Below are positions 1 through 32,048 of a stretch of 32,048 nt of DNA, in pieces; positions within the stretch are counted from its first letter, which is position 1; every line of letters begins with the position of its first letter. A program made the translations under genes and the position numbers. Location of the stretch: IMG/VR virus record IMGVR_UViG_3300009177_000085, positions 1 through 32,048 of that record. One strand, written 5' to 3'. The notes under the pieces were generated by a model. The model did not search any database. It was given only the letters and a program-made list of their open reading frames with translations, and was not told the origin of the DNA. This stretch comes from a virus.

Positions 1-302
1 ACACGCCCGGCCCTACCCCCTTCTGCTCCCACGCCCCGCCTGCCGGCCAGTCAATCCCCTACGTCAAGTGGACCGTCAAGTCGGTTGCGGGGGCGATATT
101 ACAAGCCGGGCCGGTCGGTTACACACTCGCCGCGTACACGCTGACCAGCAAGTCCGGTGTACTCACCCAGCTCACGGACGGCGCGGGCAACGTGATCGCG
201 GCCACAACTACGTCCGTCGCGTTCGACGGTAACCGTTATGGCCCATGTGTGGGCGCTCTTTTCCTTGACGCGAACGGTCGCGCTAGCGTAGGGTGGTACT
301 GA
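1..302 (+). CDS. C-terminal end of a secreted-type beta-domain protein (partial, cut by window edge)
   Basis: Frame 3 is open from the window edge to the TGA at 300-302. The visible 99 residues look like a compact beta-rich domain with the segments [26 protein letters not shown] and ASVGWY. The same segments occur in the same order at the C-terminus of the gene at 8958-9569 ([32 protein letters not shown]), so the two are paralogues. The first visible residues (TPGPTP) suggest that a Thr/Pro linker precedes the domain, as in the other copy. By analogy the missing N-terminus would carry a signal peptide, which is inference. The function is unknown. The stop overlaps the next start (TGATG), so this gene belongs to the plus-strand operon. 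Confidence 0.75.
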   Translation, partial: TPGPTPFCSHAPPAGQSIPYVKWTVKSVAGAILQAGPVGYTLAAYTLTSKSGVLTQLTDGAGNVIAATTTSVAFDGNRYGPCVGALFLDANGRASVGWY

Positions 303-616
303 TGGCAAAGGAATACAAACTCGGGCGCGAGACGCAGCGGTTGGCCGACGCGCTGTACGACCTAGCCGATGTGCACAAGCGCAAGGGTGACGAGGAAGGG
401 GCGTTGGACTGTTACAGGGAGCTGCGCCAGATCGTTTCGTTGTACGCCAAGAATGCTGGTGACGTGAAAGGCGCGCAAGCCCAGCTGCTCCAACTCGAAC
501 ACCAAGCCCGCCTGCGCGACGCGATGGTCCGGCGCGGCCAGTCTGCCATCGCGGGCACGACCATCACAGTCGAACCAATCCACGTAAAGGAGAACGGGAA
601 TGCCCAAGAACGATAA
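302..616 (+). CDS. Small helical protein of unknown function
   Basis: This encodes 104 residues starting MAKEYKLG. The ATG at 302 overlaps the preceding stop (TGATG), which favours it over an in-frame GTG at 293. The first 80 residues are charged and helical: LADALYDLADVHKRKGD followed by ALDCYRELRQIV resembles a pair of TPR-like helices, and a Gln/Leu-rich helix follows. Its place two genes upstream of the large terminase would suit a small terminase subunit, but no DNA-binding motif is obvious, so that role is only a guess. The end overlaps the next gene by 17 bases. Confidence 0.7.
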   Translation: MAKEYKLGRETQRLADALYDLADVHKRKGDEEGALDCYRELRQIVSLYAKNAGDVKGAQAQLLQLEHQARLRDAMVRRGQSAIAGTTITVEPIHVKENGNAQER

Positions 617-995
617 AGTCGAACGGCTCGTGCCGGACAAGGCGCGGTGGCGATGCGAGAAAGGTCACACGACCGAGACCGATGTGAAGGACAACCGTCT
701 GCGGGCACCCGCTTGCGAGCAGTGTGCGATCGAGAACATGCCCGGCCACGTGTACTACGCGACGCAGGGCCAGCTGCTCTATCGGGCCGAGCAGGTTGAC
801 CCGGTCCCGGTGCAAGATAACCTGGACATGGTTCGCCGGCTGGTCGAAGCGCTCAGCCCGCTGCGTGCGGGCGGGGGTGTGATCAACGAGTGGTGCCATG
901 TGTGCGAGCGGGCGCCGCACTTTGGGCCGCGCGCATGCAAGTGTCCGTGCCACGAAGCGCGCGTGTTGCTGGGGCAGGTGTCCAAGGCCGCTTGA
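600..995 (+). CDS. Zinc-ribbon-like small protein
   Basis: This encodes 131 residues. AAAGGAGAA just upstream (about 587-595) is a good ribosome binding site for the ATG at 600. The sequence holds two Cys/His clusters. The first is WRCEKGHTTETD followed by ACEQC, a pattern like the zinc ribbons that read a CxxGH...CxxC signature. The second is near the C-terminus, WCHVCERAPHFGPRACKCPC followed by H. Both probably bind zinc. The role is not recognised, and a nucleic-acid or protein adaptor function is inferred only from the folds. Its stop codon overlaps the start of the HAD-like gene (TGATG), so the two are probably translationally coupled. Confidence 0.75.
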   Translation: MPKNDKVERLVPDKARWRCEKGHTTETDVKDNRLRAPACEQCAIENMPGHVYYATQGQLLYRAEQVDPVPVQDNLDMVRRLVEALSPLRAGGGVINEWCHVCERAPHFGPRACKCPCHEARVLLGQVSKAA

Positions 996-1363
996 TGGCA
1001 GAGAAGAAGCGCCGCATAGCCGTCGATCTTGACGGCGTTTTGCACGATTATACCACGTGGGACGGTCTTGCGCCGACTGGTGACCCAGTGCCCGGCGCGC
1101 AGCGCTTCATCACGAACCTGCTCGAAGATGGTTACGAAGTGTTTGTGTTCTCGGCGCGTGCCGGTGAGAAGGGTGGCCCTGCCGCAATTCGACAGTGGTT
1201 GAGCGAGAACGAGTTCCCGCAGATGGATGTGACAGACAAAAAAATTCCTGCTGATGTCTATGTCGATGACAGGGGATTTAGATTTGAGGGCAGCTTCGAT
1301 GACGCGCTCAAGTTCATCCACTCTGACGAGGCCGAGCCCTGGACGACGCGAGGGGAGAAATGA
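995..1363 (+). CDS. HAD-superfamily hydrolase (phosphatase-like)
   Basis: This encodes 122 residues. Motif I is VDLDGVLHDY, with the nucleophile Asp11 and general acid Asp13. Motif II is the Ser in VFVFSARAG (Ser53). A Lys pair (82-83) and YVDDRGF (Asp91-Asp92) match motifs III and IV. The protein is short, with no cap insert beyond residues 18-35, as in small phage and bacterial HAD phosphatases related to nucleotidases. The ATG at 995 overlaps the upstream stop. Its own TGA (1361-1363) overlaps the terminase ATG at 1360, so it sits directly in the packaging operon. The likely activity is on a phosphorylated nucleotide or nucleic-acid end; the substrate cannot be read from the sequence. Confidence 0.85.
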   Translation: MAEKKRRIAVDLDGVLHDYTTWDGLAPTGDPVPGAQRFITNLLEDGYEVFVFSARAGEKGGPAAIRQWLSENEFPQMDVTDKKIPADVYVDDRGFRFEGSFDDALKFIHSDEAEPWTTRGEK

Positions 1364-3987
1364 AAAAATCTCGCGCACCGTTCGATGAGTTGGACACGCA
1401 GCGCATAGCCGAGTGCTACAAGGTGTCCGGTTCGGTGAAAAAGATCGCCGTGTGGTACAACACGAGCGGCCAGTTGATCCGGCAGCACTTGGCCAAGGCT
1501 GGTATCGATGTGCCTGACCGGTCGTTCCTGAACGGCAAGAAACTGGTCGAACGGGGGCCGGCGCTGGACGATGTTGGGCTGGACGATCTGCGCACGAACT
1601 ACGGGGCGTTTGCGTTGGCCGTGCACCCTGATTGGGGGTACACGCATTTCCAACAAGCCATCCTTGCGCCGAGGCTGGAAGGCATTGCTCTTTGTAATCC
1701 AGCTTGTCGGCGGCAGATAATTTCGATGCCGTTTCGGCATAGCAAAACTCAATTTTGTGTCGAGACCTTTCTGCCGTTCTACTTTGGGCACAACCCAGAA
1801 CACTCAGTCATTCTGCTTGGCTACGGTAAAGCCTTATCTCGTACATCGGGTCGAACGATCCGTGAGATAATGAAAAGTGACCTGTACCAAGCGTTGTTCC
1901 CGTCAGCGTCCTTGACCAAGTTCAGCCGGGCGCAGGACGAGTTTCAGACGGTGAGCGGCGGTAAGTTTTATGCCGGCGGTTTTGATACCGGTGTGAATGG
2001 GCGAGGCGCACATTTGCTCTGCGTCGCGCAAGGTTCTCTCGTAACGACGCGACGCGGCCAAGTACCAATCGAACACGTTACGGTTGCAGACGAAGTTGCG
2101 ACTCCGTGGGCGTGGCAACGTGTTGAACGCGTGATGCACAACGGCGTGCGCCGGGTGATCCGTATTGGTTATGGTACGCACTCATTGACAGTGACTCACG
2201 ATCATCATATACTAACCCCGACCGGCTGGAGAGAAGCTGGTACTCTGCGAAAAGGGGACCGCGTATATGGTGTGCAAACAATGCCACAAGGCGTACGAGC
2301 CAAAAGAGAAGCGTCTCAACAAGCGCAAGAGCAAGTTCTGTTCGCCGACGTGCAGCAAGGAATGGACGCGGGTGTACTTCGAGAGCCGGCGCCCGGTGTG
2401 CAAACAGTGTGGTACGAGACTCGCCCGAGGCAAGGGGAAGCGCATGTTTTGCAATCAAACGTGTTACTCCGAATGGGCGCAGACAACGGGTGGCCTGCGT
2501 TCGTTGCGCCCGATCCTTTGTGCTACGTGCAACCGGGAGTTTCGGCCAACGAGTTACAAGACTCAGTTTTGTTCGATGGTCTGCAAGGAGCAAGCGCACG
2601 CGACGTTGATGGCTGGGAGGAACAATCCCAATTACCGTACTGGCAAATACCTGACGTACTACCTGCGGCGTTTCAAGAAGCGGCTATCGCCGCAGCTACG
2701 GGACCGATACCGCGCCTGCTTCGAGTGCAGTACAACGCACAACTTGATCGGGCATCACATGGACGAGAACAAGAGGAACGATACGATCGAGAACATTGCG
2801 GTCCTCTGTCAACCGTGTCACATGAAATTTCACAAGTCGAAGAATGCGGCTTCGCGCGAGTCTATGACATCCAAGTGGCAGAAGATCATTGCTTCATCGC
2901 TGACGGAATCTTCGTCCACAACTGTATAGACGATCCGCACAAGTCACGGCAGGAAATGGCCAGCGACACGATCATGTCGCAGAAGCGGGAGATGTACAAC
3001 GGGGTGGTGCGGGTGCGTCTCGAACCGAGTGCGGCGATCATCATTGCCAGTACGCGGTGGACGCCGGATGACTTGATCGGGTGGCGGGTGAGTGAGGATG
3101 GTGGGTGGGACGTGCAGCAGAATAGGCCGTACACAGATGGGCAGAGCAAGCCGAGTGACAAGCGCGGGCTGTGGGATGTGATCCGCCTACGCGCGATTGC
3201 TACCGAGGAAGAAGGCTGGCGCCATGAAGGCGATCCGCTCTGGCCCGAGCGGTGGCCGGTAGCCGAGCTGGAGCCGATCAAGAACGCCGACCTGTCAGTG
3301 TGGGAGGCTAGCTACCAACAAGAACCAACCATCGCTGGCGGCTACTGGTTCGCCAACACGCCCCTCAACTACTACGAGGAGACCAATGCGCGCGACCTCA
3401 ATGTCTACATGGTCTGTGACCCGGCGCTGCGTAAGACCAAGAAAGCCGACTTCACGGTCATACTCGTGTTCGGAACCGCTGGAGACGGAAATTACTATTG
3501 GCTCGACTGTGTCCGCGCACGCCTTGATCCCACCGAACGAGCTGATCATATCTTCCGTATGCACCGAAAGTGGAGGCCAATTTCTGTGGGCTACGAGGAG
3601 TACGGTCTCCAAGCGGACGTTGTTACATTGAAGGACCGAATGGAGCGGGAGAATTATCGGTTCCAGATAATCGAGCTGGGCCGGAGTGGGGAGTGGCACA
3701 ACCTGTCCAAGCCCGACCGCATCCGTACGCTGATGCCCATCGCCAACGCGGGCCGCATTTGGCTACCCAACCCCGAGACGCGCGGGCGTGACGCTGAGGT
3801 GGTCGAGGCAATCAAACGGTTTGTAAACGAGGAGTGGCAAAAGTATCCTGCGTGCAAGTACGACGACGTGATCGACGCGATGAGTAGAATGTGCGACCCG
3901 GCCATGCGTGTAGTGTTCCCGGCGCCCGTGCGCGAGAGCGCGCCGCCGCGCCCCAGACCCCCAGGTGCTTCATGGATGTCAGCCTAG
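1360..3987 (+). CDS. Terminase large subunit, interrupted by an intein
   Basis: This is the ATP-driven DNA packaging motor and nuclease. The precursor has 875 residues; removing the intein (2020-2922) leaves 574, normal for the family. The ATPase half has a deviant Walker A at residues 123-130 (MPFRHSKT), the equivalent of PPRHGKS in related terminases. Walker B is LLCIDDPHK, rebuilt across the splice junction, and motif III is STRWTPDDL. The nuclease half shows three acidic sites: VCDPAL, GYEEYG and YDDVIDAM. The first ~55 residues carry a helix-turn-helix-like segment (AECYKVSGSVKKIAVWYNTS), more often found in small terminase subunits. The ATGA overlap with the HAD gene fixes the start. 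Codons around 1680-1880 look less GC-rich than the rest. Confidence 0.95.
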   Translation: MKKSRAPFDELDTQRIAECYKVSGSVKKIAVWYNTSGQLIRQHLAKAGIDVPDRSFLNGKKLVERGPALDDVGLDDLRTNYGAFALAVHPDWGYTHFQQAILAPRLEGIALCNPACRRQIISMPFRHSKTQFCVETFLPFYFGHNPEHSVILLGYGKALSRTSGRTIREIMKSDLYQALFPSASLTKFSRAQDEFQTVSGGKFYAGGFDTGVNGRGAHLLCVAQGSLVTTRRGQVPIEHVTVADEVATPWAWQRVERVMHNGVRRVIRIGYGTHSLTVTHDHHILTPTGWREAGTLRKGDRVYGVQTMPQGVRAKREASQQAQEQVLFADVQQGMDAGVLREPAPGVQTVWYETRPRQGEAHVLQSNVLLRMGADNGWPAFVAPDPLCYVQPGVSANELQDSVLFDGLQGASARDVDGWEEQSQLPYWQIPDVLPAAFQEAAIAAATGPIPRLLRVQYNAQLDRASHGREQEERYDREHCGPLSTVSHEISQVEECGFARVYDIQVAEDHCFIADGIFVHNCIDDPHKSRQEMASDTIMSQKREMYNGVVRVRLEPSAAIIIASTRWTPDDLIGWRVSEDGGWDVQQNRPYTDGQSKPSDKRGLWDVIRLRAIATEEEGWRHEGDPLWPERWPVAELEPIKNADLSVWEASYQQEPTIAGGYWFANTPLNYYEETNARDLNVYMVCDPALRKTKKADFTVILVFGTAGDGNYYWLDCVRARLDPTERADHIFRMHRKWRPISVGYEEYGLQADVVTLKDRMERENYRFQIIELGRSGEWHNLSKPDRIRTLMPIANAGRIWLPNPETRGRDAEVVEAIKRFVNEEWQKYPACKYDDVIDAMSRMCDPAMRVVFPAPVRESAPPRPRPPGASWMSA
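2020..2922 (+). other. Intein in the terminase Walker B motif (301 residues)
   Basis: Protein-splicing element in the terminase frame. It starts with Cys (TGC 2020-2022) in block A, CVAQGSLVTTRRGQVPIEHV. Block B is LTVTHDHHILT, with the TxxH motif. The N-terminal splicing part ends near LRKGDRVYG (about 2271). The C-terminal part runs from about 2840 with block F, VYDIQVAEDHCFIADG, and block G, VHN, followed by Cys+1 (2923-2925). All residues needed for standard Cys1/Asn/Cys+1 splicing are present. Between these parts the intein frame is open but Gln/Ala-rich, with no LAGLIDADG or HNH motif. That stretch instead encodes an endonuclease in another frame. Excision restores GRGAHLL-CIDDPHK in the terminase. 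Confidence 0.93.
2250..2258 (+). promoter_or_regulatory. Ribosome binding site inside the intein for the nested endonuclease
   Basis: AAAAGGGGA lies 8 bases before the ATG at 2267. It is a Shine-Dalgarno-like sequence in the middle of the terminase/intein reading frame. It gives the overlapping endonuclease frame its own translation start, so no frameshift is needed to make that protein. Confidence 0.6.
2267..2929 (+). CDS. HNH homing endonuclease with three zinc fingers, nested out of frame in the intein
   Basis: This encodes 220 residues in frame 2, inside the terminase/intein gene read in frame 1. Three tandem Cys4 fingers come first: C3/C6/C25/C29, C45/C48/C62/C66 and C85/C88/C102/C106. 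The HNH domain follows: CFEC (151-154), GHHMDE (His163-His164), ENIAVLC (Asn176) and CQPCHMKFH (181-189). The nuclease is therefore complete, and the fingers probably recognise the target DNA. The real domain ends near base 2834. The last ~27 residues are read over the intein block F, and the TAG (2927-2929) lies just past the splice junction. Basic Lys/Arg-rich composition is typical of homing endonucleases. Expression is probably from the internal ribosome binding site at 2250-2258. Confidence 0.88.
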   Translation: MVCKQCHKAYEPKEKRLNKRKSKFCSPTCSKEWTRVYFESRRPVCKQCGTRLARGKGKRMFCNQTCYSEWAQTTGGLRSLRPILCATCNREFRPTSYKTQFCSMVCKEQAHATLMAGRNNPNYRTGKYLTYYLRRFKKRLSPQLRDRYRACFECSTTHNLIGHHMDENKRNDTIENIAVLCQPCHMKFHKSKNAASRESMTSKWQKIIASSLTESSSTTV

Positions 3988-4283
3988 ACACGATTGACGA
4001 CGGCGTACTTGAGTTGACGGTCGGTGATTACTTGGAGATGGCTGGGTGGTTTGCCGGGCTACCGGACAGCATCCAAGAACTGTTCGCCAAGTTCTCGCCC
4101 GGTACCATGTGGGGGCTGCGGGCGGGCGCGATCCCGCACACGCACGAGGGCGACTGGTTCATGCCGAACGCGTTTCGACCGGACGGGACGATTGACATGG
4201 CGTGGTTCAGTCCGAGTGGGCTGTTGATCGGGCATGTGCTGGGCGTGAAGCCCGCTGACTTGCACCCACTGAGGGGTCATTGA
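3972..4283 (+). CDS. Small protein between terminase and portal, unknown function
   Basis: This encodes 103 residues. The chosen ATG (3972-3974) gives MDVSLDTIDDGVLEL and overlaps the terminase end by 16 bases; no strong ribosome binding site precedes it. The protein is acidic, with aromatic-rich stretches (YLEMAGWFAGL, TMWGLRAGAIPHTHEGDWFM, IDMAWFSPSGLLIGHVLGV). No signal peptide, metal cluster or known motif is visible. Its stop (TGA 4281-4283) shares a base with the portal ATG, so the two are coupled. An accessory role in head assembly or packaging is a guess from position only. Confidence 0.7.
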   Translation: MDVSLDTIDDGVLELTVGDYLEMAGWFAGLPDSIQELFAKFSPGTMWGLRAGAIPHTHEGDWFMPNAFRPDGTIDMAWFSPSGLLIGHVLGVKPADLHPLRGH

Positions 4284-6448
4284 TGCCAACTGACGCGAGT
4301 GCCGGCGACGGCTGGAAAGACACGAGCTGGGGCACGCCGGGTGACCGGCGACCTGACGAGCACAAGCCGACCACGGCAGGCACAGACTTGCCCGGCGACC
4401 CGCTCGCACGGTGGGCGCTTGAGCAGATCGAAAAATGCCGCACGACCGTGGGCAAGTGGCGCAAGCAGGCGATGGAGGCAGATCGGTTCGCGGCAGGTAA
4501 GCATTTTAGCAAGGCGGACCTGGAGCTGCTCGAAGCCGAGATGCGCCCGACGAGTGTGTTCAACGCGGCGCAGAAGTGGTTGCGGTACATCGGGGGCATT
4601 GAACGGCAGAGCAAGCTGGACATCCATTTTCTGCCCCGGCAAGTGCACGACGAGATGCAGGCGCGTGCGGGTGATTTGGTCACCAAGGCGTACGAGTGGG
4701 TGTTGCAGAACTGCAACGGTGACAGCGAGCGCAGCATGGCCTTCGACGACATGCTTCGTCGCGGTATGGGCTGGACCGACACACAGTTCGACCGCAGCAT
4801 GGACGCGAGCGGGAACATCAATGTGAAGCGGACGGATGGGCTGGAGATGTTGTGGGATGTCCGTAGCACGAGCCCATGTGTGACCGAAGACGCGCGGTGG
4901 GTCGGGCGCGAGCGGCAGATCAGTAAGACGGAGGCACTGAAGCGATGGGGCGACAAGCACCGGGCCGTGATCTTGGCGAACGTGGGCGTGAGCAGCAGCT
5001 CGTCGCGCCCGCAGGAGAGCGTGTTGATCAGCGAGAAGGAAGCCATACCGATCACGAGCGGCGTCGAGTGGCCCACGATCGCAGCTGGCAACGTGCGCGT
5101 GGTCGAGTTCCAATGGTACGACGAGGTCGTTGGGGTATACTTTGTTGACCCACTCAGCGGCAAGGACGACTGGCTAGACGAGGCCACGTTCGCCGAGTAC
5201 CAACGCCGGTACAAGAAGTTGTTCGGTGGCGCGGAGATCGACCACGACAAGATGTTCATGCGCCAGTACCAGCGCATCGTGATCATCGGCCAGACTGTGG
5301 TAGCGGGGCCGTTCGACCTGCCCGGTAAGCGCTTCACTTTCAACTGCGTGACCGGCCAACGTGACGAAGAAGACTGCATCCACTACGGCTTCATGCGCCT
5401 GCTCATGGACCCGCAGAAGTACATGACCAAGTACGCGAATCAGGTCATGGAGATTATCAGTCGTCAGGCGAAGGGTGGGTTGCTGGCCGAGGAAGACGCG
5501 TTTGTCAATCCGCAAGAGGCCGAGCAAGCCTACGCGCGGCCCGGCTCGATCACGCTGCTCAAGCGGGGTGGCTTGCAGTTGGTCAAGGACAAGGAACAGC
5601 CGTCCATCCCGCCCGCCTCGATCGAAATGTTCCAGGTGTGCAACCAGATGATGCGGGACGTGACCGGCATCTCACCCGAGGTGAGTATGGGCATGGGTGG
5701 GGGCGATCAGCCCGCGCTGACCATGCGCCAGCGCCAGTCAGCGAGTACGCTGCTGCTCGCGCACGAGTTCGACAACCTGCGCCGGTACCGGGAGAACGAG
5801 GCTAAAACAATATTTGATTTCTTGCAGTTCATCGCCGATGACCGGATCGTGCGCGTGGGTGGCCCGTTCGACGCGGAGGCGGTCAAGCTGATCCGTCAAC
5901 CGTTCTTCCTCGAATACGATGTGGTCATGGACGAAGGCACACGCGACCCGAACGTGCGCGAGCAGTATATGGCCACGATCGAGCGCCTTGCACCCACGCT
6001 GATCAGGACGAACAACTTCCTACCCGAAATGATCGACTTCTTCCCACTCCCGGCCAGCCTGAAGTTCTCGATCAAGCAAGCAATGGCGCGGCAGGCCGAG
6101 ATGCAACAGCAGCTCGCGCAGAAGGGCTTGAGCATGGGCGGGCGTGGGAAACCTATCTCGTTCGAGCAGGTGCAGGCACAAACGCAGCTGACCAAGGCGC
6201 AGGCGGCTGAGAAGCTGGCGAAGGCGCAGAAGCTGGCCGATGACATGCAGGCGAGCAAGAGCAAGATGTTGCTGGAAGCGATCATCAAAAAGGCCGAGAT
6301 GGACGCGGCCCAGAAGAACGAGGTGATGAAACAACAAGGGGAGATGACCCGTTGGCGTGGTGACAAGATGGCGGGTATGGTTGACTTGGCAGGTAACCTG
6401 TTCGGGCAGGCTATGAAGCAGGGAGGGGGCACGAATGAACAAGGTTGA
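4283..6448 (+). CDS. Portal protein (P22-type)
   Basis: This encodes 721 residues, in the size range of P22-like portals. A GAGGGG site (4271-4276) precedes the ATG at 4283; an in-frame TTG just upstream is less likely. Family-like segments include VFNAAQKWLRYIGGIERQS near residue 95, a clip/stem region around SRQAKGGLLAEEDAFVNPQE, then DVTGISPEVSMG and ALTMRQRQSASTLLLAHEFD, and a long Gln/Lys/Ala-rich helical C-terminus (about residues 600-700) like the barrel helices of P22-type portals. The protein would form the dodecameric ring at one capsid vertex through which DNA is packaged and ejected. It lies after terminase and before scaffold, the usual order. Confidence 0.9.
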   Translation: MPTDASAGDGWKDTSWGTPGDRRPDEHKPTTAGTDLPGDPLARWALEQIEKCRTTVGKWRKQAMEADRFAAGKHFSKADLELLEAEMRPTSVFNAAQKWLRYIGGIERQSKLDIHFLPRQVHDEMQARAGDLVTKAYEWVLQNCNGDSERSMAFDDMLRRGMGWTDTQFDRSMDASGNINVKRTDGLEMLWDVRSTSPCVTEDARWVGRERQISKTEALKRWGDKHRAVILANVGVSSSSSRPQESVLISEKEAIPITSGVEWPTIAAGNVRVVEFQWYDEVVGVYFVDPLSGKDDWLDEATFAEYQRRYKKLFGGAEIDHDKMFMRQYQRIVIIGQTVVAGPFDLPGKRFTFNCVTGQRDEEDCIHYGFMRLLMDPQKYMTKYANQVMEIISRQAKGGLLAEEDAFVNPQEAEQAYARPGSITLLKRGGLQLVKDKEQPSIPPASIEMFQVCNQMMRDVTGISPEVSMGMGGGDQPALTMRQRQSASTLLLAHEFDNLRRYRENEAKTIFDFLQFIADDRIVRVGGPFDAEAVKLIRQPFFLEYDVVMDEGTRDPNVREQYMATIERLAPTLIRTNNFLPEMIDFFPLPASLKFSIKQAMARQAEMQQQLAQKGLSMGGRGKPISFEQVQAQTQLTKAQAAEKLAKAQKLADDMQASKSKMLLEAIIKKAEMDAAQKNEVMKQQGEMTRWRGDKMAGMVDLAGNLFGQAMKQGGGTNEQG

Positions 6449-6620
6449 AACAAACGAGCGTTTGGCTGAGCTGCACGGCGTCCTGGTCGATAACCACAGC
6501 GAGTGGGACTTAGGCCAGTTGAACTTGCTCCTGTGCGTGCTTGAGCAGCGCATCGCTACGGAGCGCGACCGGCTCGTGCATCAGGTACCATTTAAGATCA
6601 ACGGGAATCCGCTTGCGTGA
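6435..6620 (+). CDS. Small helical protein of unknown function
   Basis: This encodes 61 residues (MNKVETNERLAELHGVLVDN...). It starts inside the last codons of the portal gene, with a strong purine-rich site AGGGAGGGGG (6420-6429) six bases upstream of the ATG. It is predicted to be nearly all helix, with regularly spaced leucines (LNLLLCVLEQRIATERDRLV). Its TGA overlaps the GTG start of the next gene (GTGA). The overlaps on both sides and the strong ribosome binding site support it as a real gene. No function is recognised. Confidence 0.7.
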   Translation: MNKVETNERLAELHGVLVDNHSEWDLGQLNLLLCVLEQRIATERDRLVHQVPFKINGNPLA

Positions 6621-7876
6621 CTGACTTCTCGCACATGACGGCCCTTTGCTATGATTCGGGCTTGTACCCGTACGCAGCAGCGAAGCTCGCCGAAGCGTTT
6701 GGTACAGTCTATTATTACAGCCCGTACAACGCTGACAGTTTTCCGGTATCGCGCAAAGCGCTGTGGGGCAGCGGTCTGCCAGGTGTCACGCGCGTCAAAG
6801 ACTTCTGGGACGTAATCGACGACGCTGACTTGATCGTGTTCCCCGACATCGGTGCCGGCGATCTGCAAGCGTGGCTGCGTACGAAGGGGTACCGCGTGTG
6901 GGGCTCGGCAGAAGCCGAAGTAATCGAACAGGACCGTGTCGGGCTCAAGCGCTTGATGCACACGAAAGGTATGCAGTTGCCGGACACATGGGTTGTGGAC
7001 GGCATGGACGCGTTACATGAGCACTTGGCTAATCCAAAACATGACAACCAGTATGTCAAGGTCTCAGAATGGCGGGGCGATTTTGAATCCTACCACCACC
7101 AAAACACTTGGCTCAGCCAATCATGGTTGCACAAGACTGACCACCAGCTTGGGCCAATGCGCGACAAGCTCAAGTTCGTAGTGGAGGGACACATAGATGG
7201 GGTTGAAGTTGGGTTCGATGGAGTATGCGTTGACGGGCAATTCCTCTCACCTTGTGTGTACGGTTACGAGCAAAAAGACGTCGCTTACGTCGGGCGAGTT
7301 GTCCCATATGACCGACTGCCGCAAGTGCTACGAGACACTAATGCCGATCTGGCGCCGGTACTGGGCGAACTTGGTTGCCGAAGCATGTTCAGTACCGAGG
7401 TGCGAGTGACCGAGGAAGGTGTAGGGTATTTGATCGACCCTAGCCTTCGCTTTCCTAGCCCGCCAAGCGAGTGTGTACTTGAGACCTTCTCCAACTGGCC
7501 CGAGATATTCTATGGTGGCGCGGGCGGCGAGCTGGTCACACCCGAGCCCAAACACGCCTACTGCGCCGAGCTGGTACTACGTGCCGCACAAGCCGAATCC
7601 GACTTTGTACCGATCAGGTTCCCCGAGGAGTATCGTCATTTGATAAAGCTACATGGCCATGCCATTGTTGACGGCACAGATTATGTGGTCGCGCTGGGTA
7701 TGGACATTATAGGTGCGGCGGTGGGGGTGGGAGACACGTTGAAAGAAGCGTGCGAGCAGGCGTGTGAGGTGGCCGAGACCATCCAAGCCGAAGGCTTCGA
7801 TGTAGACAAACACGCGTTTGAGGAACTGGAAAAGAAAATCGAAAAAGGCGTCAAGCACGGCGTCGATTGGGAATAA
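6617..7876 (+). CDS. ATP-grasp-like carboxylate-amine ligase
   Basis: This encodes 419 residues from a GTG at 6617 (GTGA overlap with the previous stop). The N-terminal ~110 residues look like a pre-ATP-grasp Rossmann-like domain (LIVFPDIGAGDLQAWLRTKG, then YRVWGSAEAEVIEQDR, as in the PurD/carbamoyl-phosphate synthase group). The ATP-binding part shows QYVKVSEW (Lys148), VVEGHIDGVEVGFDG (Glu190, Glu197) and a metal-site-like STEVRVTEEGVGYLIDPSLR (Glu261, Asp274, Arg278). Such enzymes join a carboxylate to an amine through an acyl phosphate. The substrate is unknown. The gene lies between portal and scaffold in a structural operon, so a role in modifying a virion or host component is possible but is inference. 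Confidence 0.8.
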   Translation: MTDFSHMTALCYDSGLYPYAAAKLAEAFGTVYYYSPYNADSFPVSRKALWGSGLPGVTRVKDFWDVIDDADLIVFPDIGAGDLQAWLRTKGYRVWGSAEAEVIEQDRVGLKRLMHTKGMQLPDTWVVDGMDALHEHLANPKHDNQYVKVSEWRGDFESYHHQNTWLSQSWLHKTDHQLGPMRDKLKFVVEGHIDGVEVGFDGVCVDGQFLSPCVYGYEQKDVAYVGRVVPYDRLPQVLRDTNADLAPVLGELGCRSMFSTEVRVTEEGVGYLIDPSLRFPSPPSECVLETFSNWPEIFYGGAGGELVTPEPKHAYCAELVLRAAQAESDFVPIRFPEEYRHLIKLHGHAIVDGTDYVVALGMDIIGAAVGVGDTLKEACEQACEVAETIQAEGFDVDKHAFEELEKKIEKGVKHGVDWE

Positions 7877-7888
7877 AGGAGGACACTC

Positions 7889-8926
7889 ATGGCAGACAGC
7901 ACGAACCCATTGGACTTTGACCCGCTCATCGGTACCGAGCCCGAACTACTCCCACCAACCGCAGGCCCTACCGACCCCCCACCGAATGCACCTGTGGTCA
8001 CACCGCCCGCGCCCGAGCCGGAGCCTGCCGCTCCAGAACCGGCCACCGATGACGCGGGCGGTCCTGCCGAGGAGGAGGGTGACGTATCGGAGGGTGAGGG
8101 TGGGGTAGAAGCGTCACAGGCTGAAGGGGCGCCCAAGAAAGGCAAGCGCCGCCCGAGCTGGAGTCAGTTGCACGAGATAGAGGAGGCACGGGACCGCGAA
8201 GCGGCGCGTGTGCAAGAACTAGAACGGCGTTTGGCTGAGCACCAGCAGCAGACGCTGGCTGCACAGCAAGCGTTGGGCGGGCAGCAAGGGCAGACGCCGC
8301 AAGGTGTACCCGGCGTCGATCGCCCGTACACGCAAGCCGAGATTCAACAGCTTCAGCAGTACGACCCGACCGAGTACGCACGTGTGGTCGCGGAAGCGGC
8401 GCGCCATGATGCGCAGATCACTCAGCAACAGATGGCGCTCATGCAACAGCAAATGACCGTGCGGTCTCAGATCGACGACTTCCGTAAGGCGACACCGGAT
8501 TATGACGACGCGGTCAAGCATCTCGAAGCGCGCGAGACGGCGCGGCTGAAGGCGGCAGGCATTCCTGACCAGTACATCCAGGGCATGCTCCAAGAACGGG
8601 CCGGCTTATTGATCCGCTCGGCCATGCAGCAGGGCAAGACCGTACCGCAGCTCGCGTACGAGGTAGCGAAGGCTGACGGGTGGGTAGCGCCGAGCGCGCA
8701 GGTGGCACCGGCTGTGGCTCCGGCCCAGGCCGCACAGACACCCGAACAACGGGTGGCCGCGAGCAAGGCCAAGAGCGCGGCGGCAGCCGGGTCAATTGGT
8801 AACATTCCTGGCTCCGCGTCGAGCCGCCCGACTATCACCCGTGAAGATGTCATGGGCATGAGCGAGGCCGAGATGGAAAAGCTTGATAAGGAAAGTCCAG
8901 GCTGGCAGGAGCAAATTTCTGCGTGA
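7889..8926 (+). CDS. Head scaffolding protein
   Basis: This encodes 345 residues with a strong AAGGAGG (7876-7882) before the ATG. The first ~85 residues are Pro/Glu/Ala-rich and disordered ([19 protein letters not shown]). A long Gln/Glu-rich coiled-coil region follows ([20 protein letters not shown] through [16 protein letters not shown]), and the end is Ala-rich with a short helical tail ([20 protein letters not shown]). An acidic disordered head, a coiled coil and a position between portal and major capsid gene are the usual signature of phage scaffolds, which shape the procapsid and are then removed. The assignment rests on architecture and order, not on a specific motif. Confidence 0.8.
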
Positions 8927-8957
8927 CGCACGCGCGCACGCACAGGAGGCATGTGGC

Positions 8958-9569
8958 ATGAAGCGTTGGATCATACTGGTAGGGCTACTCTTGTGCGTGG
9001 GTGTGCGGGCGGGGTGGGCACAGACAGACACACCAACAGATACGCCGACAAACACACCGTCATTCACGGCTACGTTTACACCGACGCGTACGCCGACAAT
9101 GACGGCAACTTCGTCGCCGACGTTTACGCCTACGCGGACGGCGACGAGTACAGCTACGGCAACGCCGACCGGGACGCCGACAGTCACGCAAACACCGACG
9201 CGTACGAGTACTCCGACTCGCACACCGACTGTCACGCAAACACCTACACACACTCTTGGGCCGACACCTATCTGTGGTGGCTTGACCGTGGCCGGGGGTG
9301 CGATCCCGTATGTGAACTGGACCACGCAGCCGGGCGCGGGGACGGTGCTCAGTTATAAGGTGGGACATCATCCATACCGGCTGTCCGCGCTCGTGATGAA
9401 CAGCACAGATGGGTCAACCGAGGTGACCGCGACCGACGCTGCCGGCAACGTGATCGCCGCGACCACGACCACGGTGGCGATCAACTACGACCGTTACGGT
9501 CCGTGCATGACCAGCCTCACATTCTCCGGTGACGGTAACGTCGCGGTGGGCTGGTATGAGACGCCGTAA
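8958..9569 (+). CDS. Secreted-type protein: signal peptide, TP-repeat linker, beta domain
   Basis: This encodes 203 residues. The ATG at 8958 follows AGGAGG (8944-8949). Residues 1-21 form a signal peptide ([19 protein letters not shown] then WAQ). Residues 23-104 are a low-complexity Thr/Pro linker of TPT-, TPTRTPT- and TATPT-like units. The rest is a ~95-residue beta-rich domain with [21 protein letters not shown] and RYGPC, clearly paralogous to the protein ending at base 302. A signal peptide plus an extended TP linker suggests export and surface display. Its place just upstream of the capsid promoter is unusual for such a protein. It could be a surface modifier, exclusion factor or virion decoration; no evidence decides. 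Confidence 0.8.
9024..9269 (+). repeat. Thr/Pro-encoding tandem repeat tract
   Basis: Degenerate repeat of ACN-CCN-ACN codons (ACGCCGACG-like units) encoding the TP linker. Within it CCGACnGTCACGCAAACACC occurs twice, 48 bases apart. The tract is long and repetitive enough to support slippage or recombination with the similar tract at about 12458-12544. Confidence 0.8.
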
Positions 9570-9577
9570 AATCGCAC

Positions 9578-9607
9578 TTGACAACGCCGTTCTATTCCTG
9601 ATATACC
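9578..9607 (+). promoter_or_regulatory. Candidate sigma70-type promoter before the capsid gene
   Basis: TTGACA (9578-9583, a perfect -35) and TATACC (9602-9607, four of six matches to TATAAT) are separated by 18 bases. The pair lies in the only large untranslated gap of the plus-strand operon. It would give a leader of roughly 250 bases ahead of the capsid gene, as expected for a gene needing extra transcription. Confidence 0.5.
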
Positions 9608-9632
9608 CCTGCTCGGGTGTTCCTTCGTGTTC

Positions 9633-9684
9633 CGTGCCGGATGGCAGATACGCACTGTCCCCCCTGTACCTGTCATCCGTCACG
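9633..9684 (+). promoter_or_regulatory. Strong hairpin in the capsid mRNA leader
   Basis: CGGATGGCAG (9638-9647) pairs with CTGTCATCCG (9670-9679) over 10 bp with one G-U pair. After a 1x1 mismatch the stem extends by CGTG (9633-9636) with CACG (9681-9684). The loop is 22 nt. It begins ~25 bases after the candidate -10 box, so it would lie at the very 5' end of the transcript. It could stabilise the mRNA or control elongation. There is no U-tract, so it does not look like a terminator. Confidence 0.55.
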
Positions 9685-9821
9685 TTACCCTGGTCACCTG
9701 TTGGGCTTTGGCAGACAGCCTTCGGCAACACGTAAACCAACTGCCCGTCGAAGATAGCAGACGCTAAACGCCATCCCCTCACCTCCGGTCCTTCGGTGGC
9801 AAGTAAGGACTCTCACATTGA

Positions 9822-9843
9822 GCCTCGCTCTTGTGATCGAGGC
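9822..9843 (+). promoter_or_regulatory. Short hairpin just before the capsid ribosome binding site
   Basis: GCCTCG (9822-9827) pairs with CGAGGC (9838-9843) around a 10-nt loop, ending seven bases before AAGGAGG (9850-9856). It leaves the ribosome binding site exposed and may protect or present it. Confidence 0.4.
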
Positions 9844-9863
9844 CAGGACAAGGAGGTAGACCT

Positions 9864-11054
9864 GTGGCTGATTGGAGCTATGGGGTAAATGATGCGGCAA
9901 CGGTGAAGCTGTACTCGCACCGTCTGTTTGCTCAGACCATTCAAAGCACCGCCTGTTACAAACTTGCCATGATCGCGCCTTCGCGCGAATCGCCGGACAA
10001 CATCGTCCAGATCATGGACGAGACCATGCGAACCGAGGGTGACACGGTCAAGTACGACCTGATCGCCAAGCTCCAGGCACCGGGCGTGATCGGCGACAAT
10101 ACGCTGGCCGGCCAGGAGGAATCGCTCAAGACGTACCAGGATCAGCTGGTGATCAACCAGCTCCGTAACGCGGTCCTGCCGTATGGTGCGATGAGCCAAC
10201 AGCGCGTGCCGTTCAGCATGCGCGACCAGGCCAAGATGCGTCTGGCCGACTGGTGGGCAGAGCGGTTGGACGTTTCGCTGCTGAACCAGCTGACCGGCAA
10301 CACGACCGGCACGTTCGTGCAGGCCACGCCGTACTCGACCAAGTACACCGGCATGAACAGCCCCCTGCTCCCCGATGTTGACCACGTCATGTTCGCCAAC
10401 GGGCGAAGCTGTGAGGTGAACGGGAACAGTTCATACGCGAACAACGGCAGCACGGCGAACCCGCTGCAAACCGGTGACGTGTTCACGGTCGATCTGATCG
10501 ACAACATCGTCGCCATCGCCCACACGCTGGCCATGCCGATCAAGCCGATCCGGTTGAAGGGCATGGAAGTGTTCGGGGTGATGTTCCTGCACCCGCTCCA
10601 GATCAAGAGCCTGCGCAAGAACTTCAGCCAAGGCCAGTGGGGCGACATCCAGTTGGCCGCGCTCAAGGGAGGCCAGATCAGCGGCAACCCGATCTTCACC
10701 GGGGCCATTGGCATGTACAACAACGTGGTCATCCACGAGGACAACCGCGTTCCGTACAGCGACCCGAGCGTCGAGCTGACCGCGACAGGCGAGATTCGAT
10801 ACAACAGCCTGAGTGCCACGGTCGGCACCGCGACCAACGTGGCTCGCGGCGTGTTCTGCGGCGCGCAGTCTGCGTGCTTGGCCTTCGGTCGAGCCTACGG
10901 GATCGACATGAAGATGCGCTGGTTCGAGGAACTACTCGACGGCGGCAACCAACTCCGTATCACTGCGGGTATGATTCTCGGCATGAAGAAGACCCGCTTC
11001 AACAGCGCCGACTACGCCACCATCACGGTGTCGAGTTACGAGCCCAACGCGTAA
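9864..11054 (+). CDS. Major capsid protein (N4-gp56 family)
   Basis: This encodes 396 residues from a GTG at 9864, seven bases after AAGGAGG. The N-terminal third matches the N4-gp56 capsid family in pattern: the protein opens at the arm/E-loop region, then LKTYQDQLVINQLRNAV, MSQQRVPFSMRDQAKMRLADWWAERLDVSLLNQLTG, and a later IRLKGMEVFGVMFLHPLQIKSLR followed by GNPIFTGAIGMYNNVVIHED, typical of the P- and A-domain strands of HK97-fold shells. The length fits the family. The gene follows the scaffold (with one secreted-protein gene between) and has its own candidate promoter and structured leader. It should be the most abundant virion protein. Confidence 0.92.
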   Translation: MADWSYGVNDAATVKLYSHRLFAQTIQSTACYKLAMIAPSRESPDNIVQIMDETMRTEGDTVKYDLIAKLQAPGVIGDNTLAGQEESLKTYQDQLVINQLRNAVLPYGAMSQQRVPFSMRDQAKMRLADWWAERLDVSLLNQLTGNTTGTFVQATPYSTKYTGMNSPLLPDVDHVMFANGRSCEVNGNSSYANNGSTANPLQTGDVFTVDLIDNIVAIAHTLAMPIKPIRLKGMEVFGVMFLHPLQIKSLRKNFSQGQWGDIQLAALKGGQISGNPIFTGAIGMYNNVVIHEDNRVPYSDPSVELTATGEIRYNSLSATVGTATNVARGVFCGAQSACLAFGRAYGIDMKMRWFEELLDGGNQLRITAGMILGMKKTRFNSADYATITVSSYEPNA

Positions 11055-11068
11055 GGAGGGAATGAACA

Positions 11069-11530
11069 ATGGCGACCTATGAGACTGCTGGTTTCGACGC
11101 CAACCCGCCTTTGACGGGCTCTGGCGAACCGAGCGATGTGACCGCGAGCTTCTTGGTCACGCTCACTGCCGTAACCCTGAACGCAGCCGACGTGCTGCGG
11201 CTGGCGAAAATCCCGCTCGGGGCTCAGGTGCTCGACTGGTACCTGGACCTGGAAAGCCTGTCCGCGACTGCGGGCGAGCTGGGAGATACGGGCCAGGATA
11301 ACGGGAACGGTACCACGGTAGCTGCTGATCCAGACCGCTTCTGTGCAAGCGACGGGGTCGGGACCGGGCTCAACAGTGTGTACAGCGACGGCGTGGCCGG
11401 CGCAGTACCGTTCAACTACACCGTGTCCGATAGCGAGCTGGTGCTCACCGTGACGACCGGGAGCGGTGGGGCTGTGACCGGCACCGTGCGTGGCTGGGTC
11501 CGGTACAACATGCTGGCCCCGGCGTTCTAA
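11069..11530 (+). CDS. Probable head decoration or stabilising protein
   Basis: This encodes 153 residues; an AAGGAGG site ends about ten bases before the ATG. The sequence is rich in Thr, Val, Gly and Asp with alternating hydrophobics (ASFLVTLTAVTLNAADVLRL, LVLTVTTGSGGAVTGTVRGW), pointing to an all-beta fold. Genes of this type directly after the capsid gene often encode capsid-surface or virion structural proteins. That assignment comes from position and composition; no specific family is recognised. It has no signal peptide and only one Cys. Confidence 0.7.
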   Translation: MATYETAGFDANPPLTGSGEPSDVTASFLVTLTAVTLNAADVLRLAKIPLGAQVLDWYLDLESLSATAGELGDTGQDNGNGTTVAADPDRFCASDGVGTGLNSVYSDGVAGAVPFNYTVSDSELVLTVTTGSGGAVTGTVRGWVRYNMLAPAF

Positions 11531-11548
11531 GGAAAAGGAGGAACAACA

Positions 11549-11749
11549 ATGGCCATGAAGAAAGGACAAAAGGGGTGGCCGGGCGGTGAGATGCCGACCG
11601 GTCTTGGCCCTGGCAATGACGGGTTCATCAAGGTGCAGTCGCACACGGGCGCGATTCAAGATGCCCCTGAAGGCTACACTGAGCAAGTTGGGCGAGAGGA
11701 AACTCTCGGCGACGAGCTGGTGACCGCTGGTCGAGGACGAGGCAAGTAA
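11549..11749 (+). CDS. Small Gly-rich head-region protein
   Basis: This encodes 66 residues (MAMKKGQKGWPGGEMPTG...). AAAAGGAGG precedes the ATG at 11549; a second in-frame ATG at 11555 is possible. It is Gly-rich, with a basic N-terminus and C-terminus and an acidic middle, and is probably flexible. No domain is recognised. It lies between two other small head-region genes with short spacers, so it is likely a minor structural or assembly protein. Confidence 0.7.
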   Translation: MAMKKGQKGWPGGEMPTGLGPGNDGFIKVQSHTGAIQDAPEGYTEQVGREETLGDELVTAGRGRGK

Positions 11750-11754
11750 GCCCG

Positions 11755-12096
11755 ATGGCTGGCGACGAACAATCGCCTGACCGGGGCTGGCCGACAAGCA
11801 GCCCGCAGCACGGGGCGGACAGGTACGAGTATCCGTCCAGTACTGCGGAGGCTGATCGTGTACTTGAACGGGCGTATCAGGAGCTGCTCGCGCAGCGCAT
11901 GAGTGACACGTGTTACACGATACAGAAGCAAATTTGCGAGAAGGCGAAGTACAATGACGGGTCGCCGATGGGGCGAGGCAGCAACTGGGACGCGCCGAAG
12001 CCGGTGAAGCGGGACATGGAGAATGATCCATTCCGCACGGCCACGCCTGCGCCCAAGCCCGTGCCCGCTGCGCGAACCAAGACACCAAACAGATAA
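11755..12096 (+). CDS. Small head-region protein of unknown function
   Basis: This encodes 113 residues starting MAGDEQSPDRGWPTSSPQHG. The middle is helical (STAEADRVLERAYQELLAQR) with two Cys (DTCYTIQKQIC); both ends are Pro-rich and disordered. The ATG lies five bases after the preceding stop, with GAGGACGAGG-like purines upstream. No family is recognised. It is co-oriented and tightly packed with its neighbours, so a minor head protein is likely. Confidence 0.65.
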   Translation: MAGDEQSPDRGWPTSSPQHGADRYEYPSSTAEADRVLERAYQELLAQRMSDTCYTIQKQICEKAKYNDGSPMGRGSNWDAPKPVKRDMENDPFRTATPAPKPVPAARTKTPNR

Positions 12097-12109
12097 GGAG
12101 ACCGAACCA

Positions 12110-12199
12110 ATGGCAAGACTCAAAAAGCTGGCGAAGAAGGCAGTGAAGAAAGACATCAAGAAGGCCGTCAAGGGCAAGACGCCGAAGGGCATGCATTAG
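12110..12199 (+). CDS. 29-residue Lys-rich amphipathic peptide
   Basis: A very short gene: ATG 12110, TAG 12197-12199, with AAGGAG (12095-12100) nine bases upstream. The peptide begins MARLKKLAKKAVKKDIKKAV. KK pairs recur every four residues (5-6, 9-10, 13-14, 17-18) with Leu/Ala/Val/Ile between them, so it would form an amphipathic helix with net charge near +11. Such a peptide could bind packaged DNA, as the small core peptide of adenoviruses does, or act on membranes; both are inference. The ribosome binding site and the tight spacing on both sides (14 and 9 bases) argue that it is real. Confidence 0.65.
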   Translation: MARLKKLAKKAVKKDIKKAVKGKTPKGMH

Positions 12200-12208
12200 G
12201 AGGCTATG

Positions 12209-12547
12209 ATGCTGCGAGCACTGCTCATTGCAGTGGCGCTGGCCCTGGCCAGCGGCCAGGCATACGCGCTGCCGGACTGCGCGCCGGTCAGCTCCGATTT
12301 TCAACAGGCCACGTCGTACCAGAGCACGCAATGTGCGACGACCATTTTCGGGCCGACGGCAGACAAGTGTACACTGAGTGTGATCCAGGGTGACCTGGTG
12401 TACCAGTGCGGTACCGGGACGCGGTACCAGGTGCCGATGGTCACGTGGGGCGCGCACACGCCCACGACTACGCCTACGAGTACGCCGACATCTACGCCGA
12501 CGCGCACTCGTACGCCGACCCAATCACCCACACGGACGCCAACCTAA
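12209..12547 (+). CDS. Secreted-type protein ending in a TP-repeat tail
   Basis: This encodes 112 residues. The ATG at 12209 is five bases from AGGAGG (12198-12203); the ATG at 12206 is too close. Residues 1-21 are a signal peptide (MLRALLIAVALALASGQAYA). The mature part begins LPDCAPVSSDF and has four Cys that could form disulfides. From about residue 84 the protein is only Thr/Pro repeats (TPTTTPTSTPTSTPTRTRTP...) and then stops. Unlike the proteins at 1-302 and 8958-9569, no beta domain follows the linker. It is either a truncated relative or a different head domain on the same type of stalk. Confidence 0.75.
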   Translation: MLRALLIAVALALASGQAYALPDCAPVSSDFQQATSYQSTQCATTIFGPTADKCTLSVIQGDLVYQCGTGTRYQVPMVTWGAHTPTTTPTSTPTSTPTRTRTPTQSPTRTPT

Positions 12548-12590
12548 GCGCGTGGCCCATGTCAGTTCAAGGAAACGGGGCAGGTCAATC

Positions 12591-12767
12591 GTGCCTGCCC
12601 CCAGTCCTTGGCGCATGCTCGCCGCGTTGCAGCGGCAACGGCGCACGAGAAAGCGGGCGCGCGTAGGAAAACGGGAACCGGTGGTGTGCGTGGTCAAGAC
12701 CATACGCGAGTTGTGTGAGGAGCTGGAGCCGGAGATGGCAGGGCGGGCCGAATCTGCCGAGTGCTGA
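12591..12767 (+). CDS. Possible small basic protein (uncertain)
   Basis: A 58-residue frame from a GTG at 12591 to TGA 12765-12767, with GGGGCAGG (12577-12584) six bases upstream. The first half is strongly basic (LQRQRRTRKRARVGKREPV); the second is an acidic helix (IRELCEELEPEMAGRAES). It fills most of the gap between the secreted protein and the connector gene and ends seven bases before the next ATG, which fits operon spacing. It has no recognisable relatives, and an alternative ATG at 12615 has no ribosome binding site. Confidence 0.4.
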   Translation: MPAPSPWRMLAALQRQRRTRKRARVGKREPVVCVVKTIRELCEELEPEMAGRAESAEC

Positions 12768-12773
12768 TGACCA

Positions 12774-13391
12774 ATGGCAGTCACGACATACGGAGACTTG
12801 GTTCAGGTCATAGCGACGGATGTCAACCGCGAAGACCTGACTGACGAAATCATCGACTACACCCAAAGTTTGATCCGCAAGTATCAACGGGACTTCTTCT
12901 ACAACTCGCCTACACAAGAAATCGTAACCCTCACAGCCGGCACCAACACCTACCCGCTGCCCGACGATCTGGTCAACATTGACTACATGCGTTTGGATTA
13001 CGCGAACGTGTGGCAGTGGATGCCCGAGGTCACGTTCGAGCGCATCCTGCACATGGACGTGGACATCCCGTCTGTGCGCTCGGTGCCCTCTTGCTACGCG
13101 ATCTTCGATTCCAAGTTCCGCATCTACCAGACGCCGGACCAGGACTACGATGTCGAGATCACTGGCAACGGGAAGATACCCATCCCCGCCGACAGTGACA
13201 CGAGCAACTTCTGGACAACCCAGGCGAGTGACCTGATACGCTTTGCTACTGAGGCCCAGCTGTACGCCGTGCGGATTAAGGACGACGCGAGCGCACAGCG
13301 GTGCTTGATCGCCGCCGAGCAGCACAGGCTGAGCCTCATGCGCGAGACCCAGGAACGAGCGACCATGCGATTGATCCGTGCGTGGTGGTAA
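12774..13391 (+). CDS. Head-tail adaptor (connector) protein
   Basis: This encodes 205 residues. The pattern fits phage adaptor proteins that bind under the portal: an N-terminal helical part (YGDLVQVIATDVNREDLTDE, then IIDYTQSLIRKYQRDFF), a beta hairpin part with TAGTNTYPLPDDLVNIDYMR and FRIYQTPDQDYDVEITG, and a C-terminal helical bundle ending in an Arg/Trp tail (ERATMRLIRAWW). The TYPLPDD...I signature is common in such adaptors. It directly precedes the stopper-like gene. The ribosome binding site is weak, so translation may depend on coupling with the gene upstream. Confidence 0.8.
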   Translation: MAVTTYGDLVQVIATDVNREDLTDEIIDYTQSLIRKYQRDFFYNSPTQEIVTLTAGTNTYPLPDDLVNIDYMRLDYANVWQWMPEVTFERILHMDVDIPSVRSVPSCYAIFDSKFRIYQTPDQDYDVEITGNGKIPIPADSDTSNFWTTQASDLIRFATEAQLYAVRIKDDASAQRCLIAAEQHRLSLMRETQERATMRLIRAWW

Positions 13392-13394
13392 GCC

Positions 13395-14939
13395 ATGTAC
13401 GCGCGCCCGATTCAGCTACTTGACTTCTGCCCTGACGCGGACGACCGCACGCCGGGCATGATCAAAGACATGGACGGCTTTGTAGGAACTGTGGCCGGCC
13501 TGCGTACCGTACCCTCGTTCGTCCCCGTCGCCTCGTTGCCCCTCCCCAGCCTGGGCAGCTACACCGCCACCATGCCCTCCGGCGACCAGTTCACCGTGGC
13601 CGGCACACAGGACCACCTGTACAAACTGATGGGCACGAGCTGGATTCCGTTCGACAGCGGGCAGACGTTCAACACCGGCTCGCGGTGGCGGTTCACCACG
13701 TTTGGTGTGGATGTGCTAGCGGTGAACGGGAGCGATCCGCCGCAGGTGAGTAGTAACGAGTTGCCGTTTGTGCCGCTCGCCACGCACAAGCCCAACCCGT
13801 CCTACGCGGACCCGCCGATCAGCAGCATCGTGGAGACCGCAAACCCTGGCGTGTTCCTGATCCTGCCCCGGTCGGATCAGTATTATTTCAGCGGCATCAG
13901 CGATGCGATCTGGACCGTGGGCACGCCAGCAGCGATTGCGACTGAGACGGTGACCGCGCGCTTGCAAGCGACGCAGGGACCGATCACTGCGTTCCACCGG
14001 ATCAGGGGTGGCGTAGTCGCGTACAAGACCAACAGCATGTACTTCGGCCAGTTCACCGGTCCACCGTTCTTCTGGCAGTTCACGGCGATCAGCGAGAACG
14101 TGGGCACGCTGACGAACGAGATGGTCATCAACGCCGCCGATGTGCACCTGTTCCTGGCCAACGATGATTTCTACATGTTCGACGGCAGTACGTTGCAGCG
14201 GATACCGAACCAGGTGAAGGGGTGGTTCTTCTCGCACGTGAACCCGGCTTACCTCGACCGCACGCTCGGTGGGTGGGATGCGCCGAACAGCTTGGCGATC
14301 TGGTACTTCAGCTCGCTCGAGGCTGACCCGCCCGGCGCGCTCGACCAGATGCTCATGTGGAACATGCGCACGGGCAAGTGGACGAAGGCGAGGCCGCGCA
14401 CGAGTGACGGTGTACCATTTAATGTACAGGACGTGGTGCAGCCGAACTCGGTGATTGATAACAGCCTGACGTACCGGACGTTCGGCGAGCTGTTCGACCG
14501 CTACAGCGACATTCCCGACATCACCTACGCGAACGACCTATTCGGCGGCCCGTTCAACGAAGTGCCCGGCGTGTTCAACGGGGGCAACGGGCTCATGCTG
14601 CGTAATGGGCCGAGCGTGGGTGGGACGTTGTTGAGCGGGGAAATAGGAGATGGATTCTCGTATTTCCAAATCAGCCGGCTCAGGCCCATCTTTGAGCAGT
14701 GGCCGGCAGATAATGCGGGGCATATCCAAACGTATCGTCGCCGAATTTTTGGCTTTCCTATACCAGATACCAACCCCTTTCGGTTACCATTCCTTGGCCA
14801 ACAAGCGTGGTTGACTAAGAGAGACGGCTGTTTCAATTTTATTGTGACTGCACGTTCACATCAGTGGCGCATGAGTTTTAGTGCGTTAACCGAAATTACG
14901 TCATGGTCGTTAGACATGACCGAGGTCGGTACTGAGTGA
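13395..14939 (+). CDS. Head-closure/stopper-like protein (P22 gp10-type, beta-propeller-like)
   Basis: This encodes 514 residues, starting three bases after the adaptor stop. Repeated short beta units with Gly-rich turns run through it (HLYKLMGTSWIPFDSG, SRWRFTTFGVDVLAVNGSDP, RIRGGVVAYKTNSMYFGQF, ADVHLFLANDDFYMFDGST), and LAIWYFSS with MLMWNMRTGKWTKA. These resemble the propeller-like DNA-stabilisation proteins of P22-type podoviruses that plug the portal after packaging. The last ~100 codons (from about 14640) use noticeably more A/T-ending codons than the rest. The last 30 bases overlap the antisense endonuclease gene. Confidence 0.75.
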   Translation: MYARPIQLLDFCPDADDRTPGMIKDMDGFVGTVAGLRTVPSFVPVASLPLPSLGSYTATMPSGDQFTVAGTQDHLYKLMGTSWIPFDSGQTFNTGSRWRFTTFGVDVLAVNGSDPPQVSSNELPFVPLATHKPNPSYADPPISSIVETANPGVFLILPRSDQYYFSGISDAIWTVGTPAAIATETVTARLQATQGPITAFHRIRGGVVAYKTNSMYFGQFTGPPFFWQFTAISENVGTLTNEMVINAADVHLFLANDDFYMFDGSTLQRIPNQVKGWFFSHVNPAYLDRTLGGWDAPNSLAIWYFSSLEADPPGALDQMLMWNMRTGKWTKARPRTSDGVPFNVQDVVQPNSVIDNSLTYRTFGELFDRYSDIPDITYANDLFGGPFNEVPGVFNGGNGLMLRNGPSVGGTLLSGEIGDGFSYFQISRLRPIFEQWPADNAGHIQTYRRRIFGFPIPDTNPFRLPFLGQQAWLTKRDGCFNFIVTARSHQWRMSFSALTEITSWSLDMTEVGTE

Positions 14940-15479
14940 CCGCCATGTTTTACCGCGTACGGCAGCGTGTAATGTGGCTATGGACACATTATAGGCAGCG
15001 GCTAAATCTACGAGCCTGTACTGTCCTGTTGCATACAGATGTTTTGCTTCGAGTACAGAAGCTCGCGTTAGTTTGGCGGAATGGTGTTGCTCCCCTCGTG
15101 GGTAGCGTTCGGGGTACAGACGACTTGGGTTTTTGTCACCGACCATAGTATGGCCATCTTTAATTTTGTCGCGCATGTTTTCGAGATGAGTACCAGCGCG
15201 TAGATGTACGGGGTTCACACACGAAGGATTCGCGCATGAATGCAATACGTACAACGGTGCGTGTGGCCAATGTCCAGTAGCCAAATAAAACGACCAACGA
15301 TGGGCGAGGATCTTACGGCGCTTTGTATGCGGTATACCGAGACGAAAGAACCCGTAGCCATTCTTGCGGCGGTATCCTTGCCATTCCCAACAACCGGTCT
15401 CGACAGGCTTCACGTGTCCCCAAAAGTTGATAGCGACTCGCGGTGTGACGTTAGGTACGCTAGCAGCGTCTATAGGCAT
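14910..15479 (-). CDS. HNH_3-type homing endonuclease, antisense to the structural operon
   Basis: This encodes 189 residues on the minus strand. GGAGGT, read on that strand, lies 8 bases before its ATG. The core matches HNH_3 endonucleases: an N-terminal part with FWGHVKPVETGCWEWQGY and ILAHRWSFYLATG, then VLHSCANPSCVNPVHLRAGT and HLENMRD, which hold the His and Cys residues of the metal site. The C-terminus has SAKLTRASVLEAKHLYATG followed by a helix-turn-helix (LAAAYNVSIATLHAAVRG), a typical target-binding module. It lies between the stopper-like gene and the 668-residue virion gene, overlapping the former by 30 bases. Base composition is lower in GC than in the flanks. It is probably mobile and not needed for virion assembly. 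Confidence 0.92.
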   Translation of the reverse strand: MPIDAASVPNVTPRVAINFWGHVKPVETGCWEWQGYRRKNGYGFFRLGIPHTKRRKILAHRWSFYLATGHWPHAPLYVLHSCANPSCVNPVHLRAGTHLENMRDKIKDGHTMVGDKNPSRLYPERYPRGEQHHSAKLTRASVLEAKHLYATGQYRLVDLAAAYNVSIATLHAAVRGKTWRSLSTDLGHV

Positions 15480-15519
15480 GTTTGCCGACCTCCGTTCGGC
15501 TTCGTGACTAGATGTGATG

Positions 15520-15537
15520 GGGGAGTTGATGCTCCCC
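15520..15537. promoter_or_regulatory. GC-rich hairpin between the endonuclease and the next virion gene
   Basis: GGGGAG (15520-15525) pairs with CTCCCC (15532-15537) around the 6-nt loop TTGATG. There is no U-tract in either direction. It may be a leftover terminator, an insulating stem next to the divergent starts, or part of the insertion border. Confidence 0.4.
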
Positions 15538-15571
15538 TGTCACTTCGCGCACTCTACCAAATAGGTATGTG

Positions 15572-17578
15572 ATGGGCAAGGAACAGATACAGCGCCTGTT
15601 CGGTGAGACAGCCGGGCGCACAGCTGAAGGTGTCGCGGGCATGGCCGACACGGCTGCGCTCGGCATGCACGCGCTGATGAACTATCCGCAGGCCGGGATG
15701 AACTGGTTGACCGGCTCGCCACAGCAACCGATGGCGCCGGGGCCGGCCAGCTTACAGCAGTACACCCAGCAGCAGTTCGGGATTCAACCGGCTGAGCAGT
15801 TGCAATCACCGATCGCACGAGCGGGCGCGACGGCGTGGCAGACGCTCGGGCCGAGCATGATCGCGCCGGCTGTTGGGCGCGTGGGGCAGGCAGCGGTTGG
15901 GTTGGGGGAGAGGGGGGCGGTTGGGCCAGCGGCACAGGCTGCCGAGGGTGCGGTTGATGTTGGCCCACGCTGGCGCTCCAACGCGGTCGAGGCAGTTGAG
16001 ACGTTGCCACAGGAGCGGCTGAGTATCGAACAGGCCAAGGCGCACATGCGCAAGTATCCTGGCGCGAGTGACCAGCTCACATGGATGGGGTTCGATGAGA
16101 AGTTCGCAGGTAAGAAAGGGACTACGAAAAGTGATTTAAGGGATTGGGTGCAGCAACAGGCGGTACAGTTAAGGGAGACAAGGCTGGGCGAGTTCAAGCC
16201 CGCGCAATCGTTTGGCGAGTGGGCACAAGCACACGGGTACGGGGACAACGCAAGTGCGCGGGCCGCGTACCAACAAGAGGTGCAGCTTACAGGTAGCGCA
16301 CAGGTAGGTCAGCAAACTAAATTTGACCCCACACAACACCCGCAGTACAACACCCCCGGCCACAAGCCCGGTACGTACCGCGAGCTGTTCGTGACGGCGC
16401 CAGACAACGGCGTTAATACAACAAATTGGACTGCCGCACAACATCCACACGGGTGGTCTGTGTTTGACGAGTTTGGTAATCTTGTGCAAACTGAGTTAGG
16501 CGCGCGAGACGCACAAGAAGCTATACAGCACACCGCTCGTACTAGCAACATAGGCAAAAACTGGAAAGATGGCCACGCCCCCTACTCCGACATCCCCAAC
16601 CCCATCGTCCGCCTCCGCTACAACGAGCGCGTAGACAGCGCGGGCAAGCCCATGTTGTTCTTGGAGGAGATACAGCCCCCAGGCAAAGGTGAGTTCTCCA
16701 AGATGCCCAAGTGGGCACAGGGTAACTGGCAGATGCTCGGGTTGAAGCGGGCGATCAGGGAGGCAGCGGAGAAGGGGATTGATCAGGTGGGGTGGACGAG
16801 CGGGGAGATGCAGGCGGAGAGGTATAATCAGCCGTTGCGTACGTACACACGTGTCGCGCGTAACTCTGGCGGTGAGTGGATGGCGCAAGCAAATGGTACG
16901 TGGCACGAGTTATCAGAAAACGAGGGCAGGGAGCTGGAACGGTTGCTTGGTCCGCGCGCTGAAACGACACCGCTGACCCGCGAGGAAATGATCAAGGATT
17001 GGGAAGACTACGCACACAAGCACGCTGAGCGCTATGACATTGGCGAGATTGCGCGGACTGCACAAACCATGCGCAGTGGCGAGTTCGATGACGTGCTCGC
17101 TGATCACTTCGGCGTACGAACGCGCCACCTAGAAAACGTACGGAAGCCATTGGACATTGACCTAGCCAAAGAACCATTGAAGATGACGCCCGACCTCGCC
17201 AAACGCTACGACAAACTCAGTAGCCCGAAGGGGGAGCTGAATAGGTTTTTGAAAAAGTACGGGGCGCGGGTGGAGGAGGGGGAGATAGCTGAAGGGCCGC
17301 GTGTGTCCCACGAAGTCTCTCGTGTACCGGCGGACGAAAGATGGCAAGACAACGAAACGTGGGCTGTAGATCGGTTTGATGGTGAGCACCCTACAGGTCG
17401 GAGTACATTTGCAACACGGGCAGAAGCGGAAGCGTGGGCAAAGGACGCAGATACTAAAGTACAACCGAAGCAACATAAAGTGCCTTTCCTCAAAATCACC
17501 CCCGCACTCAAACGCGCCGCTCTCCAGGGCATGGACATGTCCAAACGCAACGAGACCAAGGACACCGCCGTCGCATGA
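15572..17578 (+). CDS. Large virion protein with a polyvalent-protein domain (probable internal/ejection protein)
   Basis: This encodes 668 residues. The ATG at 15572 is preferred over the overlapping GTG at 15569; no good ribosome binding site is visible for either. Residues 1-130 are Gly/Ala/Gln-rich. The middle resembles a domain found in large phage and plasmid polyvalent proteins: YRELFVTAPD, a strand VRLRYNERVDSAGKPMLFLE with EIQPPGKGEF near residue 360, then WQMLGLKRAIREAAEKGIDQ and VGWTSGEMQAERY (about 386-420). The Glu/Gln and Arg/Tyr residues of this block are usually conserved, but the activity is unknown. A short C-terminal part follows. It heads the ejection-protein block, so it is probably packaged in the virion. 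Confidence 0.7.
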   Translation: MGKEQIQRLFGETAGRTAEGVAGMADTAALGMHALMNYPQAGMNWLTGSPQQPMAPGPASLQQYTQQQFGIQPAEQLQSPIARAGATAWQTLGPSMIAPAVGRVGQAAVGLGERGAVGPAAQAAEGAVDVGPRWRSNAVEAVETLPQERLSIEQAKAHMRKYPGASDQLTWMGFDEKFAGKKGTTKSDLRDWVQQQAVQLRETRLGEFKPAQSFGEWAQAHGYGDNASARAAYQQEVQLTGSAQVGQQTKFDPTQHPQYNTPGHKPGTYRELFVTAPDNGVNTTNWTAAQHPHGWSVFDEFGNLVQTELGARDAQEAIQHTARTSNIGKNWKDGHAPYSDIPNPIVRLRYNERVDSAGKPMLFLEEIQPPGKGEFSKMPKWAQGNWQMLGLKRAIREAAEKGIDQVGWTSGEMQAERYNQPLRTYTRVARNSGGEWMAQANGTWHELSENEGRELERLLGPRAETTPLTREEMIKDWEDYAHKHAERYDIGEIARTAQTMRSGEFDDVLADHFGVRTRHLENVRKPLDIDLAKEPLKMTPDLAKRYDKLSSPKGELNRFLKKYGARVEEGEIAEGPRVSHEVSRVPADERWQDNETWAVDRFDGEHPTGRSTFATRAEAEAWAKDADTKVQPKQHKVPFLKITPALKRAALQGMDMSKRNETKDTAVA

Positions 17579-18057
17579 TCTCCCGCCCCCTCACCGAGCG
17601 CATCACCCTTCCATCGCCCCCACAAGTGCCTGGCAGCCTGGGCATGTCCCCCGACTTCCGTGCGTGGCTCAAGCAAGGGGTGGAGAAGTGGGACAAGGAC
17701 ATGGTGCGGGCGCTGGAGCAGGACCTGGGCGATGTGCATAGCAGCTTGAACCAATGGGACAGCGTAGGTGAGACGCTTACCGCCGCGTCGACGCTGTACG
17801 TCAGCGCGCGTATTCACATGGTCACAGGTACAGACACCATACAGAAGATCATTATACCGCCCGATCCTACACCACCTACAGCACCCCTTACATTCAGTGG
17901 GCGCATCACACTTATCGCACTTGACAGTTGGCAAATCTTTGCGGTCGCGCCGCCTGACGGCAACGTAGCATTAGACGTGTCGCCTGTAGTCAACCTAGCC
18001 GTTGATATGATATACGTCCCACAGGTAGGTTTATGGTACCCAGCCTTTCACTCGTGA
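17575..18057 (+). CDS. Small virion-type protein of unknown function
   Basis: This encodes 160 residues, starting in an ATGA overlap with the previous stop. The first 65 residues are helical (WLKQGVEKWDKDMVRALEQD). The rest is beta-rich with a Pro-rich break (IIPPDPTPPTAPLTFSG) and ends in VDMIYVPQVGLWYPAF. A helical stalk followed by a small beta domain would fit a minor tail or base-plate component, but no family is recognised. The last 25 bases overlap the next gene. Confidence 0.65.
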   Translation: MISRPLTERITLPSPPQVPGSLGMSPDFRAWLKQGVEKWDKDMVRALEQDLGDVHSSLNQWDSVGETLTAASTLYVSARIHMVTGTDTIQKIIIPPDPTPPTAPLTFSGRITLIALDSWQIFAVAPPDGNVALDVSPVVNLAVDMIYVPQVGLWYPAFHS

Positions 18058-18545
18058 CCCCTACACACGAGCCGCGCAAGTCATTCGTACGCGCCGCGTT
18101 ACCGATTGACTTGACCGTCCACTGGCCCTTCATCCGCCGTGGCTTGGTGTTGATCAAGTCGCGGCAGAAGCATGGGGGGTTCTGGGAACCGGAGCACGTG
18201 CGCGCCTCGATCGTCGCGGGCCAAAGCGAGCTGTGGCTTGCCTTCGCTGACGGGGGTATGATCGAGACGCCAGTCGGGTTCACGGTCACGCAGATGACCA
18301 CAGACCCGTTTCTACATGTCCCGATCGGGCTGTTCGTGTGGATGGCGTGGAAGGAACCGGGTGATCGGACAGACGCGGTGGCGGCGATGGATGAGCATAT
18401 TACGCAAGTGGCGCGGGACCGGGGCTTGCGGCACATTGAGGCGCTGACCGCGAGGCCGGGGCTCGGGCGTAGGTTGGCCAAGCACGGGTGGGTGGTGTCG
18501 ATGGAAGTAGTGCGTAAGGAGTTGTATAGCAAGGAGACCGAATAA
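18033..18545 (+). CDS. GNAT-fold-like protein (resembles phage gp13-type internal proteins)
   Basis: This encodes 170 residues. The ATG at 18033 lies inside the end of the previous gene, with an AGGTAGG stretch just upstream. The pattern DLTVHWPFIRRGLVLIKSRQ, then ELWLAFADGGMIETPVGFTV, HITQVARDRGLRHIEALTAR and PGLGRRLAKHGWVVSMEVVR followed by KEL resembles the GNAT-like proteins that many podoviruses encode next to internal virion genes (the T7 gp13 type). In those an acetyltransferase activity is not established. Here the acyl-CoA loop is only partly recognisable (RPGLGRRL), so it may be a structural descendant of the fold. The stop and next start overlap by one base (TAATG). Confidence 0.65.
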   Translation: MVPSLSLVTPTHEPRKSFVRAALPIDLTVHWPFIRRGLVLIKSRQKHGGFWEPEHVRASIVAGQSELWLAFADGGMIETPVGFTVTQMTTDPFLHVPIGLFVWMAWKEPGDRTDAVAAMDEHITQVARDRGLRHIEALTARPGLGRRLAKHGWVVSMEVVRKELYSKETE

Positions 18546-19447
18546 TGGGCGGCGCCGGACACCAAACCACAACCAGTCAACAGCAATGGCCCAAGTGGCT
18601 TGAGCCGTACGCGATGAACCTCGCGTCGCAGTACAGTAACACGGCGTTACCGGGCGGGCAGATCGCACCGTACAATACGGCGATGAACTACCAAGTTGCG
18701 GGCCTGACGCCGGGGCAGCAAGCATCCATCGCGGCGACGTACGGGTTGACCGGCGACACGCTCCGGTTACCGGGGCAGGCCGCGCAGATTGGTCAGCAAG
18801 TTGGCCAGGTCGGTGAGCAGGTACAGCCGTTCATCGAACAGGGCCAGCAGTTCACGAGTGATACGCTCGCGGGCAAGTATCTCGACCCAAGTACGAACCC
18901 GTACTTGCAGAAGACATTCAACCAGGCCGCGACGGATGTCGGGAACCAGTACCAGATGATCACGTCGCCGGAGCTGGCCGCGCAGGCACAGCATGCAGGC
19001 GCGTATGGGGGAAGCGGGTACAACGCGGCAGCGGACCAGGCGCGGTACGGGCTTGGGCAGACGTTGGATAATCTGGCCACGAACATTTACGGGGGTAATT
19101 ATCAGACGGCCCAAGAACAACGGATGCAGGCGCTCGGCGAATTACCACAACAAGCTGCACTCTCGTACTTACCTGCACAGCAACAGTTGCAAACGATTGG
19201 GCAGCAGTTTGGTGCGGAGCAACAGGCTATGCAGGCAGCAGCTCAAGCGTTGGGCGTAGGTGGGCAAGAACAGGCGCAGCAACAGAACGTTTACAATGCT
19301 GGTCAGCAGAACGCGATGCAGCAGTTCCAGTATCCGTACACGGTGTTGGGTAATTTGGGGCAGGGCTTGCAGTACGCGCTCGGGCCGGCAGGGAACGCGA
19401 GCACAACGGTGCCGATCAAGAGTGGGATGTGGGGCGGTTTAAAATGA
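18545..19447 (+). CDS. Gln/Ala-rich internal virion protein
   Basis: This encodes 300 residues. An AAGGAG lies before the ATG. The protein is rich in Gln, Ala and Gly, with long helices (AAQIGQQVGQVGEQVQPFIE, EQQAMQAAAQALGVGGQEQA). The central segment TLAGKYLDPSTNPYLQKTFN, then AYGGSGYNAAADQARYGLGQ and NIYGGNYQTAQEQRMQA, is a pattern I associate with internal or DNA-ejection proteins of podoviruses with N4-gp56-type capsids. It would be packaged in the head and help DNA transit at infection. The stop lies two bases before the 3' end of the second antisense endonuclease. Confidence 0.7.
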   Translation: MGGAGHQTTTSQQQWPKWLEPYAMNLASQYSNTALPGGQIAPYNTAMNYQVAGLTPGQQASIAATYGLTGDTLRLPGQAAQIGQQVGQVGEQVQPFIEQGQQFTSDTLAGKYLDPSTNPYLQKTFNQAATDVGNQYQMITSPELAAQAQHAGAYGGSGYNAAADQARYGLGQTLDNLATNIYGGNYQTAQEQRMQALGELPQQAALSYLPAQQQLQTIGQQFGAEQQAMQAAAQALGVGGQEQAQQQNVYNAGQQNAMQQFQYPYTVLGNLGQGLQYALGPAGNASTTVPIKSGMWGGLK

Positions 19448-19449
19448 GC

Positions 19450-19935
19450 CTATTTACGCGCCCATGTTACTCGGCTTGTAACGCGATAGATTGCGTTGCA
19501 ACCAACTTTAAAGCGTGCAGCAAGAGGTTTTGCGCGTACGCCACGAGCGTATTCAGCGCGTATGATTTCAACGTCGCGCCACGTCAATTTAGCTTTGCTG
19601 TTACGCTCGCCCCATTGTTGGCGAGTACGGCCTTTCTTCGCGCAGTCGCGGTTGTTATCCATCGTTGTGCCTTCAAACAAATGGCATGGGTTTACACATC
19701 GAGGATGATCGCATGTATGACAAACAAGTTTGTCGGTCCAACGACCTGTCATAAGGTAGTATACCCATCGGTGCACAAGAACTTGTCGTTGGCCGCGACC
19801 GGTCGTACGCGCGTACGGTTTGGGGTCACTGGTTTCGTACCACCAGCACGTTTCGGTAAAACGCACGCGGTCCCAAATTTTCATAGCGGCTTTTGGTGTA
19901 AGTTGTGGGATGTCCATTCGACATGGTCGGCTCAT
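19450..19935 (-). CDS. HNH_3-type homing endonuclease, antisense, in an intergenic slot
   Basis: About 161 residues on the minus strand. The frame is open further upstream, but family alignment with the endonuclease at 14910-15479 starts near MDIPQLTPKAAMKIWDRVRF, so the ATG at 19935 (MSRPCRMD...) is chosen; no clear ribosome binding site marks it. Shared features are VLVHRWVYYLMTGRWTD, then LVCHTCDHPRCVNPCHLFEG with TTMDNNRD (the HNH metal site). The C-terminal KLTWRDVEIIRAEYARGVRA plus a helix-turn-helix ending YRVTSRVTWARK matches the DNA-binding tail. The gene fits exactly between two plus-strand virion genes, stopping two bases after one and starting ~40 bases before the ribosome binding site of the other. 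Base composition differs from the flanks. Confidence 0.88.
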   Translation of the reverse strand: MSRPCRMDIPQLTPKAAMKIWDRVRFTETCWWYETSDPKPYARTTGRGQRQVLVHRWVYYLMTGRWTDKLVCHTCDHPRCVNPCHLFEGTTMDNNRDCAKKGRTRQQWGERNSKAKLTWRDVEIIRAEYARGVRAKPLAARFKVGCNAIYRVTSRVTWARK

Positions 19936-19988
19936 GTTGAGGCGATATATCAAATACCGGTATTGGCTGCAATAGGAGGGCTTAAGTA

Positions 19989-20483
19989 ATGGGCGGCTTA
20001 CTAGGAGGCCAAGGTACACCGGGCGGTGGGCTGACCGCATCGCCGATGCCGGCAAGCACGAACGCGCTCGGCGGCCAGAATCAAAACATGATCGCGGCCA
20101 CAGATTTGTATGGTATGCCGTACACGGGGCCGGCTGGGAGTGGCGGGTGGGGGCAGTTGAATGCTGCAACTGGGGGTGGTGGCGGCGGGGGAATGACTGC
20201 GGGTACGCTTGCGCAGATGCTTGGGGCAGGTGGGCAGATGATTGGCGGGATGGGTGGGGGCGGGGGCATTCCCCCTGTACAGCCGCAACAGATGCCGCAG
20301 CGTATGGGCGTGGGCGGGCCGCAACCGATGGGCGGTAACCCGTTCATGCGACAGATGCCGCAGGTGCAGCCGAGGCCGGGGATGCCACCGCCGCAGGCGG
20401 GTGGGCAGGGAGGGAACCAGCTCGGGCAGACAATGGGCTCGTTGATGCAGCTGGCAGGTATGGCTGCGTTGTTGATGGGATAG
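19989..20483 (+). CDS. Gly/Met/Pro-rich virion-type protein
   Basis: This encodes 164 residues; AGGAGG (19974-19979) precedes the ATG. It is low in complexity: Gly runs (ATGGGGGGGMTAG, GGMGGGGGIPP), Pro/Met/Gln repeats (QQMPQRMGVGGPQPMGGN) and a short hydrophobic C-terminus (MGSLMQLAGMAALLMG) that could insert into a membrane. The Gly-rich flexible body with a hydrophobic end would fit a small ejection-apparatus protein. This is inference from composition and from its place among the internal virion genes. Confidence 0.65.
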   Translation: MGGLLGGQGTPGGGLTASPMPASTNALGGQNQNMIAATDLYGMPYTGPAGSGGWGQLNAATGGGGGGGMTAGTLAQMLGAGGQMIGGMGGGGGIPPVQPQQMPQRMGVGGPQPMGGNPFMRQMPQVQPRPGMPPPQAGGQGGNQLGQTMGSLMQLAGMAALLMG

Positions 20484-20487
20484 GTTG

Positions 20488-22056
20488 ATGGGAGAGTTGT
20501 TCAAGAATCCGCAGGTGCAAATGCCCCAACCGGGGCAGGGCGCGCAGTTCGACCCAAACGCGCAGCAGCCGGGTGGGACGTGGTTACCCATACTCGCCGG
20601 GCTTGCAGGCGCGTTCAGCTCACCGATGACACCGACGAGCCCGTTGACACCGATTGGTGGGGCGTTGGGCGGGTTTGTGAATGCGCGGCAGGCGCAGTTG
20701 CAGGAACAGCAAGCTGCCAATGCGCCTGTGTACCAGTACATGATCCAGCAGCAACAGGCGACGCTTGACCGTCAGCGCCGATCCAGCTCGCTACGCACGT
20801 TCGGCGATACGTTGCCCGACGATGACCCGCGTAAGCAGAAAGCATACACAGCGGCTGACTTGATCGACGCGCAGTCGGAAGGCTTTGCACGGTCGATGAT
20901 CCCACAGCCGCCGCGTGAGATGCTGCCGGAGCAGTTGCACAAGTTGGAGACCGGTGCGGCGAAGGACGAGGCCCAGACCGGTCTCGCGCGAGCCGGTGCA
21001 ACTTTGGCCAACGTGCGCGCGTCAACCCCAGGTATCACGGACCCGGTTGGGCTCGCGGGCGCAAAGCGTGCGGCGGCGTTGACCGAGGAAGGTATCGCGC
21101 GAAAGAACGAAGGCGACGCGCTCATGTTGCAAGCGTCACAAGTGCGCGCGACCAACCCAGCACTGGCCGATCAACTTGAGTTCCGCGCACGCCAGTTGCA
21201 GGCCGGTGCTCCTGCGGTCAACGCACAGCTTACGCCCGCTGACATTGGTGCACGAGAAGCAGCACGCGGTCAGGCTGGTGCAGCCTCTGCCGGCACTAAG
21301 AAATCTGCCCAACTGCTTGCCATCGAAGAAGCCCGCAAGCGCCAGGGCGCGGCTATGATGGAACAGGTAGAGATACTGAAGCAGCGGCAGACTGCCGGTG
21401 GCGCAGCAGACATGGACGAGATTCGCCGCCTCACATCCGAGGCCCAGCAACTGCTCGCGGGCGTCGAGCCACACGCCGGTCCACTCACCTCGCAAGACAT
21501 CGCGCGCCGCGAGACGGCTAAGATGCGGGCGCATGTTGAGGAGCAGTCGGCTAACGATCAGGCGACCGCTGCGCGCATGGTGGACGAGGCGAGCAAGTTG
21601 CCCAAGAGTGACCCGCACCGGATGCAGCTTGAGTATGGGGCAGCGTTGTACCGGGCCGGTGCGCGCGAATTGGCCCGGTCGGCAGCGGCGAAGCAAGAAG
21701 ACCCGAAACTGGCTGCTGACCGGCGCAAGGCGCAGCGGCTGCGCGTGCAGGGTGAGATTGCCAAGCTGCGCAAGAGCAAGTCGGGCTTGACGCCTGAGCG
21801 TATGGCACAGTTGCGGATCGGTCACTTGAGCAAAGCGTACGCAAATGACCTACGCAATCGCCCGGTCGAAGACCGGCTGATGAAACAGCCACCGACAATG
21901 GATGAGTGGCTTGGGTCACCGGCTGGTAAAGCACACCTGGACTTTTTAGACAGCGAAATGACTGGCTCGCGCGATGCAGCTCCTGCCAGTACGCCGACGC
22001 CGGGTACCGTAACTCTGCCAAGCGGCGCGATCCTTGGCATGACCCCAATCCCCTGA
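20488..22056 (+). CDS. Long helical internal virion protein
   Basis: This encodes 522 residues. The ATG at 20488 is chosen over an in-frame TTG at 20485; GGGATAGG lies just upstream. A short Gly/Pro-rich hydrophobic start (LPILAGLAGAFSSPMTPTSP) is followed by ~400 residues of Ala/Gln/Glu/Arg-rich helix (QARQLQLQEQQAAN-like at 70-90, then EEARKRQGAAMMEQVEILKQ and AKQEDPKLAADRRKAQRLRV). The last 25 residues are Pro/Thr-rich. The shape fits internal core proteins of podoviruses. Its stop shares a base with the next start (TGATG). Confidence 0.7.
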   Translation: MGELFKNPQVQMPQPGQGAQFDPNAQQPGGTWLPILAGLAGAFSSPMTPTSPLTPIGGALGGFVNARQAQLQEQQAANAPVYQYMIQQQQATLDRQRRSSSLRTFGDTLPDDDPRKQKAYTAADLIDAQSEGFARSMIPQPPREMLPEQLHKLETGAAKDEAQTGLARAGATLANVRASTPGITDPVGLAGAKRAAALTEEGIARKNEGDALMLQASQVRATNPALADQLEFRARQLQAGAPAVNAQLTPADIGAREAARGQAGAASAGTKKSAQLLAIEEARKRQGAAMMEQVEILKQRQTAGGAADMDEIRRLTSEAQQLLAGVEPHAGPLTSQDIARRETAKMRAHVEEQSANDQATAARMVDEASKLPKSDPHRMQLEYGAALYRAGARELARSAAAKQEDPKLAADRRKAQRLRVQGEIAKLRKSKSGLTPERMAQLRIGHLSKAYANDLRNRPVEDRLMKQPPTMDEWLGSPAGKAHLDFLDSEMTGSRDAAPASTPTPGTVTLPSGAILGMTPIP

Positions 22057-25000
22057 TGCCGCGCTACCCGCTCACATTACCGGACGGCAAGACGTATCCA
22101 CTCGACGTGCCGGATGGCTGGTCGCAGGACCAAATAACCAAGGCTGCTGAGGAAGCGACGCAACATTTGATGGGGCAACAGTCGGCTGCACCTGTTGCGA
22201 CGCCTACACCTGGCGTGGTACCTGAGCAGTTGCCGAAGATCGCTTTCAAGGGCGAGTTGCCGACACAGCAAGAACCGGATAACGGCGGGCATCCCTACCT
22301 TGCTACCGCCGCGCGCGTGCTCGGGCCTATTGCTGGCGGTGCGCTCGGCGCAGCAGCTACACCTGTAATCGGGCCGTTCGGTGCAACCCTTGGTGCGGGT
22401 GCCGGTGGTGCGTTGGGCGAGAATGTTGCCGAACATTTGGAAGGCACAAAGCCAAGCCTTGGTCGTGCTGCCGTTGCCGGTGGTTTGTCCATGATACCGA
22501 TGGGCAAAGCTGCGGCGACGTTACCGCGTACTATACTGAAGCGGGCATTGGGTGGTGCAGGTCTCAGTGCGTTTGGTACTGAGTTGACCGGTGCGACAGA
22601 AGGGCGGCAGCCAAGTGCGGGCGATCTAGCAACAAACACGCTCATTGGCGCGGGGCTTGGTACAGTAGGCGGGGCAGCTGAAAACCTTATCCCGCGCATA
22701 CCGGGCGTCAAGCAAACCGTCGCAGCCGCAAAGTATTTCAAGGATCGCTTACGCGAAGCGGTATCACCCACGAGCATGGGTCCACGTGCTGAAGAAGGTG
22801 CGATGGCCTTGACCAAGTACATGAGCGGTGTGTCGCAAGATGTGCAGCGGATGCAAAAGGCTGTGAATGATGTGGGCCGGCGCACAGCGACGCTGACCCC
22901 GTACGAGTACGACACATTCATGGACCGCGCACAGGCGGCTGAGAGCAACTTCATTTTTGGTAAGGAAGGCGAACCACTCACTCGTATTGCACGGCAGGAG
23001 ACACCGGAGCTGCAAGCGATCCAAGACGCGGCGCAGATGTTGGTTGGGCGTGAGGGGCGGCTGCTACATGAAACCGGACGCAAACATGGGCTCGACTTGC
23101 TAGGCGAGTTCTACGTCAACCACATGCCGCATATTTGGAAGAACGCTCGCGGCGAGACGGCGACAGTAATCCCAGCGTACGTACAAAAACGTATGACTGG
23201 TTCAATGGCGCCGGTTCAACACAGGACGTTTGACACTTACACGGCGGCACGGGCCGAAGGGTTCGAGCCTATGTACACGAACCCACTTGAAGTTGCGCTG
23301 ATTCGCGGTACGCAGATGGCTCGGTTACGCCATGAGATTGAAATGCTAGGGGAGTTGAAGCGGACAGGCGGGATTGAATGGGGCATGCGTCCGTCGCCAG
23401 GGTACCGGCGTGTGAACGATCGCATGTTGAAGCTGCTGCCGAAGGAAGGGGAGGCGATATCGAAACCGGAATACGATACTGGGCCAGCAGCCGCTAAGGC
23501 AAGTGTGTGGCCAAATACGGGTAAGACGTTCGATGAACTGGAAACGCTGCGCAAGGGCTCGCCATATACAGGTGAGTGGTTTGTACACGAAGACATCGCG
23601 CGGTTGATGGACCGACACTTTTCACCGGGGTGGCGGCGAAGTGTGCAGGCGCAAGGAGCAGCTGTGCCAGGTAGCTCTGCACTGCTCACACCGGAAGGGA
23701 CACCGATCACGCCATATGAATTCATCCGCAAAGTGAACAACGACGCGACCTCGTGGCGCCTTGGCCTGTCCGCGTTCCACTTGAATACGACAGCATTCAA
23801 CAACGCGTGGGACCACGCGACGCAGGTGTTGGAAAACGCTGTACGCAGGAATTTCAAAGGCGCGCTGAAACATTTGCCAGGTGTGGTGCCCGGTTATGGT
23901 ATGGTCAAGGACTGGCAAATGGGCCAGCGCATGTTTACCGAGTATTTGAATGGTACGAACGCTGACCCAGAACTGCGGCAGGCTGTCAATGCGTTCCTTG
24001 ATTCAGGCGGTGACCCGCACTCGTATCAAGAGTTCGTGAACAACCACGCAACCGCGTTCGGCGAAGCGCTGCGAAATCACAGCCCGGTCGGTACAGTTTG
24101 GCATGGTGCGTCGGCGATACCAGAATACTTTGCCAAGTTGATGTTCGAGAACCTGATCCCCAAGGTCAAGATGGGTGCGTTCGCGCGGCGATTCCAAGAT
24201 GCGATGGATCGGCTCGGGCCGAACGCGAGTAGTTTTGCCAAGGCACAGGCCGCGTACAAGATCGGTAACGAGATTGATAACGTGTTTGGGCAGTTGAACT
24301 ACAACAAACTGTTCTGGGACAACAAGTACAAGCAGGCAGTGCAGGCTATGTTCCAGGCGCCGGGATGGGCGATTGGTACTTTCCGGCAATTAGGTGGGGG
24401 GATTGCGGATGTTGTGAGCGGGAAGGGGTTGACCAACCGCGCGGCATCGGTGCTCACGTTACCGGTGTTAGCAATCGGCTACTCGTTACTTGCTGAGTTC
24501 CTGTTCACGCTCGGTAAGCCGAAGATTGACACAGCAGAAGACTTAAAAGCCCACGCATTCGGCGGATTCATTCACGGCTATGACGCGAAAGGCCAACCGC
24601 AAAGGAGCTGGTTACCCACATATCAGAAGGACATGTTCCATGTCTGGCAAGGGCTCGGCGAAGCTGTCGGGCAAGGTAACTCGAAGGCGATCATGGACTA
24701 CGCAACGGCGAAGTTGAGTCCGCTTGCAGAGGCTGTGGTCAACATCGCGCGCAACGAAGCGTTCGTGTCAGGCAAAGGCAAGACCCAGCTGCGCGACCCG
24801 AACGATCCGTGGTACACACAAATGAAAGACATCGCCATGCAAACCGCGCGCACGCTGTTGACCCCGTTCAGTTACGAGAACTACCAGCGCGCCGTTGCAC
24901 AGCCGGGCCAGGAACAAGGGCTCGACCAGACGACCGCAAAGTTGATCGCCCTGAACCTGGGCGGCTTCTCGACCGCGCCACGCGCCCTCACACTCACGCC

Positions 25001-25457
25001 CGCCGAACGCCAGCTCGACGCGATCATGGCGCAACGACGTGGTGATGTACCGCCGCCGAGGCAGGTAGTCGAACGGCGCGCGGATAAGCGGGCGATCCAG
25101 GCAGCGGTGGGTGAGGGCAGGCCGATCGACCTGGCCCAAGCCGCGAAGTTGAGCCCGAACGAGTTGAAGGCGGCGGTGCGCGTGGGCGCGATGCAGGATT
25201 ACCGACGCAAGTTGGAACAGGGCCGGCTGACATTGCCTGAGCTGTTGGGCTTGTATAGTGTGAGCAACGAGGAGCAGAAGAAGGTGGCGGCGGGGGTGAT
25301 CAGCAAGCGCCTTGTGGCAGGGAACTGGATACAAACTGTGCCGCGCGAACAGTTGCCTCAGCTCCAGGGCCAGATCGCTGGGTTCCTGAATGATGTGCGC
25401 GAGCGCGGGAAGCAGACGCAGGCGCAGCCGACAACGACGGACGCACCGGTACCATAA
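22056..25457 (+). CDS. Very large internal virion / DNA-ejection protein (1133 residues)
   Basis: The ATG overlaps the previous stop. Residues 1-45 look like a small N-terminal domain common in phage virion proteins (YPLDVPDGWSQDQITKAAEE). Residues ~85-150 are Gly/Ala-rich and hydrophobic (PIAGGALGAAATPVIGPFGA), possibly membrane-active. The large middle part (residues 230-780) has LGLSAFHLNTTAFNNAWDHA and KAQAAYKIGNEIDNVFGQLN, reminiscent of large polyvalent-protein-associated domains of the LPD38 kind. A second hydrophobic segment lies at ~797-817 (LTLPVLAIGYSLLAEFLFTL). The C-terminus is helical and basic. This is probably the main protein that crosses the envelope to carry DNA into the cell. 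No lytic transglycosylase motif was found. Confidence 0.75.
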   Translation: MPRYPLTLPDGKTYPLDVPDGWSQDQITKAAEEATQHLMGQQSAAPVATPTPGVVPEQLPKIAFKGELPTQQEPDNGGHPYLATAARVLGPIAGGALGAAATPVIGPFGATLGAGAGGALGENVAEHLEGTKPSLGRAAVAGGLSMIPMGKAAATLPRTILKRALGGAGLSAFGTELTGATEGRQPSAGDLATNTLIGAGLGTVGGAAENLIPRIPGVKQTVAAAKYFKDRLREAVSPTSMGPRAEEGAMALTKYMSGVSQDVQRMQKAVNDVGRRTATLTPYEYDTFMDRAQAAESNFIFGKEGEPLTRIARQETPELQAIQDAAQMLVGREGRLLHETGRKHGLDLLGEFYVNHMPHIWKNARGETATVIPAYVQKRMTGSMAPVQHRTFDTYTAARAEGFEPMYTNPLEVALIRGTQMARLRHEIEMLGELKRTGGIEWGMRPSPGYRRVNDRMLKLLPKEGEAISKPEYDTGPAAAKASVWPNTGKTFDELETLRKGSPYTGEWFVHEDIARLMDRHFSPGWRRSVQAQGAAVPGSSALLTPEGTPITPYEFIRKVNNDATSWRLGLSAFHLNTTAFNNAWDHATQVLENAVRRNFKGALKHLPGVVPGYGMVKDWQMGQRMFTEYLNGTNADPELRQAVNAFLDSGGDPHSYQEFVNNHATAFGEALRNHSPVGTVWHGASAIPEYFAKLMFENLIPKVKMGAFARRFQDAMDRLGPNASSFAKAQAAYKIGNEIDNVFGQLNYNKLFWDNKYKQAVQAMFQAPGWAIGTFRQLGGGIADVVSGKGLTNRAASVLTLPVLAIGYSLLAEFLFTLGKPKIDTAEDLKAHAFGGFIHGYDAKGQPQRSWLPTYQKDMFHVWQGLGEAVGQGNSKAIMDYATAKLSPLAEAVVNIARNEAFVSGKGKTQLRDPNDPWYTQMKDIAMQTARTLLTPFSYENYQRAVAQPGQEQGLDQTTAKLIALNLGGFSTAPRALTLTPAERQLDAIMAQRRGDVPPPRQVVERRADKRAIQAAVGEGRPIDLAQAAKLSPNELKAAVRVGAMQDYRRKLEQGRLTLPELLGLYSVSNEEQKKVAAGVISKRLVAGNWIQTVPREQLPQLQGQIAGFLNDVRERGKQTQAQPTTTDAPVP

Positions 25458-25470
25458 CTAGGAGACACGC

Positions 25471-26667
25471 ATGTCTAACGTAGTGCCTAATAAACTGTTC
25501 GGCTACCCGGTCGGCACCCCGTCATTCCAAAACGACGCCGACACCACGGACCTGAACAAGCCCCAGGATGACGATCGGATTCGGGTGAGCGCGGCTGTGA
25601 CTGGCCTCGCCCCCGACCTGCGCCGCATCGTGAGTGAGTTCAAGAACAATACGCTCGACCCGGTGTGGATCAACTATCTGGGCACGCAGTATGTGACTGG
25701 AGCTGGACAGGTACAGGTACCTGACCCTGATCCACCCGTGTACGCGGCCACACACCAGTTCACCCTGAAGAACACCAACGGCGATTGGGGTAACCTCATA
25801 CGTAACGGCATGCGCGTGCGCGTGACCTACAACGACGGCAGCCCGCGTGCCGCGAGTACGGTTGTGTTGGTGGACACGACGACGGATGGGGGTACGAAGA
25901 CGCTGGTCGGGGTGCAGGATGCGGTGATCACACCGCAGCTGGCGTACGTGGAGTTCTCGGCGCTGGGTAGCGCGATCGGTACGGGCGAGCCACTGAACGC
26001 GGACACGTTGCAGTTGGAGCAGGTATCGACCGGGCCGGACCCGAGCGACGTAGCGTTTGTGGTGCCGATCACACAGGGCGGGACGGGGAATACGACGGGG
26101 GAGATTACGCCGAGCGGGGCGGCAGGCGGGGACTTGACCGGTACGTACCCGAGCCCGACGATTGCCAAGTTGCAGGGGACGGTGTTGGACCTGGCGTCGG
26201 CGACGGATGGGAATATCTTGCAGTTGCTTGCCGGGCAATGGGGCGCGTCGCCTGGGGCGCCGAGCAACGGGGACTTCTTACAGTTCGGTGTGTCCGGCTG
26301 GGCACCAGTCACATACAGTCCGCCAGCCTACCCTGGTCTCGCTGCTACGCTCGCGCTGCCCGGCTACGCCAAGATTCAAACGCTGGCCGGCGAGTTGATC
26401 GTCCAATGGGTCGAGGTCTCGGGGACCATTACCGGGAGCGGGGGCACGGACTCGCAGACCACAGCGTTCCCGATCGAGTTTCCGAACACGGTGTTTGTAG
26501 CCATCCCATACGTGGCAGCTGCATCTGGTCTGGGCCAGGTGGCCGTGACCAGCATCGGCTACAGCGGCGGTGGCGGCTTCGCCGACATCACGTTCGACTC
26601 GATCAACAACGTGTCAGGTGGCGGGCCGATCGGTTACATTGTGCGTGCGATAATTGTGGGGTTCTAG
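25471..26667 (+). CDS. Tail fibre / receptor-binding protein
   Basis: This encodes 398 residues; TAGGAGA precedes the ATG. The N-terminal ~180 residues are a beta-rich virion-attachment part (LFGYPVGTPSFQNDADTTDL near the start). ITQGGTGNTTGEITPSG (about residue 200) and GDLTGTYPSPTIAKL (about 220-235) are classic phage tail-fibre repeat motifs. From ~298 the protein has a receptor-tip-like domain: GYAKIQTLAGELIVQWVEVS, then TTAFPIEFPNTVFVAIPYVA and a Gly-rich end, the pattern of gp53-like fibre C-termini. This part probably contacts the host surface. It is the last plus-strand gene; its TAG shares CTAG with the opposing gene. Confidence 0.88.
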   Translation: MSNVVPNKLFGYPVGTPSFQNDADTTDLNKPQDDDRIRVSAAVTGLAPDLRRIVSEFKNNTLDPVWINYLGTQYVTGAGQVQVPDPDPPVYAATHQFTLKNTNGDWGNLIRNGMRVRVTYNDGSPRAASTVVLVDTTTDGGTKTLVGVQDAVITPQLAYVEFSALGSAIGTGEPLNADTLQLEQVSTGPDPSDVAFVVPITQGGTGNTTGEITPSGAAGGDLTGTYPSPTIAKLQGTVLDLASATDGNILQLLAGQWGASPGAPSNGDFLQFGVSGWAPVTYSPPAYPGLAATLALPGYAKIQTLAGELIVQWVEVSGTITGSGGTDSQTTAFPIEFPNTVFVAIPYVAAASGLGQVAVTSIGYSGGGGFADITFDSINNVSGGGPIGYIVRAIIVGF

Positions 26668-27863
26668 TTCGCCCCTGCCCACGTATACACCCGCGCCCCG
26701 CCTTTCAACCGCTCGCACTCAATGTCCCGCTGCTGCATGAGCGCGAGCAAGTGCAGGCTTGCTTCCTGCGCGTGAATGCCTCGGTGCGCGAGCTTCTTGA
26801 GCAGAGGGCTGTGCGGGATGCGCCCGGCGATCTTGATGAAGCTGGCCACGGTGTTCAGGCCGTTGGTCATGGGTGTTTGGCCGGCCACAGATAGCAGGCG
26901 TGGGAGTGAGTGATGCGCACGGAGCACGTATTGCTGCGCGCGGGTAATCTCGTGTGATGTGATCCGCATGTCCCCACGCCCGCTCATGGCGCTGAACACC
27001 ATGCACAGTTTGAGGATCAGGTCGTCCTGTCGGCGCCAGCTGGGCAACAAGCGCGTGTCCTCCGGTGCTGGGCGGCTCAGGTACCACTTGTGCCTGATCG
27101 CACGGGCTTGTTTGGTGAGGCGGAACGAGCCGGTCAGGTCAGCGATGTCACGGAGCTGGGTGCGGATTGCTTTGCATAGGGCCGGGTATTGCTCCTCAAC
27201 TGTCGGGTCCGGCACGCGGTTGTTCAGGTTGTAGGGGCAGTTGATGGCGAAGACGCGGGCAAAGAACCCTGACTCGATCGCGTCCTTGGTAATGCTGTCT
27301 ACCATCCACTCGACGGTCGTGCCTACGAGCCAGTTGACCAGTGGGCTGGGCATGTCGATGTTTGCCCCGGTCGTACGTGTGCGTTCCTTGTAACGGCGTC
27401 GTGGGGGCGGGTACCAGCCAGTCATTCGCTTCACAAACGCGTCGGCTTGTTGGCCCTTACCGATTGCTTGAGCTAGCTCGGGCATGGTCAATAGGGCGGT
27501 TGGTCGTCCTTCATGGCTGACGTCCGTACTGATCGTGGCGAGGTCATCTACGAACCCTTCACCCGACACCTTGCCGTCCCAGATGTTGATCAGCGGGGCG
27601 TCCTCGTCGATGAATTGAAGGGCGAAGTCGATCGCTTCGCCTTTGCCAAGGCCCGAGGGGCCGAGCAGGAATACGTACAGTTGGGGGTAGAGCTTCTTGC
27701 CCGGGAACTTCTCGTACCAGACGTGGTCGTTGAGGGTGGCGGCGACGAGGGACACACCGGCCCATTCGAGAAAAGGTTTCGGGATTTCCGACTTGCCTGC
27801 GGCGCTTAGGAATAGTGACAGGAAGTCAGCGTCAGCCTTACCGTTGCCGTTGTGCTGACTCAC
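26664..27863 (-). CDS. DUF3987-like ATPase, probable replicative helicase/primase-associated protein
   Basis: This encodes 399 residues from a GTG at 27863, with AGGAAG six bases upstream. The N-terminus has FLEWAGVSLVAATLNDHVWY, then a P-loop GPSGLGKG (68-75), then LLTMPELAQAIGKG, which resembles the Walker B/sensor part of DUF3987-type ATPases found beside phage primases. The residue after the P-loop Lys is Gly rather than Ser/Thr. The middle has a Pro/Arg-rich loop (MTGWYPPPRRRYKERTRTTG) and SGFFARVFAINCP, typical of the group. The C-terminal ~70 residues look like a winged helix (TVASFIKIAGRIPHSPLLKK). It is the last gene of the minus-strand replication operon and probably works with the polymerase. 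Confidence 0.75.
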   Translation of the reverse strand: MSQHNGNGKADADFLSLFLSAAGKSEIPKPFLEWAGVSLVAATLNDHVWYEKFPGKKLYPQLYVFLLGPSGLGKGEAIDFALQFIDEDAPLINIWDGKVSGEGFVDDLATISTDVSHEGRPTALLTMPELAQAIGKGQQADAFVKRMTGWYPPPRRRYKERTRTTGANIDMPSPLVNWLVGTTVEWMVDSITKDAIESGFFARVFAINCPYNLNNRVPDPTVEEQYPALCKAIRTQLRDIADLTGSFRLTKQARAIRHKWYLSRPAPEDTRLLPSWRRQDDLILKLCMVFSAMSGRGDMRITSHEITRAQQYVLRAHHSLPRLLSVAGQTPMTNGLNTVASFIKIAGRIPHSPLLKKLAHRGIHAQEASLHLLALMQQRDIECERLKGGARVYTWAGAN

Positions 27864-27987
27864 GGGCGTCTTCCTCTCGGCGACATTGGGTGCACAGGAA
27901 TTCGTGGTCGCGTATGGTGCAGGACCAACCTACGCACGCGCAGACGGTCCAGCACTTACTACACACGTGGTCATGAAAATCTGCCAT
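27838..27987 (-). CDS. 49-residue Cys-rich zinc-binding protein
   Basis: A short minus-strand gene. The ATG at 27987-27985 shares TGATG with the stop of the gene before it, and a GGAGGGGG site lies a few bases upstream. The peptide reads MADFHDHVCSKCWTVCACVG then WSCTIRDHEFLCTQCRREED, with seven Cys (9, 12, 16, 18, 23, 32, 35) and three His, so it would bind one or two zinc ions. It is a plausible nucleic-acid or protein adaptor in replication. Its end overlaps the helicase-like gene by 26 bases. The start overlap and strong ribosome binding site make it convincing despite its size. Confidence 0.75.
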   Translation of the reverse strand: MADFHDHVCSKCWTVCACVGWSCTIRDHEFLCTQCRREEDARESAQRQR

Positions 27988-28208
27988 CACTCCCCCTCCA
28001 ACTCGTTGATCCGGTCACGTACACGCTTGAGCCGGACCCAAGCAATCCAAGCCCAGCCTGCAACGTCTAGCAACTCTTGCATGATCTCGTCTGCGGTCTC
28101 CGGCAACGCACGCTCGAATGAGGCGTCACCGTAGGTTTGCGCGCCGACGTATAGGCGCGGGCGAAGGGCAGCGATGAAGGCGTCGAACTCAGGCAGCTCG
28201 CTCGGCAT
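27987..28208 (-). CDS. MazG-like / nucleotide pyrophosphohydrolase-related small protein
   Basis: This encodes 73 residues (MPSELPEFDAFIAALRPRL then YVGAQTYGDASFERALPE). The segment ETADEIMQELLDVAGWAWIA carries the spaced acidic residues E..E...E...D seen in all-alpha NTP pyrophosphohydrolases, and YGDASF is typical of the small phage members. Such enzymes hydrolyse unwanted nucleoside triphosphates, which suits a replication operon. At 73 residues it is shorter than full MazG enzymes, so it may act as a dimer or have lost activity. It overlaps the polymerase stop by 20 bases and the Cys-rich gene by one base. Confidence 0.65.
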   Translation of the reverse strand: MPSELPEFDAFIAALRPRLYVGAQTYGDASFERALPETADEIMQELLDVAGWAWIAWVRLKRVRDRINELEGE

Positions 28209-29805
28209 TGGGTTTTCCTTTCAGGAGGTCATACGCGGCCCGCTCAAACTCTGCGCGGCTGGGCAGGGTCTTCCACTCACGTTCACACTTCCAGCTCGTG
28301 CCCATTTTCAACTCAACGGGCACGGCCAGCTCCACACCTTCATACACACGCGGGGTCTCCATGCTCTTGATCACGAACCGCGCGACATCATACACTTCGT
28401 CGGGCGGGCAAGACAACAGTAAACTGTCGTGGACCTGGCAGTTGATGCGCGTTTTGAGACGGTGTTTGATTATGTACTTATACGCGGGTACCAGGCCGAG
28501 CTGGTTCAGGTTATCCGCGTTCTCACTCGCTGCACGGAAGGCGTAGCCACGCCGGTAGGTGGCGTCGTCCAGTCGCTCCCCTTCAAACGACAACTCCCGG
28601 CCCCAGCTGTTAGTCAGCTTCCGGTCGCGCATGATACGCTTGCGCGTCTCGCGTTGGTACGCGCGCTTGGGCGCAGTGATAGCGGCGTCGAGCAGCTTGG
28701 TACACAGTGCGAGCGGGAGCAGGATGCCGTCCTTGAGCATCATCTCTTGCACGCGCACGGGCGAGGCACCGTAGTTCCCGCCGTGGTTGAAGGGTTTGAA
28801 TATCTGCCTGCGCGTGTTGCCGGGCGTGACTTCGACCTTTACGTCCACGTTGTCAGGGTGGACGTTGAGGAGCTGGGCAAACGCTCGTTTGGCTGCGACG
28901 GCGTGGGTGTCAAAGATATCGGGGCGCAAGCGTGCTTCACGGATTAGTTCGGGGTCTTGGGTGAGCACCTTGACGATGCGGTCCTCGATAGCACTGAAGT
29001 CCAACTCCAGAAAAACGCACCCCTCGTCCGGTACAAATATCTCCCGCATATCCCCGCGCGGAATGTTCTGCAAGTTCATCCCGGTACCGAATGGGTTGGA
29101 CTTGGACGCGAGCCGGCCATTTTCAGTCGTGACCTTATACATACACCGCATGCGCCCATCGCGGTCCACTTTGCTCGGGTCCAGGTACGTGGCCAGCTTC
29201 GCCTTCTCACGGTGTTCGAGGATCAGTGTGAGCACACGCACGGCCAGCTCAGGCTCGCGCTTCCACAGCGCAGTCTTCTCCGTGGGGCGGCGCATGGGGT
29301 GTTCTGCCTGGTGCTGGGCCTTGAGCAGCAGCTTGCGCAGGGCGACCTCGTTGCCAGTTAGGGATTCCTCGCCGCGCTGGCGCTGGGCAGGCAAGCCGAG
29401 GTGGTTGTAGCAGTAGTCAACGATGCGTTGTGAGGAGAGGTCGGTTGAGCCGGTCAGGGCACGGACGCGAGGGGTGAAGTCCACGCACATGCGCCCGTAC
29501 ATACATTTGACATGGCTCTCACCGCACGGCCATGTAACCTTCGGTTTCCGCTTCGCTACTGTCCCGTCCTTCTTTAGAAACGGGGTGACTAGTTGCTCAT
29601 GCTGCTCACGCTTGTGTCCACACACGCAATCGTTCGCGCCGATCAGTTCGGCTAGCTCGGCTTGGATAGCCCGGCAACGGACGGATAGAGCAGCAAGTTT
29701 CTCTGCTGCCTTGGCGCGGTCTACACGGATGCCGTGATCCATCATGGCGAGCATAGGATCGGAGAGGGCAGCGTAATGGTTAAGATACAGATCGAGCTTG
29801 CTCAT
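28189..29805 (-). CDS. DNA polymerase, family A, polymerase domain only
   Basis: This encodes 538 residues. The ATG at 29805 (MSKLDLYLNH) forms ATGA with the previous stop and is preferred over the longer frame to 29832. Motif A is LELDFSAIEDRI (Asp269), motif B RRQIFKPFNHGGNYG (Lys337, Tyr345), and motif C VHDS (His459, Asp460), where Ser replaces the usual Glu. GRLASKSNPFGTGMNLQNIP is the usual thumb/palm junction. The exonuclease domain is missing and is found in the gene at 30122-31201. Residues 60-107 contain an unusual Cys/His-rich insert (C60, C62, H64, H69, C94, H98, C101, C107) near the N-terminal helices, which may bind zinc. It replicates the phage genome. Confidence 0.92.
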   Translation of the reverse strand: MSKLDLYLNHYAALSDPMLAMMDHGIRVDRAKAAEKLAALSVRCRAIQAELAELIGANDCVCGHKREQHEQLVTPFLKKDGTVAKRKPKVTWPCGESHVKCMYGRMCVDFTPRVRALTGSTDLSSQRIVDYCYNHLGLPAQRQRGEESLTGNEVALRKLLLKAQHQAEHPMRRPTEKTALWKREPELAVRVLTLILEHREKAKLATYLDPSKVDRDGRMRCMYKVTTENGRLASKSNPFGTGMNLQNIPRGDMREIFVPDEGCVFLELDFSAIEDRIVKVLTQDPELIREARLRPDIFDTHAVAAKRAFAQLLNVHPDNVDVKVEVTPGNTRRQIFKPFNHGGNYGASPVRVQEMMLKDGILLPLALCTKLLDAAITAPKRAYQRETRKRIMRDRKLTNSWGRELSFEGERLDDATYRRGYAFRAASENADNLNQLGLVPAYKYIIKHRLKTRINCQVHDSLLLSCPPDEVYDVARFVIKSMETPRVYEGVELAVPVELKMGTSWKCEREWKTLPSRAEFERAAYDLLKGKPNAERAA

Positions 29806-30125
29806 CCGTCTGCGTCCTGCTTCAACTTCCAAAGTTCGTCGGTGATCTTCTCTATGCTGTTGAGCAATTCGCTACGCCATCTATGCAAACAGTCGCACGC
29901 TTCGACAAGGTCTTTATGGCCTGCATAGTACGCCTTGAAGCTCTCGTGCTCGGCGCATAGGTTCGCGTACAACTCTTTGTACTCACGCGCGTTAGCAAAG
30001 TGCCCATCACGCGCTTGTTGGCAGTCTGCGATGTATATCTGCTGCAACTCGTCGCCTTTCATATCGAGCGCACGCATGGCGACAGCGAGCCAAAGCTCAC
30101 GGCCCCACTGGTCGTTGGGGATCAT
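29802..30125 (-). CDS. Small helical protein encoded between exonuclease and polymerase
   Basis: This encodes 107 residues from the ATG at 30125, in an ATGA overlap with the UDG-exonuclease stop; an in-frame start further upstream (30173) would overlap that gene by 50 bases and is less likely. It is all-helical: RELWLAVAMRALDMKGDELQ, then FANAREYKELYANLCAEHES and LHRWRSELLNSIEKITDELW. No catalytic motif is seen. Because it separates two domains that are one protein in family A polymerases, it may be a linker, clamp-like factor or simply a gene inserted at the split. It ends in ATGA with the polymerase. Confidence 0.7.
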   Translation of the reverse strand: MIPNDQWGRELWLAVAMRALDMKGDELQQIYIADCQQARDGHFANAREYKELYANLCAEHESFKAYYAGHKDLVEACDCLHRWRSELLNSIEKITDELWKLKQDADG

Positions 30126-31201
30126 GCTCGCAGCCTTTCCATATACACGTCGAACAGCTGCCTCGACACGCAACAGTCCACCCCATTATAGATGCACAAC
30201 CGTTCAAACGGTTCCTTGTCAGCAGTGTCAGAATCTTCATCCTTGTGCGAACGTTTCCAAAACGGCTGCCGCGTGTCGAGGCTTGCCATCGTGGCTAGAT
30301 CGTGGGGCAAAGTCGAGTCGATCGTATGGTGCATGGACAGCAGATCGTGTATCTCCCCACGCACTTCGATGTCCCCGAGCACGAGTAGCCAGTAGCGATC
30401 GTAGAGGAAGTTCTGGCCGACCTTTACACACGGCGACTCACATAGGACACGGATGATCTTACGGTACTGGGGCCACGGAAGCGTGAGCGATTCGCCTGGG
30501 TCAAAGCTGAAGCCCACACACAGTATCTCACGCGTGGATGGGTTAGTCTCAATGTCGATCGCCATGACCGTACACGGGTCTAATGCTTCGTTAATGTATC
30601 GGGTCACGTCGTCGTCGTGGATAGGCGGTACAAGGTGGATGTACTTCGGTAATCGCCTCGCACGGAACTGGCTATCGCCCGCGATCCGGTGCCAGTCTGC
30701 TCGGCACAGTTTACCAAGCGAGCTGTCACGGAAGCTGGCAGCAGGGTGGTAGGTCGGGATGACCTTACACCAGCGTTCAGGGTCGGGCAGTATGGTGTTG
30801 AAGTCGTAGCGCAGTATCGACCCACGCCAGTCCCCAATCTTAGGTGACTTGTTACTCCACAACGGCTTACGCATCACCGCGCGCAGGGCGATGTTGCCCA
30901 TAGGGACGAGGACGATCGGGTCTTGTAATTCACGCAAGCGCGTGTGCAGGCTGTCGGCCCATACTTCGACCTCGGCTTTGTCGGCCTTGGTTATGTTCGA
31001 GCCTGGAGCCATGTACTCGAAGACGTTCATCGTGCGGATGTCCCGCCGCCGTAGGCCGGCCCCGTCCAGCCACTTGTCGAGCAGATGACCGGACGGGCCG
31101 ATGAATGGGCGCCCGACGAGGCATTCCTGGCGCCCCGGCGCTTCGCCGATAATCACGATCTTCGCATCAAGTGGCCCGTAGGAGGGCACGCGGCGGGTCA
31201 T
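30122..31201 (-). CDS. Uracil-DNA glycosylase fused to a 3'-5' exonuclease domain
   Basis: This encodes 359 residues. Residues ~10-180 are a UDG-superfamily domain: IVIIGEAPGRQE (Glu20-Gly23), GRPFIGPSGHLLD (30-42), TMNVFEY (57-63), LVPMGNIALRA, and the catalytic-type PTYHPAASFRD (His152). Only C27, C145 and C166 are present, so the four-Cys iron-sulfur site of family 4 enzymes is missing. Residues 205-359 are a DEDDy exonuclease like that of family A polymerases: ExoI AIDIETN (Asp216, Glu218), ExoII VGQNFLYDRY (Asp268) and ExoIII YNGVD (Tyr338, Asp342). The polymerase domain is a separate protein downstream. The pair would remove uracil and proofread during replication. UDG-like N-termini on full polymerases are known in some phages such as SPO1. 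Confidence 0.9.
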   Translation of the reverse strand: MTRRVPSYGPLDAKIVIIGEAPGRQECLVGRPFIGPSGHLLDKWLDGAGLRRRDIRTMNVFEYMAPGSNITKADKAEVEVWADSLHTRLRELQDPIVLVPMGNIALRAVMRKPLWSNKSPKIGDWRGSILRYDFNTILPDPERWCKVIPTYHPAASFRDSSLGKLCRADWHRIAGDSQFRARRLPKYIHLVPPIHDDDVTRYINEALDPCTVMAIDIETNPSTREILCVGFSFDPGESLTLPWPQYRKIIRVLCESPCVKVGQNFLYDRYWLLVLGDIEVRGEIHDLLSMHHTIDSTLPHDLATMASLDTRQPFWKRSHKDEDSDTADKEPFERLCIYNGVDCCVSRQLFDVYMERLRA

Positions 31202-31529
31202 TTGTACTTAGGGCTAATGCCCATTTGGTATACAATTGACGCGTTGTTCAACCACTCTGGTTTAAAGAGCGCGCCTAAACTGACGTCACGCCCAGTTGCT
31301 GGGTCGATACCGAACCGCTGTTCAACTGGGCTTATACGAAAGGGCGCACAAGTACCTGTGCGCGGGACGCGTCGAAGTTGGCGCCGGCATCACGCGCGGC
31401 CTTTGCAATCGCGGCTTGTGTGTTGGCTGCGACGATAGCGGTCGGCGGAAGGACAAGTCGCTCGCCCTCACCCGCGTCCACCTGGGTCTTGGTCGGTGTT
31501 TCGATGATGGCTACTTCAAAAAGTGGCAT
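31198..31529 (-). CDS. Predicted 110-residue -1 frameshift fusion of the small replication gene
   Basis: If ribosomes slip -1 on CCCTTTC (31344-31338) they bypass the TAA at 31334-31332. They would then add 46 residues: RISPVEQRFGIDPATGRDVS, then LGALFKPEWLNNASIVYQMG and ISPKYK, ending in TGA (31200-31198). The added peptide looks like ordinary protein. The -1 frame is open only from 31389 and has no ATG, GTG or TTG before the TTG inside EWLNN, so it has no credible start of its own. Its TGA forms ATGA with the next gene, as at every other junction of this operon. The frameshift product is therefore a prediction from sequence, not shown. Confidence 0.75.
31290..31344 (-). promoter_or_regulatory. 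-1 programmed ribosomal frameshift signal
   Basis: On the minus strand the zero-frame codons CGC CCT TTC hold the heptamer C-CCT-TTC, a perfect X-XXY-YYZ slippery site (31344-31338). A 6-nt spacer follows (GTATAA, containing the zero-frame stop), then a 9-bp perfect stem: GCCCAGTTG (31331-31323) with CAACTGGGC (31298-31290). Its 24-nt loop can form a smaller inner stem (GGT-CG with CG-ACC, loop GTAT). Spacing and stem stability fit known bacterial and phage -1 frameshift elements. Confidence 0.8.
31332..31529 (-). CDS. Small conserved-type phage replication-region protein (zero-frame product)
   Basis: This encodes 65 residues (MPLFEVAIIETPTKTQVDAG then EGERLVLPPTAIVAANTQAA, ending VLVRPFV). 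AGGAGA lies eight bases before the ATG. I recognise this kind of sequence (MxLFEVAxIExPTK...VxA...VLVRPF) as a small protein common in phage replication regions, with no known function; this is recollection, not a search. It follows the ssDNA-binding-like gene and precedes the UDG-exonuclease. Its last sense codons contain the slippery heptamer, so a longer -1 product is likely made as well. Confidence 0.85.
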   Translation of the reverse strand: MPLFEVAIIETPTKTQVDAGEGERLVLPPTAIVAANTQAAIAKAARDAGANFDASRAQVLVRPFV

Positions 31530-31554
31530 GGGTATTCTCCTGTTGTGTGGGTTA

Positions 31555-31633
31555 TTTCACGCCCCACGGCGGGCTGGGGCAAAGCAAGCAGAGCGAAGGG
31601 GAAAGCTGCTTGCTCGAACCGTGGGGCGTGAAA
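31555..31633 (-). promoter_or_regulatory. Long nested hairpin between two replication genes
   Basis: An outer 15-bp perfect inverted repeat, TTTCACGCCCCACGG (31555-31569) with CCGTGGGGCGTGAAA (31619-31633), encloses an inner perfect 9-bp stem, AGCAAGCAG (31583-31591) with CTGCTTGCT (31606-31614). The two stems are joined by unequal internal-loop sides (13 and 4 nt) and the inner loop is 14 nt. It lies 12 bases after the stop of the ssDNA-binding-like gene and 25 bases before the next start, ahead of that gene's ribosome binding site. There is no U-tract. Candidate roles are an mRNA processing or stabilising stem, an attenuator, or a DNA-level origin or protein site. Confidence 0.8.
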
Positions 31634-31645
31634 GGGGTTGATTAC

Positions 31646-32048
31646 CTACCGACGCGCCCGACGAGGAGCTTCGTCCTCATCTTCATCGTCGTCAGCCGGC
31701 TTGCGCCCGCGTGCTGGTGCGGGTTCCTCGTCCTCGTCCGGCTCGTGCTTGCGCCGGCTCGAACCGGTGCTCGCCTGACCGATCAGGCCCGGCTCACGGT
31801 CACCGACCTTGAACCACTTGTCAGTCTGCTGTTCCTGGCCCTCATACGGGCTGCCCTTCTTGTTGTCCGTTCGCTTGCCGAGCTGAGCGCACACGGACTC
31901 GCCTTCGAGGTCGGGCCAGATGTCATCGGGGTGACCGTCCTTGGCGCCGACAGCGGCCAAGAAGCTGCGCAAGCGCTGAGCGCCGAAGCCCTTCCAGGTG
32001 TTCGGGTCGCCCGCATCGGGGTCATCTTCGTTGCCGACCACGAACCGG
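31646..32048 (-). CDS. Single-stranded DNA-binding-like protein, DUF669-type (partial, runs off window)
   Basis: The frame is open to the window edge. The visible part has RFVVGNEDDPDAGDPNTWKG, then RLRSFLAAVGAKDGHPDD, DLEGESVCAQLGKRTDNKKG and EQQTDKWFKVGDRE. This pattern resembles the second half of phage DUF669-like ssDNA-binding proteins. The tail is highly acidic with basic clusters (HEPDEDEEPAPARGRKPADD, then DEDEDEAPRRARR); acidic tails recruit partners in SSBs. A GTG at 32041 could be read as a start, but similarity continues upstream of it, so the gene is better taken as truncated by the window. Confidence 0.7.
   Translation of the reverse strand, partial: RFVVGNEDDPDAGDPNTWKGFGAQRLRSFLAAVGAKDGHPDDIWPDLEGESVCAQLGKRTDNKKGSPYEGQEQQTDKWFKVGDREPGLIGQASTGSSRRKHEPDEDEEPAPARGRKPADDDEDEDEAPRRARR

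Follow-up and report, generated by a model that had tools for sequence, protein, structure and literature searches.

Our analyses very probably identify, in the large terminase subunit (TerL) gene of a soil phage, a composite mobile element in which a class 1 intein carries its homing endonuclease as a separate cistron overprinted in the +1 frame. The element is most likely a bicistronic homing intein, a reading in which splicing, nuclease expression and cleavage are predicted from sequence. The two frames are conserved in a complementary manner, and relatives carry both empty and mini-intein alleles. The window, that is, the whole stretch of DNA analysed, comprises 32,048 nt.

The terminase gene and its intein

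The splicing frame comprises the following features:

1360..3987, + strand: TerL precursor, N-extein, intein and C-extein in a single open frame of 875 aa
2020..2922, + strand: intein of 301 aa, Cys1 to Asn301, at the TerL Walker-B motif (..HLL/C..N/CIDDPHK, slashes marking the junctions), from motifs and Hint fold model
2020..2271, + strand: N-terminal splicing region, blocks A and B, with invariant C1, T59 and H62 (45-intein alignment; pLDDT 82-98)
2803..2922, + strand: C-terminal splicing region, blocks F and G (VYDIQV..IFVHN), with invariant D283, F292 and N301 (TIGR01443, alignment; pLDDT 81-97)
2923..2925, + strand: +1 extein residue Cys, followed by the Walker-B IDDP (sequence reading)

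The TerL protein matched PHROG_38 (terminase large subunit, 3.5e-75) and also Terminase_6C. Cys1 of the intein is encoded at 2020-2022 and Asn301 at 2920-2922, and all class 1 motifs are present (C1, T59xxH62, VYDIQV with D283, HN301 and the +1 Cys), being invariant or nearly so across 45 relatives. The intein frame matched the intein C-terminal region TIGR01443 over its cut-off (1.3e-7), Mtu RecA mini-intein structures (2.7e-9) and Pfam Intein_splicing (8e-8; 32.6 bits, slightly below the curated cut-off of 35.8). AlphaFold2 predicted a Hint fold formed by residues 1-84 and 262-301 (pLDDT 80-98) around a disordered middle, and Foldseek with this model retrieved mini-inteins at E 1e-7 with a TM(target) of about 0.84-0.89. 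The middle holds no invariant residue in the 45-intein alignment, and its pLDDT falls below 50 over most of 125-261. The initial annotation had described this frame as open throughout with blocks A, B, F and G, and profiles, alignment and Hint model bear it out.

Several other architectures were ruled out: a group I or II intron, by a host frame open all through and by the lack of any Rfam family at E<=1 on 1360-3987; a split intein, by the location of both halves in the single open frame 1360-3987 rather than in separate genes; and a canonical endonuclease-bearing intein, by an HNH lying in +1 and an intein-frame middle that is unconserved and of low pLDDT. It is extremely improbable that the intein frame is a mere relic, an HNH insert like that of ShiLan, open by chance and without protein splicing. 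ShiLan insertions are indeed open in the host frame and combine an out-of-frame HNH with no intein (PMC11855218), and the HNH of Gordonia phage Clown is homologous to that of ShiLan (E 3e-7). Against this, the TerL element has a complete splicing domain in the host frame, which rules out a hidden insertion of that type: its blocks are intact, with catalytic residues invariant across the 45 relatives, of which 44 match TIGR01443 and 41 TIGR01445, the Hint fold model has high confidence, and the C-terminal splicing block is under extein-like purifying selection.

A zinc-finger/HNH nuclease in the +1 frame

The second frame comprises the following features:

2252..2257, + strand: putative Shine-Dalgarno sequence AAGGGG, 9 nt before the nuclease ATG, within the codons of the intein K-G-D-R motif (sequence reading)
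2267..2929, + strand: zinc-finger/HNH nuclease of 220 aa, +1 frame relative to TerL (PHROG_1271, invariant residues, AlphaFold2)
2519..2584, + strand: third zinc-finger pair of the nuclease (C85xxC88 ... C102, C106; homologue alignment)
2717..2836, + strand: HNH catalytic core (C151..H163H164..N176..C181xxC184H185..H189; Pfam HNH 0.0088, below cut-off; alignment; model)

Residues 2-198 of the nuclease matched the HNH endonuclease family PHROG_1271 (4e-17), so that separate searches of the two frames retrieved intein families in frame 1 and an HNH family in the +1 frame. Residues C85, C88, C102, C106, N120, C151, H163, H164, N176, H185 and H189 are invariant in 46 homologues. In the tree, the nuclease of the window forms a lone long branch. 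The AlphaFold2 model is folded (pLDDT 82.6) and displays a beta-beta-alpha metal fold, with strands 160-164 and 177-181 and helix 182-190. VIA-align placed the HNH domains of IscB, Cap5 and McrA at the top of its structural rows with modest Z of 5-7, and Foldseek with the HNH model returned nothing at E<=0.001. The shifted-frame nuclease proposed in the initial annotation is thus upheld by family match, invariant residues and folded model. Its stop codon (2927-2929) occupies bases 5-7 beyond the splice junction. The C-terminal part of the ORF overlaps block F of the intein.

The ribosome binding site attributed to the nuclease stands in part: AAGGGG does precede the ATG at the spacing given above, but the signal is weak and lacks family-wide conservation, with at least 4 Shine-Dalgarno bases near any start in 25 of 66 loci. 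The intein G-D motif as a universal source of such sites, which holds for the window, Synechococcus phage S-EIVl and L081, was dropped on the same count. This inconsistency across loci could suggest that the nuclease arises instead by programmed ribosomal frameshifting from the TerL-intein frame, as an N-extein/intein-N/HNH fusion with no internal start. The constant +1 phase at the TerL site also favours such a mechanism, as do the relatives of S-EIVl, whose +1 frame is open and under selection far upstream of the GD motif. We nevertheless regard frameshifting as unlikely: the +1 frame of the window does not open before 2214 and the ATG with its AAGGGG comes after that point, +1 frameshifting is rare in phages, and another element, L176, is in the +2 phase, so that the constant +1 at the TerL site does not prove a mechanism.

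Reality of the overlap and selection on both frames

The overlap is neither an assembly error nor a product of chance. The window matches another, longer IMG/VR record without a single difference over 6984 nt, which refutes an assembly or sequencing indel as the source of the frame offset and, together with some 84 related inteins in the same phase, substantiates one continuous precursor with an overprinted nuclease. We applied a synonymous-shuffle test to the window and about 37 loci. With the HNH protein of the window held fixed, 10.7 stops were expected in the intein frame and none was observed (P<1/2000), while the third frame had 6 stops against 6.2 expected. In the converse test, with the intein protein kept constant, an open HNH frame was not by itself significant for a gene this rich in GC (P=0.087); hence, it is homology, together with selection in relatives, and not ORF length that supports the claim of a nuclease.

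Selection was measured in relatives at about 20-39% identity, the window's own element being a single haplotype. Across 24 relatives, 68-86% of the differences in the exteins fall at host codon position 3, whereas in the overlap 69% fall at host position 1, which is HNH position 3, and the preferred position switches exactly where the ORF begins and ends. Within the central part of the intein, relatives conserve the HNH frame, the intein frame being free except for staying open.

Distribution among relatives

The idea that the arrangement is a single oddity proved mistaken, since most TerL Walker-B inteins in IMG/VR have this form: a related HNH is present in 84 of the 95 distinct inteins of the site, without exception in +1. 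Moreover, a similar insertion of an HNH out of frame, though with no intein, has been published (PMC11855218). A junction-based search, which used a profile made from HNH-bearing members, found the HNH in 65 of 77 Walker-B inteins, again always in +1. Lengths are bimodal: full-length HNH-bearing inteins mostly span 287-414 aa, shorter ones being truncated or decayed copies or wrong automatic Cys1 assignments, whereas the alleles lacking the nuclease are mini-inteins of 117-152 residues. Relatives also display a decay series, from a stop codon (L047) through internal deletions (L069, L134, L135) to the mini-intein.

The site is empty in L206, which lacks exactly the 1011-nt intein of L030, the pair being 94-97% identical in DNA; both belong to a related clade, that of S-EIVl, and an intein-less allele was not found among the window's own close kin. 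Of 80 close TerL relatives, 73 were classified as empty. These distributions fit mobility or loss, without telling which apart. They also bear on whether the HNH might be a terminase packaging helper and not a homing enzyme, an idea favoured by its location in the terminase gene and by the terminase-associated HNH packaging proteins already described (Kala et al. 2014, as cited in PMC12613952). We judge it very improbable, since most close relatives lack the element, alleles with stops or deletions occur, DNA polymerase inteins share the layout with unrelated nucleases, and the nuclease, with its three zinc-finger pairs and HNH, is similar to the HNH enzymes of insertions such as ShiLan.

Single-sequence searches of viral contigs with the intein or HNH of the window returned the identical record alone. 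A scan of genome contigs gave two loci, neither with the overprinted layout, and a profile search of 398 genomes gave six matches, among which a quick, part-traced look at mid-locus ORFs revealed no overprinted intein. In Streptomyces plasmid-prophages, annotation retains the HNH and merely the C-terminal part of the terminase frame, an error for which the element accounts.

Proposed mechanism and origin

For a bicistronic homing intein, a ribosome reading TerL would yield one precursor, from which the Hint domain (1-84 and about 262-301) would excise itself, the ~180 residues read from nuclease DNA in the intein frame probably being a tolerated, disordered linker. Internal initiation at the ATG at 2267, preceded by the SD-like AAGGGG, would give a free zinc-finger/HNH nuclease, whose cistron would occupy the stretch where a canonical intein holds its in-frame endonuclease. 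Terminase alleles without the intein would then be cleaved by the nuclease close to the Walker-B codons, and their repair would bring in intein and nuclease together.

Of the two origins offered at the outset, the better fit is an HNH gene that invaded a mini-intein, given the mini-intein alleles at the same site and the lack of an in-frame HNH there. Most likely, the gene entered the mini-intein loop out of frame, and this phase was kept as the element was inherited and spread. The other origin, a former in-frame domain moved out of frame by paired frame changes (or a sequencing indel), is quite improbable. Canonical inteins do hold their nuclease at the same place of the Hint fold, and L130 shows that indels happen in the overlap; however, that indel moves both frames together and keeps +1 in both halves, the second record is identical to the window, none of the 95 distinct inteins of the site has an in-frame HNH, and the overlap of the HNH ORF with block F is impossible for an in-frame domain.

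Overprinting in other inteins

L176, at the TerL nuclease-domain site, is overprinted in the +2 phase, and phage DNA-polymerase (PolA) inteins carry other nuclease families overprinted in +1 at two PolA sites, which indicates that the arrangement arose repeatedly. The nuclease of one PolA intein, L081, is akin to HNH enzymes of group I introns located ~6 codons away in the same PolA motif. It seems likely, on balance, that overprinting is a general third way to arm inteins beside in-frame and split arrangements, built independently several times by phages with different nuclease families at the TerL Walker-B (+1), TerL nuclease-domain (+2) and two PolA (+1) sites, that splicing and homing domains evolve, decay and get replaced separately, and that terminase Walker-B inteins are mobile mainly in this form.

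With its homing nuclease and splicing domain written in two frames of one DNA stretch, the element provides an overlapping-gene system that nature has replicated many times and whose selection signature is sharp. It also provides a concrete way for HNH genes, whether free-standing or from introns, to arm mini-inteins without fusion. The intein homing cycle is thereby open to stage-by-stage testing (armed, broken, mini and empty), and large inteins with a free linker as middle are supplied. The nuclease probably copies the insert into other phages, and dozens of other phage genomes share the layout.

Comparison with known systems

A related out-of-frame HNH insertion without an intein is already known. 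The ShiLan domain and the Pacc40 insertion (Arsenault, Gosselin, Gogarten 2025, Genes 16:178, PMC11855218) are, like the TerL element, phage-gene inserts that leave the host frame open, encode a zinc-finger HNH in a different one and are mobile between phages. ShiLan differs in its host gene, a methylase, in an HNH lying in the third frame and in the absence of intein motifs and Hint fold; its insert is thought to remain in the protein, whereas in TerL a complete splicing domain surrounds the HNH. In our literature search for out-of-frame nucleases in inteins, the only finds were the ShiLan study and a genome announcement describing an element of that kind. A further preprint, 'Actinobacteriophage inteins: ... 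non-canonical architecture' (Gosselin, Arsenault, Gogarten bioRxiv 2025, 10.1101/2025.01.02.630785), may report such nucleases in actinophage inteins, to judge by its title and by PMC11855218, which cites it on overlapping frames.

Mycobacteriophage TerL inteins likewise lie in the terminase ATPase domain near functional motifs, with seven TerL insertion sites catalogued, and the accessible part of that account makes no mention of an out-of-frame nuclease (Kelley et al. 2016, PMC5050341). The DNA polymerase inteins of APSE-1 (P45/P46) and Caulobacter phage RW are alike in having a nuclease ORF in +1, but differ in extein and nuclease family; RefSeq already labels APSE-1 P46 an HNH endonuclease inside the polymerase, and no description of the overprinted architecture of these inteins was found in the literature searched.

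In canonical endonuclease-bearing inteins such as PI-MtuI and PI-SceI, the nuclease splits the splicing domain at the same Hint loop as in TerL, but it is as a rule translated in frame, as a LAGLIDADG or HNH domain within one polypeptide. Where a split intein has a stand-alone endonuclease between its halves (fractured genes), the nuclease is also expressed apart from the splicing domain; there, however, intein and extein form two genes, whereas the TerL precursor is encoded in one open frame.

An intein gene with a nuclease in a second reading frame

The window is a 32 kb piece of a tailed-phage genome, in which the gene for the terminase large subunit contains an intein whose DNA also encodes, in another frame, an HNH endonuclease (+1 and +2 are given relative to the host gene frame):

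1360-3987, terminase large subunit gene, single open frame of 875 codons (PHROG_38, 3.5e-75)
2020-2922, intein within the terminase, from Cys1 at 2020 to Asn301 at 2922, then Cys and the Walker-B residues IDDP
2267-2929, HNH protein of 220 residues, +1 frame of the intein DNA (PHROG_1271 HNH endonuclease)
4280-6448, portal gene, next after the terminase (PHROG_156)

The initial annotation, which described an open terminase/intein frame, an HNH in a different frame and a nuclease stop beyond the splice junction, was right in all essentials; the stop codon occupies bases 5-7 past the junction. When each frame was searched separately, the intein frame matched Pfam Intein_splicing (8e-8, just below the curated cut-off), TIGR01443 (1.3e-7, exceeding the cut-off) and the mini-intein structures of RecA and DnaX, while the +1 protein, which has an HNH core preceded or accompanied by several CxxC pairs, matched PHROG_1271 across residues 2-198 (4e-17). 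A 15-nt direct repeat (2269-2283 and 2395-2409, GGTGTGCAAACA(A/G)TG) codes for the VCKQC found in two zinc fingers, which suggests that the finger unit was duplicated within the HNH frame. A missed indel that had displaced an in-frame nuclease is ruled out, since a 58 kb IMG/VR record is identical to the window across all 6984 bases compared and relatives keep the same +1 layout.

AlphaFold2 modelling of the HNH frame gave a mean pLDDT of 82.6 and a beta-beta-alpha metal core, whose best structural matches, HNH domains from the enzymes IscB, Cap5 and McrA, reached a modest Z (5-7). The intein model showed a confident Hint fold from residues 1-84 and 262-301, retrieved mini-inteins with Foldseek, and was mostly below pLDDT 50 at residues 125-261. 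On these models, the overlap read in the intein frame would give a disordered linker, and the same DNA read in the HNH frame a folded nuclease.

Constraint on both frames

Chance was assessed by holding one frame's protein fixed, shuffling synonymous codons and counting stops in the other frames. With the HNH protein fixed, the intein frame held 0 stops against 10.7 expected (P<1/2000), and the third frame 6 against 6.2; with the intein protein fixed, the HNH frame was expected to hold just 2.0 (P=0.087), so that an open +1 frame alone is unremarkable in a GC-rich gene. The remarkable feature is the homology of that frame, not its openness alone. GC3 is 0.66-0.74 in the exteins, and in the overlap, read both as intein middle and as HNH, GC at codon positions 1/2/3 is 0.73/0.45/0.47 in the intein frame and 0.45/0.47/0.74 in the HNH frame; the pattern thus switches frame relative to the exteins.

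Codon-position statistics for both frames, from pairs of <10% divergence among 24 members resembling the intein of Synechococcus phage S-EIVl, likewise placed the constraint on the HNH frame in the overlap. Differences fell on host position 3 in the N-extein (68%) and C-extein (86%), and 69% of those in the overlap on host position 1, the third position of the HNH codons; a conserved intein-frame stretch beside a broken HNH frame was not what these differences revealed. In 20-codon windows the switch was sharp at both ends, and splicing blocks overlapped by the nuclease were constrained in both frames. HNH-frame constraint in this clade is already present upstream of the intein's G-D motif, and the nuclease N-terminus would therefore be longer than the window's. 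In the clade of locus L005 (~2250-2425 in L005), the earliest plausible start with a Shine-Dalgarno (SD) site before it has ~180 nt of such selection ahead of it, which argues for an N-terminal nuclease extension overprinted on splicing blocks A-B.

Across 46 HNH proteins, 11 positions are invariant (C85, C88, C102, C106, N120, C151, H163, H164, N176, H185 and H189), all Cys, His or Asn and 10 of them within the fingers and HNH core. Across 45 inteins, of which 44 match TIGR01443 and 41 TIGR01445, the sole invariant residues are C1, T59, H62, D283, F292 and N301, with none in the intein middle.

Distribution at the terminase Walker-B site

Among annotated phages, the HNH protein has its best matches within the terminases of S-EIVl and Gordonia phage Clown; in each, the nuclease is likewise written in +1 relative to an intein in the same Walker-B region. 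An HNH profile search yielded 76 IMG/VR loci, the majority terminase inteins with a +1 HNH. A second query, joining the intein C-terminal block to the Walker-B motif, was meant to lessen HNH-query bias, some of which stays because its profile was made from HNH-bearing members; HNH was present in 65 of 77 positive loci, +1 every time. The combined set comprises 95 inteins, 84 with HNH and 11 without; they were counted as distinct if their last 300 nt differed, and many are close variants. None showed an in-frame HNH. Full-length HNH-bearing inteins mostly span 287-414 residues (a few of 147-211 are truncated or decayed copies, or reflect automatic Cys1 choice), and HNH-less ones 117-152, as long as a splicing domain alone.

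Insertion points vary by single codons, since the +1 Cys of the intein lies 2, 3, 4 or 6 residues ahead of the Walker-B DD (the window compared with L005, L004 and L078). In Streptomyces plasmid pCQ3 (L295) and an S. seoulensis plasmid (L296), only the HNH and the C-terminal terminase part are annotated, the latter as 'hypothetical protein', and the continuous terminase-intein frame was missed.

Phage contigs L206 and L030 are 94-97% identical either side of the site, where they differ solely by a 1011-nt intein (empty, SKRSHLVCIDDPIK; filled, SKRSHL/CLIDDPIK). Of the 80 nearest terminase relatives, a simple motif test scored 73 as empty and left 7 unclassified. The host frame stays open in L047, with a stop codon inside the HNH frame, in L069, L134 and L135, where parts of that frame are gone, and in the mini-inteins (L093, L108, L115, L116, L119, L121, L151 and L153); in L130, both frames are displaced by a single indel within the overlap, and each half retains the +1 relation. 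Empty, decayed and mini-intein alleles would fit the stages that a homing cycle predicts.

Proposed expression, homing and origin

We propose that the terminase would be translated straight through the intein and then spliced, and that a second initiation at 2267 would yield a free nuclease able to cut intein-less terminase alleles, repair then copying intein and nuclease together into the cut allele. A candidate for the ribosome binding site previously ascribed to the nuclease is AAGGGG, 9 nt ahead of its ATG in the window, but SD sites are inconsistent across the family, and frameshift expression is consequently retained as a rival to internal initiation.

Of the two origins initially put forward, the entry of a nuclease gene into a mini-intein is a better fit than the uncoupling of an in-frame nuclease by frame changes, since the site has mini-intein alleles and no in-frame version was seen there; the direction of change is not proven, as mini-inteins can also be loss products.

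Other overprinted nucleases and known systems

In L081 (2049-2894), a PolA intein carries an unrelated HNH in +1 (Pfam HNH_3, 1e-7), which shares 37-42% identity with HNH enzymes located in the DNA polymerase genes of phages (L204 and L205 compared). In two of those genes the polymerase annotation skips the HNH and joins the segments on either side of it, as across an intron, and the break lies ~6 codons from the L081 intein site, within the same motif TGRLS(S/A)S(N/E)P. This suggests that introns and inteins alike have carried a single nuclease lineage directed at a single target region. A third nuclease family, again in +1, sits in the PolA inteins of Caulobacter phage RW (L167, 776-3658) and APSE-1 (P45/P46; L168, 677-3658), with ~49% mutual identity; the 3' portion of the APSE-1 nuclease has long had a nested gene annotation of its own, P46, named HNH endonuclease in RefSeq. 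Two further loci, L171 (IMGVR_UViG_3300043411_000952; 3-6137), with three inteins in one DNA polymerase (PolA) gene of single open frame, and L176 (1271-3739), with an intein in the terminase nuclease domain (HLMD/C...N/CSRYLN), hold:

L171, LAGLIDADG-like, in frame
L171, 2971-3549, HNH_3 overprinted in +1
L171, 4252-5478, 409-aa nuclease akin to APSE-1 P46, overprinted in +1
L176, 2962-3573, HNH bearing zinc fingers at the C-terminus, overprinted in +2

The shuffle test was weakest for L176 (P=0.03) and supported dual coding in all other elements. Judging from these sequences, the overprinted arrangement is one that arose more than once.

Inteins are a known kind of element; for the nuclease arrangement we found no description in the accessible literature aside from the work on the ShiLan element (PMC11855218) and a preprint cited there. 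That 2025 preprint, from the same group, concerns actinophage inteins with 'non-canonical architecture' and is cited with regard to overlapping frames; the layout seen here may thus have been described for actinophages already. We do not rank the arrangement as categorically new. ShiLan-like methylase insertions also occur in L007 and L056, and the Clown HNH is a homologue of that of ShiLan. In the ShiLan element, the out-of-frame HNH lies in a methylase gene of a phage and there is no intein, whereas the window carries its HNH within a terminase intein.

Follow-up and report, generated by a model that had tools for sequence, protein, structure and literature searches.

Introduction

Most of the conserved frameshift genes described for tailed phages encode tail assembly chaperones or virion proteins to which a domain is added. 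The tail assembly chaperone gene is the commonest of them (PMC5009743, PMC10885494), and the addition of Ig-like domains by frameshifting in phages has also been reported (Fraser et al. 2006, reviewed in PMC5009743). In E. coli, the heptamers C_CC.U_UU.U and C_CC.U_UU.C belong to the efficient H_HH.U_UU.Y class (PMC4066793). However, we did not find C_CCU_UUY named for any phage gene in the literature that we searched.

We have analyzed a small gene carried by the minus strand of the 32-kb IMG/VR virus record IMGVR_UViG_3300009177_000085. The whole stretch of 32,048 nt is called here the window. An earlier note, made from the sequence alone, had proposed a -1 programmed frameshift in this gene. 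Comparative sequence supports this reading, in the absence of any experimental data. We propose that ribosomes decode this gene by canonical -1 programmed frameshifting, which we consider very likely (probability of about 0.93) on the basis of a heptamer, a spacer and a stem pairing that are all conserved, a -1 frame that is coding and a zero-frame stop that is retained. Slippage in the real host, its rate and the ratio of the products in cells are inferred, and the strength of the frameshift reading does not extend to the role proposed below for the protein.

Results and Discussion

The window gene and its predicted recoding signal

The features of the locus are collected in Table 1. The 3' end of the zero-frame gene reads GTG CGC CCT TTC GTA TAA, and the -1 frame runs for 46 codons beyond the Phe codon. 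The heptamer, the 6-nt spacer, the 9-bp stem and the 46-codon -1 frame described in the earlier note were all found as claimed, and so were the sizes of the two predicted products, 65 and 110 residues; the strand had not been given. The -1 frame ends, as had been stated, on the ATGA of the next gene (TGA at 31200-31198, ATG at 31201). The statement that this frame lacks a start codon holds nearby, the earliest ATG, GTG or TTG being 80 nt beyond the zero-frame stop.

Table 1. Positions of the gene and of its putative recoding elements in the window
Feature	Positions	Strand	Description	Basis
Zero-frame gene	31332..31529	-	65 codons, MPLFEVAI...VLVRPFV; ATG at 31529, TAA at 31334-31332	Open reading frame and about 70 homologues
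Slippery heptamer C_CCT_TTC	31338..31344	-	In phase with the zero frame	Sequence and Pro codons of homologues
Spacer GTATAA	31332..31337	-	6 nt, holds the zero-frame stop	Helix starts in the family peak at 6-7 nt
Stimulatory stem, 5' arm GCCCAGTTG	31323..31331	-		Fold and partner-swap pairing in the family
Stimulatory stem, 3' arm CAACTGGGC	31290..31298	-		Fold of the window sequence
-1 frame extension RISPVEQRFGIDPATGRDVSLGALFKPEWLNNASIVYQMGISPKYK	31198..31338	-	46 codons and TGA; overlaps the ATG of the next gene	Family-wide coding evidence

The two arms of the stem form a perfect helix of 9 bp that closes a 24-nt loop (31299-31322) containing a small inner hairpin. Spacer and stem together have a folding energy of -20.3 kcal/mol (z = -3.3), with 1 of 200 shuffles equally good, and the uninterrupted helix taken alone gives p = 0.015. 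The decisive support for the signal comes from comparison: about 65 diverse homologues have the heptamer, the spacer, the stem and an open -1 frame.

A family without matches among known protein families

Scanning IMG/VR with the zero-frame protein yielded 55 loci, and added scans with the family alignment, with a consensus-like sequence and with a VLVRPFA-stop pattern brought the collection to about 70 distinct sequences. The slip site was not part of the search pattern in the scan with the zero-frame protein or in the rescan with the family alignment, from which most homologues come, and any Pro codon was permitted in the later scans. Among named phage records, tblastn matched only LR756501 and LR756503, which have the same length (735,411 bases) and match at the identical place. 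A match to the Planktothrix phage PaV-LD (E 0.8) was rejected as chance. No relatives were found in GTDB genomes by pattern scans, nor in plasmids.

The window protein matched nothing in Pfam or PHROG, 33 members of the family matched nothing in NCBIfam, and no match was obtained in the PDB by sequence or in Rfam. The recognition of the protein in the earlier note as a small family known from phage replication regions thus remains unconfirmed. Homologues adjoin replication, recombination, terminase, portal or other genes. The note was also unaware of any frameshifting described for the family; we found no description of the family at all in the literature searched, an absence that is not proof. 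The gene family appears to be new, and its use of frameshifting appears undescribed within that literature.

The slip site is conserved at the codon level

In the 68 sequences that end with Arg-x-Phe, the codon pair following the Arg is CCT-TTT (34 sequences) or CCT-TTC (31), with one instance each of TCT-TTT, CCC-TTC and CAG-TTC. The Pro of the terminal Arg-Pro-Phe is encoded by CCT in 65 of 66 cases, against only 22 of 261 (8%) for the other Pro residues of the same genes (Fisher p ~4e-48, without correction for common ancestry); the C_CCT_TTY sequence is therefore kept. The preceding Arg is CGC in 65/68 sequences. Outside the family, sequences that match the VLVRPFA pattern by chance (L179, L187, L201 and L217) display CGA-CCA, CGA-CCT or CGG-CCG. 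In 51 of 63 loci the heptamer lies 3 nt from the zero-frame stop, for which TAA, TAG and TGA are used about equally, as would be expected if the presence of a stop alone matters. As a control, an in-phase XXXYYY heptamer (Y = A/T) near the stop was observed in just 7 of 414 other genes of the same loci.

The stem is conserved by pairing and by position

Over 63 non-redundant loci, mean helix strength plotted by start position shows a sharp peak 6-7 nt past the heptamer. Because the stem sequences differ between loci, pairing was assessed by swapping the 3' regions between loci. The mean score was 18.0 with own partners versus 12.0 with swapped ones (z = 11.2); none of 20,000 permutations exceeded 14.0. 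A strong stem is present in 46% of the family loci and in 4% of the 414 other genes of the same loci at the matching position past their stops. That only about half of the loci have a strong uninterrupted helix has to be read with the scope of this count, which excludes bulged stems and pseudoknots.

The -1 frame is coding

Past the zero-frame stop, the median number of open codons is 69 in the -1 frame versus 21 and 23 for the two remaining frames. Synonymous divergence exceeds non-synonymous divergence (pS > pN) in all 20 comparable pairs of -1 frames, not all of which are independent, and the close pair L025/L029 differs at 8, 2 and 22 sites in -1 codon positions 1, 2 and 3, respectively. 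Altogether, the -1 frame is under purifying selection. A C-terminal motif of the type YasPxGsqtYsAssL ends the extension, at most 16 residues from its stop, in 52 of 63 loci, and was not seen above noise on other proteins of the same loci. Other types of extension exist: Gly-rich collagen-like repeats were recognized by eye in L011 and L098, and the extension of LR756501 matches the Pfam collagen family (E 8e-9). This 735-kb phage keeps CGCCCTTTTTAA ahead of its -1-frame collagen domain. Collagen-like extensions are found neither in the window nor in most relatives, and their carrier is not known to be a virion protein.

The earlier note had suggested aligning homologues for the heptamer, spacer, stem and -1 peptide. 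Diverse homologues conserve the first three in phase; selection also acts on the peptide as read in the -1 frame, and in most cases the peptide has no start codon to itself. The extension of the window lacks the C-terminal motif of most relatives; it is therefore supported by its frame and by the signal, whereas its own residues show no conservation that would support it. The only other copy of this extension is in L001, which is the same virus (100% identity over 5.7 kb), and the extension alone found no relative among named phages.

Divergent relatives as natural experiments

Three divergent relatives depart from this scheme. In L050, which has neither the Arg-Pro-Phe end nor the heptamer, the N-terminal domain runs in a single frame into the tail motif ATAPRGASTFSATDLMKGA. 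In L111, C_CCC_TTC is found instead of the usual heptamer, and the -1 frame is an Arg-rich stretch that is not protein-like. In L117 (1253-2076), Arg-Pro-Phe is lost and TTC-CCT-CCT is followed by a perfect 11-bp hairpin, CGTCGTAGGCG/CGCCTACGACG (identified by eye), that includes the stop codon; the -1 frame then continues for about 200 residues. It is possible that L117 uses a different slip site.

Predicted fold and gene neighbourhoods

The N-terminal domain is predicted by AlphaFold2, at high confidence (pLDDT 93.5), to adopt a beta-beta-alpha-beta fold, and the L050 tail is predicted, with low confidence, to contain a short helix. Foldseek found nothing below 1e-3 for the N-terminal domain in the PDB or BFVD. 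The best VIA-align hit (Z 7.9; 2.0 A over 59 residues) was to a ribosomal protein of the eukaryotic large subunit, in its N-terminal part (chain S of 60S structures); it was not used because such a score is at the level of a common arrangement.

The window gene sits among replication genes, whereas the structural genes are on the other strand; its neighbours are a UDG and exonuclease-like gene, which comes next, and DNA polymerase A. This polymerase is apparently split (28189-31201, minus strand) into the UDG/exonuclease-like gene, a 123-aa open reading frame and a distinct gene for the polymerase domain. Both large genes match phrog_17, in successive parts of it. Neighbours in the relatives comprise RecT- or Sak4-like annealing proteins, a DUF669 protein, an AAA ATPase, a DNA methylase, terminase and portal. 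In L006 (2218-4572), unlike the replication-region setting of the window, the last base of a portal gene immediately precedes the ATG of the family gene. In L098, the family gene directly follows a gene (2702-3829) for an adenylosuccinate synthetase-like protein (Pfam E 2e-46; PHROG 1211, 2-amino type, E 3e-51), and this phage may carry 2-aminoadenine in its DNA. Lastly, L121 (LR756501.1) has two nearby collagen-like coding stretches (107-1192 and 3198-3755) with a DUF4419 gene between them, one of the two being reachable via the -1 frame only.

Proposed mechanism and alternative explanations

We propose the following model. The majority of ribosomes would translate MPLFEVAI...VRPFV, reach the stop codon and release the 65-residue protein. 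The hairpin starting 6 nt downstream would pause a minority of ribosomes, which would slip back by one base on C_CCU_UUC, the Pro tRNA moving from CCU to CCC and the Phe tRNA from UUC to UUU. These ribosomes would bypass the stop and gain 46 residues, giving the 110-residue protein. More speculatively, the beta-beta-alpha-beta domain may be an assembling core, and the tail, made of a variable linker and a C-terminal motif or of collagen-like repeats, may dock onto, or be exposed on, the virion or a nucleoprotein complex.

One could first object that the -1 frame encodes a separate small protein produced by translational coupling, with terminating ribosomes re-initiating where a start codon overlaps the stop (ATGA/GTGA). 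Such an overlapping start does exist in 21 of 63 loci (GTG 16, ATG 4, TTG 1). However, the remaining 42 have none, 27 of these also lack a start within 30 nt past the stop, and the window has none over 80 nt. Moreover, a TGA stop after a GCN codon yields such a start triplet for free in this phase, and coupling gives no reason to expect an invariant C_CCT_TTY, or a stem 6-7 nt beyond it. We thus regard coupling as very improbable.

A second possibility is that the gene is a frameshifting tail assembly chaperone of the lambda G/GT type, which would fit the small size of this phage protein and a longer, minor form produced by a -1 frameshift. This too is highly unlikely. In the window and in the neighbourhoods of its relatives, the family gene is never seen between the major tail protein and the tape measure, and no match to a chaperone family was obtained in Pfam, PHROG or NCBIfam, very remote homology not being excluded.

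The heptamer could also be a mere by-product of VRPF conservation combined with a CCT codon bias, and the stem a terminator or a chance fold. It is true that the Arg, Pro and Phe residues are themselves conserved. On the other hand, no such bias is seen at the other Pro codons (8% CCT), and a stem of this strength is rare (4%) past the stops of other genes in these loci. As for a terminator, a T run seldom follows the stem, which moreover lies within a frame under purifying selection. Save for shared ancestry, this explanation is refuted statistically and can practically be discarded.

Finally, transcriptional slippage, or a sequencing error splitting one gene into two frames, could account for a two-frame pattern in a single sequence, but both are virtually ruled out by the constant offset of about 65 independent contigs, in which three different stop codons occur, by the phased stem and, for transcriptional slippage, which usually needs long A or T runs, by runs of just CCC and TTT or TTTT.

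Possible role and significance

Programmed frameshifting being our preferred reading, one would wonder what would be the benefit of two products. A speculative answer, which we infer and hold only tentatively, is that the gene encodes a small assembling core protein, of which a low number of copies, set by the shift, carry a tail. A bolder hypothesis, which we do not favour over its negation either, is that of a mobile recoding module found across widely differing phages (up to 735 kb) and gene neighbourhoods. With its frameshift cassette nearly always kept, it would present diverse C-terminal parts (a linker and conserved docking motif, collagen-like repeats or the 200-residue stretch of L117) at a ratio set by the ribosome, outside capsid and tail assembly. 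Whatever the role, a separate gene family joins the phage frameshift genes with unusually complete comparative evidence, and standard gene calling overlooks the second half of a gene that many environmental phages carry. That the need for two isoforms is conserved suggests an undescribed function dependent on stoichiometry.

Comparison with known systems

The mechanism itself is very likely of a known kind, that of canonical -1 programmed frameshifting. The family shares with the bacterial cassettes of dnaX and IS3/IS911 an X_XXY_YYZ heptamer with a downstream stem. However, the latter use A_AAA_AAG types whereas the family uses C_CCU_UUY, and no upstream Shine-Dalgarno-like element was noticed in the family (by eye only). 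A parallel can also be drawn with the tail assembly chaperone G/GT, which is likewise small, has a longer minor form made by a -1 shift and occurs widely among tailed phages; the family differs from it by its genomic position, by the lack of detectable homology and by its nearly invariant C_CCT_TTY.

With the frameshifts of the T3 capsid and of the Lactobacillus phage A2 head protein, the family has in common one start and two C-termini, the extended form being expected to be the minority. As in these systems and in the Ig-like ones, the extension modules differ between phages and in-frame versions exist as well, here in L050. The T3 and A2 carriers are virion proteins, whereas the carrier here is an unclassified protein of 60-70 aa that is not a known capsid or tail protein. 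In place of the Ig-like extensions, the family has a linker with a short motif, or collagen-like repeats.
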